The notes beneath the pieces were generated by a model, which made no database searches, was not told where the DNA came from, and was given only the letters and a program-made list of their open reading frames with translations. This document shows positions 1 to 64,000 of a stretch of 64,000 bases of DNA, piece after piece. A program made the translations under genes and the position numbers. Origin of the DNA: Gaiellales bacterium (GTDB lineage Bacteria; Actinomycetota; Thermoleophilia; Gaiellales; JAICJC01); contig DASUHM010000012.1 of assembly GCA_036273515.1 (NCBI GenBank), positions 1 to 64,000 on the forward strand, read 5' to 3'. Positions within the stretch are counted from its first letter, which is position 1. The number at the start of each line of letters is the position of its first letter.

Positions 1-106
1 CGCCGCGCGGCCACAGCCGGTCGACGAGCACCCGATAGCCGTCCGACTCGGCCGCCGGCTCGTACGCCCGCTTGAGCGCGATTTCCACGTCAGGCACCCG
101 TCGCAT
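1..106 (-). CDS. DUF488 family protein, N-terminal part (cut by window edge)
   Basis: Only about the first 35 codons are visible; the rest lies left of the window. The reverse-strand translation starts MRRVPDVEIALKRAYEP and carries the family hallmark GYRVLVDRLWPRG, typical of DUF488 proteins (usually about 120 residues), whose biochemical role is not established. The start is the ATG complementary to bases 104-106, the first in-frame start before the conserved KRAYEP segment. It is divergent from the next gene (253). Family assignment is confident from the signature; function is unknown. Confidence 0.75.
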   Translation of the reverse strand, partial: MRRVPDVEIALKRAYEPAAESDGYRVLVDRLWPRG

Positions 107-252
107 AGTTGCACAGGCTCGCAGTGAGGTCGCGTCGAGCCCCGGAATGGGGTCACGCCCGGATTCCGGTATGGGCGACAGGGAGAAACACTCCGGATGG
201 CGACTACCGAGGAACGACGCAGAAGTGCATTCGCACGGGAGAGGAGCAGTCG

Positions 253-591
253 ATGACCAGCCAGACCGCCATCGTCGCCGAGATCCGGCCCGGGATGAAG
301 CCGGCTCTCGAGAAACGTCTGCAGGATGGACCGCCGTTCGACCTTGCCGCAGAGGGATTCGAGCGGCATGAGGTGTTCGTCGGCGACAAGGACGTCGTGT
401 TCGTCTTCACCGGCCCAGGTGCCGTTTCACAGCTCGCCCGCATGGCGGCGACGCCCGCGCTGTTCCGGCATGTGCTGGCGATGACCGGCCTCGTCGCGGC
501 CCCGCGCCTGCTCCAGCAGACGTACCGGTGGGACCGGCATTCCGGTGACGAACCGGCGCAGAGCACCTCTGCACGCGCGAACGGCTCGTGA
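253..591 (+). CDS. hypothetical protein, small alpha/beta fold
   Basis: A 112-residue soluble protein that I do not recognise. The start ATG is chosen because GAGGAG (241-246) lies just upstream; a longer frame from 109 has no such site and a random-looking N-terminus. The pattern IVAEIRPGMKPALEKRL, then EVFVGDKDVVFVFTGPGA, alternates strand-helix-strand and resembles dimeric ferredoxin-like-fold proteins (antibiotic-monooxygenase or mutarotase-like), but no catalytic signature is visible. The last ~15 residues are polar and look disordered. The following 235 bases hold a structured leader rather than a gene. Confidence 0.6.
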   Translation: MTSQTAIVAEIRPGMKPALEKRLQDGPPFDLAAEGFERHEVFVGDKDVVFVFTGPGAVSQLARMAATPALFRHVLAMTGLVAAPRLLQQTYRWDRHSGDEPAQSTSARANGS

Positions 592-656
592 GCCGCCGTG
601 CGGCCTCGCCTCCCGGTGCCCTGGCATCGGTAGACGGCCGCCCGCAGATGCGGCCC

Positions 657-797
657 GCGGCCCATGGCGCCGGTTCGCCCGCTGGACGATCCTTCGGGTA
701 CGGCGGGCGGACACCACCGACCCCCTCTCGGACCCCAGGCCGGGGCCGCCCGCCGCTTCCGGACGGCCGGGGCGTGCGGCATGAGTGCGCCCCGGCC
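657..797 (+). promoter_or_regulatory. structured 5' leader candidate, copy 1
   Basis: A GC-rich untranslated segment with three recognisable blocks: GCGGCCCATGGCGCCGG (657-673); a perfect 10-bp stem CGGCGGGCGG (701-710) with CCGCCCGCCG (746-755) whose loop contains ACACCA and CCAGGCCGG; and a second stem GGCCGGGGCG (765-774) with CGCCCCGGCC (788-797). The same order of blocks recurs at 7423-7566, where the first stem keeps pairing through two compensated base changes. It ends about 15 bases before the AGAGGAGG ribosome-binding site of the gene at 827. I cannot match it to a known riboswitch. Confidence 0.55.
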
Positions 798-826
798 GAG
801 AAGCCCGCACAAGAGGAGGTGACCCC

Positions 827-1090
827 ATGTTCGACCTGAGCCAGTTCATTCGCCATTCGGACGCCACCGAGGATTGGCTGGCGCGGTACCTCGTGACCGA
901 GGCGCAGCGGGGACGGCGGATCGCGGACGTCCTCCAGGACCGGGCGGTCCTGCGTCATTCCGACGCGTCGATGAGAGCACGGGTGCTCGACCGCTCCGAC
1001 GTCGTCGAGGCGCTGGCCGAGAACGCCGTCGCGCAGGTCCGCGAGGAGATCGCCCGCGGCGACGCGGTGGTCGGCCGCCGCCCTTCGTAA
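827..1090 (+). CDS. hypothetical helical protein, 87 aa
   Basis: Small soluble protein, unrecognised. Start ATG follows a strong AGAGGAGG (812-819). The sequence (MFDLSQFIRHSDATEDWLAR...) is rich in Arg, Asp and Glu and predicted almost wholly helical; RVLDRSDVVEALAENAVAQVREEIARGD looks amphipathic. No cysteine clusters, signal peptide or membrane segment. It sits directly behind the structured leader and 4 bases ahead of a small membrane protein, so those two are probably co-transcribed. Confidence 0.65.
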   Translation: MFDLSQFIRHSDATEDWLARYLVTEAQRGRRIADVLQDRAVLRHSDASMRARVLDRSDVVEALAENAVAQVREEIARGDAVVGRRPS

Positions 1091-1094
1091 CGTG

Positions 1095-1268
1095 ATGGCT
1101 GGAGGCGTGGTCCATCTGGCGTTCGTCACGGGCCTCGGCGTTGCGATCGCCGGACTGATCGTGGTTGTCATCAGCGTCCTGGTCGTGGGCCTGGCGCTGC
1201 GGTCCCAGGCGTCGAGCGGTGCCGATGAGGCCGGTAGCAGGCGCCCGCGCAACCCGGGCGACGGTTGA
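1095..1268 (+). CDS. small single-pass membrane protein, 57 aa
   Basis: Begins MAGGVVHLAFVTGLG and contains one long hydrophobic helix (about residues 8-36, rich in Val, Ile, Leu, Gly) followed by a short polar, Arg-rich tail ending at a TGA at 1266-1268. It starts 4 bases after the preceding stop, with no strong ribosome-binding site of its own, suggesting translational coupling. Function is unknown; such one-helix proteins often serve as small regulatory subunits, but that is only an inference. Confidence 0.5.
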   Translation: MAGGVVHLAFVTGLGVAIAGLIVVVISVLVVGLALRSQASSGADEAGSRRPRNPGDG

Positions 1269-1349
1269 CGCGCTATGGGGGCTGCCGCGGCGCCGGATAG
1301 AGGCTCGCACCCATGGTGCGGCTCGCTCCGAGCGTCGAGTCTTCAACGT

Positions 1350-1949
1350 ATGCATGACACGGCAACGCCACGGCTGGGTGGAGGTCGGGAGATCCTTCGC
1401 CCGGCGCTCCCGTACCTGGTTCCTGTCCCCGCCACCGCGATTGCAGTCACGTTCGGCGTCGTCTCGCGACCGGCCCTGGTGGCGGTCGCGGTGTCGGCAT
1501 CGTTGTGCGCGCTCGTCCGAGCGACGATCGAGTCGATTCGGATCGAGCTCCTCCGCGACCGCGCCGACGCGTGGATCCTCGCCCACGCCGTCGGACAGCC
1601 GACCGACGACATCGTCCTGCGACGCATGCGGGAGCTGACTGACCCGCGCACCCGCGCGAGCCTTGCGACCTCCATTCGCGTGATCGCCGACGCGTCCGAC
1701 GTCGCCTTCTGGAACCGGCTGTACCCGAATCGTCGCCGGATCCGCGCGCACCGACACGAGCTGCGCCATCTCGCCCGCGAGCTGGGCGACCTCTCCCGTC
1801 CTGTGAACCCTCGGGGCGTCGCGCTCGCCAACCAGCTCCTCACGGCCGCAGGCGGCCCCCTGCACGATCCTCACCGCACGGATGCCCTCTCCGTCGCGGT
1901 CCGAGATACGATCGCGGCACTCGACGGGGCCGAGGACGATGATCTTTGA
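1350..1949 (+). CDS. hypothetical membrane-anchored protein, 199 aa
   Basis: The start ATG at 1350 (MHDTATPRLGG) is preferred over an earlier one at 1275, whose first 25 residues look non-coding. Two closely spaced hydrophobic stretches (about residues 20-55) form a hairpin anchor, followed by an Arg-rich helical cytoplasmic domain with repeated RELxxLxRELGDLSRP-like heptads and WNRLYPNRRRIRAHRHELRH. No known domain recognised. The end overlaps the start of the universal stress protein gene by 11 bases, so it belongs to that operon. Confidence 0.6.
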   Translation: MHDTATPRLGGGREILRPALPYLVPVPATAIAVTFGVVSRPALVAVAVSASLCALVRATIESIRIELLRDRADAWILAHAVGQPTDDIVLRRMRELTDPRTRASLATSIRVIADASDVAFWNRLYPNRRRIRAHRHELRHLARELGDLSRPVNPRGVALANQLLTAAGGPLHDPHRTDALSVAVRDTIAALDGAEDDDL

Positions 1950-2721
1950 ACGGATCGTGTGCGGCGTGGATGGCTCGCCGGCGGGCTTCGAGGCGCTTCG
2001 CCAGGCGACGCGGCTACGGTCCGATGGCGCACGGATCCTGGCGGTGACGGTCTGCGAAAGCGATCTGAGCGGACGATCCGGTGCAGCCGCGGGCCGCCTG
2101 ACCGCCGAGTACCGGGGGCGCGCGAGCGCGACCCGGGCTGCGGCCTGGGAGCAGATCCGCGACGTTCCGCTCGCCGAGGCCCACGTCATCGAGGGCCGAC
2201 CCGTGCGGGCGCTCCTCGGGGCGCTCGATCGTGAGTCGGCGACGCTCATTGCGGTCGGAACCCACGGGGGCGGTCACATCGCGGGAATGCTCCTCGGGAG
2301 CGTCGCGACAGCCATGCTGCAACAGGCCCCCTGTTCGGTGCTCGTGGCGCGCGGCTTGGACGACACGGCCTGGTCGCCCGGCTCGATCGTGGTCGGCATG
2401 GACGGATCGCGCGAGGCGCTGGTCTCAGCGGTCATCGCCGCCGAGCTGGGCGATCGGTTCGGCGCGACGGTCCGGACGATCGCCGCCCAGGGCGGCCCAC
2501 GGGTCGACCGGCCGATGCTGAGAGAGATCGACGAGCTCCACTGGGTCTCCGGCCACCCTGTCGGCGCATTGGTGGACGCGTCCGGGGAAGCCGACCTCAT
2601 CGTCGTCGGGAGTCGCGGCCTGCGGGCGTTCGAGGCCCTCGGAAGCGTCAGCGAGCGAGTCGCCCACCAGGCACACTGCTCGGTTCTCGTCGTACGGCCG
2701 GAGAAGACCGAGGAAGCATGA
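1939..2721 (+). CDS. universal stress protein, two tandem Usp domains
   Basis: 260 residues, twice the length of a single UspA domain. Domain 1 begins ERIVCGVDGSPAGFEALRQA and carries the GTHGGGHIAGMLLGSVATAML nucleotide-binding-type loop (G-2x-G-9x-G-S); domain 2 begins SIVVGMDGSREAL with VGSRGLRAFEALGSVSERV near the C-terminus. These glycine loops mark the ATP-binding class. Usp proteins act in the cytoplasm under stress or growth arrest; the exact client is unknown. It overlaps its neighbours at both ends (11 bases upstream, ATGA downstream), indicating a translationally coupled operon of stress proteins. Confidence 0.9.
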   Translation: MIFERIVCGVDGSPAGFEALRQATRLRSDGARILAVTVCESDLSGRSGAAAGRLTAEYRGRASATRAAAWEQIRDVPLAEAHVIEGRPVRALLGALDRESATLIAVGTHGGGHIAGMLLGSVATAMLQQAPCSVLVARGLDDTAWSPGSIVVGMDGSREALVSAVIAAELGDRFGATVRTIAAQGGPRVDRPMLREIDELHWVSGHPVGALVDASGEADLIVVGSRGLRAFEALGSVSERVAHQAHCSVLVVRPEKTEEA

Positions 2722-3545
2722 GCTCGTCGCCCGCAACCATCGTCTGCGGGGTCGACCACTCTCCCGGCGCACGGACCGCGGCGGCGGTCGCGAGAGGGCT
2801 GTCGGGACGGCTCGGCGCTGACCTGGTTCTGGTGTATGCCGTGCCGCTCCCGCGCGCGTCGCGTGAGCTCGGCGTGGCCGAGCCGGCGAGCTTCATCACG
2901 GTCGATCAGATGCAGCAGGTGGGCGTCACCCTGCTCGAAGAGATCGTCAAGGAGCTCGGTGGCGGCCCCGAGATCGCACGGGCGGTGCGGATCGGAGGCG
3001 CGGCAGAGGTCGTCGGAGCGACCGCGGAGGATGCGCTGGCCGAACTCGTCGTCGTTGGGTCACGCGGACGGGGATCGGTCGGCTCACTCCTTCTCGGCAG
3101 CGTGTCTCGGTCCCTCGCCGCTCGCGGGCCGTGCCCGACGCTGATCGTGCCGGAGTCGGCATCACCCATCGGAGACGGGCCGATCATCTGCGCCGTCGAC
3201 GACAGCGACGGCGCACGCGCTGCGCTTCGAAAAGCCGCGGACGTCTCCGAGCGCCTCGCAAGCCAACTTCTGGTCGTGACCGTCAAGACGGTCGATGACC
3301 CCACGTCGTCCGCCGATCAGCACCCCGTCGACGATGCGGGTCTCGGTACGAGGCCGGAGTGGATCTACCTGCGCGGCGAACCGGCCGGCGCGATCATCGC
3401 GGCGGCGGACGCGCACCGGGCGGACCTGATCGTCATCGGATCCCGCGGGCGCGGGGCTCTGGCAGCGTCGGTGCTCGGCAGCGTCTCCACATCGGTCGCG
3501 GGCCGGTCCACGTGCCCGGTGATGGTCGTCCGGGCCATGGCATAG
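2718..3545 (+). CDS. universal stress protein, two tandem Usp domains
   Basis: 275 residues starting at the ATGA overlap with the previous gene. Domain 1 opens TIVCGVDHSPGARTAAAVARGL and has VGSRGRGSVGSLLLGSVSRSL; domain 2 opens PIICAVDDSDGARAALRKA and has IGSRGRGALAASVLGSVSTSV, then CPVMVVRAMA. Both halves retain the intact ATP-binding glycine loop, unlike many tandem Usp proteins in which one half degenerates. Likely cytoplasmic and co-expressed with the preceding Usp gene. Confidence 0.9.
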   Translation: MSSSPATIVCGVDHSPGARTAAAVARGLSGRLGADLVLVYAVPLPRASRELGVAEPASFITVDQMQQVGVTLLEEIVKELGGGPEIARAVRIGGAAEVVGATAEDALAELVVVGSRGRGSVGSLLLGSVSRSLAARGPCPTLIVPESASPIGDGPIICAVDDSDGARAALRKAADVSERLASQLLVVTVKTVDDPTSSADQHPVDDAGLGTRPEWIYLRGEPAGAIIAAADAHRADLIVIGSRGRGALAASVLGSVSTSVAGRSTCPVMVVRAMA

Positions 3546-3589
3546 CCAGGACTTCTCGCCGGAGCTCGTTGCCGGTTACCATCACCTCC

Positions 3590-4051
3590 ATGGCACCGGA
3601 CGGATGCGCCGCCGAACCTGTGATCATCGCCACAGACGGCTCCGAGTCGGCCGAGCGGGCGGTGATCGTCGGCGCGAGGATGGCACGGATGTTCGGGACG
3701 AGGGCGGTCCTCGTCTACGTGCGGCCCTCGATCGGCCTGCTGGGGGAGCCGGACTACCAGGAGAAGCTGACCGAGCAGATGGCATACGCGCGAGCCGCCA
3801 TCGACCGCGCGCAGACGCTTGTCAGCCAGGAAGGATGCGAAGCTGACGCCGAGATCCTCGAGGGCAACGCGCGTGACCGGGTCGTCGAGCTCGCGCAGGC
3901 CCGCAACGCGCCCATGATCGTCGTCGGATCACGGGGGCTCGGTGCGGTCACCGGCGCGCTGCTCGGCTCGGTCTCGAGCGCGCTCATCCATCGGGCGGAT
4001 CGGCCCGTGCTCGTTGTCCCGACCGCGACGGGCGACGACGTGGGCGGCTGA
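3590..4051 (+). CDS. universal stress protein, single domain
   Basis: 153 residues. Opens PVIIATDGSESAERAVIVGARMA and closes with VGSRGLGAVTGALLGSVSSALIHRADRPVLVVP, the complete ATP-binding signature. The internal segment YQEKLTEQMAYARAAIDRAQTL is the usual variable helical region. I chose the ATG at 3590 because a longer in-frame reading from 3359 is antisense-like and overlaps the upstream gene. The 44-base gap to the previous Usp gene suggests the same transcript. Confidence 0.88.
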   Translation: MAPDGCAAEPVIIATDGSESAERAVIVGARMARMFGTRAVLVYVRPSIGLLGEPDYQEKLTEQMAYARAAIDRAQTLVSQEGCEADAEILEGNARDRVVELAQARNAPMIVVGSRGLGAVTGALLGSVSSALIHRADRPVLVVPTATGDDVGG

Positions 4052-4222
4052 CAGCACCTCCCGGCGACGGCGGCCGACGCATCGGCCTCTGCGACCGGCC
4101 CTCTCTGCCCATCGCGCGACACATGCGGTCCTCCCCGCCGCCGAATGGAGCGCCGCGCCGATGGCACGGGCGACCCGTCGCGACGAGGCTCCTGATCGGA
4201 GACAACGACACGGGAGGGTTCG

Positions 4223-4756
4223 ATGAGCATCGTGATCCAGCCGCGTCGGCCGCCCGCCATGCGCGTTCGCATGCAGCGGCGTCCGGCCGCGGCACCGAAG
4301 GCCGACGGACCGGCGTTGCGACCGGTCATCGCCGCCGTCGACGGGTCGGCGGCCGGCAGGGCAGCGACCGCCGAGGCGATCGCGGCGGCGCGCGAGCTGG
4401 GTGCGCCGGTCGTGCTCGTTCATGTCCGCCGCGCACCGTCGAGCGTCTGGGGCAGGCCGTCTTACGAGCGCCGCTTGGAGCGGTCCCTGCGCAGAGGCCG
4501 CGAGGCGCTCGCCACGGCGGCGGCGGAGGCGAAGGCAGCCGGCGTCGAGGCACAGACCGAGATCCTCGAGGGCCGGCCGGCCCGGAGGATCGCCGAGTTC
4601 GCCCGCGCCCGCGACGCCCAGCTGGTCATCCTCGGGCCACGCCGGCGATGGGCGGTCACGAGCGGCTCTCGCGGCGTCGCCGGCGCGGGCCTTCCCGTCG
4701 CGCGAGCGGCCTCGGCCAAGGCCGCCTGCCGTCGGCGGCCGCACGAAATGGGGTGA
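4223..4756 (+). CDS. universal stress protein-like, degenerate C-terminus
   Basis: 177 residues with an Arg/Pro-rich N-terminal extension of about 30 residues ([20 protein letters not shown]) before the Usp core, which opens [20 protein letters not shown]. The C-terminal glycine loop expected as GSRGxG...GS reads [19 protein letters not shown], so the ATP-binding signature is disrupted and the last 30 residues are low-complexity. It may be a non-nucleotide-binding member or a decaying copy. GGGAGGGTTCG precedes the start. It is the fourth Usp gene in the same direction. Confidence 0.7.
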
Positions 4757-4765
4757 GGACCCCAT
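4748..4765. repeat. 7-bp perfect palindrome across the Usp stop codon
   Basis: ATGGGGT-GAGG-ACCCCAT, a short hairpin spanning the stop codon of the preceding gene and lying about 90 bases before the next start. No T-tract follows, so it is at best a weak terminator or mRNA-stabilising hairpin. Confidence 0.35.
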
Positions 4766-4853
4766 GTGGCGGCTCGCGCCGGCCCGCAACCATGGTGACT
4801 CGTACGTCCGCCCCCGCCGGCGGATCAGGAACGCAAAAGGAGGGAACTTCCCA

Positions 4854-5570
4854 ATGACGACCATCGACTCTTCGTCGGCCTTCCCGCTCCGGCTGGAGGG
4901 CAGACTCGAACCGCGACTCAACCGCGGACTCTGGCTCGTCAAGTGGCTGCTCGTGCTGCCGCACATGCTCGTGCTCGCGCTGCTCTGGACCGCGTTCGCC
5001 GTCCTGAGCCTGGTCGCGCTGGTCTCCATCCTCGCGACCGGGCGCTACCCGCGCGGTGTCTTCGACTTCAACGTCGGGGTCTTGCGCTGGACCTGGCGGG
5101 TCGCCTACTACTCGTACGGCGCCCTCGGCACGGACCGCTACCCGCCGTTCACGCTGGCCGACGTGCCGGACTATCCGGCCAGGGTCGAGGTGGAGTACCC
5201 CCGGTCGCTCTCACGTGGCCTCGCGCTCGTGAAGTGGTGGCTGCTGGCCCTGCCTCACTACCTGGTCGTGGCCGTGTTCGCAGGTGGCGCCTGGACGGCC
5301 TGGGCCCACAACGGCTGGGGCTGGAGCGGCGGCGGCCTGATCTCGCTGCTCGCGGTGATCGCCGGCTTCGCGCTGCTGATCACCGGGAGCTACCCACGGC
5401 CGATCTACGACTTCGTGCTCGGCATGAACCGCTGGGTCTTCCGGGTCGTGGCGTACGCAGCGCTTTTGACCGACACATACCCGCCGTTCCGGCTCGACCA
5501 GGGCGGCGACGACCCGGCCGAGGGCGGGCGGCACGTCGCCCCGCCGGCGCCGGAGCCGGTGCACTCGTGA
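4854..5570 (+). CDS. DUF4389 membrane protein
   Basis: 238 residues with two homologous halves, each with the DUF4389 pattern: [23 protein letters not shown] then [24 protein letters not shown] and DRYPPF in the first; [23 protein letters not shown] then [25 protein letters not shown] and DTYPPF in the second. About four membrane helices in total. Start ATG at 4854 follows AAGGAGGG. The family is common in Actinobacteria and of unknown function, likely a small membrane scaffold. The stop overlaps the GTG of the flavin monooxygenase gene (GTGA), so both are coupled. Confidence 0.85.
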
Positions 5571-6709
5571 GTGCCGCGGACACCATCCGGTACGAGGTGG
5601 CGATCGTCGGGGCCGGCCAGGCCGGCCTCGCGATCGGCCGCCTGCTCGCAGAGCAGGGGCGGCGCTTCGTGATCCTCGAGGCGGCCGACCACATCGGCGC
5701 TGCGTGGAGGGAGCGGTGGGACTCGCTCGTCCTCTTCACGCCGCGCCGCTACGACGCCCTGCCCGGACTCGACTTCCCCGGAGATCCGGACGGGTACCCG
5801 GCCCGCGACGAGGTGATCGAGTACCTCGAGCGCCACGCCGACCACTTCGGCCTGCCGGTCGAGCTCTCGAGCCCGGTCCGGAAGCTGACCCATGACGGCA
5901 GCACGTTCGTGCTCGAGGCCGGCGACAGGACGATCCTGGCCGATCAGGTGGTCGTCGCCACCGGGCCGTTTCAGCGGCCCCGGGTCCCGGCCCTGGCGGG
6001 CGAGCTCGGGCCGGATGTGTTCCAGGCGCACAGCGCGGGCTACCGCCGGCCGGGTGACGTCCCTCAGAGCCGTGTGCTCGTCGCCGGCGGTGGGAACACG
6101 GGCTTCCAGATCGCCGCGGAGCTCGCGCGGACGCACGAGGTGCACCTCGCGATCGGATCGCGGCAGACGCCGCTTCCCCAGCGCCTTTTGGGCCGTGACC
6201 TGTTCTGGTGGCTCACGAAGCTCGGCTTGCTCCGGAAGACCGTCGACTCGCGGGTCGGTCGCAGGGCGAGCGGGCGCGACACGCTGATCGGCTCGAGCCC
6301 GCGCCGGATCCGGCGCCTGGGCGTTCGCGTGCACCCCCGGCTGGTGCGCGCGCAAGGCCGCACGGCGGCCTTCGCCGACGGCGGCGAGCTGGCGGTCGAC
6401 GCCGTCATCTGGGCCACTGGCTATGCGCCCGACCACTCCTGGATCCAGCTGCCCGTCCACGAGGAGGACGGCCGGATCCGGCACCGCCGCGGCGTCACGG
6501 GGGTGCACGGCCTCTACTTCGTCGGCCTCTCGTGGCAGCACACCCGCGGGTCAGCATTGCTCGGCTTCGTCGGGGACGACGCCGCGTTCATCGCGGCGCA
6601 GATTGCCGCACACACGCAAGGGGCGGCCGAGGCCGCCGACATCGAACCAGACGGCGCCGCGCCGGAGCCGGCCGGCGTCGGGGAGGGACAAATGAGGCGC
6701 AACCGGTGA
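5567..6709 (+). CDS. flavin-containing monooxygenase (CzcO-like), copy 1
   Basis: 380 residues. N-terminal FAD site [21 protein letters not shown], the [17 protein letters not shown] segment, the ATGPFQRP hinge, a second Rossmann site [18 protein letters not shown] for NADPH and the C-terminal [10 protein letters not shown] motif place it in the FMO/CzcO family (COG2072). It should oxygenate a small nucleophilic substrate using NADPH, FAD and O2; the substrate is unknown. GTG start at 5567 overlaps the preceding stop. The C-terminal ~35 residues are an Ala/Pro-rich tail absent from the paralogue at 51231. Immediately downstream is a decayed multicopper oxidase; the paralogue is also next to one. 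Confidence 0.88.
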
Positions 6710-7083
6710 GGACACGTTCTCCCGGGAGACCGCCGGGCTGCCTGAGGCGACCGAACCCCGCACCATCAGGGCGGACGAACACGGGCTCGAGCTTCGGATC
6801 GCGCCGGTCAGGAAACGGCTCCTCGACGACACCGTGCGGATGATCGCGTACAACGGCTCCGTCCCCGGGCCGATCATCCGCGCGCGAGGGATCGGAGCTG
6901 GAGGTGCTGGTCCAGAACGACGGCGACCTCGAGACGACCGTCCACTGGCATGGACTGCGGCTCGACAACCGCGACGACGGCACCCACGAGACCCAGGCGC
7001 CGATCCCGATCGGAGGCAGCTTCCGCTCGCACCACGAGAGCGGGATGATGTTCACCTTCGACGTCGAGCCCGCGCCCGTCTGA
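6708..7083 (+). pseudogene. multicopper oxidase relic (internal deletion plus frameshift)
   Basis: Reading from 6708 gives [14 protein letters not shown]...VRMIAYNGSVPGPII, then after a frame change near 6889 it continues [26 protein letters not shown]...THETQAPIPIGG and jumps at about 7027 to [14 protein letters not shown] before TGA. This matches the N-terminal cupredoxin domain and the last ~15 residues of the intact oxidase at 52674-54371 almost position by position. Roughly 430 central residues, including three of the four copper motifs, are missing. The frame change fits loss of two bases in a CGC-GCG-C context. No in-frame start codon remains. The gene is dead; the deletion cannot be a base-calling error. 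Confidence 0.85.
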
Positions 7084-7091
7084 GCGTGTCT

Positions 7092-7130
7092 GGACCCGCC
7101 AATCGGGGTCAGACCCCGTTTGGCGGGTCC
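7092..7130. repeat. long interrupted palindrome with GGGGTCAGACCCC core
   Basis: GGACCCGCCAA, T, CGGGGT, CAG, ACCCCG, T, TTGGCGGGTCC: arms of 11 and 6 bp separated by one T-T mismatch, loop CAG. It begins 9 bases after the multicopper oxidase relic stops. It has no T-tract and looks like a dispersed REP-type palindrome rather than a standard terminator. Confidence 0.6.
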
Positions 7131-7422
7131 GCCCGACGCCGACCGCGCGATCCCCGGTCCGCGCCGATGCGCTCGGGCTGCTGCGGGCTGCGCGGCCGGG
7201 CGAACACGCCACCATGGCCTCGGCGCTCGGCTCGTCCGGTCGGAACTTCGCCTTCCGGGCGAGGCGTCACGATGGCACCCGGCGCTCCGCCTTCCCACTC
7301 CCAGCGCATGATCGGGTCGTCCGGCACGTCGCGCCTCTTCCACTCGACAGGTGAACTGTACCCTGGCCCGGCCACACGCCATCGTGCGGGATGGGTGAAG
7401 GACGGGCACCGGATACGGCCGG
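7131..7422. other. non-coding stretch between oxidase relic and leader copy 2
   Basis: About 290 bases without a supportable gene. On the minus strand an open reading contains a short protein-like run (VEWKRRDVPDDPIMRWEWEGG, bases ~7270-7350) but no ribosome-binding site or convincing start, so it may be another gene remnant. Nothing else is recognisable here. Confidence 0.4.
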
Positions 7423-7566
7423 CGGCCCATGGCGCCGGCCGGTCGCGCAGCCGATCATCCGGGTACAGCGAGCGGACACCAGTCCCACCAACCCCACGAG
7501 CCCAGGCCGGAGCCGCTCGCTGTAGCAGGAGGGGCCGGGGCGCGCGGCGAAGGCGCGCCCCGGCCG
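7423..7566 (+). promoter_or_regulatory. structured 5' leader candidate, copy 2
   Basis: Same arrangement as the segment at 657-797: GCGGCCCATGGCGCCGG (7423-7439, identical in both), stem CAGCGAGCGG (7467-7476) with CCGCTCGCTG (7514-7523), loop with ACACCA and CCAGGCCGG, then a 13-bp hairpin GGCCGGGGCGCGC (7534-7546) with GCGCGCCCCGGCC (7554-7566). Two G-C pairs of copy 1 are A-T here on both sides, so pairing is conserved while sequence is not. It lies about 90 bases before the site-2 protease gene. The second hairpin could act in termination or in sequestering translation signals. Confidence 0.55.
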
Positions 7567-7653
7567 GGAGACCTCCTGATGGTGTTCCCGGCACCGCCCG
7601 CACGGTTTCGCCCCCGCGGCCGGCGGGCACCAGCGGCGAGGAGAGGGGGGATC

Positions 7654-8817
7654 GTGGAATCGAGCTTCCGGCTGGGCCGGATCGCGGGTGTGGAGGTCGG
7701 GGTCAACTGGAGCTGGCTCGTCGTCTTCGCGCTGATCACGTGGTCGCTCGCGGCGGGCGTGTTCCCGGATCGGGACCCGGGCCGATCCCAGGCCGCCTAC
7801 ATCGTCATGGCGGCGATCGCCGCCGTTCTCTTCTTCGCCTCGCTCCTCGGCCACGAGCTCGGCCACGCCGTCACCGCGCGCCGCGAGGGGATGGAGCTCG
7901 ACGGCATCACGCTCTGGCTCTTCGGCGGCGTCGCGCGGTTCAAGGGCCAGTTTCCGAGCGCCGGAGCGGAGCTTCGGATCGCGCTCGCGGGACCGCTCGT
8001 CTCGCTCGTGATCGGCGTAGCGTGCTCGCTGCTCGCCTGGGCGATCGCGCTGCCCGGCAGCGTGGACGGCGTGCTCGCGTGGATCGGCTACGTCAACCTG
8101 ATCCTGCTCGTCTTCAACCTCCTGCCGGCGCTGCCGCTCGACGGCGGCCGCGTGCTGCGCGCGCTGCTCTGGGGAGCCAGGGCGGATTTCGCCTGGGCCA
8201 CCAACGTGGCCGCGTCGATCGGGCGCGGGTTCGGCTACCTGCTGATCGCCGGCGGCATCGCCCTCTTCACGTTCCAGGGCGCGTTCGGCGGCGCCTGGCT
8301 GGCGTTCATCGGCTGGTTCCTCCTCGGCGCGGCGACAGCCGAGCAGCGCTACGTCGCCGCCCGTCAGGCGCTCGCCGGACTCCGCGTCCGCGACGTGATG
8401 ACCCCCGATCCGATCACCGTCCCGTCCGACCACAGCCTGGGCGAGTTCATCGACGACGTGGCCTGGCAGCGCCGCCACACCACCTATCCGGTGATGGACG
8501 ACGGCCGCTTCGTCGGCCTGCTCGCGTTTCGGTGCGTCTCATCCGTGCCGCGCGACGACTGGGACGTCCGCAGCGTGCGCAGCTGCATGATCCCGGCCGA
8601 CGAGGTGCCGACCCTGCATCCGGAGGCGGCCGCCGTCGACGCCCTGGTCGAGCTCTCGGAGTCGAGCGCCAACCGTGGCGTCGTCGTCGACGAGGGACGC
8701 CTGGTCGGCATCATCTCGGCGGCCGACCTGGGACGGGCGCTCGACGCGGGTCCGCGCCGCCGGCGTGCGGCGCCGGGGCCTGAGCCGACGGTGGTCGGCA
8801 CGGGCCGCCCGGCCTGA
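7654..8817 (+). CDS. site-2 protease (M50) family membrane metalloprotease with CBS domains
   Basis: 387 residues. The zinc-protease motif LLGHELGHAVTA lies in the second membrane helix and the partner motif NLLPALPLDGGRVLR in a later one; about six helices span residues 15-215. The C-terminal ~140 residues form a CBS pair (VRDVMTPDPITVPSDHSLGEFI and SCMIPADEVPTLHPEAAAVDALVEL), the nucleotide-sensing arrangement of group III site-2 proteases. It probably cleaves membrane-embedded substrates under adenylate control. The GTG start is chosen for GAGGAGAGGGGGG just upstream; an in-frame ATG at 7579 would add 25 Arg/Pro-rich residues. The structured leader precedes it. Confidence 0.9.
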   Translation: MESSFRLGRIAGVEVGVNWSWLVVFALITWSLAAGVFPDRDPGRSQAAYIVMAAIAAVLFFASLLGHELGHAVTARREGMELDGITLWLFGGVARFKGQFPSAGAELRIALAGPLVSLVIGVACSLLAWAIALPGSVDGVLAWIGYVNLILLVFNLLPALPLDGGRVLRALLWGARADFAWATNVAASIGRGFGYLLIAGGIALFTFQGAFGGAWLAFIGWFLLGAATAEQRYVAARQALAGLRVRDVMTPDPITVPSDHSLGEFIDDVAWQRRHTTYPVMDDGRFVGLLAFRCVSSVPRDDWDVRSVRSCMIPADEVPTLHPEAAAVDALVELSESSANRGVVVDEGRLVGIISAADLGRALDAGPRRRRAAPGPEPTVVGTGRPA

Positions 8818-8820
8818 CGG

Positions 8821-9429
8821 ATGTTCGAGTCGCTCGTCGACCTGGCATCGGGCTCGGCGTGGACATACGGGCTCGTATTCGCACTGGCCGCGCTCGACGT
8901 CCTGGTGCCGATCGTCCCGTCCGAGTCCCTGCTGGTGGCGGCCGCGGCGCTCTCCGCGTCGGGCCGGCTGGACGTCTTCCTGGTCGCCGGGGCGGCGGCG
9001 GCGGGCGCGCTGCTCGGTGACAACGTCGCGTTCTTCTGCGGGCGGCTGCTGGACACACGCATGCGCCGGTGGCTCGAGGCGACGCCGCGCCGGCGTGAGC
9101 GGCTGGAATGGGCCGAGCACCAGCTCGACCGGCGCGGCGGAACGATCATCATCGGCGCGCGCTTCATCCCCGGAGGGCGCACGGTGACGATGCTCGCCGC
9201 CGGCCTCCTGGAGATGCCCTGGCGCCGGTTCGTGGCGTTCGACATCGCCGCCGCTGTGATCTGGGCCCTCTACGGGACCGCCATCGGGTACTTCGGCGGC
9301 ACCGCCTTCGAGGACGAGCCCGTCATCGGCATCGGAGTGGCGCTCGCGCTGGCGCTCGTCGCGGGCGCGGTGATCGAGGTGGGCCGGCGGTTGGTCGGAC
9401 GGCTGCGTTCCGCGAGCGGTGATGCCTGA
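8821..9429 (+). CDS. DedA family (SNARE-associated) membrane protein
   Basis: 202 residues with about five hydrophobic helices. Conserved DedA features: PIVPSESLLVAAAAL near the N-terminus, GDNVAFFCGRLL, and the re-entrant loop ARFIPGGRTVTMLAAG with a Phe-Ile-Pro-Gly-Gly-Arg core. DedA proteins act in the inner membrane in lipid-carrier (undecaprenyl-phosphate or phospholipid) flipping and envelope homeostasis; which lipid here is unknown. It starts 3 bases after the site-2 protease stop, so the two are one operon. Confidence 0.88.
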   Translation: MFESLVDLASGSAWTYGLVFALAALDVLVPIVPSESLLVAAAALSASGRLDVFLVAGAAAAGALLGDNVAFFCGRLLDTRMRRWLEATPRRRERLEWAEHQLDRRGGTIIIGARFIPGGRTVTMLAAGLLEMPWRRFVAFDIAAAVIWALYGTAIGYFGGTAFEDEPVIGIGVALALALVAGAVIEVGRRLVGRLRSASGDA

Positions 9430-9451
9430 CATCCACCGCCCCGCATCGCGT

Positions 9452-9550
9452 CTAGCCCTGCGCCGGGTCGACCACCAGCGTCGCGACCAGCATCAGCACC
9501 AGCAGGGCGATCACGATCACGACCAGCGCGCGGGGAACCTGCATCGTCAT
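9452..9550 (-). CDS. 32-residue single-helix membrane peptide
   Basis: Reverse-strand frame MTMQVPRALVVIVIALLVLMLVATLVVDPAQG, with GAGGGGGTG directly upstream at good spacing and a TAG stop. Residues 8-27 form one uninterrupted hydrophobic helix; ends are short and polar. It sits convergent to the DedA gene and divergent from the TerC gene. The ribosome-binding site and clean hydrophobic profile make it more likely than chance; function unknown. Confidence 0.5.
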   Translation of the reverse strand: MTMQVPRALVVIVIALLVLMLVATLVVDPAQG

Positions 9551-9600
9551 CTCACCCCCTCTGTGTTGCCTGCCGCACCAGGAGACGAGAGGATCCCGTG

Positions 9601-10605
9601 ATGCTCGACGTCTCGGCCGCCGGATGGGCAGGGACGCTCGCCGTGGTCGGCGGGCTGTTCGCCGTCGACATCGGCTACTCCGCCCGCCGGCCGCACGCGG
9701 TCGGCTTCGGCGAAGCCGTCGCCTGGTCGGTCTTCTACATCGCGGTCGCCGTCGCCTTCGGAGTGGTGTTCGGAATCGCGGCGGGGTGGGACTTCGGAGC
9801 GCAGTATTTCGCCGGGTACGTGGTCGAGAAGAGCCTCTCGGTCGACAACCTGTTCGTCTTCGTGATCATCATGGGCACGTTCGCCGTACCCGCGGAGCAC
9901 CAGCAGCGCGTGCTCACCATGGGCATCGCGGCCGCACTCGTCTTGCGCGCGGTCTTCATCGCACTCGGCGCCGCGCTCCTCGACGCGTTCTCCGTGATGC
10001 TGCTCGTGTTCGGCATCCTGCTCATCGTCACCGGAGCCCAGCTCTTCCGCCACCGCGACGAGGACCCGTCCGTCGACGACAACCTGCTCGTGGTCGCGGC
10101 CCGCCGCACGCTGCCGCTCACCGACCGCTATGACGGCGGCCGGCTCGTCACGCGTGAGGCCGGGCGGCGCGTCCTGACGCCGCTCGTGCTCGTGCTGATC
10201 GCCATCGGCGGCTCGGACGTCCTGTTCGCGCTCGACTCCATCCCGGCGGTCTTCGGCGTGACCCGCGAGGCCTACATCGTGTTCGCGGCGAACGCCTTCG
10301 CGCTCCTCGGTCTGCGAGCGCTGTACTTCCTCGTCTCGGGACTGCTCGACCGGCTCGTCTACCTGTCGACCGGGCTGGCGGCCGTGCTCGTCTTCATCGG
10401 CGTGAAGCTCGTGCTGCACTTCGCCCATGAGCACCGGCCGGGCGTTCCGGAGATCTCGACGGGGCTCTCGCTGGCCGTGATCGCCGCGGTGCTGGCCGCG
10501 GCGACCGTCGCCAGCCTGGCAGCCGCGCGGCGAGACCCCGGACTGCGGGCACGGGCGGGGACGCTGCGCGGCCACGAGGGCCGCGAGCCCGATCACGGGA
10601 GGTAA
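9601..10605 (+). CDS. TerC family integral membrane protein
   Basis: 334 residues, about nine hydrophobic helices. The two family motifs are intact: EKSLSVDNLFVFVIIM and GSDVLFALDSIPAVFGVTREAYIVF, with the acidic residues thought to bind metal in the membrane. TerC/Alx proteins are linked to manganese export and tellurite resistance; the ion handled here is not shown by sequence. ATG at 9601 has an in-frame GTG three bases upstream; GAGAGGATCC precedes. The stop overlaps the convergent PRC-barrel-like gene by 13 bases. Confidence 0.88.
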   Translation: MLDVSAAGWAGTLAVVGGLFAVDIGYSARRPHAVGFGEAVAWSVFYIAVAVAFGVVFGIAAGWDFGAQYFAGYVVEKSLSVDNLFVFVIIMGTFAVPAEHQQRVLTMGIAAALVLRAVFIALGAALLDAFSVMLLVFGILLIVTGAQLFRHRDEDPSVDDNLLVVAARRTLPLTDRYDGGRLVTREAGRRVLTPLVLVLIAIGGSDVLFALDSIPAVFGVTREAYIVFAANAFALLGLRALYFLVSGLLDRLVYLSTGLAAVLVFIGVKLVLHFAHEHRPGVPEISTGLSLAVIAAVLAAATVASLAAARRDPGLRARAGTLRGHEGREPDHGR

Positions 10606-10877
10606 GCGTCGGCGAGATCGACGGCCGTGCCGAGGACTACTCGGCGACGAGCCGGATCGACCGCGGCGATCTCGGACACCCCGACGACGAGGACGGCGGG
10701 CCGGAACAGGCCGACGCGCACCTCGATCGCATCCGGCCGGTCGCTCCACGCGCCGGCGACGACGCCCTCGACCGTGCCGACGCGCCCGTCCGGATCGTCC
10801 ACCCGGTACCCGTGGCTCCCTGCGAGCGCGATCGGATCGACGTCGCGCTCCGGCGTGCGCTGGATCAGCGTGCTCAT
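10593..10877 (-). CDS. PRC-barrel-like small protein
   Basis: 94 residues, start ATG behind GAGGAGGAGCTC. The segment GSHGYRVDDPDGRVGTVEGVVAGAWSDRPDAIEVRVGLFRPAVLVVGVSEIAAVDPARRRVVLG alternates short strands in the way of PRC-barrel domains, small beta barrels found in RNA-processing and photosynthetic proteins; only the fold is suggested, not a role. It ends inside the 3' end of the TerC gene. Short-chain proteins like this often accompany stress genes in Actinobacteria. Confidence 0.6.
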   Translation of the reverse strand: MSTLIQRTPERDVDPIALAGSHGYRVDDPDGRVGTVEGVVAGAWSDRPDAIEVRVGLFRPAVLVVGVSEIAAVDPARRRVVLGTAVDLADAYLP

Positions 10878-10986
10878 GAGCTCCTCCTCGTGTTGCCTAC
10901 CCGAAGCATCGGGCATGCACGGGCGCCGCGGTATCGGCCGAACACCCCATCACCGACCCGGGAAGGCCCCAGCCCGGCGCGCGTCG

Positions 10987-11643
10987 TCAGGCCTGGATGA
11001 GCCCGCGGCGGATGGCGTAGCGCGTCAGCTCGACCCGGTCGCTCATCCCCAGCTTGTCCAGGATGTTCTGGCGGTGGCGCTCCACCGTCTTCACGCTGAT
11101 CACGAGCTCCTGTGCGATCTCCTTCGAGGTGTGGGCCTCGGCGATCAGCTTCAGCACCTGCAGCTCGCGCGGAGTGAGGATGTCCAGCTGCTCGTTGTCC
11201 GGCCGGCCCCGATCCACGTAGTCGCGCACGAGCGTCGAGATCGCCGACGGGTAGAGGAACGACTGGCCGCGCATCGTCTGGCGCACCGCCTCGACGATGT
11301 CCTGGTCGGCGTCGGACTTGAGCACGTAGCCGGACGCACCCGCCCGCAGCGACTCGAACAGAAACTGCTCGCTGTCGTACATCGACAGCATCAGCAGCTT
11401 GAGCTCGGGCTTGCGCTTGTGCAGCTCCTCGGCAGCCTGGATCCCGGTCATCCTCGGCATCGAGACATCCAGAATCGCCACGTGGACGTCCTCGGCCAGC
11501 GCCAGTTGCACCGCCTCGGCCCCGTCCTCCGCCTCGGCCACCACCTCCATGTCCGGCTTGGCGTCGAGCACCTTGCGCAGGCCGGAACGCACGATCGGGT
11601 GGTCGTCGGCGACGAGGATGCGTGTGACGAGCGGGATCGGCAT
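10987..11643 (-). CDS. NarL/FixJ-type response regulator
   Basis: 218 residues. Receiver domain (1-125): acidic pair ADDHP, phosphoacceptor Asp in HVAILDVSMPRMTG, switch residue region LMLSMYDS and Lys in GYVLKSDAD. Output domain: LuxR helix-turn-helix LTPRELQVLKLIAEAHTSKEIAQEL then SVKTVERHRQNILDKLGM. It should bind DNA as a dimer after phosphorylation by the adjacent kinase, whose stop codon overlaps this gene's start at 11643. Targets are not evident; the surrounding stress genes are candidates. Confidence 0.93.
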   Translation of the reverse strand: MPIPLVTRILVADDHPIVRSGLRKVLDAKPDMEVVAEAEDGAEAVQLALAEDVHVAILDVSMPRMTGIQAAEELHKRKPELKLLMLSMYDSEQFLFESLRAGASGYVLKSDADQDIVEAVRQTMRGQSFLYPSAISTLVRDYVDRGRPDNEQLDILTPRELQVLKLIAEAHTSKEIAQELVISVKTVERHRQNILDKLGMSDRVELTRYAIRRGLIQA

Positions 11644-12611
11644 CAGGCTGTCCCCGCCGGGACTTCGAGGCGCACCTCGGTGCCCCCGCCGCGGCCGGGC
11701 TTGACCGCGAGGGCACCCCCCACCAGGAGGGCACGCTCCCGCATCCCGCGCAGACCCCCGTGGCCGTTCACGTCCGCATTCTCCGCGATCCCCCGTCCGT
11801 TGTCGGACACCCGCAGGACCACGCTTCCCACTCCCGGCTGCAGCGACACCTCCACGTCCGAGGCGTCCGCATGCCGGGCGACGTTCGTCAGGCTCTCCTG
11901 GGCGACGCGGTACACGGCCAGCTCGGACGCGTCCGAGAGCCGCGGAAGCCCGTCCGCGAACGATGGCCGCACGCTGACGCCGCTCTGGTCGGCGAACCGC
12001 CGTGAGAGCTCGGTGAGCGCGCTCACGAGGCCGAGCTGCTCGAGCATCTCGGGGCGCAGCTCGCGGGCGATCCGCCGCACTTCATCGAGCGCCCCACGCA
12101 CCGCCTGCTTCGTCTCCGCGATGTCCGCCTCCCGATCAGCGCCCCCATGTGCAAGCGAGTCGAGCTGGAGGAGCACACCCGTGAGCACCTGGCCTACCTC
12201 GTCATGCAGGCCGCGGGCGATCCGCAGCCGCTCCGCCTCCTGCGCCTCCAGCGCCCGCCGGCCAGTGTCGCGGCGTTCGGATTCGAGCCGCTCCAGCATC
12301 TGGTTGAAGGCTCCCACGAGCGCCATCGCCTCGACGCCGCCGTCCTCGGGCAGTCGCTGGCCCGGCCGCAGGAGGTCGACGGTGCGCATCCGCTCCACCA
12401 GCCGGTGGATGGGTCGAAGGGTGTGGCGCAGAAGCAGCAGGTTGGCGGCCAGCATCACGAGCAGGCCGACGGCCAGATCCAGCACCTCGACGAACGCAAT
12501 TGACGCATGGATCGTCACCGGCGTCAGCGCGAGGAGCACGGTGGCCAGCGCGAGCAGGGTCGCGTTGATGCCGAAGACCCGCCACAGCAGCGGGAGCCGT
12601 GAGAAGCGCAT
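11643..12611 (-). CDS. sensor histidine kinase (HAMP, HisKA_3, HATPase)
   Basis: 322 residues. Two membrane helices (about 10-30 and 38-60) leave almost no periplasmic loop, then a HAMP-like linker (RPIHRLVERMRTVDL), the dimerisation and phosphoacceptor helix EAERLRIARGLHDEVGQVLTG with the catalytic His, and an ATPase domain with SLTNVARHADAS, DNGRGI and GGLRGMRER. This is the NarX/DegS class that pairs with LuxR-type regulators. With no sizeable sensor domain it probably reads a membrane or intracellular cue. Transcribed first, overlapping the regulator gene. Confidence 0.92.
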   Translation of the reverse strand: MRFSRLPLLWRVFGINATLLALATVLLALTPVTIHASIAFVEVLDLAVGLLVMLAANLLLLRHTLRPIHRLVERMRTVDLLRPGQRLPEDGGVEAMALVGAFNQMLERLESERRDTGRRALEAQEAERLRIARGLHDEVGQVLTGVLLQLDSLAHGGADREADIAETKQAVRGALDEVRRIARELRPEMLEQLGLVSALTELSRRFADQSGVSVRPSFADGLPRLSDASELAVYRVAQESLTNVARHADASDVEVSLQPGVGSVVLRVSDNGRGIAENADVNGHGGLRGMRERALLVGGALAVKPGRGGGTEVRLEVPAGTA

Positions 12612-12632
12612 TGGCGGTCGCGTCCCCGAGTT

Positions 12633-13031
12633 CTAGCGCCCGCCGCCCGCCGCGGCCAGGGCCAGCCGATGGCCGCTGCGCGCGCGGGTCGACGGCGGTG
12701 CGACGAGCACCGGGACGTGCGTGGCAGCCTCCAGCTCGCGCGCCACTCCCGACCGCAGCAGGCGTCGGCCGAGCCCCGCGGCGCGTGATCCGAGCACGAT
12801 CAGGTCGGCCCCCTCCTCGTCGGCGACCTCTGCAAGCGCCTGGGCCGGGATGCCCTGGATCACTCGCACCTCGTCGGGCCCGGCCGCTCCGGCGGGGCGC
12901 GGCGTCCCATCGGGGGAGACGTGCACGAGCACGAGCCGAAGCCCGAGCCGCGCGGCGAGGGCGGCCGCCAGCTCGGACGCGTCGCGCGCGGCCGCCGTCC
13001 CGGTGACACCGCAGACGATGGTTCCGCCCAT
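12633..13031 (-). CDS. universal stress protein, single domain
   Basis: 132 residues; start ATG behind a near-ideal AAGGAGGTGTG. Opens TIVCGVTGTAAARDASELAAAL (the usual Asp of VDGS is replaced, reading VTGT), and the glycine loop reads LGSRAAGLGRRLLRSGVARELEAATHVPVLVAPP. Loss of the Asp and the altered loop suggest it may not bind ATP in the canonical way. It is divergent from another Usp gene at 13210, sharing a 178-base intergenic region with a palindrome. Confidence 0.82.
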   Translation of the reverse strand: MGGTIVCGVTGTAAARDASELAAALAARLGLRLVLVHVSPDGTPRPAGAAGPDEVRVIQGIPAQALAEVADEEGADLIVLGSRAAGLGRRLLRSGVARELEAATHVPVLVAPPSTRARSGHRLALAAAGGGR

Positions 13032-13102
13032 CACACCTCCTTCACTCTCGCGGGATGACACCTTCCCAGTGTTGCGCGCTCCGGCCGGCCGGGCGATGGG
13101 GT

Positions 13103-13123
13103 GCCGCCCCCAATTGGGGCGGC
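13103..13123. promoter_or_regulatory. near-perfect palindrome between divergent Usp genes
   Basis: GCCGCCCC-C-AATT-GGGGCGGC: two 8-bp arms around AATT with one extra C. It lies about 70 bases upstream of the minus-strand Usp gene start and about 90 upstream of the plus-strand one. Its symmetry and central position suggest an operator for a dimeric regulator, though a stem-loop role is equally possible. Confidence 0.4.
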
Positions 13124-13209
13124 GACCGCCCGCAGATGCACTCCTGCCCGGATGGCCGCCGGCGCCCTGTACGGCGAGCATCATCGTGACATCGAACGAA
13201 AGGGCAGCC

Positions 13210-13815
13210 ATGAGCACCGGAACGATCGTGTGCGCGGTCAACGAGACCACGGGGGCGGCGGAGGCGCTTCGCGCCGCGGCCCGGTTATGCGAGCGCCTCG
13301 ACATGCGGCTCGTCGCGGTGCACGTGGTCGAGGACGTACCGCTCGGACCGGCCGCCAGGCGCGAGGCCCGCGCGGGCGGGATGCGCCTGGTCGATCGGGT
13401 GCTGGCGGAGCATGGCGTCGCGCTCGCCGACCGCCGCGTCGCGATCGGCGACCCGTCGGAGCACATCGGCCGGATCGCGGGCGAGGAACGGGCCGAGCTG
13501 GTCGTCGTCGGCTCCAAGCCGAACGGCCGTCAACCCCGGCCGCCGCTCCGCAGCCGGCTCGCGACCGAGCTGCCGCAGGCAACGCCGGTCCCGGTCGTCG
13601 TCGTGCCGCCGCAGCTCGGGCGGCCCTACGCGACGGCGACGAGCAGCTTGTTCCCGGACGGATCGGTCAGCAACGGCCCTTCGGCCGTCTCCTCCGCGCC
13701 CGCCCCGGCGGCCGCGGCTCGGCCGAGCAGCCGCTCGCGCTCGTCGGCGGTCGGCAGGACGATGGTCCCGTGGCGCAGAGCCGCGAAGCCCTCGGGTGCC
13801 GGCGGCGCCCCCTGA
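13210..13815 (+). CDS. universal stress protein with read-through tail
   Basis: 201 residues. The Usp core (about 1-137) opens TIVCAVNETTGAAEALRAAARL and ends VVVGSKPNGRQPRPPLRSRLATELPQATPVPVVVVPPQ, the normal family terminus. Instead of stopping, the frame continues about 65 residues of low-complexity Ser/Ala/Arg sequence, running antisense through the 3' end of the glyoxalase gene by 190 bases. The tail has no recognisable domain, so a lost stop codon or a frameshift near 13620 is likely. The glycine loop is degenerate (GSKPNGRQPRPP). Confidence 0.72.
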   Translation: MSTGTIVCAVNETTGAAEALRAAARLCERLDMRLVAVHVVEDVPLGPAARREARAGGMRLVDRVLAEHGVALADRRVAIGDPSEHIGRIAGEERAELVVVGSKPNGRQPRPPLRSRLATELPQATPVPVVVVPPQLGRPYATATSSLFPDGSVSNGPSAVSSAPAPAAAARPSSRSRSSAVGRTMVPWRRAAKPSGAGGAP

Positions 13816-14558
13816 CTTTCCCAGGTGTTCGCGCCGATGTGATGGTGGTAGCCGCCCGCGCTCAGGAACGCCGCCTGACGGCCAAGCTGGGCCATCACGC
13901 CAAAGCCGAGGACGTCGCGATAGAAGCCGATGGTGTCCGCGATCTGCGCCACCTTGAGGTGCACGTGGCCCATCACCGTCCCCGCCGGCAGCCCTTCGAA
14001 CGGCTCCGACGCAGGGTCGGCCAGCTCGCCGAAGAGCGCATCGACGTCGAGCGGCAGAGTCGTCATACGGCTGGCGACGAGCCCTTCCCAGGCCTCACGT
14101 GGCCGGTCCTGGTAGATCTCGATCCCATGCCCGTCGGGGTCGGTGAGGTAGATGGCCTCGCTCACGAAATGGTCGGAAAGGCCCGTGAGCGCCACGCGGT
14201 CACGAGCGGCATGCGCGAGCCAGCGCGCGAGATCGACCCGTTCCGGCACCAACAGGGCGAAGTGGTAGAGGCCGGTGTATCCGGCCGCCGGGCGCGCACC
14301 CGGCTCCTCGATGAGCACCAGCAGCCGGCCGGCGGCGACCCCGAGCGTCGCACGGCCGTCCGCTCGTTCGAGCGTCTCCAGGCCCACCGCCGCGTCGTAG
14401 TACCCCACCGAGCGATCGAGATCCGCCACCGTCAGGTGGACGGGGCCGAGGGTCGTAGCCGGCGAGATCTCCGGCGGCCGCCCCGCGGCCCGCGCCTCGA
14501 CCTCCTCGGGGTCACGAGGAGCGGTCTTTGGGGACGGATTCAGGTCGTCACTGGACAC
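13626..14558 (-). CDS. catechol-2,3-dioxygenase-like glyoxalase/VOC protein (CatE type)
   Basis: 310 residues with two vicinal-oxygen-chelate modules. Module 1: LGPVHLTVADLDRSVGYYDAAVGL ... GLYHFALLVP ... AIYLTDPDGHGIEIYQDRP; module 2: MGHVHLKVAQIADTIGFYRDVLGF ... YHHHIGANTWES ... LLTDPSGNKLLVAVA. His and Glu metal ligands are placed as in extradiol dioxygenase relatives. I take the GTG at 14558, giving the family length; the frame stays open upstream into a GntR-regulator relic, so the longer frame is an accidental fusion. No strong ribosome-binding site is visible. Substrate is unknown. Confidence 0.82.
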   Translation of the reverse strand: MSSDDLNPSPKTAPRDPEEVEARAAGRPPEISPATTLGPVHLTVADLDRSVGYYDAAVGLETLERADGRATLGVAAGRLLVLIEEPGARPAAGYTGLYHFALLVPERVDLARWLAHAARDRVALTGLSDHFVSEAIYLTDPDGHGIEIYQDRPREAWEGLVASRMTTLPLDVDALFGELADPASEPFEGLPAGTVMGHVHLKVAQIADTIGFYRDVLGFGVMAQLGRQAAFLSAGGYHHHIGANTWESQGAPPAPEGFAALRHGTIVLPTADERERLLGRAAAAGAGAEETAEGPLLTDPSGNKLLVAVA

Positions 14559-14693
14559 GGTCAACGGCCGGCTCGGGGCGCTCGCCGAGGTACTCGACCC
14601 ATCGTCCAGGCTACCTCGTTTGCGCCCGGAGTGCAGGCGTCGTCGGCGAGGTTCTGGATCGGACGAAGTCCACCCGCGTGGTGGCGCTGAGGC

Positions 14694-14997
14694 GGCAGGC
14701 TCGAGTGTCAGCCGGGCCGTCCAGGCGTGGCGCATGTCGCCGAGGTCGAGCTGCGAGACGGTCGCGGCCTGGTTGGTGGAAAGCTCGACGAACCCCTCGA
14801 CGGCCAGCCGGCGCAGCGCCTCGCGAAGAGCGACATCCCGCATCGCACCCGCCTGCGACAAGGCGTGCTGGGCGAGGAGATGGGAGTGTCCCGCACCCCC
14901 GCTGGAGAAGCGCGTCGTAGACCCGGTCGAGAACGCTGCGGATGGGCAGACGGCCGTGATTCTCGGAGATCAGAGACTCTTGACCGTTGAATTTCAA
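14694..14997 (-). pseudogene. GntR/FadR-type regulator relic
   Basis: On the minus strand 14997 reads MKFNGQESLISENHGRLPIRSVLDRVYDALLQR, then, after a frame change in a G-rich run near 14900, LSQAGAMRDVALREALRRLAVEGFVEL (second half of a GntR winged helix) and LDLGDMRHAWTARLTLEPA (start of an FCD ligand domain), where similarity ends abruptly. A complete GntR/FCD regulator has about 220 residues, so most of the ligand domain is lost and the gene is dead. It is divergent from the APC permease at 15042, the usual position for its former regulator. Confidence 0.75.
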
Positions 14998-15041
14998 CCT
15001 GCGAATGTATCCATGTCCTGGATGGCTACAAGGAGGGCGTC

Positions 15042-16565
15042 ATGTCTGAGGCTCCGTCACCGCCGGCGAAGGGAGGCGGGCTCGGTCATCGCCGGCTGGG
15101 GACGCCGGCCGCGGTCGCACAGGCGCTGGCGATCGGTCCGATGTTCTCGACGGCGATCGTGCTCAGCTTCGTGTCGAATCCGGTCAACGGCGCCGGCTGG
15201 AACACGCCGCTGGCGGTGCTGATCGCGGGGCTCGGCGTCCTCGCCATCGCCTATTCGATCTCGCTGTTCGCCAAGAAGTATCAGGGGGCGGGCGCGGTCT
15301 ATGAGTACCTGACCCGGGGCGCGCACCCGGCCGTCGGCATCTTCGCCGCGGGCATCTTCTTCACCGGCACCCTCTTCCTCGGCGGTGGCGGGATCTATCT
15401 CGGCCTCGGCATCCTCACGCAGAGCTTCTGGCAGGAGCACATCTCAACCTCGACCGTGCCCGCCTGGTGGCTCTTCCTGTTGCTGTTCCTGGCGCTGGTG
15501 CTGATCCTCAACTACGTCGGGGTGCGGATCGCGATCGGCGCCATGCTGACGTTCGCGGCCCTCTCATTCACACCGATGCTCATCCTGGCCGTCACGATCA
15601 TCGCCAAGGGCGGGGCGAACGGGAATACCCTCTCGGGCTTCAACCCCAGCACGACCTCGCTGCACGTCGTGTTCAACGGCGTCATGCTCGGCATCCTGCT
15701 GTTCGTCGGCTTCGAGGCGGCGGCCTCGATCGGCGAGGAGAGTCACGACCCCCATCGCTCGATCCCCCGCGCCCTACTGGGCACGGTCGGCGCGTCGGCC
15801 GTGTTCTTCGTGCTGATGGCCTATGCGATCTCGATCGGCCTGGGCAAGGCGGTCGTGGACAAGGGCGGCTGGGCATTCAACCCGGCGGCTCTGGATCAGG
15901 TCGCGACGCAGTACATCGGCTCCTGGTTCGCCACCATCATCGACCTGATCGTGATCCTCGACGCAACGGCGCTCGCGCTGGCCATCTGCGTCACGATCGG
16001 CCGCGGCTACTTCGCGCTCGGCCGTGACGGCCTGCTGCCGTCGTTCTTCGCCAGGACATCGCGGCACAACACCCCCTGGGTCGGGAACCTCGTGGTGGCG
16101 ATCGGCGGCCTCGGGCTGATGCTGATCGGCCTGTACAGCCACACCCTGGATCGCTTCGTCGCCCAGCAAGCGGCGCCCTCTCGCGAGTTTGCGGCGTTTC
16201 TCGTCGCGGCCACGGCGGGATCGTTCGCCGTCGAGGTTGTGTATCTGTTCCTGTCCGTCGCGGCGATCTGGTTGCTCGTTCGCGACAAGGCAGCGTGGTG
16301 GCAGTACCTCATAGTGCTGGTGGCGATCGCCACGCCGGTGCTGGGCTTCTACGGCGCCCTCAAGCCGGCGCCGCACAACACCACCAACCTGAACTGGCTG
16401 GCGTTGTACTGGGCGCTGGGATGCGTGGTACTTGCGGCCGTCTGGTTCGGCATTTGCCGCATACTGCGTCCGCAGAACGTCGCCAACGCTGCCGCGTACG
16501 CGGCGGCTCACCACGGCGTCGCGCCGCTGGACGAATCTCTCGACTACGAGGCGCTGCCAGAGTGA
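15042..16565 (+). CDS. APC family amino acid/amine permease
   Basis: 507 residues with about 12 to 14 membrane helices. The N-terminal region (HRRLGTPAAVAQALAIGPMFSTAIVLSFV) and GFEAAASIGEESHDPHRSIPRAL, the conserved loop after helix 6, identify the amino acid-polyamine-organocation superfamily. Substrate cannot be read from sequence. AAGGAGGGCGTC precedes the ATG. It is followed by a terminator-like hairpin and then by a flavin monooxygenase-cytochrome b5 gene in the same direction; uptake of an aromatic or amine substrate for that enzyme is a reasonable inference. Confidence 0.88.
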   Translation: MSEAPSPPAKGGGLGHRRLGTPAAVAQALAIGPMFSTAIVLSFVSNPVNGAGWNTPLAVLIAGLGVLAIAYSISLFAKKYQGAGAVYEYLTRGAHPAVGIFAAGIFFTGTLFLGGGGIYLGLGILTQSFWQEHISTSTVPAWWLFLLLFLALVLILNYVGVRIAIGAMLTFAALSFTPMLILAVTIIAKGGANGNTLSGFNPSTTSLHVVFNGVMLGILLFVGFEAAASIGEESHDPHRSIPRALLGTVGASAVFFVLMAYAISIGLGKAVVDKGGWAFNPAALDQVATQYIGSWFATIIDLIVILDATALALAICVTIGRGYFALGRDGLLPSFFARTSRHNTPWVGNLVVAIGGLGLMLIGLYSHTLDRFVAQQAAPSREFAAFLVAATAGSFAVEVVYLFLSVAAIWLLVRDKAAWWQYLIVLVAIATPVLGFYGALKPAPHNTTNLNWLALYWALGCVVLAAVWFGICRILRPQNVANAAAYAAAHHGVAPLDESLDYEALPE

Positions 16566-16571
16566 CGTTTC

Positions 16572-16600
16572 GAAGGGGCCGGCCCTCGGTCGGCCCCTTC
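16572..16600. terminator. hairpin after the permease gene
   Basis: GAAGGGGCCG with CGGCCCCTTC, 10-bp perfect stem and a 9-base loop, starting 7 bases after the permease stop and 36 before the next start. No long T-run follows, as is common in high-GC actinobacteria. It may terminate, or attenuate read-through into, the monooxygenase gene. Confidence 0.6.
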
Positions 16601-16635
16601 GTCGCCCACCGATTGAGAGCAACTGGAGGGACTTC

Positions 16636-18360
16636 ATGCGGGCACTTATCGCAGGTGGAGGCATGGCCGGGCTGATGACCGCTCTGGCGCTGCGGGAGTC
16701 GGGCGTGTTCACGACGATCGACGTCTTCGAGCAGACGCGGACGCCGAGCACCGCGGGAGCGGGGCTGAACATCCCCCCGAACGGCGCACGGCTGGCGCGG
16801 TCGCTGGGCGTCGACCTCGACGGCGGGGACCCCAAGGGCCCGGCCGGGGCGGTCGACGGCGGCAGGGCGGCGATCCTCACCGAGACGCGGATGGTCTGGC
16901 CGGACGGCTCCATCACGCGGAAGCCGCTCGACCACAACACGTCCGCCAACGATAACGCCGGCTTCCACCACATGCACCGCCTCGACCTGCTGATGTGCCT
17001 CCACCAGCGGGTCCTCGAGTTTGCGCCGGAGACGGGCGCCAACAGCCCGATCCAGGTGCACATGGCCAAGCGCCTGGAGGCCGTCAGCCAGGACGAGGAG
17101 TCCGTGACCGTGACGTTCTCCGACGGCACGACGGAGACCGGAGACCTGCTGATCGGTGCCGACGGCGTCGACTCCCAGGTGCTGGATGCGGTCTGGCCGG
17201 GCGTGTCGGCCAAGCGCTGGACCGAGGTCGTCGTCTACCGCGGTCTGGTCCCGAGGGACAAGGTCGCCGCGGCGCGCAAGCCCGACGGCAGCCCACTCGA
17301 CTTCAACCCCATCGAAACGATGTCGATGGACACCCGCGAGACCCCAACGGCGCAGCATCTCACGTACTGGGTCCGCGGCGGCGAGCTGCTCAACGTGTGG
17401 CTCGGCTACTACGAGCCCAACGCCGAGGAGTTCGAGCGCCGAGAGAGCGACTGGTTCCCCGCCGACCGCGATGAGATGGTCGGCAACATGAGCAAGGCGT
17501 TCGAGGGCGACCCCCGTCACGACGACGTCGTCGCACTCACGAGCCTGATGGAGAACCCGACGAAGTGGGGGCTCTACGACCGGGACGCGCTCGAGAACTG
17601 GACGGAGGGTCGCGTGGGCCTGGTCGGTGACGCCGCTCACCCGATGCTGCCGACCTTCGGCCAGGGTGCCGCGCAGGCCTTCGAGGACGCCGCCGCACTG
17701 GGCAAGTGCTTCGAGCTCCACGGCACGGACATCTACCGCGCGCTGTTGCACTACGAGCGCGTGCGCTACTACCGCGCGACGCGCTTCCAGTTCGCGTCGA
17801 AGTTCCTCTTCAAGCACCTCGAGCCGGAGGACTCACCTCAGCGCCGGAAGATCCTCGCTGCGGTCAACGAGCGGGACTACCCCGTCTTCGATCACACGGA
17901 GCGTGCGGGCAGCGACGACTCGTGGATCTACGCGTTCGACGCGCGCGCGATCGGCGACAAGCTGCCGATCAGGAAGCTCGGGCCGTGGCACTTCCGCTCT
18001 CGGAATGAGGCGCTGAAAACCGCCCGCAGGGAGGTCGCCACGAGCCTCTGGAAGCCGGCGAAGCCATGGGCCGGCGACCGGCCCGTCACGCGCGAGGAGC
18101 TCGCACAGCACGCGACGTTCGACGACTGCTGGGTGGTCGTCCGCGGCAAGGTCTACGACTTCACCGAGTGGAAGGACCACCACCCGGGCGGGCCGTTCGT
18201 CGCGCGCATGTACGGCGGAAAAGACGCCACGGCGGAGTTCGGCGAGTACCACAGCCGGCTCGCCGAGCAGCACATGCAGTACTTCTGCGTCGGGCCGGTC
18301 GTCGGAGCCCCCGCCGAGCGCGCCGGCGACGCGTCGGAGGTCGAGCCGTCCAGGACTTGA
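16636..18360 (+). CDS. FAD-dependent monooxygenase fused to a C-terminal cytochrome b5 domain
   Basis: 574 residues. Residues 1-400 are a salicylate-hydroxylase-type FAD monooxygenase: ALIAGGGMAGLMTALAL (FAD Rossmann), LLIGADGVDSQVLDAV (DG motif) and VGLVGDAAHPMLPTFGQGA (GD motif). After a linker of ~85 residues, residues ~485-560 form a cytochrome b5 domain: VTREELAQHATFDDCWVVVRGKVYDFTEW, the heme motif DHHPGGPFV, and a second His in GEYHSRLAEQH. Fused, heme could deliver or withdraw electrons from the flavin. Cytoplasmic; no signal peptide. GGAGGG at 16625 supports the ATG. Substrate unknown; the permease upstream is the likely partner. Confidence 0.88.
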   Translation: MRALIAGGGMAGLMTALALRESGVFTTIDVFEQTRTPSTAGAGLNIPPNGARLARSLGVDLDGGDPKGPAGAVDGGRAAILTETRMVWPDGSITRKPLDHNTSANDNAGFHHMHRLDLLMCLHQRVLEFAPETGANSPIQVHMAKRLEAVSQDEESVTVTFSDGTTETGDLLIGADGVDSQVLDAVWPGVSAKRWTEVVVYRGLVPRDKVAAARKPDGSPLDFNPIETMSMDTRETPTAQHLTYWVRGGELLNVWLGYYEPNAEEFERRESDWFPADRDEMVGNMSKAFEGDPRHDDVVALTSLMENPTKWGLYDRDALENWTEGRVGLVGDAAHPMLPTFGQGAAQAFEDAAALGKCFELHGTDIYRALLHYERVRYYRATRFQFASKFLFKHLEPEDSPQRRKILAAVNERDYPVFDHTERAGSDDSWIYAFDARAIGDKLPIRKLGPWHFRSRNEALKTARREVATSLWKPAKPWAGDRPVTREELAQHATFDDCWVVVRGKVYDFTEWKDHHPGGPFVARMYGGKDATAEFGEYHSRLAEQHMQYFCVGPVVGAPAERAGDASEVEPSRT

Positions 18361-18394
18361 CCGGGCGACGCCCTGACGGGCCGCGCGCGCCCGC

Positions 18395-18859
18395 CTAGGC
18401 GCCTTGTGCGGCCTCCCTGCGATCGGCCTCGATGGCGGCAATGAGCGCCTGAGTCGGGATGCGACCGCTTGTGACGAGCTCGCCGCCCGACCGTCGCACG
18501 GCCGATCCCAACGGCGCTGCCCACGTGTTCTCCCAGACCATGACCGCGGCAGCGCTGCCCGGCTCGAGGGACGCGCCGACATTCTCCGCGTCTTCCGCCC
18601 CGAGCAAGAGGGCGAGGTCGCTCTCCAGCGCGCGGAGCTGGCCGGCCGCGCTGTCGTCGAGGTCCCGCACCTCAGCAGCTTCGACCGTGCCGTCGCTCGC
18701 CTTCGTGACGATCACCAGGTCGAGCAGGCGGATCGTCTTGCGGTCAAGCAGCTCCCTCAGCGCGGTCGCCATCTCCCCCGAGAAGTCGGCCTTCTCGGCC
18801 GGGAAGCTGACCACGAGGTAGTCGACGGGCCCGAGCTCGTCGAGGTTGATGTCGGCCAT
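18395..18859 (-). CDS. DUF6325-like protein
   Basis: 154 residues, start ATG behind GGAGGAACCACC. MADINLDELGPVDYLVVSFP, then LRELLDRKTIRLLDLVIVTKASDGTVEAAEVRDLDD and ALIAAIEADRREA resemble the actinobacterial DUF1269/DUF6325 group, small proteins often beside stress genes and possibly membrane-associated; no catalytic motif visible. Convergent with the monooxygenase gene, separated by 34 bases. The family name is from memory of the pattern and should be treated as probable; function is unknown. Confidence 0.65.
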   Translation of the reverse strand: MADINLDELGPVDYLVVSFPAEKADFSGEMATALRELLDRKTIRLLDLVIVTKASDGTVEAAEVRDLDDSAAGQLRALESDLALLLGAEDAENVGASLEPGSAAAVMVWENTWAAPLGSAVRRSGGELVTSGRIPTQALIAAIEADRREAAQGA

Positions 18860-19033
18860 GGTGGTTCCTCCGTTGATTTCAGTGAGCCGAGGTTGCGGCT
18901 CGAGGTGCAAATGCGGAATGACCTTGCGCCGACGAGCATTCCATGTCCGAGCCGACTCCCCCTCACCCCGATGGGATAGTCGACACCGTGGATCGGTCGC
19001 CGCGCTCGACCACCCGGGCGCGTTCTGGGCATC

Positions 19034-19195
19034 GTGTTCGCCAACCTCGACGGCAAGCCGCGCCGGCGCGAGCGGCTGCCCGAGCTCACGATCCCGGCGC
19101 TGGTGCTGCACGGCCGCCGCGACCCGTTCTTCCCCGGCGGCAACGCCGAGGCGCTCGTGCGCGAGATCCCCGGCGCGCGGCCCGTCGCTGGTTCT
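19034..19195 (+). pseudogene. alpha/beta hydrolase C-terminal fragment
   Basis: Reads FANLDGKPRRRERLPELTIPALVLHGRRDPFFPGGNAEALVREIPGARPV. The IPALVLHGRRDPFFP...A..IPGA block is the strand-7/acid region of alpha/beta hydrolases, here without the preceding ~200 residues or the nucleophile, and without the final His. Upstream (18860-19033) I see no matching N-terminal domain. It is a remnant that stops just before the convergent membrane gene. Confidence 0.6.
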
Positions 19196-19203
19196 CACGT
19201 CGA

Positions 19204-19446
19204 TCAGTCGAGCAGCCCGGCCTCCCGCCGGCGGGCGATGTCCTCCTCGGGCGAGAGCATCAGGAACACCACGCTCATTCCGACCGTATAGGCGACCGTG
19301 AGTGCGGCAAACGCCGCCCAGACGACGAGTTGCCACGAGGCGTGTTCGAGCACCGGCGCGAACACGACCGCTGCGGCGTTCATCACACCCCGCGTGGATG
19401 CGCTCCAACGCTTCCCCATGCGGCGGGTGCGAACCGCTCGGACCAT
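19204..19446 (-). CDS. small membrane protein, probably 5'-truncated
   Basis: 80 residues from the first available ATG: two hydrophobic helices (VMNAAAVVFAPVLEH and LVVWAAFAALTVAYTVGMSVVFLML), then the polar tail SPEEDIARRREAGLLD. The frame is open upstream and encodes a further plausible helix (KVAFAAIVCLGTPALTALM) but contains no ATG, GTG or TTG before an in-frame stop near 19584. The gene may have lost its native start in the same rearrangement that left the hydrolase fragment next to it. No family recognised. Confidence 0.5.
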   Translation of the reverse strand: MVRAVRTRRMGKRWSASTRGVMNAAAVVFAPVLEHASWQLVVWAAFAALTVAYTVGMSVVFLMLSPEEDIARRREAGLLD

Positions 19447-19586
19447 GAGCGCGGTGAGGGCCGGCGTCCCGAGGCAGACGATCGCCGCGAAGGCGACCTT
19501 GGCCTGAAACCGGGTGTGATCGCCGGCGTCACCCCAGCTGCTGTAGGCAAAGGCGCAGCACCTCGCGCACCTTCTCCGGCGTCAGC

Positions 19587-21173
19587 TCAGCTGCGATCGT
19601 GCGCTCGTCCGACGGCGTACAGGGTGGCGTCGTTGATGGCGTAGACGGTGCCGTCGGGGCCGATGAGCGTGGGCGTGTAGGCCTCGGCGCGCGGGGCGTT
19701 GAGGGGCATCTTCTCGACGAGGGTGTTGCTGGCGAGGTCCCAGCGGTACAGGATCCCGTCCTCGCTGTTGACGATCACCGAGTGGTCCGCGGGGTCGACG
19801 ACGGCGGAGTTGATGCACCACTCGTAGCGCGCTCCGGCGGGCGTCCCGGTCTCGTGCAGGGGTGAGAGGACGGTCTGGACGGCCCTCATGACCCGGGTGT
19901 TGATGTACGGATCCTTCTGGCTTGCCCGCGGGTCGAGCACGGCGACCCGGTTGCGCCCGTCTCCGTGCGGCCCGATGCCGAGGTAGTTGTTGTACTTGGA
20001 GACCAGCAGGTAGGGCGACGTGCCGTGGTAGTCGGGCACCCCGCGGGCGGGCATCACGGCGACGGTGTTGTCCCAGCCGAAGGATCCCGGCGTCTTGGTC
20101 TGGGTCAGGGTCGCGTCGTAGTGCAGCAGCCAGCCGCGATCGTCGTGGCTCGGGAACGGATTCTCGAGTATGCCGTAGTACACGTCGCCGTCGGGCCCGA
20201 CCGTCGGTGAGGCGGACGAGCTGGTCGAGACGAACGCCGGCCGGCCGCTGACCGGATCCTTCAGCAGGACGTGGTACCGGGGCTCGAGCGTGGCGGCGTC
20301 GAGCCCGACGAGGATTCCGCGCGTCGGGTTGGTGACGGTGATGTAGACCGTCTTGCCCGACGGCGACAGGGCAGGTGCGCAGTTCAGGGCCACGCCGTTG
20401 ATGGCCGGGTTGCCGGCCGCAGCGGCCGCGGTGATCCAGGTCGCGTGACCGTGCGCATCGATGCGGGCGATCCCGCTGGCCAGATGCGCCGGCGTCGGGC
20501 CGGACACTGTGAACCCGAAGTACAGCGACCCGTCAGGCGCCGCCGTCAGCGGCGTGGTGATGTGCACGGCCTTCTTGTAGGCCGCCTTGTGGGCCTGCCA
20601 TTGCGCCGCGCCGTAGAACACGAGGCGATGCATCGGGCCTGTCGCCGCGTTGGCGTGCCGGCGGATGATCACCGTTCCGCCTGCACCGGCGACTGCCAGC
20701 GTCGTGCGGCCCGTCAGGGTGGCGGGTAGCGGAGGGATCCAGGCGAAGAGGCCGTTCGCGAATGGAGGCGTCCGATAATTGGTGTTGAGCGACCAGCGCA
20801 CGGCGCCGTCCCCGCCGGAGTACGCGACCACCCGGAATCCCGCCTTGCCGCTCACCCGGGTCGGCACCAGGACCGTGTTCGCCGCGGTGATCATCGGGGA
20901 GCCGTAGTGGATCGGCGCCCCGTTGGGCGCCAGATCGACCTTCGCCGTCCAGCGGATCCGGCGGAACGGCTGGGGCCGCTTCCGGGCCACCGCCGTGTGC
21001 TGCGCGTTCCCGGCGAATCCGACCCACTCCGCGGGCCCCCTGCGGCCACGCGTCCGCGCATGACTCTGCGCGCGGGATGCCGCCGGCAACAGCCCGAGGC
21101 CGAGCACCATTCCGGCCGCGACGACCGCGCCGGCGCCCCCGCGGGCGATCCGTGAGCGCAGCGAGCTGGTCAT
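19587..21173 (-). CDS. secreted PQQ-like beta-propeller protein
   Basis: 528 residues. A signal peptide (about 1-35: Arg-rich start, hydrophobic core GAVVAAGMVLGLGLLPAAS, Ala-x-Ala-like end) is followed by repeated blades: GSPMITAANTVLVPTR, GAVRWSLNTN, APDGSLYFGFTV, SPSGKTVYITVTNP, GPDGDVYYGILENP, NSEDGILYRWDLAS, GPDGTVYAINDATLYAVG. These are quinoprotein-type repeats; the tryptophan docking motifs of true PQQ enzymes are not evident, so a structural or binding role is more likely. Start ATG at 21173 follows a GGAGGGACGGGC site. Confidence 0.78.
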   Translation of the reverse strand: MTSSLRSRIARGGAGAVVAAGMVLGLGLLPAASRAQSHARTRGRRGPAEWVGFAGNAQHTAVARKRPQPFRRIRWTAKVDLAPNGAPIHYGSPMITAANTVLVPTRVSGKAGFRVVAYSGGDGAVRWSLNTNYRTPPFANGLFAWIPPLPATLTGRTTLAVAGAGGTVIIRRHANAATGPMHRLVFYGAAQWQAHKAAYKKAVHITTPLTAAPDGSLYFGFTVSGPTPAHLASGIARIDAHGHATWITAAAAAGNPAINGVALNCAPALSPSGKTVYITVTNPTRGILVGLDAATLEPRYHVLLKDPVSGRPAFVSTSSSASPTVGPDGDVYYGILENPFPSHDDRGWLLHYDATLTQTKTPGSFGWDNTVAVMPARGVPDYHGTSPYLLVSKYNNYLGIGPHGDGRNRVAVLDPRASQKDPYINTRVMRAVQTVLSPLHETGTPAGARYEWCINSAVVDPADHSVIVNSEDGILYRWDLASNTLVEKMPLNAPRAEAYTPTLIGPDGTVYAINDATLYAVGRAHDRS

Positions 21174-21361
21174 GCCCGTCCCTCCAGTTGTCGGCCGTCT
21201 CCGCGGCGGCGTGGGTGGTGTCTCGAGCCTCTGTCGATGATAAGTGGCCGCGTGGAAACGGTCAACTCCGCGTCTCAAGGCAACCTCGGGTGCCGTCGAA
21301 CGTCCGCGGCACTCAATCGAGACATTTGACACGACCTCCTCGGAGGCGTACGGTCGCGGTC

Positions 21362-22042
21362 GTGGCGTGGACAGATGTCCCCGGGATGGCATGGCTCCGG
21401 CGCCAACTCAGCGGCATGACCCCGCGAGAGCGCTGGGGGTATGTCGTCTGGTTCAGTCTCGCGATCGCCGTCTTCGTCCCGGAGGTCTCGGCTGTCGGCG
21501 ACCATCTCCCGTGGCGCACGATCTCCACCACCACCGGCCATCTCGAACGCGAGTGGCACCTTCTCCGTCTGATCGTCGCGTTCCTCATCGTCGCGACAGC
21601 CGCGCACATTGCCCGGTTCCCCCCACACCGCGGGGCCCGGTACGCGCGGCCGAATGGAGGCGAGGTCGGACGCACGCGCGGCGGGAGGTTCACCGCACGG
21701 CCGTCCGCCGACCCAGCCGCGCCGATCGACGAGATCCCGGCGCTGTACTACTACGTGCCCGTGCTGGTCGCCACCGTCGCGGCGACCGCGTACGCGTCGA
21801 CGTGGCACAACCCGCTCTACTCCAGCTACGTCCTGTACACGATGATCGCCGCGTTCTTCCTCGTCGTCCCGAGCGTGCTCGCGTTCGGCTGGAGCAAGGA
21901 CGTGCCCTTCCCGACCATGTACAAGGCGATCCGGAACCTCGAGGGCCGCTTCCACTTCCTGGCCACGATCCTCATGGCGGCGCTCCTGATCCTGCTGCTC
22001 CACCTGACGTTCTACCCCTGGCCGAACCTCGACTTCGGCTGA
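21362..22042 (+). CDS. hypothetical four-helix membrane protein
   Basis: 226 residues from GTG (VAWTDVPGMAWLRRQ); an in-frame ATG at 21386 is an alternative start. Helices at about 25-47, 70-87, 140-158 and 165-185, with a final one near 205-220. A polar loop rich in Arg and Gly separates the first two from the last three. TPRERWGYVVWFSLAIAVFVPEVSA and YYVPVLVATVAATAYASTWHNPLYSSYVLY are distinctive, but I do not recognise the family. Divergent from the PQQ-like gene, convergent with the baeRF gene. Confidence 0.6.
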   Translation: MAWTDVPGMAWLRRQLSGMTPRERWGYVVWFSLAIAVFVPEVSAVGDHLPWRTISTTTGHLEREWHLLRLIVAFLIVATAAHIARFPPHRGARYARPNGGEVGRTRGGRFTARPSADPAAPIDEIPALYYYVPVLVATVAATAYASTWHNPLYSSYVLYTMIAAFFLVVPSVLAFGWSKDVPFPTMYKAIRNLEGRFHFLATILMAALLILLLHLTFYPWPNLDFG

Positions 22043-22058
22043 GGCGGGGGCCCCGCCT
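22042..22058. terminator. compact hairpin between convergent genes
   Basis: AGGCGGG-GGC-CCCGCCT, a 7-bp GC stem with a 3-base loop overlapping the stop of the upstream gene and ending 7 bases before the convergent baeRF gene stop. The position suits a bidirectional terminator. Confidence 0.5.
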
Positions 22059-22064
22059 TCGCGC

Positions 22065-23186
22065 TCAGGGCGCGTAGCGCAGGATCGCGGCGACCGATCC
22101 GCTGCCGGGCACGTCGTCGCGGCGCACCGCGAGCACGCCGCCGCCGGTCAGCCACACGCGCCGGGCGATCTCGTCGACGACGCCGTAGTTGGCCGCGTCG
22201 CCGCCATCGTCGAGGGTGATCGCGCCGGTCTCATCGTCCACGTAGCCGGGGACGACCTCGTCGATGTCGACGAGGACGGTCTCGACCAGGCCGTGGGTGG
22301 CGGCGCGCGCGACGTCGGCGATGTCGGCGGAGGTGCGCCGCTGGGAGGCGCGCAGCGCGTAGGTCTCCTTCACCGAATCGAGCTCCGCGGCGTAGATCTC
22401 GTCGAGCAGCCGCCGTGCCCGCTGGACCAGCTCGGCCTCGGAGGCCGTGTCGGGGTTCCCGGGCAGGCTCTCCGCGACCAGGTGCGGGTAGCTGTTCACC
22501 GACCGGAAGATCGCATCCATCGGCTCGGCGGCGGCCAGGATCAGCGGCAGGTCGAACCCGCCCAGGAGCGGCCGCAGCGCCTGGTCGATCTGGCGGGCGT
22601 ACTGGCGCATGCGGGTCTTCTGGCCCTCGGTGCCCTGGAGCCGGCCGCTCGGCGCCCGGTCCTTGATCGACGACTTGCCGACCGCGCTCGCGACGTCCTT
22701 CGGCATATCGGGCACGCGTATCTCCGCGGGCTCGAGCTCCGGGGCGATCTCGAGCAGGCGGACGCCGTTCTGGGAGAGCGCGAGCACGAACGCGGTGTGC
22801 GGGAACGTGAGCGTGCGAAGGAGCGGCTTGAGGTGAAAGCGATCGGAGACCTCGACCATCGCGACGAGCTGGTTCGGGAGCCGGAAGGTCGTGCCCGCCG
22901 TCGGCGTCACGAACACCGCCAGGCTGCGCGCCTGGTAGCGCCAGAAGTCGTCGTCGTCGACGAGATCGGCCAGCTCCTCCTCGATCGCCGCCACGTCGGC
23001 GCGCGCGGCCCCCGCCTCGCGGAGCTGCCTGGCGGCCTCTGCGGCGAGGTTCTTCAGCTCGATCCGCTCCGCGTCGCCGCGCGACTCCGGGCTCGTCGGG
23101 AGGTAGATCGAGACGCTCGCCGGCTCGCGAGCGGCCAGCAGCCGCTCGACCTGAGCGCGGGTCGGGACGTCGGTGGGCAGGATCAT
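22065..23186 (-). CDS. baeRF-family protein (bacterial eRF1-like)
   Basis: 373 residues. RAQVERLLAAREPASVSIYLPTSPESRGDAERIELKNLAAEA at the N-terminus, FWRYQARSLAVFVTPTAGTTFRLPN, VEVSDRFHLKPLLRTLTFPHTAFVLALSQNGVRLLEI and a C-terminal VDEIARRVWLTGGGVLAVRRDDVPGSGSVAAILRY match the bacterial archaeo-eukaryotic release factor families, which carry eRF1/Pelota-like domains and are proposed to act in ribosome rescue or RNA modification. None has a confirmed function in bacteria. ATG at 23186 taken as the start, giving the usual length. Confidence 0.75.
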   Translation of the reverse strand: MILPTDVPTRAQVERLLAAREPASVSIYLPTSPESRGDAERIELKNLAAEAARQLREAGAARADVAAIEEELADLVDDDDFWRYQARSLAVFVTPTAGTTFRLPNQLVAMVEVSDRFHLKPLLRTLTFPHTAFVLALSQNGVRLLEIAPELEPAEIRVPDMPKDVASAVGKSSIKDRAPSGRLQGTEGQKTRMRQYARQIDQALRPLLGGFDLPLILAAAEPMDAIFRSVNSYPHLVAESLPGNPDTASEAELVQRARRLLDEIYAAELDSVKETYALRASQRRTSADIADVARAATHGLVETVLVDIDEVVPGYVDDETGAITLDDGGDAANYGVVDEIARRVWLTGGGVLAVRRDDVPGSGSVAAILRYAP

Positions 23187-23226
23187 CGATCGGTTACCCG
23201 CAGGCAACGTTAGCCGATCCGCGCCG

Positions 23227-23667
23227 TCAGGGCAGGCTCTGCTCCCAGCGCGAGAGCTCGTAGGCGACGCCGGGCCGGCCGCCGACCGCCAGGATCGACG
23301 TGCCGTCGACGGTCGCCCGGGCGCTGCGGATGAGCGCCGGGTCGCGTACGAACACGAGCGTGCCGGCGGGCGCATCGACATCCTGGCCGTCCACCGTGAA
23401 GACGGCGTGCCCGCTCACGACGGCGAACAGCTCCTCGTGGCCGTTGGTGCCGTTCTCCTCGTCGTCGGCCTCGTGATGCGGCTCCACCATCTCGTCGCCC
23501 GCGCCCCCGGTGATGCCGTTCACCCCGAAGGAGCGGATGTCGAAGTGGCGGCGGACGAGGTGGAAGTCGCCGTCGGTCGCGTCGGGATAGTCAGGGTCGA
23601 TGTCCGTCACCACGACCACGTCGTCCAGGCGCACGGCGGCAAACGGCGCTTTGGCGGGATCGGTCAC
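23227..23667 (-). CDS. cupin domain protein
   Basis: 146 residues from GTG. Metal-binding cupin motif 1 appears as PHHEADDEENGTNGHEELFAVVSG and motif 2 as VDAPAGTLVFVRDPALIRSA, where the motif 2 His is replaced by Arg. The core fits a small cupin (RmlC-like), possibly sensing or isomerising a small molecule. Divergent from the adjacent glyoxalase-like gene, 108 bases away; no catalytic assignment is justified. Confidence 0.75.
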   Translation of the reverse strand: MTDPAKAPFAAVRLDDVVVVTDIDPDYPDATDGDFHLVRRHFDIRSFGVNGITGGAGDEMVEPHHEADDEENGTNGHEELFAVVSGHAVFTVDGQDVDAPAGTLVFVRDPALIRSARATVDGTSILAVGGRPGVAYELSRWEQSLP

Positions 23668-23775
23668 GACGGCGACTCTACTCCCCGAGCGGCGAGGACG
23701 TCCGAATCGTTCAAGCGGCCCGCGCCGCGGGGCCGTAGCGTCCATCCCCGCAACGACGACCATCGGAGGGTTCCC

Positions 23776-24198
23776 ATGGACATCGAGTTCATCGCCGGCT
23801 TCGCCGTCATCGCACCCGACCCGGCCACGAGCCGCGGGCTCTACCTCGATGCGCTCGGCCTGCCGCTCGAGGCGAGCGCCGGGAGCGACTACTTCCACAG
23901 CGAGCGCATCGCCGGCGCCAGGCACTTCGGCGTCTGGCCGCTCGCCGAAGCGGCCGAGGCGTGCTTCGGTAGCCCCGAGTGGCCGCAGGGCGTGACGGTG
24001 CCGCAGGCGTCGGTCGAGTTCGAGGTGGCAGATCCCGCCGCCGTCGCGAGCGCCGCGGCCGAGCTTCGCGCCACGGGCTTCGAGCTCGTGCACGACGCCC
24101 GTGAGGAGCCGTGGGGGCAGACCGTCGCCCGGCTGCTGTCGGCCGAGGGGCTGATCGTCGGGATCTCGTACGCCCCGTGGTTCCACGGAGCGGACTGA
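23776..24198 (+). CDS. glyoxalase/VOC superfamily protein
   Basis: 140 residues. Opens IEFIAGFAVIAPDPATSRGLYLDALGLPLE, ends VARLLSAEGLIVGISYAPWFHG, with the beta-alpha-beta-beta-beta pattern of a VOC domain. The ATG follows GGAGGGTTCCC. Metal-ligand positions are not conserved as in glyoxalase I (no His near the start), so it may be a binding rather than an enzymatic member. It is convergent with the cyclase gene and ends 1 base before its stop. Confidence 0.72.
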   Translation: MDIEFIAGFAVIAPDPATSRGLYLDALGLPLEASAGSDYFHSERIAGARHFGVWPLAEAAEACFGSPEWPQGVTVPQASVEFEVADPAAVASAAAELRATGFELVHDAREEPWGQTVARLLSAEGLIVGISYAPWFHGAD

Positions 24199-24199
24199 G

Positions 24200-24907
24200 C
24201 TACCCGTCCTCGCGCTTCTTGCCCGGCGACCATTCGAACGCGCGCTCGATCGTGCCCGCGATGTGATCCTCGAGCCGCTTCTCGAAGGCCTCCGAGGCGC
24301 GGTCGATGCGCGTGTCGAAGTCGCCCTTCTCCGCCGCCGGCTCGGCCGGCGGCGGGTGCGCGTTCGTGCGCAGCGGCGGGAACTCGTCCCCCAGGCCGTC
24401 TGCCACCAGCTGGTGCACGACCTCGGGAGGCTCGATGTCGGGGAGCGCGGCCGCGCCGAGGCTCCTCGTGGCCGCGCCGGAGATGAGCCGGGCCGACTCG
24501 CTCAGGAGCACCTGCCCGCCGTGGCCGGCCGCGCACAGGCGGGCGGCGTGGGAGACGTCGACACCCGCGTAGCCGCCGTCGACGGTCTGGGCGGGCTCGC
24601 CGGTGTGCACGCCGATCCGGACGCGCACCGCGGCGCCGTCCGGCCACGGCTCGGCCGCCATCCGCCGCTGGGCCTCGGCGGCGGCCCGTACGCCCGCCGA
24701 GGCGGAGCGGAAGACCGCGAACATCGAGTCGCCCTGGCAGTCGACGACCGTGCCGCCGTCCGTCTCGACGACCTCGCGCAGCACGTCGCGATGGCGGGCG
24801 AGCAGCGCCGGCCAGGCGTCTCCGAGCGCGCGGGCGAGCCGCGTCGACCCCTCCATGTCGGAGAAGAAGAGCGTCAGTGTTCCCGTGGGTCGATCGCCGC
24901 CGCTCAT
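24200..24907 (-). CDS. class III adenylate/guanylate cyclase
   Basis: 235 residues. The catalytic domain (10-165) has LTLFFSDMEGSTRLARALG with the first metal Asp, GDSMFAVFRS with the second, and RIGVHTGEP. The C-terminal ~60 residues are charged and helical and do not look like a membrane anchor. It lacks a fused sensor domain and is soluble. Shares the neighbourhood with a small cyclic-nucleotide-binding protein at 27155, suggesting a local cAMP circuit, although regulatory linkage is unproven. The start at 24907 (MSGGDRPTG) avoids a longer low-complexity N-terminus. Confidence 0.88.
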   Translation of the reverse strand: MSGGDRPTGTLTLFFSDMEGSTRLARALGDAWPALLARHRDVLREVVETDGGTVVDCQGDSMFAVFRSASAGVRAAAEAQRRMAAEPWPDGAAVRVRIGVHTGEPAQTVDGGYAGVDVSHAARLCAAGHGGQVLLSESARLISGAATRSLGAAALPDIEPPEVVHQLVADGLGDEFPPLRTNAHPPPAEPAAEKGDFDTRIDRASEAFEKRLEDHIAGTIERAFEWSPGKKREDG

Positions 24908-24957
24908 CGCTGCACCCGGTCGCGAGCGTACCAGAGGGCGGGACGTATGCTGCCGCC

Positions 24958-25614
24958 ATGCCGTCGGCCGGGACACTCGCCATCTTCCTGCTGGTCGCGA
25001 CCGGAGTGATCGTCGTCCCCGGCCCGAGCAATCTCTACGTGCTCGGGCGTGGGCTCCAGAGCGGGCACCGGGCAGCGGTCGCCGGCGCGTGCGGCTGCGC
25101 CACCGCTGCGCTCATCTACGTGGTCGCGACGGCCGTCGGCCTCTCGGCCCTGATCGCGTCGTCCGAGACCCTGTTCGCCGCGATCCACTATGCCGGCGCC
25201 GTCTACCTGTGCGCGATCGGCGTGATCGCCCTGCGGCGCGGGCACGACGGCCTCGCGCCGGAGCGCGCGGCGGCGCCGGCGAGCATCTGGCCCGCCTACC
25301 GCCAGGGCGTGCTGGTCGAGCTCGGAAACCCCAAGGTCGCGCTCTTCTTCCTGGCCCTCTTCCCCCAGTTCATCCACCGCGGCGCCGGCCCGGCCTGGCT
25401 CCAGGTGCTGATCCTGGGAGCGCTCTTCGCGGCGATCGGGCTCGCCTCGGACTCGGCGTATGCGATGGGCTCGGGGCGGCTGCGCGCCCGCCTGCTCGCC
25501 CGCGGCCGGCCGCGGCTGCCGTGGCAGCGGCTGACCGGCCTGCTCTACATCGGCCTCGGCCTGTGGGCGGCGTTCGGCGGAGCCGACCGGCGCGCCTCGG
25601 CGATCTCGCGCTGA
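24958..25614 (+). CDS. LysE/RhtB family exporter
   Basis: 218 residues, about six membrane helices. VVPGPSNLYVLGRGLQSGHRAAVAGACG is the LysE signature (PGPxN) after helix 1, and VELGNPKVALFFLALFPQFI is the conserved NPK segment. Members export amino acids or derivatives; the substrate is unknown. It is divergent from the cyclase gene and convergent with the AraC gene, which in turn is divergent from a second LysE gene at 26482. Confidence 0.9.
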   Translation: MPSAGTLAIFLLVATGVIVVPGPSNLYVLGRGLQSGHRAAVAGACGCATAALIYVVATAVGLSALIASSETLFAAIHYAGAVYLCAIGVIALRRGHDGLAPERAAAPASIWPAYRQGVLVELGNPKVALFFLALFPQFIHRGAGPAWLQVLILGALFAAIGLASDSAYAMGSGRLRARLLARGRPRLPWQRLTGLLYIGLGLWAAFGGADRRASAISR

Positions 25615-25615
25615 G

Positions 25616-26461
25616 TCAGCCGCGAGACGACGTGAGGGCCGCCCACCGCCCCGGGGTGAGGCCGTACGCGCGGGTGAAGTGGCGGGTCATGTGGCTCTGA
25701 TCGGCGAAGCCGGTGCCGGCGGCGACGGCAGCCAGCGGCTCGCCCGCGGCGATCGCGTCGCGGGCGACGGCCAGGCGGCGCATGCGCCGGTAGCGGTCGG
25801 GGCTCGTGCCGAACGCCTGCCGGAACTGGCGGGCGACGCTCCACCGGTCCATGCCCGCGATCCGCTCGAGGTCGGCCGCGCGGGTCTCCTCGGACGGGTG
25901 GGCGGCCAGATGCTCGCGCACCGCGGCCACCGCGGCCGTGTCGATCGGTTCCCTGGACGGCGCCTGACCCGCGGCCGCCTCGAGGGCGTCCGCCACGGCC
26001 GTCGCCGCGGCGGCGGCGCCGAGCTCGTCGAGCGGCTCGTCGATGTCCGCCAGCAGCGCGACCAGCCCGGCCGTGGCGGGGCCGGCGTCGCGGACCGGCT
26101 CGGCGAAGGGCAGCGGCCGGCCGCCGAGCGCCGCCTGGACGACCGCCGGCTCGACGTAAGCGATCCGGTAGGCGAACCCATCGGGCGTGGCGGGGCCGCC
26201 GTCGTGCAGCTCGTCGGGATGCAGGAAGTGGAGCTGTCCGGGCAGGCAGATGCGGCGCGCCCCCCGATAGCGGAACTCCTGCACGCCGGCCGTCGTGATC
26301 CCGAGCGCGTAGGTGTCGTGGCGGTGGAGCGAGAACGCCTTGCGGCCGAAGCGCGCCTCGACCCGCTCGATCCCGGGGGCGCCCGCGCCGACCCGGATCG
26401 CGTCGCGGCCGCACGATCGTTCAAGACGGCCGGTATCGGCCCTGCTTAGGGTCCGGGGCAC
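25616..26461 (-). CDS. AraC family transcriptional regulator
   Basis: 281 residues: an N-terminal cupin-like sensor (about 30-150, HRHDTYALGITTAGVQEFRYRGARRICLPGQLHFLHPDELHDG) and a C-terminal pair of helix-turn-helix units (DLERIAGMDRWSVARQFRQAFGTSPDRY and AAVAAGTGFADQSHMTRHFTRAYGLTPGRW). The PGxxHFLHPDExHDG segment is typical of AraC sensors. Divergent from the LysE gene at 26482 with 20 bases between starts, so it is the obvious regulator candidate for that exporter. Confidence 0.92.
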   Translation of the reverse strand: MPRTLSRADTGRLERSCGRDAIRVGAGAPGIERVEARFGRKAFSLHRHDTYALGITTAGVQEFRYRGARRICLPGQLHFLHPDELHDGGPATPDGFAYRIAYVEPAVVQAALGGRPLPFAEPVRDAGPATAGLVALLADIDEPLDELGAAAAATAVADALEAAAGQAPSREPIDTAAVAAVREHLAAHPSEETRAADLERIAGMDRWSVARQFRQAFGTSPDRYRRMRRLAVARDAIAAGEPLAAVAAGTGFADQSHMTRHFTRAYGLTPGRWAALTSSRG

Positions 26462-26481
26462 GGCTCCAGTCTAGGCACACG

Positions 26482-27105
26482 GTGACCCTCACACTGCTCG
26501 CGACCTCAATCCGCTGGTCGGCGCTCCCCGCGCTCCTGCTGACCGCCCTCGCCATCATGGGCAGCCCCGGCCCGGCCACGATCAGCCTCACGGCGACGGG
26601 GGTCGCCTTCGGGGTGCGCCGCTCGGCCCGCTACCTGGCGGGGGTCATCGCCGGCACGATCGTCGTGCTTGTGATGGTCGCCGCCGGCCTCACCGGCGCG
26701 CTGCTCGCGCTGCCCGCGGTCCGCCCCGCCTTCATCGTCGTCGCGGCGGTGTACATCCTCTACCTGGCCTACCACATCGCGACCGCGCCGCCGCTCGCCG
26801 CCGCCGACCGCAACGCGCCGGCGCCGTCGCTCGCAGGCGGGCTGCTGCTCGGCGTCGCCAACCCGAAGGCCTGGGTGGCGATCGCCGCCGTCTTCGTGAG
26901 CGCCCGGATCGCGGCCCACACGCTGGTCGACGCGGGGCTCAAGGTGGCCGCGCTCGCCCTCATGGTGGTCGTGATCAACGCCGGCTGGCTCATCGCCGCC
27001 GCCTGGGTGGCGCCGGCGCTGCGCGATCCGGTCCGGTCACGGCGCGCGAACATCGGGCTCGCAGCCGCCCTGGTCGTGTCGACCGTGGCGGCCGTCGCGC
27101 ACTGA
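26482..27105 (+). CDS. LysE/RhtB family exporter, second copy
   Basis: 207 residues from GTG, about six membrane helices. The signature MGSPGPATISLTATGVAFG and LLGVANPKAWVAIAAVFVS correspond to the PGP and NPK motifs. It is an amino acid exporter family member distinct from the one at 24958. The start sits almost back to back with the AraC start, so promoters must overlap within the two coding sequences. Confidence 0.9.
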   Translation: MTLTLLATSIRWSALPALLLTALAIMGSPGPATISLTATGVAFGVRRSARYLAGVIAGTIVVLVMVAAGLTGALLALPAVRPAFIVVAAVYILYLAYHIATAPPLAAADRNAPAPSLAGGLLLGVANPKAWVAIAAVFVSARIAAHTLVDAGLKVAALALMVVVINAGWLIAAAWVAPALRDPVRSRRANIGLAAALVVSTVAAVAH

Positions 27106-27154
27106 GAGCCGCGCTGGCTTACGTGGCGATCGTTGCGATAAATTCCGCTCGCCG

Positions 27155-27556
27155 ATGACCGTGCACGCCGAAAGCCCGCTGCTCGAGAAGCTCGACGAGG
27201 ACGACCGCGCTGCCGTGGCGGCGGCCCTGAAGCGCCGGTCGTACCCGCCGGGGAGCGCGATCGTCAGCCAGGGCGAGATGGGCACCGACTTCTTCGTCAT
27301 CCTCCAGGGCACGGTCGTCGTCCTGCGCGACGGCGAGCCGGTCGCCGGGCTCGGCCCCGGCGCGTTCTTCGGCGAGCTGGGGGCGATGGATCCCGGCCCC
27401 GGCTACGCCCTGGCCCGAAACGCGACGGTGCGGGCCAAGACCTCGGTCGACGTCGGCGTCATCGACGAGGCCGGGTTCGCCGAGCTCCTCCGCCGCCGCC
27501 CCGCGTTCCGCGACGCGATCTACGCGGCGTCGGCCGAGCGCGAGCGCCACCCCTAG
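27155..27556 (+). CDS. cyclic nucleotide-binding domain protein
   Basis: 133 residues forming one CNB domain: AIVSQGEMGTDFFVILQGTVVVLRDGEPVAGLGPGAFFGELGAMD with the phosphate-binding cassette FFGELGAMD...ATVRAKT. The canonical R-x-A of the cassette appears as ARNATVRA. It has no DNA-binding or channel domain, so it is a stand-alone sensor, probably acting through a partner. Its stop is immediately followed by the hydrolase start at 27557, implying co-translation. Confidence 0.88.
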   Translation: MTVHAESPLLEKLDEDDRAAVAAALKRRSYPPGSAIVSQGEMGTDFFVILQGTVVVLRDGEPVAGLGPGAFFGELGAMDPGPGYALARNATVRAKTSVDVGVIDEAGFAELLRRRPAFRDAIYAASAERERHP

Positions 27557-28435
27557 ATGGCGGACGCGCGTACGGGGCACGTGACGACGGCCGACGGCCG
27601 CCGCCTCACCTACCGTGACAACGGCGATCCGGCCGCGCCTGCCGTCGTCGGCCACCACGGAACGCCCGGCAGCCGCCTCGACGGCCACCCGGACGAGGAC
27701 GCGATGCTCGCCGAGCTCGGGCTGCGCCTCGTCACGTACGACCGGCCGGGCTACGGCGAGTCCGACCCGCACCCGGGCCGCCGCGTCGTCGACGCCGCCG
27801 CCGACGTATCCGCGATCGCCGACCACCTCGGAATTGCGCGGTTCGCCGTCGTGGGGACGTCCGGCGGCGGCCCGCACGCGCTCGCCTGCTCGGCCCGGCT
27901 GGGGGCGCGCATCTCGCGGGTGGGCGTCGTGGTCGGCGTCGGCCCGTCGGACGACCCCGACTTCGACTTCACCACGGGCATGGACCAGCTGAACCTGGAC
28001 GAATTCGCAGCGGCGCGCGAGTCCGAGGAGGCCCTGGCCGCCTACCTGCAGCCGTTCGTCGACCAGGTGCGGGCTGACCCGGACGCGCTGCTCGACGAGC
28101 TCGCCGAGCACCTGCCGCCGGCCGACCAGGAGGTCTTCCGCCGCCCCAGGCATCGTGCGAAGGGCAAGGCGTCGCTGCTCGAGTCGGTGCGCCAGGGGTC
28201 GCGCGGCTGGGCCGACGACGACCGCGCCTTCGCGACGGGCTGGGGCTTCCCGCTGTCCGACGCGGCCTGCGAGACGCGGCTGTGGCAGGGCGAGCTGGAC
28301 GTGCTCGTGCCGCGGGCGCATTGCGCCTACATGGGCGAGCGGCTGCCGAACGCGCGCTTCGAGCTCATCCCCGGCGCGGGCCACGCGCTCGCCGACCACT
28401 GGCGCGACATCCTGGCCTGGCTGGCCGGGCGGTAG
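27557..28435 (+). CDS. alpha/beta-fold hydrolase
   Basis: 292 residues. VVGHHGTPGSRLDGHP is the oxyanion-side HG segment, VVGTSGGGPHALACSARL the nucleophile elbow (Ser in GTSGGG) and PGAGHALADHWRD the catalytic His loop; the acid is likely the Asp in GELDVLVP. The substrate is unknown. It begins directly after the CNB gene stop, so a cAMP-linked role is possible but unsupported. Confidence 0.85.
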   Translation: MADARTGHVTTADGRRLTYRDNGDPAAPAVVGHHGTPGSRLDGHPDEDAMLAELGLRLVTYDRPGYGESDPHPGRRVVDAAADVSAIADHLGIARFAVVGTSGGGPHALACSARLGARISRVGVVVGVGPSDDPDFDFTTGMDQLNLDEFAAARESEEALAAYLQPFVDQVRADPDALLDELAEHLPPADQEVFRRPRHRAKGKASLLESVRQGSRGWADDDRAFATGWGFPLSDAACETRLWQGELDVLVPRAHCAYMGERLPNARFELIPGAGHALADHWRDILAWLAGR

Positions 28436-28438
28436 TGG

Positions 28439-29677
28439 TCAGTAGAGCGGGCCGCGCAGGTAGAGGTGCGCGAGGCCGTTGACCGGCGAGACCAGGTTCG
28501 TCGACGGTGACACGAACGCAACCCAGCGCGCGCCCGGCGACATCGCGACGCCGTCGCTTCCGGCGGGCCCAACGCCGTGGTTGGCCTGTCCGCCGCCGTT
28601 GGTCAGGTCGACGCGACGCGTCCGCCCGGTGCGGCGGTCACGCAGGAAGAGGTCAGCTGCGTGGTTGGTGTCGCCGGGGACGATGTTCGTCGCGGTGGAA
28701 TCGAACAGGCGGAAGCGCCCGCCGGCCGAGATGCCGAGCGCAGCCGAGTCGCCGTTCGTCTGGCGATGGATGCCCATGTCGATGCGGCGAGTTGTACCCC
28801 TGCGGCGGTCGCGGACGAAGACGTCCACGCGGCCGTTCGTGTCGCCGGGGACGAGATTCGTCGCCCAGGAGGTGAAGAAGACGTACCGCCCGCCGGGAGA
28901 CATCGCCCCACCGATGCTCGCGTTGTTCGCCGGCACGCCCGCATCGTTCTTGCTCACGAGCGTCGTGGTGCGTCGGGCGATGTTGCGCACGTAGACCTGG
29001 AAGACGTCCCGCGCCGGAGCCGGCACTCCGGTATCGATCGCGAACGCGACCAGGTTGGCGTTGGCCGACATGCCGCCGAACGAGAGGTTCTTGAGGTCGC
29101 CGCCGAGCCCGCAGCAGCTGACGACGACGGCGGTGTTCGTGTGCAGGTCGATCCGCTGGAGCTGGCTGAACCCGGCGGCCACCAGGTACCGGCCGTGCTC
29201 CGAGAGGGCCACGATGCCGGGGTTCGTGATCCGCTTCACGACCCGTGTCCTGTGGTGGAGCCGGTCGCGGATGAAGAGGCAGTCCGGCGGCTGCCCGGGC
29301 GTGCAGCCGCTCCGGGGAACCAGGCTGGACGAGTCGGACTCGAACGCGACGAAGCGGCCGTCGCCGGACATCGCCAGCGGGCCGAAGCTGTCGCCGTTGG
29401 CCTGGACGCCGCCCGGGCCGAGGTCGACCCGCGAGGTCGTGCCGGTGCGTACGTCCCGCACGAAGACGTCGCGCATGCCGTTGGTGTCGCCCGGGACGAG
29501 GTTCGAGGCCGCCGACGCGAACGCGATCAGGGTCCCGCTCCGGGCCATCGCCACGTCGCCCAGTTCGGTGGCGGTGTTTCCGGCCACGCCGCTGCTCGAG
29601 ACGTCCACCCGGATCGTGCCGGCCGGCGCAGCGGATGAGGTCGCCGCCATCGGCCCGATGGCGGTGAGGAGAACCAC
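28439..29677 (-). CDS. secreted TolB-like beta-propeller protein
   Basis: 412 residues built from repeats of the type SxxxNLVPGDTNGxxDVFVRDxxTGTTxRV, seen in full near residues 50-90, 260-300 and 315-350, with degenerate copies between. This PD40/TolB-type blade forms a six- or seven-bladed propeller. A hydrophobic N-terminus (VVLLTAIGPMAATSSAAPA) looks like the end of a signal peptide; no better start codon exists upstream before a stop. Probably extracellular or cell-wall associated. Function not known. Confidence 0.78.
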   Translation of the reverse strand: MVLLTAIGPMAATSSAAPAGTIRVDVSSSGVAGNTATELGDVAMARSGTLIAFASAASNLVPGDTNGMRDVFVRDVRTGTTSRVDLGPGGVQANGDSFGPLAMSGDGRFVAFESDSSSLVPRSGCTPGQPPDCLFIRDRLHHRTRVVKRITNPGIVALSEHGRYLVAAGFSQLQRIDLHTNTAVVVSCCGLGGDLKNLSFGGMSANANLVAFAIDTGVPAPARDVFQVYVRNIARRTTTLVSKNDAGVPANNASIGGAMSPGGRYVFFTSWATNLVPGDTNGRVDVFVRDRRRGTTRRIDMGIHRQTNGDSAALGISAGGRFRLFDSTATNIVPGDTNHAADLFLRDRRTGRTRRVDLTNGGGQANHGVGPAGSDGVAMSPGARWVAFVSPSTNLVSPVNGLAHLYLRGPLY

Positions 29678-29771
29678 GACCCATCCAGCTGCTCGGCGAA
29701 CGCGGATCTGACGCCTCCCTCACTCAGTGACGAGGATATCAAGCGCCCGGCGCCGGGATGTTGCGCTGCGG

Positions 29772-30059
29772 CTACGCCGCCTGCGGGCCGGGGTCGAGCC
29801 GGTAGGCCCACCAGAGGACGGTCAGCTGCATGAGCGCGCCAATGGCGTCGCACACGATCAGCGGCACGTTGCCGAGCGAGAGGCCGTACGTGAACCAGAT
29901 CATGTAGCCGCCGGCGCCGATCATGACGTAGCTGCGCGACAGGCTGTCCGACGAGCCGGCGCGGCGCATGCGGACGATCTGGAGCGTCGGGGAGAGCGAG
30001 GAGATGACGCCGTAGACGGCGGCGATGAGGGCGAGCTGGTTCGTGAAGGCGGTGAGCAT
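29772..30059 (-). CDS. SemiSWEET-type (PQ-loop) transporter
   Basis: 95 residues, three helices, the size of a SemiSWEET half-transporter that works as a homodimer. The first helix ends with SSLSPTLQIVRMRRAGSSDSLS, the conserved Ser-Pro-x-hydrophobic and polar SSxSLS pattern of the PQ-loop family, and the third carries WFTYGLSLGNVPLI. It likely facilitates passage of a sugar or similar small solute. Confidence 0.82.
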   Translation of the reverse strand: MLTAFTNQLALIAAVYGVISSLSPTLQIVRMRRAGSSDSLSRSYVMIGAGGYMIWFTYGLSLGNVPLIVCDAIGALMQLTVLWWAYRLDPGPQAA

Positions 30060-30213
30060 GGTTCCGGTCGTTTCGCGGTCGGGTGCAGTGTTCTCTCCAC
30101 GAACATCGGCAGTACGCCGGACATTTCACAGGTCCGCGAGCCGCTCACAACACAAACGCAACACTTCGCCCAATATCCAGTCAATCTGTTCCGAAGACAA
30201 CACACGGAGGCCG

Positions 30214-31704
30214 TCAGGCGGCGACGCCGTCGCGAAGCTGGTACGCCGCCGGGACCTCGTCGTCCTCGGCCTCGAGCGCCGCGTCCTCGTCGACCGCCGT
30301 CGCCGGCAGCGCCAGGCAGAGCGCCGCCGCGACCAGGAAGACCGCCACCAGGTACGGGGTGACGCCGAGGTAGGCGACCTTGAACGAGCCGCCGGCGAGG
30401 TCGCCGAAGAAGATCGTCCCCATCACGGCGACGCCGATCGCGCCGCCGATCTGCTGGGCGGTGCCGAACAGGCCCGATGCGCCGCCCGCGGCGTGCGCCG
30501 GCACCGCGGCGAGGACGACGTTCACGAGCGGGATCACGAGCAGGGCCAGGCCGACCCCGGCCACGAGCAGGCCGGGAACGAGCGGCCAGGGCCCGGTCCC
30601 GGTGCCGACGTGATGGGCGCCGACGGCGATACCGGCGGTGCCCGCCGCCATCAGGAGCGCGCCCGCCATCAGCACGAGCCGCCCCCACCGCTGCGCCAGC
30701 GGGATCGCGACCGGCGCGGCGATGAAGCTGCCGACGCTGAACGCGACCATCGTGAGGCCGGCCCGCAGCGGCGAGTAGCCCTGGCCGGTCTGCACCCACA
30801 GGGCGAACACGAGCGCGAACCCCTGCATGCCGATCGAGAACGCCAGCTGGACGATCAGCCCGGCCGTGAACGCGGGCCGGCGCAGGAGCCGGGGCCGCAG
30901 CAGCGGCGCGACGCGCGGCCGCGGCAGCCGCTCCTCCGCGAGGGCGAGGCCGACGAGCGCCACGACGCCGGCGGCAAGCATCGCCCACCCCCAGGCCGGC
31001 CAGCCCAGCCGCCGGCCCTCGAGGATCGGGAAGACGATCGCGACGAGCGCGGCGGTGAGGACGGCCGCGCCGACGAGGTCTGGCCGCCGGTGCGAGCGCG
31101 CCCGCGTCTCCGGGACGACGATCGCCGCGGCGATCAGCGACCCGACGACGATCGGGACGTTGACGAGGAACACGGTACGCCATCCCCAGCCGAAGAGATT
31201 CGCCTGGGTGAGCACGCCGCCGACGATGAGCCCGATCGCCGACGCGAAGCCGAGCGTCGCGCCATACACGCCGAAGGCCGTGCCGCGCTCCTTGCCGGCG
31301 AACATCGCCCGGAACGTGGCGAGCACCTGGGGCGACATCGTGGCCGCCGCCGCGCCCTGGACGACGCGTGCGGCGATCAGCTCGTTGGCGGTCTGGGCGA
31401 CGCCCGCGCCGAGGCTCGCGGCGCCGAACGCCGCCGTCCCGATCAGGAACAGGCGCTTGCGCCCGAGCAGGTCGCCGAGGCTCCCGGCCGTGATCAGGGC
31501 CGCCGCGAAGGCGAGCATGTACGCCGAGACGATCCATTCCAGCTGGGCGCCCGTCGCGCCCAGGTCGCGCCGGATCGTGGGCAGGGCGACGTTCACGATG
31601 GTGCCGTCGATCAGGTCGACCGTCGAGGCGACGATCATCACGGCGGCCGCCGGCCATCGCCGCCGGTAGGCGGGATCGGGAGGGCGAGGTGTTGCGTCTT
31701 GCAT
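30214..31704 (-). CDS. MFS efflux transporter, DHA2 (EmrB/QacA) type
   Basis: 496 residues with about 14 membrane helices. Helix 1 has STVDLIDGTIVNVALPTIRRDLG (DHA2 motif D1), followed by SLGDLLGRKRLFLIG (motif A) and ARVVQGAAAATMSPQVLATFRAMF. Drug/proton antiporters of this class export hydrophobic cations and antibiotics. The start ATG (MQDATPRPPDP) faces the TetR gene at 31805 over a 100-base intergenic region with operator-like repeats, the standard efflux-repressor arrangement. Confidence 0.92.
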   Translation of the reverse strand: MQDATPRPPDPAYRRRWPAAAVMIVASTVDLIDGTIVNVALPTIRRDLGATGAQLEWIVSAYMLAFAAALITAGSLGDLLGRKRLFLIGTAAFGAASLGAGVAQTANELIAARVVQGAAAATMSPQVLATFRAMFAGKERGTAFGVYGATLGFASAIGLIVGGVLTQANLFGWGWRTVFLVNVPIVVGSLIAAAIVVPETRARSHRRPDLVGAAVLTAALVAIVFPILEGRRLGWPAWGWAMLAAGVVALVGLALAEERLPRPRVAPLLRPRLLRRPAFTAGLIVQLAFSIGMQGFALVFALWVQTGQGYSPLRAGLTMVAFSVGSFIAAPVAIPLAQRWGRLVLMAGALLMAAGTAGIAVGAHHVGTGTGPWPLVPGLLVAGVGLALLVIPLVNVVLAAVPAHAAGGASGLFGTAQQIGGAIGVAVMGTIFFGDLAGGSFKVAYLGVTPYLVAVFLVAAALCLALPATAVDEDAALEAEDDEVPAAYQLRDGVAA

Positions 31705-31734
31705 GGGACTGCTCCAGTCCGAGAAGTCGTAGTC

Positions 31735-31777
31735 GTACACTGTTCTATCATCGTACAACGTTCTATGCAAACAGTGT
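31735..31777. promoter_or_regulatory. operator-like repeats between MFS and TetR genes
   Basis: Two direct repeats GTACAnnGTTCTAT (31735-31748 and 31753-31766, 18 bases apart) and an 8-bp inverted repeat ACACTGTT / AACAGTGT (31737-31744 and 31770-31777). The A/T content is far above the surroundings. Their position between divergent efflux and TetR genes fits an autoregulated TetR operator overlapping both promoters. Confidence 0.65.
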
Positions 31778-31804
31778 TCGAGTAGCTGGTAGGGTGTCAA
31801 GCCC

Positions 31805-32533
31805 GTGACCGACGACGCGGCCATCCCGCCCCCGCCCTGGCAACGGGTCCCGCCCGACCGCGGGCAGCGGCGGCGACGCGACCCGATCACCCGCGAGGCG
31901 ATCGTGCGCAAGGCGCTCGAGCTGCTCGACCGCGACGGGCTCGACGCGCTCAGCATGCGCCGCGTCGCCGAGGAGCTCGGCACCGGCGCGGCGTCGCTCT
32001 ACTGGCACGTGGGCAGCAAGGACGGCCTGCTCGACCTCGTCCTGGACGAGATCATCGGCGAGCAGGAGGTGCCCGACCCCGAGCCCGAGCGCTGGGCCGA
32101 GCAGCTGAAGGAGGTCGCGCACGACCTGCGGCGGACGATCCTGCGCCACCGCGACGTCGTCCGGCTCTCGATCGGCCGCATCCCGATGGGGCCGAACGCG
32201 CTGCGCTTCAGCGAGCGCATGCTGGCGCTCCTGCGTGAGGGAGGCGTGCCCGACGAGCTCGCGGTGCTCGGCCATCACCTCCTGTTCTCGGTGGTGAACG
32301 GCTTCACGATGGACGAGACCGGCGAGCCGGCCGAAGACCTGGCCGGCCTGACCATGGCCGAGGGTGCGAAGATGGCGCGCGACTACATCGCCGCCCTCCC
32401 CCCCGACCGCTTCCCCAACATGGTCGCCGTCGCCGACTCCTACGCCATCTCCGATGCCGATCGCCGGTTCTCGCTCCTGATCGACCTCTACGTCGACGGG
32501 CTGGCCGCGCGGGTGCGGGCCGCGGCCGGATGA
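31805..32533 (+). CDS. TetR family transcriptional regulator
   Basis: 242 residues from GTG. A polar N-terminal arm (about 25 residues) precedes the helix-turn-helix ITREAIVRKALELLDRDGLDALSMRRVAEELGTGAASLYWHVGSKDGLLDLVLDEI, and the C-terminal part is all-helical with a tetracycline-repressor-type C domain pattern (HRDVVRLSIGR, VNGFTMDETGEP). It probably represses the divergent MFS pump. The stop overlaps the start of the urease gamma-beta gene by 4 bases, so an efflux regulator and urease-like genes share a transcript. Confidence 0.9.
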   Translation: MTDDAAIPPPPWQRVPPDRGQRRRRDPITREAIVRKALELLDRDGLDALSMRRVAEELGTGAASLYWHVGSKDGLLDLVLDEIIGEQEVPDPEPERWAEQLKEVAHDLRRTILRHRDVVRLSIGRIPMGPNALRFSERMLALLREGGVPDELAVLGHHLLFSVVNGFTMDETGEPAEDLAGLTMAEGAKMARDYIAALPPDRFPNMVAVADSYAISDADRRFSLLIDLYVDGLAARVRAAAG

Positions 32534-33198
32534 GGCTGCTGCCCTCCGAGCAGGAGCGCCTGAACCTCTTCCTGGCCGCCGAGCTGGCCCGGCGCCGGCG
32601 TGGTCGGGCCCTGAGGCTGAGCCAGGCCGAGGCGGTCGCGCTGATCGCCGACGAGACGATGGAGCTCGCCCGCGACGGGCTGGGCTACGCCGAGGTGGAG
32701 CGGCGCGCCTACGGGCTGCTCGGCCCCGGCGACGTGCTCGACGGCGTGGCCGAGCTGGTCGACCGGATCGAGCTCGAGCCGGTGTTCGCCGACGGGCCGC
32801 GGCTCGTCGTCCTCGTCCACCCCATTGCCCGCGAGGGCCCGCCCGACCTGACGGGCGACCCGGAGCCGGCCTGGCTCGACGCCGATGCGGCCCTGCGGGT
32901 CGAGAACGCCGGCCCGGTCGCGATCGCGGTCACCTCGCACTTCCACTTCTTCGAGACGAACCGCGAGCTCCGCTTCGACCGCCGCGCCGCGTGGGGCATG
33001 CGCCTCGCCGTCTCACCCGGGACGAAGGTGATCTTCCCGCCCGGCGAGGCGCGCGAGGTGCGGCTGGTGCCGTTCGGAGGCGCGCGGGTGATCCGCGGCC
33101 ACGGCGGCCTCGTCGACGGGCCGCTGGATGCGCCCGGCGCGCTCGACGCGGCCCTCGAGCTCGCGCGCCGGCGGGGGTACGCCGATGCCGGCGTCTGA
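32530..33198 (+). CDS. fused urease gamma-beta subunit (UreA-UreB)
   Basis: 222 residues. Residues 1-100 match urease gamma (LLPSEQERLNLFLAAELARRRRGRALRLSQAEAVALIADETMELARDG ... LVVLVHPI); from about residue 115 the beta subunit follows (VAIAVTSHFHFFETNRELRFDRRAAWGMRLAVSPGTKVIFPPGEAREVRLVPFGG). Such fusions occur in several bacteria. The beta segment lacks the long C-terminal tail of Helicobacter. With the downstream alpha gene it should form a nickel hydrolase complex. Start overlaps the TetR stop (ATGA); no ureD, E, F or G gene is in the window. Confidence 0.85.
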   Translation: MRLLPSEQERLNLFLAAELARRRRGRALRLSQAEAVALIADETMELARDGLGYAEVERRAYGLLGPGDVLDGVAELVDRIELEPVFADGPRLVVLVHPIAREGPPDLTGDPEPAWLDADAALRVENAGPVAIAVTSHFHFFETNRELRFDRRAAWGMRLAVSPGTKVIFPPGEAREVRLVPFGGARVIRGHGGLVDGPLDAPGALDAALELARRRGYADAGV

Positions 33199-34807
33199 GC
33201 GGGTCGCGCTCGGAGACGGCGACCTGTGGGTCACGCCGGAGCGCGACGACGCCGGCGGCCCCGACGAGATCGTGCCCGGCTGGGGCGGCACCCACCGCGA
33301 CGGGCTGGGCGTGCGGGCCGAGCGGGGCGGCGTCGACCTGGCGGTGGTCGGCGGGCTCGTGCTCGACCCGGCAATTGGCGTCCGGCGAACGTCAATTGGC
33401 ATTCGGGGCGGGCGCGTGTGCGCGATCGGCCGGGCCGGCAACCCGGACACGATGGACGGGATCGACGTCGTCCTCGACTCGCAGACCGCGCTCCTCGACG
33501 CCCGGGGCATGGTGATCACGCCTGGCGGCGTCGACTGTCACATGCACTGGCTCTCGCCCCAGCTCGGCGAGGCCGCCCTCGCGGGCGGGATCACGACGAT
33601 CGTCGCCCAGGACTACGGCCCGATCTGGAACCTCGGCGCCAACCCGGCCGCCGGCCTGCGCATGGCCTGGGCGGCGCTCGAGGAGACGCCGCTGAACGTC
33701 GCGTTCCTCGTGCGGGCGTCGGCGTCGCGCCCGGAGGGCGTCGAGAAGTCGCTCGCCGCCGGCGGGGCCGGGCTGAAGATCCACGAAGACGTGGCGGCCG
33801 GGCCGGAGCAGCTGCGCTGCGCGCTCGACGTCGCCGACCGTCACGACGTGCAGCTCGCGATCCACACCGACGGCCTGAACGAGGCGCTGCGCGCGGCCGA
33901 CACGGCCCGTGTGCTGGAGGGTCGGACAGCCCACCTGTACCACATCGAGGGCGTCGGCGGCGGTCACGCCCCCGACCTGCTCAGCCTGGCGGGGCGGGAG
34001 CGGCTGATCACCTCCTCCACGAACCCGACGGTGCCCTACGGCGTCGGCGCCGAGGCGGAGCACCTGGCGATGGTCGCGGCCGTCCACCTGCTCGAGCCGG
34101 GCTCCAGGGCGGGCGACGCCGCCATCCTCCGCGCCCGCGTGCGGGCCTGGACGATGGCCGCCGAGAGCGCCCTGCACGACCTGGGGGTGATCCCGATCCT
34201 CTCCTCCGACTCCCAGGGCATGGGCCGGATCTCCGAGACGGTGCGGCGCGCCTTCCAGTGCGCGGCCGCGATGAAGGCCCAGCGCGGCGCCGCGGGGCCG
34301 GACGACAACGAGCGGGTGCTGCGGTACCTGGCCAAGGTGACCGTGAACCCGGCCATCGCCCACGGCCTGGCGGCGCACGTCGGCTCGCTGCGCGAGGGCC
34401 GGCTGGCCGACATGGTGGTGTGGCGGCCCGACCTCTTCCCGGTCCGGCCCGAGCTCGTGCTCAAGGCCGGGATGCCGGCGTGGGGCGCGTCGGGGGCGGG
34501 CGGCGCGACCACGATGATGACCGAGCCGGTGCGCGTCGGCCCCCAGATCGCCGCCACCGGTGCCGGGCCGGGCCAGGTGTCGCTGGCGTTCCTCTCCGGC
34601 TCGGCGATGGCCGCCGACCTGCCCACGACCCGCGAGCGGGCGCAGGTGTCGGACTGCCGCGCGCTGACCGCCGCAGACATGGTCGGGAACAGCCGTACCG
34701 GCACCGTCGTCGTCGATCCCGGGAACGAGACCGTCACGCTCGACGGCGAGCCGGTGGGGTGCGACCCGGTCACCGAGGTCGCCTACTCGCGGCGGTATCT
34801 CCTGTAG
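33185..34807 (+). CDS. divergent urease alpha subunit (UreC-like) amidohydrolase
   Basis: 540 residues, slightly shorter than typical UreC (about 570). Nickel-centre residues are retained: HxH in GGVDCHMHW (~116), the carbamylated Lys in GLKIHEDV (~197), His in AIHTDGLNE (~226), His in GGGHAPD (~260) and Asp in SSDSQGMG (~340). However, the mobile-flap Cys of MVCHH is replaced: the equivalent reads MVAAVHLL, keeping one His but not the Cys, and KIHEDW has become KIHEDV. It may hydrolyse urea slowly or a related amide. Overlaps the gamma-beta gene by 14 bases. Maturation genes are absent nearby. Confidence 0.85.
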   Translation: MPASERVALGDGDLWVTPERDDAGGPDEIVPGWGGTHRDGLGVRAERGGVDLAVVGGLVLDPAIGVRRTSIGIRGGRVCAIGRAGNPDTMDGIDVVLDSQTALLDARGMVITPGGVDCHMHWLSPQLGEAALAGGITTIVAQDYGPIWNLGANPAAGLRMAWAALEETPLNVAFLVRASASRPEGVEKSLAAGGAGLKIHEDVAAGPEQLRCALDVADRHDVQLAIHTDGLNEALRAADTARVLEGRTAHLYHIEGVGGGHAPDLLSLAGRERLITSSTNPTVPYGVGAEAEHLAMVAAVHLLEPGSRAGDAAILRARVRAWTMAAESALHDLGVIPILSSDSQGMGRISETVRRAFQCAAAMKAQRGAAGPDDNERVLRYLAKVTVNPAIAHGLAAHVGSLREGRLADMVVWRPDLFPVRPELVLKAGMPAWGASGAGGATTMMTEPVRVGPQIAATGAGPGQVSLAFLSGSAMAADLPTTRERAQVSDCRALTAADMVGNSRTGTVVVDPGNETVTLDGEPVGCDPVTEVAYSRRYLL

Positions 34808-34817
34808 TGTCGCCGCG

Positions 34818-35693
34818 ATGAAGATCGAGGAGGCCCAGGAGCAGCGCGTCGAGGTCACGGACGGCAGCGTCTGGACCGCCCGGCTGGGGCCGAGCGAGGG
34901 GACGCCGATCCTGCTCCTGCACGGCGGCCCGGGCGCGGCCAGCTACTACATGATCCCGCTGGCCGAGCGGCTCGCCGAGCATCGCCCGACGATCGTCTAC
35001 GACCAGCTCGGCTGCGGCCGCTCCGACCAGCCCGACGACACGTCGCTGTGGACGGTCGACCGGTCGGTCGAGGAGGTCGACCAGGTGCGCGCGGCCCTCG
35101 GGCTCGAGCGCTGCCACCTGCTGGGCCAGTCGTGGGGCGGCTGGCTCTCGATCGAGTACATGACCCGCGGCGCGACCGGCATCGAGCGGCTGGTGCTGGC
35201 GAGCACGTCGGCAAGCATCCCCGAGTTCATGGCGGGCGCCCGCGGCCTGATCGAGCAGCTGCCCGAGCCGCACCGCTCCGTCCTGATCGAGCTCGGCGAC
35301 CGCGGCGAGTACGACCATCCCGACTACCTGGCCGCCGTCGAGGTCTTCTACCACGGCCATCTCTGCCGGATGGATCCGTGGCCCGAGGCGCTCGTGCAGT
35401 CCGGGAAGGAGATGGACGGGAACCAGGTCTACCTGACGATGAACGGCCCGACCGAGTTCGACGTCATCGGCCTCCTGCGCGAGTGGGACCGCACGGCCGA
35501 CCTGGGCCGCATCGGCGTGCCGACGCTCGTCACGTGCGGGCGCTACGACGAGATCACGCCGTCGTGCTCCGAGACGATCACCCGCGGCATCCCGGACGCC
35601 CGCATGCACGTCTTCGAGGACAGCGCGCACTGCGCCCACCTCGAGGAGGCGGACGACTACGCCCGGATCGTCGAGGCGTTCCTGAGCGAGTAG
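34818..35693 (+). CDS. proline iminopeptidase-family alpha/beta hydrolase
   Basis: 291 residues. LLLHGGPGAASYYMIPLAERL is the oxyanion motif HGGPG of the prolyl iminopeptidase family, YDQLGCGRSDQP follows, the nucleophile elbow is LGQSWGGWLSIEY, and the catalytic His is in SAHCAHLEEADDY. Members release N-terminal Pro or act on related amides; the substrate here is unknown. Ten bases separate it from the urease alpha gene, making it a likely operon member with a possible amide-cleaving role. Confidence 0.88.
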   Translation: MKIEEAQEQRVEVTDGSVWTARLGPSEGTPILLLHGGPGAASYYMIPLAERLAEHRPTIVYDQLGCGRSDQPDDTSLWTVDRSVEEVDQVRAALGLERCHLLGQSWGGWLSIEYMTRGATGIERLVLASTSASIPEFMAGARGLIEQLPEPHRSVLIELGDRGEYDHPDYLAAVEVFYHGHLCRMDPWPEALVQSGKEMDGNQVYLTMNGPTEFDVIGLLREWDRTADLGRIGVPTLVTCGRYDEITPSCSETITRGIPDARMHVFEDSAHCAHLEEADDYARIVEAFLSE

Positions 35694-35694
35694 C

Positions 35695-37251
35695 TCAGCC
35701 CCGCGCCGAGAGCGCGAGCAGCGTCTCGGGCAGGTGCGTCCCGAGGTGCCCGGCGGCAAGCCGCAGGCCGCCGAGCGCGATGGCGATCGCGCAGCCGAGC
35801 ACGATCAGCCCGCCGGGCAGCGTGCCTGCGCCGAACCCGACCTTGGCGGCGAAGAAGATCAGCGCCAGAACGCCGACCGCCACCCCCTCGAAGACGAACG
35901 CCAGCACACCGACGCCGGCGCTGCCGCTCCCGCGCGGCCGGCGCGGCCGTCCGAACGCGGGCGCCGACATCGCCACGGGATATGGCGAGCGCACCGAGAC
36001 CACGAGCCCCGTCCCCGCAGTCAGGAGGATCACCGCGGCGGACACGAGGAGGCCGCTCGCGAGCTCCCCCCACGCGCCCGACACGGCGGCTCCGGCGAGG
36101 CAGGCAAGCGCCGCGATCGCTCCGACCACCGTCGTGGCCGCGAGCGCCTTCGCCCGCAGCAGCAGGGCCGGTTCGACGCCCGTCGCCACGTAGATGCCGA
36201 AGCCCTCGCCGTCGACGCCGAACAGGTTCACCGACAGGTTCGACATGAGGAAGAACGCGAGCGGCGCACCGGCGTACGGGAAGGCGTCCTCGTGGCGGGC
36301 CCCGGTCAGGAGCGGAAGCAGGACGAACCCGGACGTGACGACGCCCGTGATGATGCTCGCCCGCTGCACCGGCGCCCGCCACATGTAGCGCAGGTCCTTC
36401 AGCCACACCGCCCCGGCCGGGCCGGCCGGGCGCAGCCGCAGCAGACGGACGGCGCGCCGCCCGCCCCCGCTGCCCTCGGTCGCCGCCGGGTTGGTCAGCT
36501 GGCGCCCGAGCGCCCGCGCCCACAGCCAGCCCACCGCGACGAGCGTGGCGACCCCGTAGGCGAGCCGGGCCGTGGCCGCGGGATAGGCGCCCGCATACAC
36601 GTCCGCCAGCGACCGCGCGAGGGCGCCCGGCGGCGTCCAGGAGAGGACGTCGGTGAGCCGCGACGGGTGCAGGTGGTTCACCCGGGAGGCGAGCGCTGCC
36701 GACGCCCGCCAGGCGATGTAGCTCGCCGCCGAGACGAGGGCGAGGACGATGGAGGCGACGTCTCGCCCCCGCCGGGAGTGCACGGCGGCGGAGAGCCCGG
36801 CCGACACCGCGCGCCCGGCGGCGATGGCGAGCGCGGTCATCACGAGCACGTCCGCCGCTGCGAGGACGGTGGCGGCGCCGTGGCGGTAGCCGACGACGGC
36901 GCCCGAGAGGAAGACGAGCGTCGCGACGGGCGGCGCCCCGACGAGCGAGGCCGCGAACAGCCCGACCACCAGATCGCGCTTGCTCAGGGGCAGTGACGCG
37001 ACCCGATCGACCGAGAGCGTCCGGTCGGATCCCATCAGCAGGGGCAGCATGATCCAGCCAACGGTGACGGCCACGAAGACGGCGATCAGCCCCGCGCCGT
37101 CGTGGCGCGGCGCCGTGGCGAGGTCGGATGCGCCGATGAAGGCGACCAGGATCCCGAGGCCGCGCATGAGCCAGCCCAGCGCCTCCTCCCGCCCGGTCGC
37201 GCCCGCGTTCGCGAGCAGCCGCCACTTCAGGCGGACGAAGACCCAAGCCAT
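35695..37251 (-). CDS. ABC transporter permease (export type)
   Basis: 518 residues with about 12 hydrophobic helices spread over the whole length and no ATPase domain. It overlaps the start of its ATPase gene by 25 bases (MAWVFVRLKWRLL begins inside that gene's end), which secures the pairing. No family-specific motif is recognisable beyond the ABC-2-like arrangement. Likely exports a lipid, peptide or drug; convergent with the iminopeptidase gene. Confidence 0.8.
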   Translation of the reverse strand: MAWVFVRLKWRLLANAGATGREEALGWLMRGLGILVAFIGASDLATAPRHDGAGLIAVFVAVTVGWIMLPLLMGSDRTLSVDRVASLPLSKRDLVVGLFAASLVGAPPVATLVFLSGAVVGYRHGAATVLAAADVLVMTALAIAAGRAVSAGLSAAVHSRRGRDVASIVLALVSAASYIAWRASAALASRVNHLHPSRLTDVLSWTPPGALARSLADVYAGAYPAATARLAYGVATLVAVGWLWARALGRQLTNPAATEGSGGGRRAVRLLRLRPAGPAGAVWLKDLRYMWRAPVQRASIITGVVTSGFVLLPLLTGARHEDAFPYAGAPLAFFLMSNLSVNLFGVDGEGFGIYVATGVEPALLLRAKALAATTVVGAIAALACLAGAAVSGAWGELASGLLVSAAVILLTAGTGLVVSVRSPYPVAMSAPAFGRPRRPRGSGSAGVGVLAFVFEGVAVGVLALIFFAAKVGFGAGTLPGGLIVLGCAIAIALGGLRLAAGHLGTHLPETLLALSARG

Positions 37252-38024
37252 TCGAGCTCCTCGAGTCCGACGTCCTCGCGCGCGCCGACGAGCTTGAAGA
37301 ATGCCGCCCGAAGATCGCCGCCCGCCGCGACCTCCTCCCGCGTCCCCGCGGCCACGATCCGCCCACGCAGGATGACCGCGACGCGGTCGCACAGCCGCTC
37401 GACGACGTCCATGACGTGGCTCGAGAACACGATCGTGCCGCCGCCCGCGACGAACCGGTGCAGCAGCTGCTCGATCACGTTCGTCGAGACCGGGTCGATC
37501 GCCCCGAACGGCTCGTCGAGGAAGAGGACGCGCGGGGCATGCAGGAGCGCCGCGGCGAGCGCGAGCTTCTTGGTCATGCCGAGGCTGTAGTCGACCACCA
37601 GCCGGTCGGCGTCGACGGCCAGGTCGAGCACGCGCAGGAGCTCCTCGCTGCGCTCGCGCACGGTCGCCGGATCGAGCCGCCGGAGCGCGCCATGGAAGGT
37701 GAGGAGCTCGTTTCCGGTGAGACGGTCGAAGAGCGCCGGGTTGTCCTGGACGACGCCGATCCGGGCCTTGGCCGCGGCGGGATCCTGCCATACGTCCGCG
37801 CCGGCGACCTCGACGCTGCCCGAGTCGGGGCGCAGGAGGCCCGTCGTCATGGAGAGAAGCGTCGTCTTGCCGGCGCCGTTCGGGCCGACGAGGCCGAAGA
37901 ACGAGCCGTCCGGCACGTCGAGATCGACGCCGGCCACCGCGACCTTGTGCCCGAAGGCGCGCGTCAGCCCGCGCAGGCGCACGGCCGAGCCCGACCCCAC
38001 CCCCGGAACCTCCGTGCTCGCCAT
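37227..38024 (-). CDS. ABC transporter ATP-binding protein
   Basis: 265 residues. Walker A GPNGAGKTTLLSMTTGLLRPDSG, signature region DYSLGMTKKLALAAALLHAPRVLFLDEPFGAIDP (Walker B with catalytic Glu) and H-loop FSSHVMDVV are intact; the LSGGQ signature reads YSLGMTKK as in the ABC-2/NatA group. It drives the permease encoded next. The start ATG at 38024 (MASTEVPGVGSG) is 26 bases from a long palindrome (38050-38091). Confidence 0.92.
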   Translation of the reverse strand: MASTEVPGVGSGSAVRLRGLTRAFGHKVAVAGVDLDVPDGSFFGLVGPNGAGKTTLLSMTTGLLRPDSGSVEVAGADVWQDPAAAKARIGVVQDNPALFDRLTGNELLTFHGALRRLDPATVRERSEELLRVLDLAVDADRLVVDYSLGMTKKLALAAALLHAPRVLFLDEPFGAIDPVSTNVIEQLLHRFVAGGGTIVFSSHVMDVVERLCDRVAVILRGRIVAAGTREEVAAGGDLRAAFFKLVGAREDVGLEELEWLGSSSA

Positions 38025-38049
38025 GCTCCGAGAATACGCGCCCGCCTGC

Positions 38050-38091
38050 CCCCGGCCAATTGGCACGGTGCCGAATGCCAATTGGCCGGGG
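38050..38091. repeat. CAATTGG palindrome B
   Basis: CCCCGGCCAATTGGC (38050-38064) and GCCAATTGGCCGGGG (38077-38091): perfect 15-bp arms around a 12-base loop. It lies between the ABC ATPase start and the cupin stop. A related palindrome is at 38846-38878; read on the minus strand both follow CAATTGGCATYCG...CAATTGG. Confidence 0.7.
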
Positions 38092-38112
38092 CGTGACTCG
38101 AGGTGACCTGCG

Positions 38113-38706
38113 TCAGGTCGTCTGGGCCCAGGGCAGCTCGTCCCAGGTCGTCGGCCGCGCGACGCTCCAGTGGCCGTACGGCTCCCGCTCCTGCTCGCCG
38201 TCCGATCCGGCGCCCGGCCGGAGCACGGCCTCGGCCCCGTTCCGCCGGGCCACCTCGGAGCGCGGGTAGACCCGCTCGAGGTCATCGCGCCGGTTGCCGG
38301 TCGCGAGGATCACGCACGGCCCGTCCCCCTTGGCGACGAACCCGTGGGCGGTCATCGGCGGGCAGTGCACGAAATCCCACGCCTTCAGGTGACGCTCCTC
38401 GTCCTCGACGATCAGGACGCACTCGCCGGCGAGGACGAGGAAGTCCTCCTGCACGGACTCGGCGTGGTACTGCATCCCGGTCTCACCCGGCGGGAAGACC
38501 CGGATCGTGAACCCGGCGTCGGGCTTCATGTATTCGGTCAGGTCCGGACGGCCGCGCAGCACGTAGTCGTCCGACTCGAAGATGCAGACGCCGCCGGTGC
38601 GGTCGTTGTTCATCCATGCGGCGTCGGCGGTGTTGACGACGAACCAGCCCGGCGTAACCGGTGCCAGGCCCGATGCCACGGGCTCGAGGTGTGCTTCGGG
38701 TATCAA
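38113..38706 (-). CDS. cupin domain protein
   Basis: 197 residues from a TTG (LIPEAHLEPVASGLAPVTPGWFVVNTADAAW), chosen because AGGGGGAAC lies just upstream and IPEAxLExxxxGLxPxxxGWFVxNxxDAxW is the usual start of this family; a longer ATG frame exists. Cupin motifs: GETGMQYHAESVQEDFLVLAGECVLIVE with a His/Glu pair, and FVHCPPMTAHGFVAKGDGPCVIL. Possibly a metal-dependent binding or isomerase protein. Flanked on both sides by CAATTGG palindromes. Confidence 0.8.
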   Translation of the reverse strand: MIPEAHLEPVASGLAPVTPGWFVVNTADAAWMNNDRTGGVCIFESDDYVLRGRPDLTEYMKPDAGFTIRVFPPGETGMQYHAESVQEDFLVLAGECVLIVEDEERHLKAWDFVHCPPMTAHGFVAKGDGPCVILATGNRRDDLERVYPRSEVARRNGAEAVLRPGAGSDGEQEREPYGHWSVARPTTWDELPWAQTT

Positions 38707-38845
38707 CGTTCCCCCTGCTCGGTCAGTGATCTCATTGGCGGGGGCACGCCTCGCCACGGCGCGGATCGGCGCCGGGCCGGAGCGTGCGCGAGAGGTGAGA
38801 CCTAAGCCAGGGTCGCCACGATCCGGAGTCTAGGCGCTGCGAACA

Positions 38846-38878
38846 CCCAATTGACATCCCCATCGGATGCCAATTGGG
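38846..38878. repeat. CAATTGG palindrome C
   Basis: CCCAATTG-A-CATCC (38846-38859) with GGATG-C-CAATTGGG (38865-38878), two 13-base matched segments around a CCATC loop. It lies 39 bases upstream of the CPBP protease start. Same core as palindrome B at 38050. Confidence 0.7.
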
Positions 38879-38916
38879 AGTAGCCGCGCCCGCCGCGCCA
38901 CACGTATCGTGGGGTA

Positions 38917-40347
38917 GTGGACGTTTCCCCGCCCCCCGCGCCGGAGCGCGCCCCCGCGCCCGCGCAGTGGCCGCTCGCGGTGGCCGGCGCGGCCGCCTGC
39001 GTCCTCCTCTACCTCGGGGCGACGGTGTCGGCGTACCTGCTGACGGGGATGGGCGATCGCACGGTCCCCGCGGCGGTCGTCGCCATCCTCGTGAACGTCG
39101 CGCTCTGTGCCGGCGCGATCGCGCTCGCCGCGCGCATCGCCTACCCGGGCGGCGGCGTGCCGGCGGCGATCGTCGGCCGGGCGCGGTCGAGCCGGGTGGG
39201 CACCGCCGTGCTCGCACAGGTGGGCTTCGTCATCGTCGCGCTCCCGCTGCTGACGGCGATCGGCAAGGCTCTCGGCCTGCACGGCACGACGACGGTGCCG
39301 CTGCACCACCGCCACGCCGGCATGGTCCTGCTCCTGACCTGGATCGCGGTCGTCGCCGCGCCGTGGATGGAGGAGCTCTCGATGCGCGGCTTCCTGCTCT
39401 CCGGCCTGTGGCAGCGGTTCGGCTTCTGGCCTGCGGCGGTCGCGTCGTCGCTCGTCTGGGCCGGCCTCCACGGCGTGTCCGGCGTGCTCATCCCGTTCAC
39501 CTGCGAGGGCCTCGTGCTGTGCTGGATCCGCCGCCGCACCGGGTCGGTGCGCACCGGCATCGCGCTGCACGCCACCCAGAACACGGCCGCGACGCTGTTC
39601 TCGGGGGCGGGCTTCCTGGTCGCGCCGCCGCTCGCCGCCGTGATCCTCAGCCTCGTCGTCACCCGCGAGGGCTCCGCCGTCGCCGCCCGGCGCCGGGCGG
39701 GCGAGCTGCTCGGGCGCGCGACCCGCGCCGCTGACGGCCTGGCCCAGCGCGCCACAAGCGGCGATCCCCGGCCGGGCGCATGGCTTCTGGCCGGCGGCGC
39801 GTTCGCCGCGGGCCTCGTCGCCGAGGCGCTGCCGCTCGAGCTCGGCGTCGGCGGCCCGGGCCTGGTCACGGCCGGCCGGATCCTGATCGTGGCGTTGACG
39901 CTGCCGCCCCTGGCCTGGCTGCTCCTGGGCGGGCCGCGGACATGGCGCGCTCCGGCGGCGACGTCGCTCGCCGGCGCGGCCGGCTGGGTCCTCGTCGCGC
40001 TGGCCCGGCTCGGCGTTCTGCTCGACAGCTCGACCCTCATCCCGCTCGTCGGGATCGGCTACACGCTGATCGGCTTCGGCCTGCTCGGCCTGGCCACCGG
40101 CGAGCTCGACGGGCGTGCCCGCCTCGCCGCCGGCGTGGCCGGGCTGCTGATGATCGCAACCCTGACGCCGCTCCCGTACCTGATCACGACGTCCCGAGCC
40201 ATGGTCGACCAGGGGCTCGTGACGTCGCTCGCCGCCGCCTTCGCGCTCGTCACGGTCGGGCTCACGCTGCGCCGCCAGGCGCCGCTCGCCGCCGAGCCCG
40301 CCGGCCCCGTCGAGCGGCATCCGCAGCCCTGGCTCAGCCTGGGCTAG
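38917..40347 (+). CDS. CPBP family intramembrane metalloprotease
   Basis: 476 residues from GTG. The CPBP (CAAX-protease/bacteriocin-processing) motifs are PWMEELSMRGFLLSGLW (EExxxR), GLHGVSG and a third His in LHATQNTAA. At least 12 hydrophobic helices; the protease core fills the first 240 residues and the last 200 form a separate helical membrane segment not usual in short CPBP proteins. Bacterial members process peptides or confer self-immunity. GTG preferred because it precedes the Pro-rich N-terminus directly. Confidence 0.85.
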   Translation: MDVSPPPAPERAPAPAQWPLAVAGAAACVLLYLGATVSAYLLTGMGDRTVPAAVVAILVNVALCAGAIALAARIAYPGGGVPAAIVGRARSSRVGTAVLAQVGFVIVALPLLTAIGKALGLHGTTTVPLHHRHAGMVLLLTWIAVVAAPWMEELSMRGFLLSGLWQRFGFWPAAVASSLVWAGLHGVSGVLIPFTCEGLVLCWIRRRTGSVRTGIALHATQNTAATLFSGAGFLVAPPLAAVILSLVVTREGSAVAARRRAGELLGRATRAADGLAQRATSGDPRPGAWLLAGGAFAAGLVAEALPLELGVGGPGLVTAGRILIVALTLPPLAWLLLGGPRTWRAPAATSLAGAAGWVLVALARLGVLLDSSTLIPLVGIGYTLIGFGLLGLATGELDGRARLAAGVAGLLMIATLTPLPYLITTSRAMVDQGLVTSLAAAFALVTVGLTLRRQAPLAAEPAGPVERHPQPWLSLG

Positions 40348-40401
40348 AACGGCGGGCGTGACCACCTCGCGCTGGTCGGTGCTGTCCGACCGCGGTGCTC
40401 G

Positions 40402-41997
40402 CTAGCCGGTCTGCAGGTCGCGCCGGGCGAAGCGCTCGACGGCCGCCGCCGCCGCGAGCGCAGCGACCACCAGCATGACGAGCGTGCCGCGCCGGTCGAC
40501 GGCCACGAGCGGCGCCTGGGTGACATGGTGAAAGGGCGAGATCGTGAGCAGCCACCACGGCGCGCCGACCAGCGCCCCGACGAGCTCCCACAGGAACGCG
40601 ACGCCCACGAGCCCGAAGGCCGCGCCGGGGCTCGGCCGCGGCAGCCAGGCGAAGAGCAGGGCCCCGAGCGCCAGGAAGAGCAGCGAGACGGCGATGCAGT
40701 TCGCCCCCGCGGTCAGCATCGCGCCGAGGCCGACACCGCCGCTCGTCACCGCCGAGCCCGCCCAGGCCAGGAAGCCGACCGCCAGCGAGAGCACGATCGT
40801 CGCCCCGGCCGCCACGAGCAGCCGCCCGCCGATCCACGAGCGCCGCGGCACGGGCAGCGCAAACAGCGTCTCCAGCCTTCCCGACGACTCCTCGTCGCGG
40901 AGGCCGCCGACGTGGCTGACCGCGTACAGCGCCACCACCATCGCGAAGATGGCGAACACGGCGGCCAGGTAGCCCGCGGCGCTCGCGATGTCGAGCCCGT
41001 AGGTGCGGATCGAGACCTTGCGCATCTCCTCCGCCACGCTGCGGGCGAAGCCGCCCAACGCGAAGGCGAACAGGCCGGTGCCGACGAGCCAGGCCAGAAG
41101 CGACGGCAGCTCGGCGCGCACGGCCGCCTGCGCCGGCGAGCCGAGCAGCGCCATCCGCGAGGGGGCCGTCGCCCGGCGCGACAGCACGCTCGCGCCCAGG
41201 TCGCGGTTGTGCGCGACCGCCACGGCGACCGCCGCCACGAGCGGCGCGGCGGCCGCGAACAGGAGCAGCACGGCGGGCCGCGCCCCGGTCACCGGCCGCA
41301 CCTGCTCCACCCATCCGATCGGCGTGATCCAGCGCACCCAGCCAATGCCGTGGCCGATGTCGGCCACGATGCGGAAGAAGACCGCCGCGGCGAGCGCGAC
41401 CGCCGCCCCGGCCTGGGCCGCGCGCCGGGTCGGAGCAAGCTGCGAGGCGAGCGCGCCGACGGCGGCGAACACGGCGGCCGGCCCGACGATCGCCGCCGCC
41501 ACCATCGCCGCCTGGACGGTCGTCATGTCGCCCGCCGCGACGGCGAACAGGAGCAGGACCACGAGGAGCAGCGCGAACAGCACGGCGCACTCGATCGCGA
41601 GCGCGGCGAGGACGGCGACCACCACGCCGCCGCGGCCGATCACGCCCGACAGGATCAGCTCGTAGCAGCCGGCGTCCTCCTCGCCGCGGAGCGCCCGGAT
41701 TGCGGCGAAGAACGCCCACGCCGACGCGAGGATGGCCAGCATCCCCATCGCCCGGAACTCGAAGAAGCCGCCCACGGTCGTCAGGTCGTGCGGCACCCCG
41801 TAGAACAGGCGCAGCGCGATGTTGTCCGAGAAGGCGCGCGCGAACTGCTCCCGCGAGGCCGGGGTCGGGTACGCCTGGGCGTAGCCGATCACGTTCGCGA
41901 GCGTGTAGAGCACCGCGATCAGCGCGATCACGCCCAGGCGAACGCGCTCGCCCCGCAGAGCATGGCGGACGACGGCGCTAGCCGCTGATCCCCACAC
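40402..41997 (-). CDS. ABC-2 type transporter permease
   Basis: 531 residues with about 12 helices. The sequence shows two similar halves, each starting with a polar segment then a helical block, the pattern of double-unit ABC-2 permeases. LRDEESSGRLETLFALPVPRRSWIGGRLL is a typical cytoplasmic loop of that family. Its start overlaps the end of the upstream ATPase gene by 20 bases, so both belong together. Likely export function. Confidence 0.82.
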   Translation of the reverse strand: MWGSAASAVVRHALRGERVRLGVIALIAVLYTLANVIGYAQAYPTPASREQFARAFSDNIALRLFYGVPHDLTTVGGFFEFRAMGMLAILASAWAFFAAIRALRGEEDAGCYELILSGVIGRGGVVVAVLAALAIECAVLFALLLVVLLLFAVAAGDMTTVQAAMVAAAIVGPAAVFAAVGALASQLAPTRRAAQAGAAVALAAAVFFRIVADIGHGIGWVRWITPIGWVEQVRPVTGARPAVLLLFAAAAPLVAAVAVAVAHNRDLGASVLSRRATAPSRMALLGSPAQAAVRAELPSLLAWLVGTGLFAFALGGFARSVAEEMRKVSIRTYGLDIASAAGYLAAVFAIFAMVVALYAVSHVGGLRDEESSGRLETLFALPVPRRSWIGGRLLVAAGATIVLSLAVGFLAWAGSAVTSGGVGLGAMLTAGANCIAVSLLFLALGALLFAWLPRPSPGAAFGLVGVAFLWELVGALVGAPWWLLTISPFHHVTQAPLVAVDRRGTLVMLVVAALAAAAAVERFARRDLQTG

Positions 41998-42907
41998 GCT
42001 CGCGGCCGCGGTCGTAATGGGCCAGGAAGAGCTCCTCGAGGCTCGGCTCGCGGCTGACCAGCGCGACGACGCCCGTCCCCGCCAGCCGGTCGATCAGCGG
42101 GCCGACCGGCCCGCGCACGTCGAACCGGACGGCGTTCTCGCCGACGGGCGTCGACGTGACGCCGTCGGGCAGCACGAGCTCGGGCGGCGGCCCGTCGAAC
42201 GTCGCCTCGACGACGCGCGCCGCGAGGTGGCGCAGATCGGCGAGCGTCCCCTCCTCCACCAGCCGGCCCTCACGGAGGATGCCGACCCGGTCGCACAGCG
42301 CCTCCACCTCGCTCAGGATGTGCGACGAGAGGAACACGGCCTGCCCGGCCGACCTGGCCTCGGCGACGGTGTCGCGGAAGGCCGCCTCCATGAGCGGGTC
42401 GAGGCCGCTCGTCGGCTCGTCGAGGACGAGCAGATCGGGCCGGGCCGCGAACGCGGCGATCAGCTGGATCTTCTGGCGGTTGCCCTTGGAGTAGTCGCGA
42501 ACGCGCTTGCGCGGGTCGAACTCGAACCGGTCGATCAGCGTGCTGCGGTAGGCCTCGTCGATGCCGCCGCGCAGGCGAGCCAGGAACCCGAGGCTCTCGA
42601 GGCCCGTCAGGGCCGGCCACAGCATCGGCTCGCCGGCCACGAAGGCCACCCGCCGGTGCGCCTCCACGGGGTCGCGCCAGGCGTCGATCCCGAAGACCGC
42701 GGCGCTGCCCTCGCTCGGCCGCTGCAGTCCCAGGACGAGCCGGATCGTGGTCGTCTTGCCCGCCCCGTTCGGCCCCAGGTACCCGTACACCTCGCCCGCC
42801 GAGACGGCCAGGTCGAGCCCGGCGAGCGCCACCGTCGCGCCGTAGCGCTTGCCGAGCCCGGACGTGCGGATGGCGACGTCGTCGCCGTGGCCAGGCGCGC
42901 GACTCAT
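41978..42907 (-). CDS. ABC transporter ATP-binding protein
   Basis: 309 residues. Walker A GPNGAGKTTTIRLVLGLQRPSEG, signature YSKGNRQKIQLIAAFAARPDLLVLDEPTSGLDP (Walker B with catalytic Glu), and H-loop SSHILSEVEALCDR. C-terminal ~70 residues resemble the regulatory domain of antibiotic-exporter ATPases (CcmA/DrrA type). Start ATG overlaps the epimerase stop (42904-42907), so three genes on this strand are coupled. Confidence 0.92.
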   Translation of the reverse strand: MSRAPGHGDDVAIRTSGLGKRYGATVALAGLDLAVSAGEVYGYLGPNGAGKTTTIRLVLGLQRPSEGSAAVFGIDAWRDPVEAHRRVAFVAGEPMLWPALTGLESLGFLARLRGGIDEAYRSTLIDRFEFDPRKRVRDYSKGNRQKIQLIAAFAARPDLLVLDEPTSGLDPLMEAAFRDTVAEARSAGQAVFLSSHILSEVEALCDRVGILREGRLVEEGTLADLRHLAARVVEATFDGPPPELVLPDGVTSTPVGENAVRFDVRGPVGPLIDRLAGTGVVALVSREPSLEELFLAHYDRGRERVGISG

Positions 42908-43869
42908 CGCCCGGAGCGTACCCCGTGGGGCGTCCCGCCGACGGTCTCGGCGAAGCCGGTGCGCCAGCTCGGATGCGCCGGCTCCCACCGCAGCTCGCGC
43001 CGCGCCTTCGCGTTCGACGAGCCACGCGACTGGGTCATCATGGCGACGCCGACCTCGCCGGTCGCGAGCCGGCCGATCCAGGCCGGGATGTGACGCGGCG
43101 GCTTTGCGCCGAGCATCGCCGCGAGCTCGGGCAGCCACTCGGAGACGGGCGCCGGCTCGTCGTCGACGATGTTGTAGACGCCGGGGGCGCCATGGCCGAG
43201 GGCGGCCACGGTCGCCGCGGCCGCGTCGGCCACGTGGACGAACGACCACACGGCCGCGCCGTCGCCGACCACCGGGAGCTTGCGCTGCCGGATCATGGCC
43301 GCATACTCCTCGGCCATCGACGTCCCCGGGCCGTACAGCGACCCGTACCGCAGCGCCAGGCCGGCCATCCCCTCCGCCCCGGTCACGGTCTCCTCGAGGT
43401 GGCGGATCGCCGCGATCGACTCGCGCATCGCCCTGGGCGGATGCGGGTCGAGCGGGTCGTTCTCGGTCTTCACCGGCCCGCCCTCGCGGGCGTTCGGCCA
43501 GCCGGTGTAGCTCTGGGCCAGGAACCGGGTCGCCCCGGCCGCCCGCGCCGCCTCGAGCAGGATGTCGAGGCCGCGGGTGCGCAGCACGTTCGTCTCGGCG
43601 AACGAGCGGTCGAACCGGCGCAGGTTTGCCTGGCCGCGGAGAGCCGTCAGCTCGTGGATCACCGCGTCCGGCTCGGCCCGCAGCACCGCGGTCATCACCT
43701 GGGCGCGGTCGAGGGGATCGAGGACGGCCGGCGTCGCGCCCGCGTCCGCCAGCCACCCCGCCTTTCCGCTCGACCGCGTGCTGCCGACCACGGTGTGGCC
43801 GGCCTCCACCAGCTGCGGCACGAGCTGCCTTCCGATTACACCGGTCGCTCCTGCTACGAAGACGCGCAT
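42904..43869 (-). CDS. NAD-dependent epimerase/dehydratase (SDR family)
   Basis: 321 residues. Rossmann motif VFVAGATGVIGRQLVPQLVEAGH (GxxGxxG) opens the protein; SYTGWPNAREGGPVKTE follows the active-site region and GVYNIVDDEPAPVSEWLP is the usual C-terminal substrate-side segment. The extended SDR catalytic Tyr-x3-Lys is not obvious (SYTGWPN), so activity may be altered or the assignment atypical. Substrate likely a nucleotide-activated or small carbonyl compound. Leader ATG is preceded by GGAGGAACCGAC. Confidence 0.82.
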   Translation of the reverse strand: MRVFVAGATGVIGRQLVPQLVEAGHTVVGSTRSSGKAGWLADAGATPAVLDPLDRAQVMTAVLRAEPDAVIHELTALRGQANLRRFDRSFAETNVLRTRGLDILLEAARAAGATRFLAQSYTGWPNAREGGPVKTENDPLDPHPPRAMRESIAAIRHLEETVTGAEGMAGLALRYGSLYGPGTSMAEEYAAMIRQRKLPVVGDGAAVWSFVHVADAAAATVAALGHGAPGVYNIVDDEPAPVSEWLPELAAMLGAKPPRHIPAWIGRLATGEVGVAMMTQSRGSSNAKARRELRWEPAHPSWRTGFAETVGGTPHGVRSGR

Positions 43870-43959
43870 GTCGGTTCCTCCGTCTCGTCGAATGGGCTCC
43901 CACCCACATGACGAGACGGAGGGCCGGGCTGTGACACCCGGCGCTGAAACCGGTATGCG

Positions 43960-44940
43960 CTAGGCGACGTGCGCGCGTTCGAGCGCGAGCTCGTCCGCGC
44001 TGTAGAACCGCCCCGCGACGGGCCGCGTGGCCTCGATCACGGCATTCGCCTCGTCGGCCGCCAGACGCCGGCGCCAGGCCCACGCGTTGGCCTTGCTGTC
44101 CATCGGCTGGTAGGCGGTCCGGCCGAGCCCAACGCGGCCCCAGGGGTTGTTGCGTGCGGCGGGGCCGGCCATGCTGCCCTCGCGCACGGTCTTCTCGGCC
44201 CGGGCCGTCCAGGGCAGGTCGAGCCGCTCGTAGAGCTCGCGGAACCCGTTCTCGGGATCCATCGCCAGGTCCTCGTAGCGGACGAGGATGAACTCCGGAT
44301 GGCGGTCGAGCTGCTGCGCGATCGCCGAATGGATCAGGAGCCAGAGCAGGGAGCCGTGCTCGATCGGATCGAGCGGCTCGTGGGCGGCGCGGACGATGTC
44401 GTCGATATACGCGCGCAGGTAGCGGCCGATCAGCTCCGGCTGCGCCGCGATGTCGGGCAGGTTATCGGCCCAGCCGGCGCCGATGCGCTTCAGGCTCGAC
44501 ACGATCCCCGCCGGATGGCGAACGAGCATGACGACGCGGCAGTCGAGCCGGTCGGCCAGCCACTCGGCCGCGAACACCATGTACGGATCGTCGATCAGCG
44601 TGCGCATGCCGCGGGCGCGGCCGTAGGTGAAGGCGGTGAGGTACTTCGCGGCCTTCGCCAGGTCGTACACGCTGTGGTTCGTGCGCAGCTCGGCGACGAG
44701 GTCGTAGCGCAGCTCGAGCATGTTGCGGAACCCGTCCAGGTGCTCGGCCTCGTTGTGGGCGCCGACGTGCTGGTAGGCCAGCGGCGGCGGGACGTCCAGG
44801 ATCCCGGGCGTGAGCCCTGGCGGGTGGCGGCGGTTGAACGGCTCGTTGACGTGCACGACGCCGCCGCCGCCTTCGATCATCTTCGCAACCCAGCTCCCAC
44901 CGGAGCGGTGCATGCCCGTGAGCAGGATCGGCGTCTTCAT
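43960..44940 (-). CDS. sulfotransferase family protein
   Basis: 326 residues. PILLTGMHRSGGSWVAKMI is the 5'-phosphosulfate (PAPS) binding loop; VVMLVRHPAGIVSSLKRIGAGW is the 3'-phosphate motif (RxxxxxxxS). The rest is helical with many aromatic residues, as in the broad Sulfotransfer_3 group. Transfers sulfate from PAPS to an unknown acceptor, possibly a glycolipid. Between an epimerase gene downstream (minus strand) and a divergent gene at 45150. Confidence 0.85.
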   Translation of the reverse strand: MKTPILLTGMHRSGGSWVAKMIEGGGGVVHVNEPFNRRHPPGLTPGILDVPPPLAYQHVGAHNEAEHLDGFRNMLELRYDLVAELRTNHSVYDLAKAAKYLTAFTYGRARGMRTLIDDPYMVFAAEWLADRLDCRVVMLVRHPAGIVSSLKRIGAGWADNLPDIAAQPELIGRYLRAYIDDIVRAAHEPLDPIEHGSLLWLLIHSAIAQQLDRHPEFILVRYEDLAMDPENGFRELYERLDLPWTARAEKTVREGSMAGPAARNNPWGRVGLGRTAYQPMDSKANAWAWRRRLAADEANAVIEATRPVAGRFYSADELALERAHVA

Positions 44941-45149
44941 GCGCCTGCCTGCGCATGGCAAGGGTGAACGTGCCTCATCTCGCCTCCATGGCCCGGATCG
45001 CATGGGGGTGGTGAAGATCCGGGGAATTCGAATTGAACATGCGCCGGTGCCATGGGTCAACCCCCATCGTGGGGGCGCCCCTTTTCGATCGCGGCCGGCT
45101 GGGGTAGTGTGTCTGACGTAAGCGGGCAGGGCGAAAGGTTGGAGGCGCG

Positions 45150-45500
45150 ATGGGTGTGAATCCCGTTCGGTTCGCGGTCGCCGTTTCGGGCGGTCTGGCA
45201 TGTCTGATGCTGGGCCTGCTCGCCGGCGTGAGCGCGGGCAGCCGGGAGACGGGCCACGTGATGTCGGTGCGGACGGTCACGACGACCGCCCGGGCGCACC
45301 AGCTGCAGCAGGCGAATGCGGCGGCACGGACCGTGACCGAGACGGTGACCGGCGACCCGGCAACGGTGACGGTGACCAAGACCGTCACCGCTCCCCCGCC
45401 CCCCAAACCGGCCGGCCCCGGCCACCATCACCACCACCATGGCCCCGGCCCGAGCGATGGGCCCGGCCCCGGCGGCGACGGCGGAGGTGACGGCGGCTGA
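45150..45500 (+). CDS. Thr/Val-repeat, His-rich membrane-anchored protein
   Basis: 116 residues. An N-terminal hydrophobic helix (MGVNPVRFAVAVSGGLACLMLGLLAGVSAGS) serves as signal or anchor, followed by low-complexity TVTETVTGDPATVTVTKTVTAPPPPKP and a C-terminal run of six His with Gly/Asp/Pro. The tail could bind divalent metal. ATG preceded by GAAAGGTTGGAGGCGCG. No family recognised; similar TVT-type repeats occur in the protein at 47915. Confidence 0.7.
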   Translation: MGVNPVRFAVAVSGGLACLMLGLLAGVSAGSRETGHVMSVRTVTTTARAHQLQQANAAARTVTETVTGDPATVTVTKTVTAPPPPKPAGPGHHHHHHGPGPSDGPGPGGDGGGDGG

Positions 45501-45523
45501 GCGGGATCTGGATCTACGCGGCG

Positions 45524-45718
45524 GTGGCGAGCCTGCACGTTCCGGGCATCGCGATCCTGGCGCTGCTCCTGCGCGACCTGTCCGGCTCGGATCCGCCCGA
45601 CGCGCCGGACACCGGCCCGCCCGGCGGCGGGCCGCCGCCCGGATGGCGGTGGCGGCGCCGGCCACGGCCCGGCGACGGACACGGGGCCGCGCGCAGGCGC
45701 AGCCGCACGCCCGCCTGA
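45524..45718 (+). CDS. short single-helix protein, start uncertain
   Basis: 64 residues from GTG: one short hydrophobic helix (LHVPGIAILALLLRDL) then a Gly/Pro/Arg-rich tail. Upstream in frame are SGIWIYAAV codons that extend the helix, so the real start may be a CTG or lie further back, overlapping the preceding gene. Composition is too simple to be sure it is expressed. Confidence 0.3.
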   Translation: MASLHVPGIAILALLLRDLSGSDPPDAPDTGPPGGGPPPGWRWRRRPRPGDGHGAARRRSRTPA

Positions 45719-45752
45719 GAATCCGTCGGGTCGCTGCACTAGTGTTGCGCCC

Positions 45753-47405
45753 GTGAGCGCCCCCGCGGCAGGCCGCTTCGCAATCCGGGGCCGCATCGTC
45801 ACCATGGACGGCGCGGGCACCGTGATCCCGGACGGGGTCGTGTACATCTCGGGCGCGTCGATCGCCGCGGTCATCCCGGCCGGCGAGCCGCCGCCCGCCG
45901 GCTTCGAGTCGGTCCCGGTGCTGCGCACTGCGGGCACGATCTACCCGGGGCTGATCGAGCTCCACAACCACCTGAGCTACAACTGCCTGCAGCTCTGGCA
46001 GGCGCCGAAGCTGTTCACGAACCGCGGCCAGTGGTCGGCCGGCCCCGACTACCGCCGCCTGATCAGCGGCCCGATGCAGGTGCTCGGCAAGACGCCGAGC
46101 CTCGTCCCGTCGCTGGTGCGGTTCGTCGAGGCCAAGTGCCTGGTCGCCGGCGTCACGACGAGCCAGGGGATCGCGCTCTACTCGAACGCCGGCATCGCCC
46201 GCTACTACCGCGGCGTCGTGCGCAACGTCGAGTCGCCGGACGATCCGTCGCTCCCGAAGGCCCACAGCCGGATCCCCGACATCGCCGCGGCCGACGTCAC
46301 CGCCTTCGCGGCCGAGCTCGCCCGCGACCACCGCCTGCTCCTGCACCTGGCAGAGGGCGTCGACGCCTCCGCCCGGACGCACTTCCAGGCGCTGCAGCTC
46401 CCGGACAAGACCTGGGCGATCTCCGACCACCTGATCGGGATCCACAGCGTCGCGCTGCAGCCGGCCGACATCACGATCTTCGCCGACCACGACGCCTCGA
46501 TGGTGTGGTCGCCGCTCTCGAACCTGCTGCTGTACGGCGCGACCGCAAACGTCGCGGCGATGAAGGCGGCCGGCGTGATGATCGGGCTCGGCTCCGACTG
46601 GTCGCCGTCCGGCAGCAAGAACCTGCTCGGCGAGCTGAAGGTCGCCCAGCTCGTGAGCGCCAACGCGGCCGGCGGCCCGATCTTCACCGATCAGGAGATC
46701 GTGGCGATGGCGACCTCGACCGCCGCGCGGATGCTCGGCTGGGAGGGCGCGATCGGCTCGATCGAGGCCGGGAAGCGGGCGGACATGGTCGCCGTCTCGG
46801 GGACGAGCGCCGATCCATACTCGGAGCTGATCGCGGCCACCGAGCGCGACCTCGTGCTCGTGATGATCGGCGGGATCGCCGCCTGCGGCCAGCCGCACCT
46901 GGTCGAGCCGTTCACGAGCACGGGCGAGACCGTCCGGATCGGCGGGCGCACCCGCATGCTGAACTTCGCCCTGGCGGGGGACGATCCGGACGTCGCCCTG
47001 GTCGGCCTCGGCCAGGCCCGCTCGACGCTGACCGACGCGCTCCACAACCTGGTGGAGCTGGCGCGGGCCCTCGAGCCCGCCGTGGTCGCGGCCGTCCCCG
47101 GCCTGGTCGCCGCGGAGCCGCGGCCGGAGGGGCCGACGCTCGTGCTCGACGAGATCGAGCCCACCGACCATGCCCTTCGCATGCACCCCGCGGGCGGAGT
47201 CTCGGTGGTTCCGAGCGCCCGGCTCCTGGCGGCCCAGCCGCCGCTCTCGAGCGTCCTCGGGCCGCTCACCCTCGACGGGCTCACCGCCGACGACGACCGC
47301 ACGTTCATGGAGACGCTCCAGGGCGAGGCCAATCTGCCCGACTACCTCGCGCCGGGGCTGGCCACGGCGTATGCGAGGACGTCCGGTGCGGCTCGATCCG
47401 GCTGA
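45753..47405 (+). CDS. amidohydrolase superfamily protein
   Basis: 550 residues from GTG. N-terminal small beta-sandwich (FAIRGRIVTMDGAGTVIPDGVVYISGASI), metal-binding HxH in GLIELHNHLSY, GIHSVALQPADITIFADHD with a His, SPLSNLLLYGAT and GLGSDWSPSGSKNLLGEL with the metal Asp; C-terminal GSIEAGKRADMVAVSG returns to the sandwich. This is the deaminase/hydrolase branch related to AtzA/TrzN and cytosine deaminase; the substrate is unknown. A C-terminal extension of ~140 residues is unusual. Its end overlaps the next gene by 20 bases. Confidence 0.85.
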   Translation: MSAPAAGRFAIRGRIVTMDGAGTVIPDGVVYISGASIAAVIPAGEPPPAGFESVPVLRTAGTIYPGLIELHNHLSYNCLQLWQAPKLFTNRGQWSAGPDYRRLISGPMQVLGKTPSLVPSLVRFVEAKCLVAGVTTSQGIALYSNAGIARYYRGVVRNVESPDDPSLPKAHSRIPDIAAADVTAFAAELARDHRLLLHLAEGVDASARTHFQALQLPDKTWAISDHLIGIHSVALQPADITIFADHDASMVWSPLSNLLLYGATANVAAMKAAGVMIGLGSDWSPSGSKNLLGELKVAQLVSANAAGGPIFTDQEIVAMATSTAARMLGWEGAIGSIEAGKRADMVAVSGTSADPYSELIAATERDLVLVMIGGIAACGQPHLVEPFTSTGETVRIGGRTRMLNFALAGDDPDVALVGLGQARSTLTDALHNLVELARALEPAVVAAVPGLVAAEPRPEGPTLVLDEIEPTDHALRMHPAGGVSVVPSARLLAAQPPLSSVLGPLTLDGLTADDDRTFMETLQGEANLPDYLAPGLATAYARTSGAARSG

Positions 47406-47799
47406 GGCGCGAGCGCTCTTCGCCGCGGCGCCGGTCGCCCGCCTGGCGACGGTGCGCCCGGACGGCTCGCCGCACATCGTGCCCGTCTGCTTCGCGTTCT
47501 CCGGCGAGACGATCTACACCGCGGTCGACCACAAGCCGAAGGCGACGGCCGCGCTTGCCCGCCTGCGGCACATCGCCGCCGAGCCGCGCGTCGCGCTCCT
47601 GGCAGATCGCTACGAGGACGACTGGTCGCGCCTGTGGTGGGTGCGCGTCGACGGCGACGCGTCCATCGCCGATTCCCCGCAGGAGCGCGAGGCGGCTTCG
47701 GCCGCTCTGGCGGGCGCGTATCCGCAGTACGCGGCGCGCCCGCCGCAGGGGCCGGTGATCGCCGTGCGGCCGCGCCGGTTCAGCGGTTGGAGGGCGTGA
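47386..47799 (+). CDS. PPOX class F420-dependent oxidoreductase
   Basis: 137 residues, a flavin/F420-binding split-barrel protein. ARLATVRPDGSPHIVPVCFAFSGETIYTAVDHKPK and RVALLADRYEDDWSRLWWVRVDGDA match the family described as TIGR03668 (PPOX-class, F420-dependent). It reduces an unknown substrate with cofactor F420 or a flavin. GTG at 47386 gives the usual MRLxPxEAR start; the ATG at 47371 is in frame and would add five residues. Coupled to the amidohydrolase gene by overlap. Confidence 0.85.
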   Translation: MRLDPAEARALFAAAPVARLATVRPDGSPHIVPVCFAFSGETIYTAVDHKPKATAALARLRHIAAEPRVALLADRYEDDWSRLWWVRVDGDASIADSPQEREAASAALAGAYPQYAARPPQGPVIAVRPRRFSGWRA

Positions 47800-47914
47800 G
47801 ATGGCTGATTCCGCGCCATCGTGCTTGCGAAAGGTCGAGACGACCGTGACAATGCCTTCACCTCCGCCGGAGTTTGGGGTACCGTTCCCGGGTCGCAACG
47901 ACGGGTAGGTTGCT

Positions 47915-48634
47915 GTGGGAGTCTTCGCAAAGGTCTTGCTGGCCATCGCCATCCTGGTGGCGAACGGCGTCCTGCTGTTCGTCATCCTGCGGTTCCTGCT
48001 GTGGCTGGCGTTCCCGGGCAAGCGGGACGATGAGGCCGCGGTCGCCGCGGCCAGGCCGGCTGCCGGAGGAGCGGCGGCGGCGACAGCGGCAGGCGGCGGC
48101 AAGGCCGCCACGGTCGCGGCGCAGGCGCCCGAGCCACTGACGCCGGCGCCGACGCCGGGCATGCCGATCCTGGCGGCTACCTCGGTCGGACGCTCGCGCG
48201 CGTATCCGCACCGGCTCCTGATCGGGCTTCCCGTGATCCTGGCGCTCTTCGCCGGCGGCGTGTGGCTCGGAAGCGTCGTGGGCGGGTCGGGCGCCGCAGC
48301 AGCCGCGACGCGCACGATCCATGTCACCGGACATGTGATCACGATCGACAAGAAGGCGGTCGTCAGCGTCCCGTCGACGACGGTGGTGGTCAAGGGCAGC
48401 ATCGTGTCCGTGCCGGCGACCACCGTGACGCTGCCGCCGCAGGCGGTGACGCGCGTCGTCAAGCGCACGGTCACCACGGTGCGACGGCTGCCGGGGAAGA
48501 CCACGACGGTCTCGACCACGATCGCGATCCCGACGACCGTGACCGCGACGGGCACCACGGTCACGACCACCGTGACCTCGACGGAGACGGTCACCTCGGA
48601 CACCAGCACGACGTCGACCTCGGCAACCACGTAG
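47915..48634 (+). CDS. membrane protein with Thr/Val-rich extracellular tail
   Basis: 239 residues. Two hydrophobic helices: VLLAIAILVANGVLLFVILRFLLWL (7-32) and HRLLIGLPVILALFAGGVWLGSVVGG (~97-123). Between them is an Ala/Pro-rich, protease-sensitive-looking linker, and after the second a low-complexity stretch of Val-Thr-Thr repeats (TVTATGTTVTTTVTSTETVT). The tail is likely extracellular and possibly glycosylated or surface-anchoring. GTG start. No family recognised. Confidence 0.65.
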   Translation: MGVFAKVLLAIAILVANGVLLFVILRFLLWLAFPGKRDDEAAVAAARPAAGGAAAATAAGGGKAATVAAQAPEPLTPAPTPGMPILAATSVGRSRAYPHRLLIGLPVILALFAGGVWLGSVVGGSGAAAAATRTIHVTGHVITIDKKAVVSVPSTTVVVKGSIVSVPATTVTLPPQAVTRVVKRTVTTVRRLPGKTTTVSTTIAIPTTVTATGTTVTTTVTSTETVTSDTSTTSTSATT

Positions 48635-48647
48635 GATCGGTCGGGCG

Positions 48648-49013
48648 ATGAGCGTGCTCGCCCTCGTGCACATGCGTGGGAACACGGACCGGCTGCTCGA
48701 GGCGTCCGACAAGCTGTCCGCGTCGTTCGGGATGCCCGAGGGGCTGATCGCCTCGGTGACCGCGCCGACCGACGAGGGCATCGTGCTCATGCAGCTGTGG
48801 GAGTCGGACGAGCACCGCATCCGGGCGAACGACGACCCCGACAACCGCGAGGCGCTCCAGGCGAGCGGCCTCCTGCGCGAGACGATCTCCGGCTCGGCCG
48901 AGGTGTGCGTCACCGACCGGGTCAAGTTCTCCGACGTCGTCGCCGCCCCGCGGACGCGCCGCAAGCGCGCGCCCCGGGCGAAGGCGGCCGCCACGCCCGG
49001 CGATACCATGTGA
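48648..49013 (+). CDS. hypothetical protein, small ferredoxin-like domain
   Basis: 121 residues, ATG 13 bases after the previous stop. MSVLALVHMRGNTDRLLEASDKLS and GIVLMQLWESDEHRIRANDDPDNREALQASGLL suggest an antibiotic-monooxygenase-like fold (beta-alpha-beta-beta), while the C-terminal TRRKRAPRAKAAATPGDTM is basic and disordered, possibly nucleic-acid binding. Not recognised as a named family. Confidence 0.6.
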   Translation: MSVLALVHMRGNTDRLLEASDKLSASFGMPEGLIASVTAPTDEGIVLMQLWESDEHRIRANDDPDNREALQASGLLRETISGSAEVCVTDRVKFSDVVAAPRTRRKRAPRAKAAATPGDTM

Positions 49014-49020
49014 CACCCCC

Positions 49021-49091
49021 GCGGGCGTAGCTCAATGGCAGAGCAAGAGCCTTCCAAGCTCAAGACGGGAGTTCGATTCTCCTCGCCCGCT
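49021..49091 (+). tRNA. tRNA-Gly (anticodon TCC)
   Basis: Acceptor GCGGGCG (49021-49027) pairs with CGCCCGC (49084-49090), discriminator T. D-arm GCTC-loop-GAGC, anticodon loop CTTCCAA between AGAGC/GCTCA-type arms (anticodon TCC), and T-arm GGGAG-TTCGATT-CTCCT with one G-T pair. The 3' CCA is not encoded. This is a complete cloverleaf. It lies 7 bases after the preceding gene stop, same strand. Confidence 0.9.
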
Positions 49092-49144
49092 CCTCCTCCT
49101 GAACGCATCCATGACCATGTCCACGAACGCCGTCGCGCGGCGGT

Positions 49145-49166
49145 GCGGGCTGGCGACCCAGCCCGC
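49145..49166. terminator. hairpin downstream of tRNA-Gly
   Basis: GCGGGCTGG (49145-49153), loop CGAC, CCAGCCCGC (49158-49166): a perfect 9-bp GC-rich stem, 54 bases after the tRNA. No T-tract. It may terminate the tRNA transcript. Confidence 0.45.
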
Positions 49167-49182
49167 TGACGACTAGAGCTTT

Positions 49183-49217
49183 CCCAAGCGGTAAGGCGAC
49201 CGGGTCGAGCCCCGGCG
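49183..49217 (+). pseudogene. tRNA remnant (D-arm joined to T-arm)
   Basis: CCCAAGCGGTAAGGC looks like the D-arm of a Gln/Leu/Ser-type tRNA and is followed directly by ACCGGG-TCGAGC-CCCGG, a T-arm with its loop one base short. The anticodon arm and acceptor pairing are missing. It may be the debris of a tRNA deletion or of an element that integrated next to the tRNA-Gly. Short, so the assignment is tentative. Confidence 0.35.
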
Positions 49218-49350
49218 CATCACGAATCCTCGCCGTCACCAGGATGATTCTCTCGACCGTCATGCGACGATCTACCCCTGTCGTCGAGGTCGCCGGCGAC
49301 GCAGCGGGACAGCGCCTCGCTTCGACCGCTCCGGCGCCGCGTTGTGAAAC

Positions 49351-49382
49351 GGAGGGCGCCCGCGTGTTCGCGGGCGCCCTCC
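49351..49382. terminator. strong GC hairpin downstream of amidohydrolase gene
   Basis: GGAGGGCGCCCGC with GCGGGCGCCCTCC, a 13-bp perfect stem around the 6-base loop GTGTTC. It lies 82 bases beyond the amidohydrolase stop on the minus strand, the best terminator candidate in this stretch. The rest of 49218-49463 holds no recognisable gene. Confidence 0.6.
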
Positions 49383-49463
49383 GGCGGATACGCATCCGAA
49401 CCCGGCCGCCGGCTCAACCAACCACAGAGCCGCAATCTTGGATGCGCCGCTCCTCCTTCCTTC

Positions 49464-50951
49464 TTACAACGCCGGCGGGTGCCGGAGCGCCCACGGCCGC
49501 AGCCGCTCCAGGAACGCCTGCCGGGCCGGGTCGCGCCCAGCATCGACCGCCCGCGCGGCCTCGGCGACCTCCGCGGCCAGCGCGTCCATGTCGACATGCA
49601 CGGGCGCGCCGTCGCGCACCAGCACACGGCCGCCGACCACGACCTCGCGCACGTGCCCACGGCCGGCGCGCGCGACCACCAGATCGTCGTACGCCAGGCG
49701 CGGCGAGGCGAAGACGCCGCGGACGGCGCCGAGGTCAAGCACGACCGCGTCCGCGAGGTAGCCCGGCTCGAGCCGGCCCACCGATCCCTCCAGGCCCGCG
49801 ATGCGGGCGCCGCCCTCCCACGCGAGCCGCAGGACGTCGGCCGCGCCGAGCGGCGGCTCGGGGCCTTCCCAGATCCGCTGGGCGACGTGCGCCATCCGCA
49901 CCTCGGCCAGCATGTCCTCGTCGTCTGAGACCGCCATGTCGTCGGAGCCGAGACCGACGGTGACGCCCCTCGCCACCAGCCGCCGCACCGGCGCGAGCCC
50001 GCACGCCAGGCGCAGGTTCGACGAGCAGTTGTGCGCCACCATCGCCCGCCGCTCGGCGAGCAGGTCGATGTCGGCGTCGCGCAGATACACGCCGTGGGCG
50101 ATCGTCGTGCCCTCGCCGAGCACGCCGCGCTCGGCCAGGTGGTGGAGCTCACGCCCGCCGCGCGCCGCGTCGCCCCAGTCGCGCTGCCGGCGGCTCTCGA
50201 GCGCGTGCATGTGGATCTGAAGCCCGAGGTCCGACGCCGCGGCCCCGATCGCATCGAGCAGGTCGTCGGAGGCCCACTGCGGCGCCGCGATCGAGAGCTG
50301 GACGCCTATCAGCGGGTCACCGTCGAGCCGGCTGGCCAGCTCCGTGATCGCCTCGATGTAGATCGCGTTCGAGATCGGCGTGCCGGTCAGGCGCCGCACG
50401 TCGCCCGCCAGGTCGCCGGGCAGCGCTGCCGCGAAGAGGTCGTCGTCGTCGTACGTGAACGTGCCCCGGTCGCGCCAGTACGGCGCGAATGCGGTCCGCA
50501 GGCCCGCCTCGCGGTGGGCCCGCAACGAATGCTCGAGCTCGTCCAGGTACGCCTCCGAGCGCTCGTAGCCGCCCTTCGCTGGAAAGTGGCTGTGCACGTG
50601 GGTCGTGACGCCGCTCGTCAGCATCAGCATCGACTTGTAGAGCGTCGTCAGGTACGGCTCGACCGTGGGCAGCGAGTGCATCAGCACCATCCAGGGCTCG
50701 AACGGCTCGTCCCGGAACCCCAGCTGGGCCGTCGAGACGCCCTCGGCGTGCTGGTGGGCGTTCACGAGGCCGGGCATCACGAGGCGGTCCGGGCCGCCGG
50801 TCCGCTCGGCGTCCGGGTGGGTTCGGCGGAGCTCGTCCGCCGGGCCCAGCGCAGCGACCCGACCCTCGCGCACCAGCACCGCCGCGGACTCGAGCCAGTC
50901 GGCGCCGGCCGCGGGCAGCACGGCCGCGCCCTCGATCAGGAGCTCCTCCAC
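49464..50951 (-). CDS. amidohydrolase superfamily protein (AtzA/cytosine deaminase type)
   Basis: 495 residues. Metal-binding HxH in MPGLVNAHQHAEG, His-rich IHMHALESRRQ, His in TIAHGVYLRD, the metal Asp in TVGLGSDDMAVSDDEDM, and the C-terminal GRLEPGYLADAVVLDL mark a TIM-barrel amidohydrolase in the deaminase/dechlorinase branch. Zinc or iron dependent. Substrate unknown; a second member of the superfamily lies at 45753, not closely similar in length. Upstream is the inverted-repeat element at 51015. Confidence 0.87.
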   Translation of the reverse strand: MEELLIEGAAVLPAAGADWLESAAVLVREGRVAALGPADELRRTHPDAERTGGPDRLVMPGLVNAHQHAEGVSTAQLGFRDEPFEPWMVLMHSLPTVEPYLTTLYKSMLMLTSGVTTHVHSHFPAKGGYERSEAYLDELEHSLRAHREAGLRTAFAPYWRDRGTFTYDDDDLFAAALPGDLAGDVRRLTGTPISNAIYIEAITELASRLDGDPLIGVQLSIAAPQWASDDLLDAIGAAASDLGLQIHMHALESRRQRDWGDAARGGRELHHLAERGVLGEGTTIAHGVYLRDADIDLLAERRAMVAHNCSSNLRLACGLAPVRRLVARGVTVGLGSDDMAVSDDEDMLAEVRMAHVAQRIWEGPEPPLGAADVLRLAWEGGARIAGLEGSVGRLEPGYLADAVVLDLGAVRGVFASPRLAYDDLVVARAGRGHVREVVVGGRVLVRDGAPVHVDMDALAAEVAEAARAVDAGRDPARQAFLERLRPWALRHPPAL

Positions 50952-51014
50952 CGCGCCAGTATCGCTCGCCCCGGCCGCTCGCGGCGACGAACCGGCCCCG
51001 GCCCTGCCGCGAGA

Positions 51015-51233
51015 TGATTGATCGGTAAGTCCCGCGCGTCTGGACGCACGGACGGCGGGTGGTCAAGCGGCGTTGGTGGCGCTTTGGCTGCGAACCGTCG
51101 CATCGCGCCTCGGTCGCGCCCATACAGCCAGGTACGACCGCTGCCGGCGTCCTTGCGCTGCTCGGTTCGCAGCCCAGCCGGTGCAAGCCCGTGGGCTTGC
51201 ACCTTCGACATCACAGGACTTACCGATCGATCA
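51015..51233. mobile_element. MITE-like element with 18-bp terminal inverted repeats
   Basis: TGATTGATCGGTAAGTCC (51015-51032) and GGACTTACCGATCGATCA (51216-51233) are inverted repeats differing at one base. The 219-base interior has no gene but contains an 11-bp hairpin GGTGCAAGCCC/GGGCTTGCACC (51180-51203). No target-site duplication is evident. The right end overlaps the stop codon of the flavin monooxygenase gene, so the element supplies or abuts its TGA. It may be a non-autonomous transposon or a hairpin-rich regulatory insert. Confidence 0.6.
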
Positions 51234-52298
51234 ACCAGCGAGCTGCATGGCTTGCTTGCGGCCAATGATCTGCCGGGCGATGTATCTGGCGTCCGCGCTG
51301 ACGAAGCCAAGCAGCGCGGAGCCGCGGGTGTACTGCCACTGCAATCCCAGGAAATAGAGCCCGGGTTGATCGGTGACGCCGCGACGGTGACGGACGCGCC
51401 CGCGATCGTCCGTGACCGCAAGCCGGATCCAGGAGTAGTCGGATGCGTAGCCGGTGGCCCAGATGACGGCGTCGACGTCCGTCTGCGTGCCATCCGCGAA
51501 GCGGACAGTGCGTCCGGACGCGTCAAGCGCGCGCGGCTTGAGGGCGACCCCGAACCGCCGGGCCTTGCGCGGGCTCGACCCGATCAGCGCGTCCCGTCCG
51601 CGAAACCGACGGCCCACACGCGTTTCGATCGATATTCCGATAAGGCCGAGCTTCGTCAACCACCAGAAGATCTGCCGGCCGAGGAGCCGTCGCGGGAACG
51701 GGGTCTGCCGTGAGCCGACGGCAAGGACAACGTCATGGTCAGCGGCCAACTCCTCGGCGATCTGATAGCCGGTATTGCCGCCCCCGACCACGAGGACCCT
51801 TCCCGGCGGGACGTCGCCCGGTCGCCGGTATCCCGTGCTGTGCGTGTGGTAGACGTCGGCGTCAAGCGAGGAGGCGAAGGCAGGGATTCGCGGCTGCTGG
51901 AACGGGCCGGTCGCGATGATGACCTGGTCGGCGAGGATCGTCCGCCCGGGAAGCTCGGCGGCGTAGCGCCCCTCGCGCCGTTCGACTGAGGTGACGGGGC
52001 TGTTCAGCTCGACCGGCAGGTCGAGCTCGGTCGCGTAGCGGCGCAGATAGTCGATCACCTCGTCACGGGTCGGCTCTCGATCGGGGTCCCCGTCGAACGG
52101 CAGTCCCGGCATCGCGTTGTACCGGCGCGGGGTGAACAGGACGAGGGACTCCCATCGCTGCGCCCACGCCGAGCCGACCTGCTCTGCGGCGTCGACGATC
52201 AGGAACCGAAGGCCCGCCTGCCGGAGGTGGTACCCGAGGGTGAGCCCGGCCTGGCCGGCACCGATGACGAGCACGTCATAGCCATCGCCCATCGTCAC
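51231..52298 (-). CDS. flavin-containing monooxygenase (CzcO-like), copy 2
   Basis: 355 residues. FAD site [46 protein letters not shown], second dinucleotide site VLVVGGGNTGYQIAEELA and ATGYASDYSW. It shares long identical runs with the copy at 5567 ([37 protein letters not shown]), but lacks that copy's Ala/Pro-rich tail. GTG at 52298 with an ATG two codons later; no clear ribosome-binding site, and a GTGCGAGC/GCTCGCAC hairpin (52300-52320) lies just upstream. The intact multicopper oxidase gene precedes it on the same strand. Confidence 0.87.
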   Translation of the reverse strand: MTMGDGYDVLVIGAGQAGLTLGYHLRQAGLRFLIVDAAEQVGSAWAQRWESLVLFTPRRYNAMPGLPFDGDPDREPTRDEVIDYLRRYATELDLPVELNSPVTSVERREGRYAAELPGRTILADQVIIATGPFQQPRIPAFASSLDADVYHTHSTGYRRPGDVPPGRVLVVGGGNTGYQIAEELAADHDVVLAVGSRQTPFPRRLLGRQIFWWLTKLGLIGISIETRVGRRFRGRDALIGSSPRKARRFGVALKPRALDASGRTVRFADGTQTDVDAVIWATGYASDYSWIRLAVTDDRGRVRHRRGVTDQPGLYFLGLQWQYTRGSALLGFVSADARYIARQIIGRKQAMQLAG

Positions 52299-52657
52299 GG
52301 TGCGAGCGGAGTGCTCGCACGGACCGATCGAACGACTGCGTCGATCGCTTGGGCGCCCTGCGTGGCGTAGCGCTGCTCCTCGAGCGCGTTGGTCTGGCGA
52401 AGCACCGTTGGCAGCTCCGCCAACTCGACGCGATCGGCGTTCAGCTCGCGCGGCGAAGACGCGAACGCCTGCGCATCGCTCGCGGCTGCCGCGGGCAGCG
52501 AGCTTCGGGCCACGCCCATATATCCGCGCACGATCCCCGCGCGCGCCGGCGGTGGCAATAATCCCGACAGGCGACCCGCCACCCAGTGCCCGCGCGCTGA
52601 CTGACCACCTCCTTCGGCGGTCGAGCCGTCGTGCTCCCGGTTCGCGACCGTGTCCAC
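52295..52657 (-). CDS. hypothetical protein between oxidase and monooxygenase genes
   Basis: 120 residues, overlapping the monooxygenase start by 4 bases. The second half (DRVELAELPTVLRQTNALEEQRYATQGAQAIDAVVRSV) is helical and plausible; the first 45 residues are Gly/Arg-rich and may be non-coding, with an internal ATG (MGVARSSLP) as an alternative start. No homology recognised. It may be real because it fills the gap in a compact operon. Confidence 0.4.
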   Translation of the reverse strand: MDTVANREHDGSTAEGGGQSARGHWVAGRLSGLLPPPARAGIVRGYMGVARSSLPAAAASDAQAFASSPRELNADRVELAELPTVLRQTNALEEQRYATQGAQAIDAVVRSVRASTPLAP

Positions 52658-52673
52658 GAGGCGAGTGCCGAGG

Positions 52674-54371
52674 CTACGGGTCGACGTGGAAGCTGAACAT
52701 CATGCCGCTCTCGTGGTGCTCGGCGATGTGACAGTGCGCCATCCAGATGCCGGGGTTGGAAACATGCAGCAGGATGTCGACCGTCTCGCCGGTGCGGATC
52801 AAGACGGTGTCCTTCCACACGAGGCTCGCTTCTGGCTGACCGTCTCTGGCAAGGATCAGGAACCGGCCGGCGCCGTGAACGTGGAACGGATGGTGCATCG
52901 GGTGATCGGAGTTCATCTCGTTCACCAGCCGAAGCTTGACCCGATCGCCAACCCGGAATCGCCAGGCGATGGCGTGGTTCTCGTCGCCGGTTGAGCGATC
53001 GATCAGCTTCCAGCGCGTGTTGGCCGGGGTCGTGAGGCGGTTCACGTCGACCATGTCGTCTTCCCACTCGATCCCGCCGGCCTCATGCTGGTGTTCGCCA
53101 TGCTCATGCTCGTGCGAGTGGCTCTCGCCGGGTCCGACAAGCCGTGCCGGCACGAGCTTCATCCCGCACTTCGGGCATCGGTCCGGCTGATCGCTCGTGA
53201 CCTCCGGGTGCATCGGACAGGCATACCCGGTCGGAGCCGCGGCGGGCAGGAGCTTCATGCCGCACTTCGGGCATTTCCCCGGCTCGTCGCTGACGACTTC
53301 GGGATGCATCGGACACGCGTAGACGAGCTGCTCCCCCGCGGCGAGGCTGGGAGCATCCATGTCCATCTCGGCGACGAAGGCGAGCGTCTTGTCCGGCTCG
53401 GCCGCGAGCTCGGCTTCCAGTCGAACGCGCTCCTCGGCGAACTCGGGGTTCGTGCGAAGCCGGGTGAACGCCTCGTCGAGCGACGGCTCGGCACGATCCT
53501 CGGCGACTTCGATGTCGGCGAGCGGGTATGTGCGTTCAGGCGTCTGGTGCTCGAGCACGGCGATCCCCGGCCGGTCGAACATGACGTCCACGATCACCCG
53601 CTCGCTCGGCGCCAGGATGACCGAGTCGACGAACTGCTCGTGCTCGACGCGGCCGCTGTCGCCGCCGACGAGCTTGATCCGCGCGCCCTGCAGCGCGACG
53701 TTGAACACGCGTGTGTTCGCGGTGTTGGTGAGGTACAGCCGGACCACCTCGCCGCGCGTGGCCGAGAGTTCGAGATGAGGCTCGCCTGCGATCAGAAGCA
53801 GGTTCCCGAACCGTCCCATCGCGGCGTAGTTCGTCTCGGTTCGGCTGAACGCTGCCACCTTTCCGTCCTCGATCAGAACATCGTCGAGCGTCAGCACGAG
53901 CTCACGGTGCACCGGCGGCCAGTAGTCGGGGTCGCGCGGGACGACGACGCAGTTGCCGTACAGACCCATCTCCTGGCCGTAGTCCTCGCGGATGTGCGGG
54001 TGGTACCAGTAAAGGCCCGGGTCGGGGAACTGCACCCGGCATGAGAAGTCGCCCCCGATGGGGATCGGCTGCTGCGTCTCGTGCGTGCCGTCGGATGAGT
54101 TCTCGAGCCGCAGCCCGTGCCAGTGGACGGTCGCCTCCAGATCACCGTCGTTGTGGACGTCGACCTGGATCTCCGAGCCCTCCGGAACGCGGAGGGTCGG
54201 CCCCGGAATCGAGCCGTTGTAGCCGAGCATGCGCACCATGTGATCGCCCAGTTGCTTGCGCACCGGGAGGATTCCAAGCCGGAACTCGGCGCCGTCCTCA
54301 AGATCGATCGTGTCGCTTCGGGCAGCGTCGGAGAGCCCCGACGTCTCGGTTGGAAAGGTGTCGGCCACCAT
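52674..54371 (-). CDS. multicopper oxidase with two inserted heavy-metal-binding domains
   Basis: 565 residues, no signal peptide visible. Copper motifs: HWHG (~84), WYHPH (~123), [11 protein letters not shown] (~490) and [15 protein letters not shown] (~550), all four present, so type 1, 2 and 3 sites should form. Between cupredoxin domains lie two copies of the zinc-ribbon-like motif [24 protein letters not shown] (~350 and ~380), the heavy-metal-binding domain otherwise found in copper-handling proteins, then [22 protein letters not shown] precedes the ATG at 54371. Likely oxidises Cu(I) or an organic substrate; the inserts may load copper. Confidence 0.88.
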
Positions 54372-54516
54372 GTCCTCCCCTGGTTTGATTCTGTGGCGTC
54401 CGTCTCCGCAACGGCGGCGTCGAGCAGTGCGGCCTGTGCCGCGGTGCCGCCATCGGGACGCCAACCTGCCGGCCGTGCGATACTTGCGGCGCCGAGGATA
54501 GCAGGACAATGAAGTC

Positions 54517-54870
54517 ATGACAATCGACGGTTTTCAGGACGGACGAGCCTGGTCGCTGATCTCGAACCACGGCCACGCGCTCCTCTGCATCGCTCAACAA
54601 CCCGACGTCCGGCTATGGGAGCTGGCACAGACGATCGGGATCCGAGAGCGGAGCGCCCAGCGCATCGTCAATCAGCTGGTCGAGGCCGGCTATGTCACTC
54701 GCCACGACCACGATCACCATGGCGCCCGGATCACCTACACCGTCAACCGCGAACACCATCTGCGCCGGCCGCACCTCAGCGCGTACACGGTCGGTGATCT
54801 CCTCGACACGTTCGCACGCCCACCCAGCGACCACGACGCGCCCGAGGTTCGGCTTCACGTCGACCAGTAG
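54517..54870 (+). CDS. winged-helix transcriptional regulator (MarR/ArsR-like)
   Basis: 117 residues. Helix-turn-helix [45 protein letters not shown], where the His/Asp cluster HDHDHH sits in the wing between strands, suggesting a metal-sensing or modified wing. The dimerisation part is short (to VRLHVDQ). Divergent from the multicopper oxidase gene, so it probably controls that gene and its followers. Class (MarR vs ArsR) cannot be fixed from sequence alone. Confidence 0.78.
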
Positions 54871-55037
54871 GCATCCGTGACCCGGATGGTGCGGGTAGCC
54901 GCACGTCGGTGGGGGGATGGTCGCCGAGGTATCGCGGGTCGGTCCCACTGCCGAGGCTGACCCGATCGCGGAGTCTGTCCAGGTCACCTCCGAGGACGAT
55001 CCGCCTCGGCCCATCGATTCACAGGAGGCTTCCTCTC

Positions 55038-55502
55038 TTGTCCCGCAAGCCGAACTCAGACTCCCCTCGCGCCCGTTCGACCCGCCGCTTCCTCCTGCAC
55101 TACCTGGAGATGGTCGCCGCCATGTTCCTCGGCATGATCGTCCTCGGCATCCCGGCCGGATGGCTCTTCAGCGCCTTCGGCACAAGCTGGTCCGAGCTCT
55201 CAACGTCGTGGATGCTCTTCGCGATGGCGATCACCATGTCCGTGCCGATGGCCGGCTGGATGCGCTACCGCGGCCACGAGTGGCAGCCCACCCTCGAGAT
55301 GGTCGCCGCGATGCTCCTGCCGACGGTCGCGCTCATGGCACTCGGGTGGGCCCAGATCGTGTCCGGCATGGGCGCCGCGATGGCCATCGAGCACGTCGCG
55401 ATGCTGGCCGCCATGCTGGCCGCGATGCTGGTTCGGCTGGACGAATACGCCGGCGCACACCACGGCCACGGCGCGCCTCAGCCGGTGATCGCAGCGGCGT
55501 AG
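55038..55502 (+). CDS. Met-rich four-helix membrane protein
   Basis: 154 residues from TTG, chosen because CAGGAGG lies at 55022-55028; a longer ATG frame reads Arg-rich non-coding sequence. Helices: HYLEMVAAMFLGMIVLGIPAGWLF, SWMLFAMAITMSVPMAGWM, LEMVAAMLLPTVALMALGWAQIV and AIEHVAMLAAMLAAMLV. The high Met content plus His in HYLEM and IEHVAM, next to a copper oxidase and its regulator, is suggestive of copper coordination. Family not recognised with certainty. Confidence 0.65.
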   Translation: MSRKPNSDSPRARSTRRFLLHYLEMVAAMFLGMIVLGIPAGWLFSAFGTSWSELSTSWMLFAMAITMSVPMAGWMRYRGHEWQPTLEMVAAMLLPTVALMALGWAQIVSGMGAAMAIEHVAMLAAMLAAMLVRLDEYAGAHHGHGAPQPVIAAA

Positions 55503-55561
55503 CCGCCGCGCCGGCCTTCTCAGCCGTGGAGCTCGTCGCGTCGAGCGCCACGGCTGCGCGC

Positions 55562-57385
55562 TCAGGTCGACGGAGGACGCGGGTGGTGCGGAGCCGCATC
55601 GTCGGGCGTTGCCCCGACCTCCAGCGGAAGGTGGGCGGCGAGGTGGGTTCCGCGGCCCGGTGGGCTGTCGAGGTCGAGCCGTCCGCCGATACTTTCGACC
55701 CGGTCGCGCAGGCCCTGCAGACCTGAACCGGACTCCAGCCCGGCGCCGCCGATGCCGTCATCGCCGATCTGGACATGCAGCTGATCGGCGTCCCGGGCAA
55801 CGCGCACCGTCGCTCGGGTTGCGTTTGCGTAGCGGGCGGTGTTCGTGAGCGCTTCCGACACGACGTAGTACGCGGTCGCTTCGACCGGCTCGGGCGGACG
55901 CTCGTCGAGCTCGACGACAAGTTCGACCGGCACGGGTGAGCGCGCCGCGACCGTCTTTAGGGCTGCCTCGAGGCCCTGGTTCAGGATGGCGGGGTGGAGG
56001 CCGCGGGCGATCTCGCGCAGCTCGCTCAGGGCGAGTTCGAGCTCCGCGTGCGCGGAGGCGAGCAGTGATGCGCCTGCCTCCGGGTCGGTGCGCAGTGCCG
56101 ACTCGGCAAGGCGGAGTCCGACGGCCAGCGCCACCAGGCGCTGCTGTGCTCCATCGTGGAGATTGCGTTCAAGTCGCCGGCGAGCGCTGTCTCCGGCCGC
56201 CACGATCCGGGCGCGCGAGCCCCGCAGCTCGTCCAGCTGCGCCCGCAGGTCGGCTTGCAGCCGTTCGTTTTCGAGCGCCAGCCCTGCCGCCGCAGAAACG
56301 GCGTCGAGCAGCTGCGGGTTCTCACCCAGGGCTGGGTCGTGCACCATCGCGGCGACCCTGCGACCGCCGCGTTCGAGGACGCTCACCATCCGTCCGTCGC
56401 CGCTCGCCACGTCGACCGGCTGTCCGTCGATGCCGACGTAGGAGTGCGACTCGGGGAGCCAGTACGCGAGCTCGAGCGACGGATCGCCCAACGCGCGCGC
56501 GAGCGCACTTCGCAGTCCGCCGGGGCCGGGCATCCGGCTCAGCTCGACGACCAGGTCGCTGACGCCGGCGCGTGCGAGGCGGGCGTGGAACAGGCCGAGC
56601 AGATACGCGACCGGGACGATCGCGAGCGCGACCCGGTCGGCCGCCTCGAGGGCGCGAGCGAGGCCGGGCGCCGGATCCGAGGCGATGGCCGCAAGGAGAT
56701 ACAGCACGATCGTCGCGGCGCCCGCCGAGAGCAGCGGCACGATCGCCCGCCGCAGCGGCCGCGACGCCGTCCGCCAGCGGCGCTCCAGCAGAACCCCCAC
56801 CCAGACGGCCACGGCGACGCCGGCGACCTGCTGCCCGCTCATCAGCGCACTGTGGAGGGCCTGATCGTCCCGCACCAGCAGGAGGTTGTCGGGGCACGGA
56901 CACCCGCTCAACTGTCCCGGCCCCATGAACATCAGCATCACCAGCTGCAGAACGGTGCCGACGATGTAGGCCGCGGCCACCGCGAGGCGCTCTCCCCGCG
57001 AGCGGAGCCGCCCGTCCGGGAACGCGAGGACGAGGTGGCCGAGGACCGCGGCAACGAGCGGGCCGACGACGAGGCCGGCGGTGAACGGCAACGCGGAATC
57101 GGCCTGCGCCAACGAGTTGGCAAAGAGGAGGAAGCCGGCGGTCATCATGAGCGCGGCGATGCGGTTCGCCGACTGGCGCAGGAGCGCGACGATGCCGGCG
57201 GCAAGGAACGTGCACCCCGCGACGATGCTGGTCGCCGCCAGCCCCGTCGACTGCGCCCGCGCCTCGCCGTTCGCCAGCGCGAGGGCGCCGGCCACCGCCG
57301 CAGCAGTACCGGCTACGGCAACACAGGCGGCCAGGCTCCACGCCTGACGCGAAGGCCTGTACCCGGATGCGATGCTGACGTTCAC
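55562..57385 (-). CDS. membrane sensor histidine kinase (HisKA_3)
   Basis: 607 residues. About eight hydrophobic helices up to residue ~290, then a GAF-like segment (PESHSYVGIDGQPVDVASGDGRMVSVLERGG), phosphoacceptor helix RRRLERNLHDGAQQRLVALAVGLRL with the His, and ATPase motifs SEALTNTARYANAT, GDDGIGGAG and GLQGLRDRVESIGG. NarX-type kinase that should pair with a LuxR-type regulator; none is adjacent. GTG at 57385 overlaps the stop of the beta-lactamase-fold relic upstream, so its translation may be coupled to a dead gene. Confidence 0.87.
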   Translation of the reverse strand: MNVSIASGYRPSRQAWSLAACVAVAGTAAAVAGALALANGEARAQSTGLAATSIVAGCTFLAAGIVALLRQSANRIAALMMTAGFLLFANSLAQADSALPFTAGLVVGPLVAAVLGHLVLAFPDGRLRSRGERLAVAAAYIVGTVLQLVMLMFMGPGQLSGCPCPDNLLLVRDDQALHSALMSGQQVAGVAVAVWVGVLLERRWRTASRPLRRAIVPLLSAGAATIVLYLLAAIASDPAPGLARALEAADRVALAIVPVAYLLGLFHARLARAGVSDLVVELSRMPGPGGLRSALARALGDPSLELAYWLPESHSYVGIDGQPVDVASGDGRMVSVLERGGRRVAAMVHDPALGENPQLLDAVSAAAGLALENERLQADLRAQLDELRGSRARIVAAGDSARRRLERNLHDGAQQRLVALAVGLRLAESALRTDPEAGASLLASAHAELELALSELREIARGLHPAILNQGLEAALKTVAARSPVPVELVVELDERPPEPVEATAYYVVSEALTNTARYANATRATVRVARDADQLHVQIGDDGIGGAGLESGSGLQGLRDRVESIGGRLDLDSPPGRGTHLAAHLPLEVGATPDDAAPHHPRPPST

Positions 57386-58115
57386 CGCCGTAGCTCCCGG
57401 CACAGCGCGGCGACCAGCGGCCGGCGGTCGACCTCTGACGCGTTGTGGGTGCCGGCGATGACCGCGTCGTACTCGGGTGCGTGAAAGGCGAAGGCGCCGA
57501 TGAAGCCGGTGTGTCCCTGAAGCGCGACGTCCCCCACGGTGATCCGGCCGACCCCCAGTCCGTACCGGTCGTAGCGCAAGGCGTGGCCGGGGGGAAACGA
57601 GGCCCCGGGCGTCCACTGCGTCGTCTCCGCAAGGGCGCCGGAGGTGACGATCCGTCCGCACCAGAACCCGCGTACGAAGCGGGCAAGGTCGGGCGCAGTC
57701 GTGACCAGTCCTCCGCCGGCCCAGTCGATCGTGGGAGAGTTCGGCGACCAGTCGAACACGTCCGAGTCGTGGCGGGCCACCTCCGCCGTTCGCGCCGGCT
57801 CATGACCCTCGAGCCACGTCATGTCCATCTCCAGCGGGTCGAAGACGAGCTCGCGGTAGACCTCGTGGAGGGGTCGGCTCGTCACCTGTTCGACAAGGAT
57901 TCCCGCGACGACGTATCCGGTATCCGTTGTAGGCGAAGCTCCGCCTGGCTGGAACTGTCGCGGTCCGTGCGCGGCGGCGTGGTCAACCAGCTCGACCGGG
58001 CTCCAGCCGGGCCACGCCATCGAAGTCCGGCGCGAGGCGCCTCGATACAGGCGAGCGCACCCGGCGCGCCGGCTTCAACCCGCGCCTGGACCGCAGCTTG
58101 GAGCCGGGCCGTCAC
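57382..58115 (-). pseudogene. beta-lactamase-fold serine hydrolase relic
   Basis: N-terminal part (from ~58115) reads VTARLQAAVQARVEAGAPGALACIEAPRAGLRW; then the frame changes and the sequence jumps to WSPVELVDHAAAHGPRQFQPGG...TDTGYVVAGILVEQVTSRPLHEVYRELVFDPLEMD, ending ALCRELRR. About 70-80 residues between are missing, including the S-x-x-K active site; the Y-S-N-type motif reads PTTDT, so catalytic residues are gone. A class C/DD-peptidase relative, inactivated. The stop overlaps the kinase start. Confidence 0.75.
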
Positions 58116-58277
58116 GGCGGCATCTCGACCACTGTCGTTCGATCCTGGCCGTCTGCGACTCAACGCCTGGACTCGCCCGCTTCCGGCGTCCAAGAGTCTC
58201 ACATCCTGCCGCGTCGCGCGTCCCGCCCGACGTCGCCGCGACGATGGCGGATCGGGGACGGTGAGTAGAGTCCGGCC

Positions 58278-59453
58278 ATGCTCGTCGCGGTTCTCACCGA
58301 CCTCGGCGACGCCCTCTCCTTCGCCTTCGGGATGTTCTGGGAGATCCTCTGGGCGCTGATCCTCGGCTTCGCGCTCTCGGCCGCCGTACAGGCAGTCGTG
58401 GCCAAGGGCGAGATGCGCCGCCTGCTCCCGGATGACTCGCCACGCTCCCTGGTGATCGCAAGCGGACTGGGCGCGGCGTCGTCGAGCTGCTCATACGCCT
58501 CCGTGGCCCTGGCCCGATCGCTCGTTCGCAAGGGCGCCGATTTCACCGCTGCGATGGCGTTTCAGTTTGCCTCGACCAATCTGGTCGTGGAGCTCGGCAT
58601 CATCATGGCGCTCTTGCTCGGCTGGCAGTTCACGCTCGCCGAGTTCCTCGGCGGCCCGCTGATGATCGCGTTGCTCGCCCTCCTCTTCCGCAGGTTTCTC
58701 TCCCGACGACTCGTCGACGACGCACGCGAACAGGCCGACAAAGGCCTCGTGGGCTCGATGGAGGGCCACGCCGAGATGGACATGAGCGTGCACAGGAGCG
58801 GATCGATCTGGCAGCGACTGCGATCACCGCAGGGCTTCACCGCAACCGCCAACTACTTCGTCATGGACTGGGCCGCCATCTGGCGCGACATCATCGGCGG
58901 CCTCGTGATCGCCGGAGCGCTGGCTGCCTGGGTGCCCAACTCATTCTGGCAAGGGCTCTTCTTCGAGCACCACCCGACGCTCGCGAAGGTCTGGGGACCG
59001 GTCATCGGCCCGCTGGTCGCCGTCGTGAGCTTCGTCTGCTCGATCGGAAACGTCCCCCTGGCGGCGGTGCTCTGGAACGGCGGCATCAGCTTTGGCGGCG
59101 TCCTGGCGTTCATCTTCGCCGACCTGATCATCCTGCCCATCCTTGACATCTACCGCCGCTACTACGGCCTCAAGATGGCCGCGTTCCTGCTGGTCACCTT
59201 CTACACCGCGATGGCGCTCTCCGGGCTCGCGGTCGAGCTCGTGTTCCAGGCGCTCGGCCTGGCCCCCACCGAACGCCACGCCAAGGTCGTGGAGGCGTCC
59301 ATCACCTGGAACTACACCACCGTCCTCAACCTCGCGTTCCTGGCCCTCGCCGCGCTGCTGGTCTGGCGCTTCATCGCCACCGGCGGCCTGCCGATGCTGA
59401 GGATGATGAACACGCCGCCCGGACAATCAGGGCAGGCCCACGACCACGGCTAG
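58278..59453 (+). CDS. ArsP/DUF318-type permease
   Basis: 391 residues with about eight helices in two blocks. The conserved Cys motif appears as GLGAASSSCSYASVALARSLVRKG and the second-half equivalent as CSIGNVPLAAVLWNGGISFGG, matching PF03773 permeases that export organoarsenicals or copper-linked compounds. A His-containing cytoplasmic loop (VGSMEGHAEMDMSVHRSG) separates the halves; the C-terminus ends HDHG. Transport substrate is uncertain; its neighbourhood includes copper-related genes. Confidence 0.82.
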   Translation: MLVAVLTDLGDALSFAFGMFWEILWALILGFALSAAVQAVVAKGEMRRLLPDDSPRSLVIASGLGAASSSCSYASVALARSLVRKGADFTAAMAFQFASTNLVVELGIIMALLLGWQFTLAEFLGGPLMIALLALLFRRFLSRRLVDDAREQADKGLVGSMEGHAEMDMSVHRSGSIWQRLRSPQGFTATANYFVMDWAAIWRDIIGGLVIAGALAAWVPNSFWQGLFFEHHPTLAKVWGPVIGPLVAVVSFVCSIGNVPLAAVLWNGGISFGGVLAFIFADLIILPILDIYRRYYGLKMAAFLLVTFYTAMALSGLAVELVFQALGLAPTERHAKVVEASITWNYTTVLNLAFLALAALLVWRFIATGGLPMLRMMNTPPGQSGQAHDHG

Positions 59454-59476
59454 GGATCGTCTCCGCATACCCAGGG

Positions 59477-60412
59477 CTACCGCCAGGTGGTGAACCCGGT
59501 CATCCCCATCTGTGCGCCGCTGAAGCCGGGCCGCCCTGAGCGCCGCTGCGCGGCGGTCGTCGCGAAGCGGGGCCCGTTCAACTCGATCCAGTCGCCGTAG
59601 GCGCGCATGCGGGCGAGTCCCGGACCCATGTTCTCGAGGGTGATGCCGCCCTGGGCGGTGGCCTGGGTGGTCGCCTCGAAGTTCTGGTCGAACGTCGCGT
59701 CCGGGCCGAAGGTATCCGCCCCGACGCCCAGGATGCCGCGGTGCTGAAACAGCCAATCGACGGCGGCGCCCGAGAACCCGGGCACGTCGTCGAAGTAATC
59801 GTTGTTCGGGCCCGGTCGGCGCCGGTTCCCGAGGTGGTAGAAGCGAGACAGGCCGGTGTAGAGGACGACGTACGATCCAGGCGGGATGCGGCCGTGCACC
59901 GACTCCAAGCGGCGCAGATCGCCGATGCCGACAAAGAAGTTGCCGCCGCGGCGCTCGATCTCGGAGCGCAGGTCGAGCACGACCAGCGGCCGCGGCGTGA
60001 AGAAGCGCTCCGACAGGTGGACGAGGCAGCGAGCGCCGACGTGGAAGTGGCACGGCGCCGAGATGTGCGTCCCGGTGTGGGTGCCCAGCGAGGTGATCTG
60101 CTCCAGCAGGTAGCCGGACTTCGGCACCGTCGTCCACACGCGCCAGTGAAACGGCGGGTCGCCCGGGAACAGCGGCGCACCGGTCGTCAACGGCTGGCCG
60201 AGCCGCACGGGCCGGGCCGTGCGCGGGTCGACCTTCCAGTAGGCGGCGGGGATCCCGGTGCGCCTGGCGAGCTCCGCGGCCCGCCCGGGCGCAAGCGCCG
60301 AGAGCCGCGCCGCCGCCGGGCTCTGCTGGGGCAGCAGCCGCTCGGCGGCGACCGCCGTACCCGCCACCGCCGCCGCCACGGCGACCGCCAGAATCCACGT
60401 GCCCCTGCGCAC
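59477..60412 (-). CDS. secreted cyclase-family (kynurenine formamidase-like) protein
   Basis: 311 residues with a signal peptide (RRGTWILAVAVAAAVAGTAVAAE). The metal motif of the cyclase family (HxGTHxDxPxH) reads HTGTHISAPCHF; the usual Asp is Ser, so the metal site may be altered. VPKSGYLLEQITSLG precedes it and GVGADTFGPD follows. Members hydrolyse formyl or cyclic amides. Convergent with the permease gene; location outside the cytoplasm is inferred from the signal peptide. Confidence 0.8.
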   Translation of the reverse strand: MRRGTWILAVAVAAAVAGTAVAAERLLPQQSPAAARLSALAPGRAAELARRTGIPAAYWKVDPRTARPVRLGQPLTTGAPLFPGDPPFHWRVWTTVPKSGYLLEQITSLGTHTGTHISAPCHFHVGARCLVHLSERFFTPRPLVVLDLRSEIERRGGNFFVGIGDLRRLESVHGRIPPGSYVVLYTGLSRFYHLGNRRRPGPNNDYFDDVPGFSGAAVDWLFQHRGILGVGADTFGPDATFDQNFEATTQATAQGGITLENMGPGLARMRAYGDWIELNGPRFATTAAQRRSGRPGFSGAQMGMTGFTTWR

Positions 60413-60563
60413 GAGGCAAGTATCCCACGCTCAGGCGATCGCCGCAGCCGCCCCGCCCATGCGATCCGGGCTTGAACCCGCTGGATGATCGGCCCAGGAT
60501 TGGGTGTTGCAGGTCGCGCACGGGACGGTAAGGTGTGCGGCTCTACAAACCCAACGTGTCGAG

Positions 60564-61850
60564 ATGCCGCATTCCACGACATATCTTCTCGGCCGCGCGT
60601 CCACGCCCGGCGTGCCGGAGACGCGACAGTTCCTGACCCGAAAACGGCGTCGCGTTCCAGTGGGTGGACGTGGACGCCGACCCGCTGGTCGGGCTCCTCG
60701 GGGGCCGGGCGAAGCTCGACGGCCGCCGCTACCCGTTGGCGCTGTTCGCAGACGGCTCGATTCTCGAGGGGCCAGAGCGATTCATGCTCACCCGCTACGT
60801 CCGCGGGATGCCGGGGGGCACGCCCTCTCCCGTGCCCCCCGAGGACGGGCGGGCCTACGCCGAGACCGCGCGATTCAAGCAGCAGCTCGCCGGGCGGGTG
60901 GGCCTGCCGACCCGGCCGACGCGGGACATCTACGACGTCGTCATCCTTGGTGCAGGGCCCGCCGGGCTACGAGCGCTCGGATCGAGAACTACCCGGGCTT
61001 CCCGCAGGGGGTCAGCGGGGCGGAGCTCGCGGCGGGAATCCATGCGCAGGCAGCCCGACTCGGGGCGGAGATTCTGATCGGAGCCGAGCTGCTCACCACC
61101 GCGCCGACGGATCGACGCACGATTCGCCTGGAGCTGACGTGCGGCTCCGTCATCGAGACCCGGACCGGTGTTGCGGCCAGCGGTGTGGAATACCGTCGGC
61201 TCGAGGCCCCGGGGGTCGAGAAGTTCGTCGGCGCCGGAGTCCACTACGGCTCCGCGCCTGGAGAGGCAGTGCAGCTCGAAGGCCGCGATGTCGTGATCGT
61301 CGGCGGCGGGAACTCCGCCGGCCAAGCGGCGCTCCACATGGCCGACCACGCACAGGCTGTAACAGTCGTCGTCCGCGGACCACGGCTTTCCCGAGGGATG
61401 TCGAACTACCTCGTCGAGCGGATCGAGCAGCACCCGCGGATCGCGGTTCGGACTTCATGCCAGGTCGCCGAAGCTCGAGGTAACTCTCGCCTGCAGCGCG
61501 TCACGCTCCAGAGCGAGGGCCGGGACGAGACGGAGGAGCTGGCGGCAGATGCGATGTTCCTGCTCATCGGCGCCCGACCGATCACCCTCGGCGTCGAGGG
61601 GTGGCTCAGGCGCGATGAGCACGGATTCCTCGTCACCGGCCAGGATGTCGTTGCGGACGCCCCGCGCGACACCTGGTGGAAGCTCACCCGCGACCCCTAT
61701 CCGCTGGAACCAAGCCAGCCGGGCGTGTTCGTTGCCGGAGACCTACGGCACGGTTCCATCAAGCGCGTCGCATCCGCCGTCGGACAGGGCGCCATGGCCG
61801 CGTCCCTCATCCACCGTTATCTCGCGCTGGACGATGGGCGTCGCCGGTGA
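60564..61850 (+). pseudogene. thioredoxin reductase-like flavoprotein relic
   Basis: Starts MPHSTTYLLGRASTPGVPETRQFLTR, then an extra A in a run at 60641-60644 shifts the frame to WVDVDADPLVGLLGG...PTRDIYDVVILGAGPAGL. A second change at ~60970, with ~30 residues of the FAD domain lost, returns to ARIENYPGFPQGVSGAELAAGIHAQ and an intact NADPH domain (VVIVGGGNSAGQAALHMA) through ...DAMFLLIGARP and GDLRHGSIKRVASAVGQGAMAASLIHRYL. Intact relatives are ~450-550 residues. Three lesions leave it non-functional unless base errors are involved. Confidence 0.75.
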
Positions 61851-61864
61851 CGTTACCGTCGACC

Positions 61865-62851
61865 ATGAAGGCCGCTGTGCACGACCGCTACGGCGATGCC
61901 GACGTCATCTATGTCGACAACCGGCCCGTGCCGGCAATTGCGGACGACGAGGTGCTCGTTCGAGTCGAGGCCGCCGGTCTCGACCGCGGCACGTGGCACC
62001 TGCTGACGGGGCAGCCGTACCTCGTTCGGCTGGCGATCGGGGTGCGCCGGCCGCGCGTCCCCGTGCTCGGTCGCGACGTGGCGGGCAAAGTCGTCGCCAC
62101 CGGGTCGGCGGTGCACGGGCTTTCGGTCGGCGACTCGGTGTTCGGGGTGGCCACCGGGTCGTTCGCCGAGTACGCCAGTGCCAAAGAGGGGAAGCTCGCA
62201 CGAACACCCGACGCGCTTTCCCCGGTGGAAGCGTCCGTCCTTGGGATCTCCGGCATGACCGCCCTCCAGGCAGTGGACGCCGCACAGGCGGAGGCCGGCT
62301 CCAGCCTCATCATCATCGGCGCATCCGGCGGCGTCGGCAGCTATGCCGTCCAGCTCGCGCACGGCCGCGGGGCACGCGTGACCGGCGTGTCGAGTGCCGC
62401 GAAGGCCGAGTTCGTTCGCGGCCTCGGCGCGGAGCAAGTCATTGCCTATGACAGCGGAGCCGACGACGACTACGGCGGCCCCTACGACGCCATCATCGAT
62501 ACGGGCGGAGACACCGCGATCTCCAGGCTCCGGTCGATGCTCGCGCCCCGCGGCACGCTGGTGATCGTCGGTGGCGAAGGCGGCGACCCGATGACCGGCA
62601 TGGGCCGGCAGCTACATGCGCGGATCCTGTCGCCGTTCGTGGGCCAGCGGCTCACGTTCATCGTCAACCGGGAGCGCCAGTCCGACCTCGAACGGCTCCG
62701 TCAGCTCGTCGAGGACGGCATCGTCAAACCGGCCGTCGACACCGTGTACCCGCTCGACCAGGCGGCTGCGGCCGTGAGGCACCTGGTCGCCGGGCGGACG
62801 AAGGGGAAGCTGGCGATCGGCGTCAGGGATGTGGCCGGGCAAACCGCTTGA
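61865..62851 (+). CDS. zinc-type alcohol dehydrogenase-like / quinone oxidoreductase (MDR family)
   Basis: 328 residues. N-terminal GroES-like fold (MKAAVHDRYGDADVIYVDNRPVPAI ... RVPVLGRDVAGKVVATG), then nucleotide-binding IIIGASGGVGSYAVQLAHGRGARVTGVSS (AxxGxxG) and QRLTFIVNRERQSDLERLRQLVEDG. Zinc ligand Cys residues are absent, so this is a NADPH quinone/enoyl reductase type rather than a zinc alcohol dehydrogenase. It starts 14 bases after the flavoprotein relic, possibly once one operon. Confidence 0.87.
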   Translation: MKAAVHDRYGDADVIYVDNRPVPAIADDEVLVRVEAAGLDRGTWHLLTGQPYLVRLAIGVRRPRVPVLGRDVAGKVVATGSAVHGLSVGDSVFGVATGSFAEYASAKEGKLARTPDALSPVEASVLGISGMTALQAVDAAQAEAGSSLIIIGASGGVGSYAVQLAHGRGARVTGVSSAAKAEFVRGLGAEQVIAYDSGADDDYGGPYDAIIDTGGDTAISRLRSMLAPRGTLVIVGGEGGDPMTGMGRQLHARILSPFVGQRLTFIVNRERQSDLERLRQLVEDGIVKPAVDTVYPLDQAAAAVRHLVAGRTKGKLAIGVRDVAGQTA

Positions 62852-62924
62852 ACAAGCCATGCGGCGGTATTCTCCGATGCGGCATTCCTCCTTCTTCTCC
62901 GTCCTTACGAGGAGGATCGAGCGC

Positions 62925-64000
62925 ATGGCCAGGCGATCTGGAAGGGCGATGCTGGCGACAGCGACGGTTCTCGGCGCGGTCCTCATGGCCGGTACCACGC
63001 CGGCGACGGGGGCCGGCAGGATGGTCACGCTGCGGGGCAGCACGCCGGTGTGGGCATCGCAGCCCGCGCTCCGCCCATCACCGGCGGACGGGCATGTGTC
63101 CGTGCGCGTGATCCTTGCGCCCCGGGGAGGGGTCGCGGCGCTCGAGTCGGCGGTGCTCGCGACCACCACGCCGGACAGCTCGAGGTATCGGCACTTCCTC
63201 ACGCCGGCCCAGTTCCGCGCGCGGTACGAGCCCACGGATGCTGCCGTCGCGGCCGTTCGCGGCTGGCTGCAGCGCTCGGGCATGCACGTCACGCAGGTGT
63301 CCCCGTACCGGCGCGACATCGCTGCGAGTGGAAGCGTCGCGGCGGCGGAGCACGCCTTCGGGACGACCCTCGAGGTCTACCGCCACGCCGGACGCCTCGT
63401 TCGCGCGCCGGCGCGGGACGCGCGCGTCCCGGCCGGCGTCTCGCGTTACGTCTGGGGCGAGACCGGCCTCGACACCACGCCGGTCTACGAGCGCCCTGCG
63501 CTCACCCCGCCGCCGCGCGGCGAGGTCGACGCCGGGCCCTGCAGCCGCTACTACGGACAGCGGCGAGCGACCTTCAAGGCGAACGGCCGCACCCGCCTGC
63601 CCGCATTTCACGGCGCATTCCGCAGCTATCACGTCTGCGGGTACACGCCGATCCAGCTGCGACGGGCCTATCACGTCGGCCGGACCGGGTTGACCGGCAA
63701 CGGTCAGACGATCGGAATCGTCGACGCCTACGCCGATCAGACGATCGAGCCCGACGCGGACAGGTACGCGCGTCTCCATGGGGATCCCGGCTTCGCGGCC
63801 GGCCAGCTCACCCAGCGGGTGTTCACGCCGTTCGACCGGCGGCCCGGATGCGCAGGCCCGGCCGGCTGGTCACGCGAGGAGACGCTCGACGTCGAGGCCG
63901 CGCACGCGATGGCGCCCAGGGCCAAGATGATCTACTTCGGAGCGAGAGACTGTGGGATCGTCAGCCTGCTCCATGCGCTCGCCTTCGCGGTCGACAAGAA
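62925..64000 (+). CDS. S53 (sedolisin/kumamolisin) protease precursor, 3' end cut by window edge
   Basis: At least 358 residues, open to the right edge. ATG behind GAGGAGGATCGAGCGC. A signal peptide (MARRSGRAMLATATVLGAVLMAGTTPATGAG) leads to an activation prodomain (HVSVRVILAPRGGVAALESAVLATTTPDSSRYRHFLTPAQFRARYEPTD ... GMHVTQVSPYRRDIAASGSVAAAEHAFGTTLEVY), then the catalytic domain starting LRRAYHVGRTGLTGNGQTIGIVDAYAD. The Glu-x3-Asp pair of sedolisins is in REETLDVEAAHAMAP; the Ser lies beyond the window. A secreted, probably acid-active endopeptidase. Confidence 0.85.
   Translation, partial: MARRSGRAMLATATVLGAVLMAGTTPATGAGRMVTLRGSTPVWASQPALRPSPADGHVSVRVILAPRGGVAALESAVLATTTPDSSRYRHFLTPAQFRARYEPTDAAVAAVRGWLQRSGMHVTQVSPYRRDIAASGSVAAAEHAFGTTLEVYRHAGRLVRAPARDARVPAGVSRYVWGETGLDTTPVYERPALTPPPRGEVDAGPCSRYYGQRRATFKANGRTRLPAFHGAFRSYHVCGYTPIQLRRAYHVGRTGLTGNGQTIGIVDAYADQTIEPDADRYARLHGDPGFAAGQLTQRVFTPFDRRPGCAGPAGWSREETLDVEAAHAMAPRAKMIYFGARDCGIVSLLHALAFAVDK

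Follow-up and report, generated by a model that had tools for sequence, protein, structure and literature searches.

A gene in a 64,000-nucleotide stretch of a Gaiellales genome (the window, which here means the whole stretch analysed) encodes a class A-like flavoprotein monooxygenase that continues, in the same reading frame, into a cytochrome b5 domain. It belongs to a fusion family that is rare and patchy in its distribution, yet conserved. On the best reading, a partner reductase or ferredoxin would supply all or part of the electrons for the FAD by way of the fused heme, as ferredoxin does for COQ6. A preliminary description of this DNA had proposed an unusual electron flow; a family-wide exchange of arginine for leucine, invariant heme ligands and redox genes at some loci speak for it, with the direction of flow a matter of prediction.

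Gene and domain organisation

The frame is uninterrupted from the ATG at 16636 to the stop codon at 18358-18360. The gene and its parts are arranged as follows.

16636..18360, + strand: fused FAD monooxygenase–cytochrome b5 gene; a single open reading frame of 574 codons (574 amino acids), supported by Pfam and by homologues of the same architecture
16625..16630, + strand: ribosome-binding sequence GGAGGG, 5 nt 5' of the ATG, read in the sequence
16636..17955, + strand: class A flavoprotein monooxygenase core, residues 1-440 (approximate boundary), with GGGMAG, GADG and GDAAHP motifs; supported by AlphaFold and Foldseek
17155..17184, + strand: DG motif GADGVDSQVL, residues 174-183; the Leu183 codon (17182-17184) replaces the usual Arg
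17956..18087, + strand: inter-domain linker, residues 441-484, with lower conservation and partly low model confidence (pLDDT <50 at 448-460)
18088..18300, + strand: cytochrome b5 domain, residues 485-555 (PF00173, E 1.1e-22; profile match to 2ibj)
18181..18183, + strand: codon of the predicted heme ligand His516 (HPGG), invariant in 17 of 17 fused homologues
18250..18252, + strand: codon of the predicted heme ligand His539 (EYHS), likewise invariant in 17/17

The N-terminal part matches FAD_binding_3 in Pfam (E 3.6e-20), and the FAD motifs lie at residues 7-12 (GGGMAG), 174-177 (GADG) and 331-336 (GDAAHP). Both the GxGxxG and the GD motif that mark class A enzymes are thus present, at positions shared with unfused relatives. 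Reading frame, Pfam and motifs together confirm the preliminary description on this point, namely an FAD monooxygenase with intact FAD motifs fused to a complete b5 domain with both histidines. The proviso that the two parts might prove to be separate proteins has fallen away, as the full-length fusion is found in independently assembled genomes, including those of other phyla. Since these carry the identical architecture, the fusion joint is not an assembly error, and an artefact or a pair of genes is ruled out as an explanation.

Enzyme class and fold

The defining trick of class A hydroxylases is the substrate-stimulated transfer of hydride from NAD(P)H. The overall fold of the present core is of this class: the top Foldseek matches are class A hydroxylases, with E-values down to 2.1e-31, TM scores (normalised to the target) of 0.71-0.86 and 22-28% identity in the alignments. 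They include NicC, 3-hydroxybenzoate 6-hydroxylase, salicylate hydroxylase, decarboxylative vanillate 1-hydroxylase and VibMO1, which share the fold and the FAD motifs with the fusion but, besides their low identity to its core, have no b5 domain. The underlying AlphaFold model, built from a 58-row alignment, has a mean pLDDT of 79.4; residues 1-380 mostly reach 80-98, and the b5 domain ranges from about 52 to 86 per ten-residue block. By sequence, the best PDB match of the core is 6-hydroxynicotinate 3-monooxygenase NicC (1.8e-29).

The preliminary label 'salicylate-hydroxylase-type' holds at the level of the superfamily and no further; the salicylate 1-monooxygenase model (TIGR03219) scores 127.8, far under its curated cut-off of 446.35. 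The best equivalog, 3-hydroxybenzoate 6-monooxygenase (NF006021), likewise stays below its cut-off (159.3 against 459). Because no NCBIfam equivalog among the matches listed reaches its cut-off, the substrate cannot be named by family membership. The core is best called class A-like, or a class A variant: it has the fold, but lacks the arginine of the DG motif.

Loss of the DG-motif arginine

The DG motif (DGxxSxxR) retains D176, G177 and S180, while its terminal arginine has become Leu183. In the alignment, residue 183 is leucine in 12/12 fused proteins and arginine in 37 of the 38 unfused class A homologues; a second alignment, of 16 fused proteins, also has Leu183 throughout. NicC, in its own alignment with the core, has the arginine too. 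At seven positions all fused proteins share a residue that at least 70% of the 38 unfused ones lack, and residue 183 is the sharpest of these.

The equivalent residue of p-hydroxybenzoate hydroxylase (PHBH), Arg166, has been implicated in NADPH binding by mutagenesis (PMC3546652). The leucine of the fused proteins at this position fits, and would be expected from, a switch of direct reductant away from NAD(P)H, but is not proof of it; on account of the missing arginine, NAD(P)H is predicted to reduce the FAD directly only weakly or not at all. COQ6 and squalene epoxidase retain the DG arginine despite having protein electron donors, so partner-fed enzymes need not lack it. Taken by itself, the exchange suggests at most a weaker recognition of NAD(P)H.

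The fused proteins share nearly all other core positions that are conserved among their unfused relatives. This would suit a normal class A hydroxylase that depends on NAD(P)H, with its b5 domain off the main electron path and serving to adjust coupling, to scavenge stray single electrons or to sense the redox or heme state; so would the lack, at most loci and in the window too, of a dedicated redox gene next to the fusion. Such an enzyme is nevertheless rather unlikely, given that the family-wide change from arginine to leucine coincides with the fusion, and that invariant heme ligands and purifying selection extend across two phyla.

The loss of the arginine as a family trait, together with the fusion, appears to be new: its separate parts are known, but the combination is undescribed in the open-access text searched. 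No description of the fusion was found in that text, and a word search of two reviews of these monooxygenases (PMC3546652, PMC4981433) did not find the word 'cytochrome'.

The cytochrome b5 domain

The C-terminal domain scores 80.3 bits against PF00173 (gathering cut-off 23.7; E 1.1e-22), which identifies it as a cytochrome b5 domain. At that threshold this gene is the sole match in its own genome, and no second PF00173 domain was found there; a standalone b5 partner is dismissed on these grounds. Both the HPGG motif and the second histidine are kept in all 17 aligned fused proteins. The b5 family profile aligns over its full length with housefly cytochrome b5 (2ibj; E 1.9e-19), with one residue fewer before the second histidine, and its closest PDB matches also include the b5 domain of flavocytochrome b2 (5e-18 to 9e-17).

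Selection has acted on both domains, with pN far below pS in nearly all pairs. Where dN/dS could be computed, it is 0.09-0.35 for the monooxygenase core and 0.05-0.46 for the b5 domain, and the b5 value is the lower one in every pair except the closest. This exception, the window gene and L050, combines a b5 value of 0.46 with few changes; more distant pairs give 0.05-0.24. The heme domain therefore looks functional, with heme binding predicted from these sequence features.

The Pfam family name spans heme- and steroid-binding domains, which leaves some room for a b5-like domain that binds a small molecule (a steroid, or a ligand as in MAPR-like proteins) or docks a protein, with no redox heme at all. 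The presence of both axial histidines in every full-length homologue and the full-length profile match to electron-transfer b5 proteins make this very improbable.

Two further observations concern b5 domains elsewhere. Another genome of the phylum (L092:1495-2367, - strand) encodes a multi-pass membrane-like segment followed by a b5 domain, whose first heme motif is HPAG and not HPGG. Scans of viral contigs for diverse b5 sequences found none.

Neighbouring genes and redox context

Redox proteins are encoded beside several members of the family. Directly downstream of the fusion in Bradyrhizobium (L060) come genes for an HcaD-like ferredoxin reductase (11759-13072) and a 2Fe-2S ferredoxin (13041-13370); the surroundings also contain maleylacetate-reductase-like Fe-ADHs, a flavin reductase and a monooxygenase of the HpaB type. 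On the Streptomyces plasmid (L090), an intradiol dioxygenase resembling chlorocatechol dioxygenase, a dienelactone hydrolase, a Fer2/NAD reductase (16329-17486) and a muconate cycloisomerase are encoded divergently from the fusion; a 3-oxoadipyl-CoA-type thiolase and maleylacetate-reductase-like Fe-ADHs follow farther along, and the catabolic neighbours in this cluster comprise more than one intradiol dioxygenase. A motif scan of 41.6 kb of this locus found no P450 or Rieske-oxygenase motif. Two gammaproteobacterial loci each encode a Rieske ferredoxin of 105 residues; the two share 70% identity, and the gene lies 0.4 kb upstream of the fusion in L061 and 4.4 kb downstream in L056. In a nocardioid (L057), a P450 directly follows the fusion gene, accompanied by a reductase that is 43% identical to the Streptomyces one; the P450 may be the actual partner of this reductase.

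Redox genes occur within 5.5 kb at 5/17 fused loci and 1/20 unfused controls (hypergeometric one-sided p about 0.06), a comparison in which close relatives count separately, several fused loci are truncated by contig ends and the controls all belong to a single family of Alphaproteobacteria; the enrichment is marginal and suggestive only. Redox neighbours are absent from the window, from the other Thermoleophilia loci and from an alphaproteobacterial group (L052-L055/L058). That they differ in type among loci, and are missing from many, counts against feeding by a partner.

The P450 of the nocardioid locus also bears on the possibility that electrons run the other way. The FAD would then be reduced by NAD(P)H or by the substrate, and the b5 heme would drain the electrons off to an outside acceptor or oxygenase, such as a neighbouring P450; the protein would act as a flavocytochrome dehydrogenase or reductase and not as a monooxygenase. 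Flavocytochrome b2 (lactate dehydrogenase), whose b5 domain is among the closest PDB matches, offers a parallel, with its electron route from flavin via b5 to cytochrome c. Like the fusion, it is a flavin enzyme covalently joined to b5, and single-electron exchange with the flavin is proposed for the fusion as well. Unlike the fusion, it is a dehydrogenase that holds FMN in a TIM-barrel, has its b5 domain at the N-terminus and lets electrons exit via the heme; a protein with a FAD_binding_3 core and a C-terminal b5 domain does not belong to this type. The hydroxylase motifs are conserved and intact, the arginine tied to NAD(P)H recognition is gone, the nocardioid P450 has its own reductase adjoining, and an evident acceptor is missing at most loci. 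Reverse flow is accordingly an unlikely explanation.

Upstream of the fusion in the window lies a transporter gene.

15042..16565, + strand: APC-family amino-acid-type permease (PF13520, E 9.8e-32), 70 bp upstream of the fusion and on the same strand

The permease stays a neighbour in L001 (95% identity) and, in divergent orientation, in L050 (77%), an arrangement that speaks for a functional link to the fusion within the Thermoleophilia lineage. The link suggested at the outset thus stands for three Thermoleophilia loci (the window, L001 and L050) and does not extend to the others, where no permease homologue adjoins the fusion gene; a universal partnership is ruled out. Import of the substrate is a possible role for the permease.

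Two other genes of the window may be recorded here. Divergent from the permease, positions 13629-14861 (- strand) encode a two-domain VOC protein (glyoxalase/extradiol dioxygenase superfamily), possibly a ring-cleavage enzyme. Positions 22068-23381 (- strand) encode a protein of the bacterial archaeo-eukaryotic release factor (baeRF) family (PF18855, E 2e-57).

Proposed mechanism and related systems

The favoured path leads from a partner to the b5 heme, on to the FAD and from there to O2 and the substrate. The protein would be an aromatic hydroxylase of the class A (single-component) fold in which the C-terminal b5 domain serves as the electron entry port to the FAD. Depending on the lineage, a 2Fe-2S ferredoxin, a Rieske ferredoxin or a PDR-type NADH reductase would reduce the b5 heme, which would pass two electrons, one at a time, to the FAD; direct reduction by NAD(P)H would be weak or lost. 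The reduced FAD would bind O2, and the resulting C4a-hydroperoxide would hydroxylate a phenolic compound or an aromatic acid, whose product would enter a ring-cleavage pathway. This path is given about an even chance, with heme binding, electron direction, loss of NAD(P)H use and substrate class all predicted. More tentative is the broader proposal, somewhat short of an even chance, of a heme-gated flavin hydroxylase family that no longer uses NAD(P)H and receives single electrons through a covalent b5 domain, from ferredoxins or reductases that differ among bacteria.

COQ6 is the nearest functional precedent. NAD(P)H does not support activity of this flavin-dependent monooxygenase, which functions together with FDXR/FDX2 and, as proposed for the fusion, draws its electrons from a ferredoxin couple (PMC7615680). 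It differs from the fusion in that its iron-sulphur donor is a separate protein, its chain has no heme domain and its role is in ubiquinone biosynthesis. QhpG is a flavoprotein monooxygenase whose FAD is reduced by neither NADH nor NADPH and whose donor is given as unknown; unlike the fusion it modifies a peptide in cofactor biogenesis, and it is not reported to have a b5 domain in the text searched (PMC7876137).

If the proposed path is correct, the family shows a route by which class A enzymes can be rewired to single-electron protein donors. It would also offer a natural template for aromatic hydroxylation that does without NAD(P)H or is driven by an electrode, and a soluble bacterial model for donor switching of the COQ6 type.

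Distribution and history of the fusion

Fused full-length homologues, with 59-94% identity, occur in Actinomycetota, in Alpha- and Gammaproteobacteria and on one Streptomyces plasmid of 1.7 Mb, whose member is 64% identical. A scan of ~85,000 species genomes with the protein, using exact peptide patterns that reach close relatives only, gave 8 loci. Six of these have both domains, at 65-94% identity, and come from one MAG each of Thermoleophilia, Actinomycetes, Nocardioides (where the contig end cuts the gene), Gammaproteobacteria and a probably mislabelled 'Klebsiella', and from Bradyrhizobium altum; the Bradyrhizobium gene lies at L006:6001-7668. Searches of individual genomes and the Streptomyces plasmid added further members. 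Among sampled genomes, the fusion is present in 2/397 of the window's phylum, 1/385 of the class of G458 and 1/350 of the class of G456. The concern that such a fusion might be common and already explained is not borne out by these counts, nor by the open-access text searched.

Within the window's order, the fusion is found in G002, G003 and G005 and is missing from G001 and G004; this patchy presence suggests horizontal transfer. The 16 fused proteins included in a tree of the monooxygenase core, whose deep joins are uncertain, form one group (100% SH-aLRT) on a long stem, apart from 41 unfused ones. Because the fused proteins group together with such support, a single joining event would be the simplest history of the fusion.

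Individual loci add some detail. The gammaproteobacterial genome G456 has two copies of the fusion, on C7 (L061) and C55 (L051), which are 76% identical and have different catabolic surroundings. The record titled Klebsiella pneumoniae MAG (G457, L005) carries a fused gene that is 68% identical to that of the window; its label is probably wrong, as the genome groups in the order of an unrelated gammaproteobacterial MAG. Finally, L008 (G460 C47:1162-1596, - strand) encodes residues of about 412-557, that is, linker and b5 domain, and no monooxygenase core; its upstream frames contain stops, its second heme motif reads YHG, and it is probably a decayed remnant of the fusion family.
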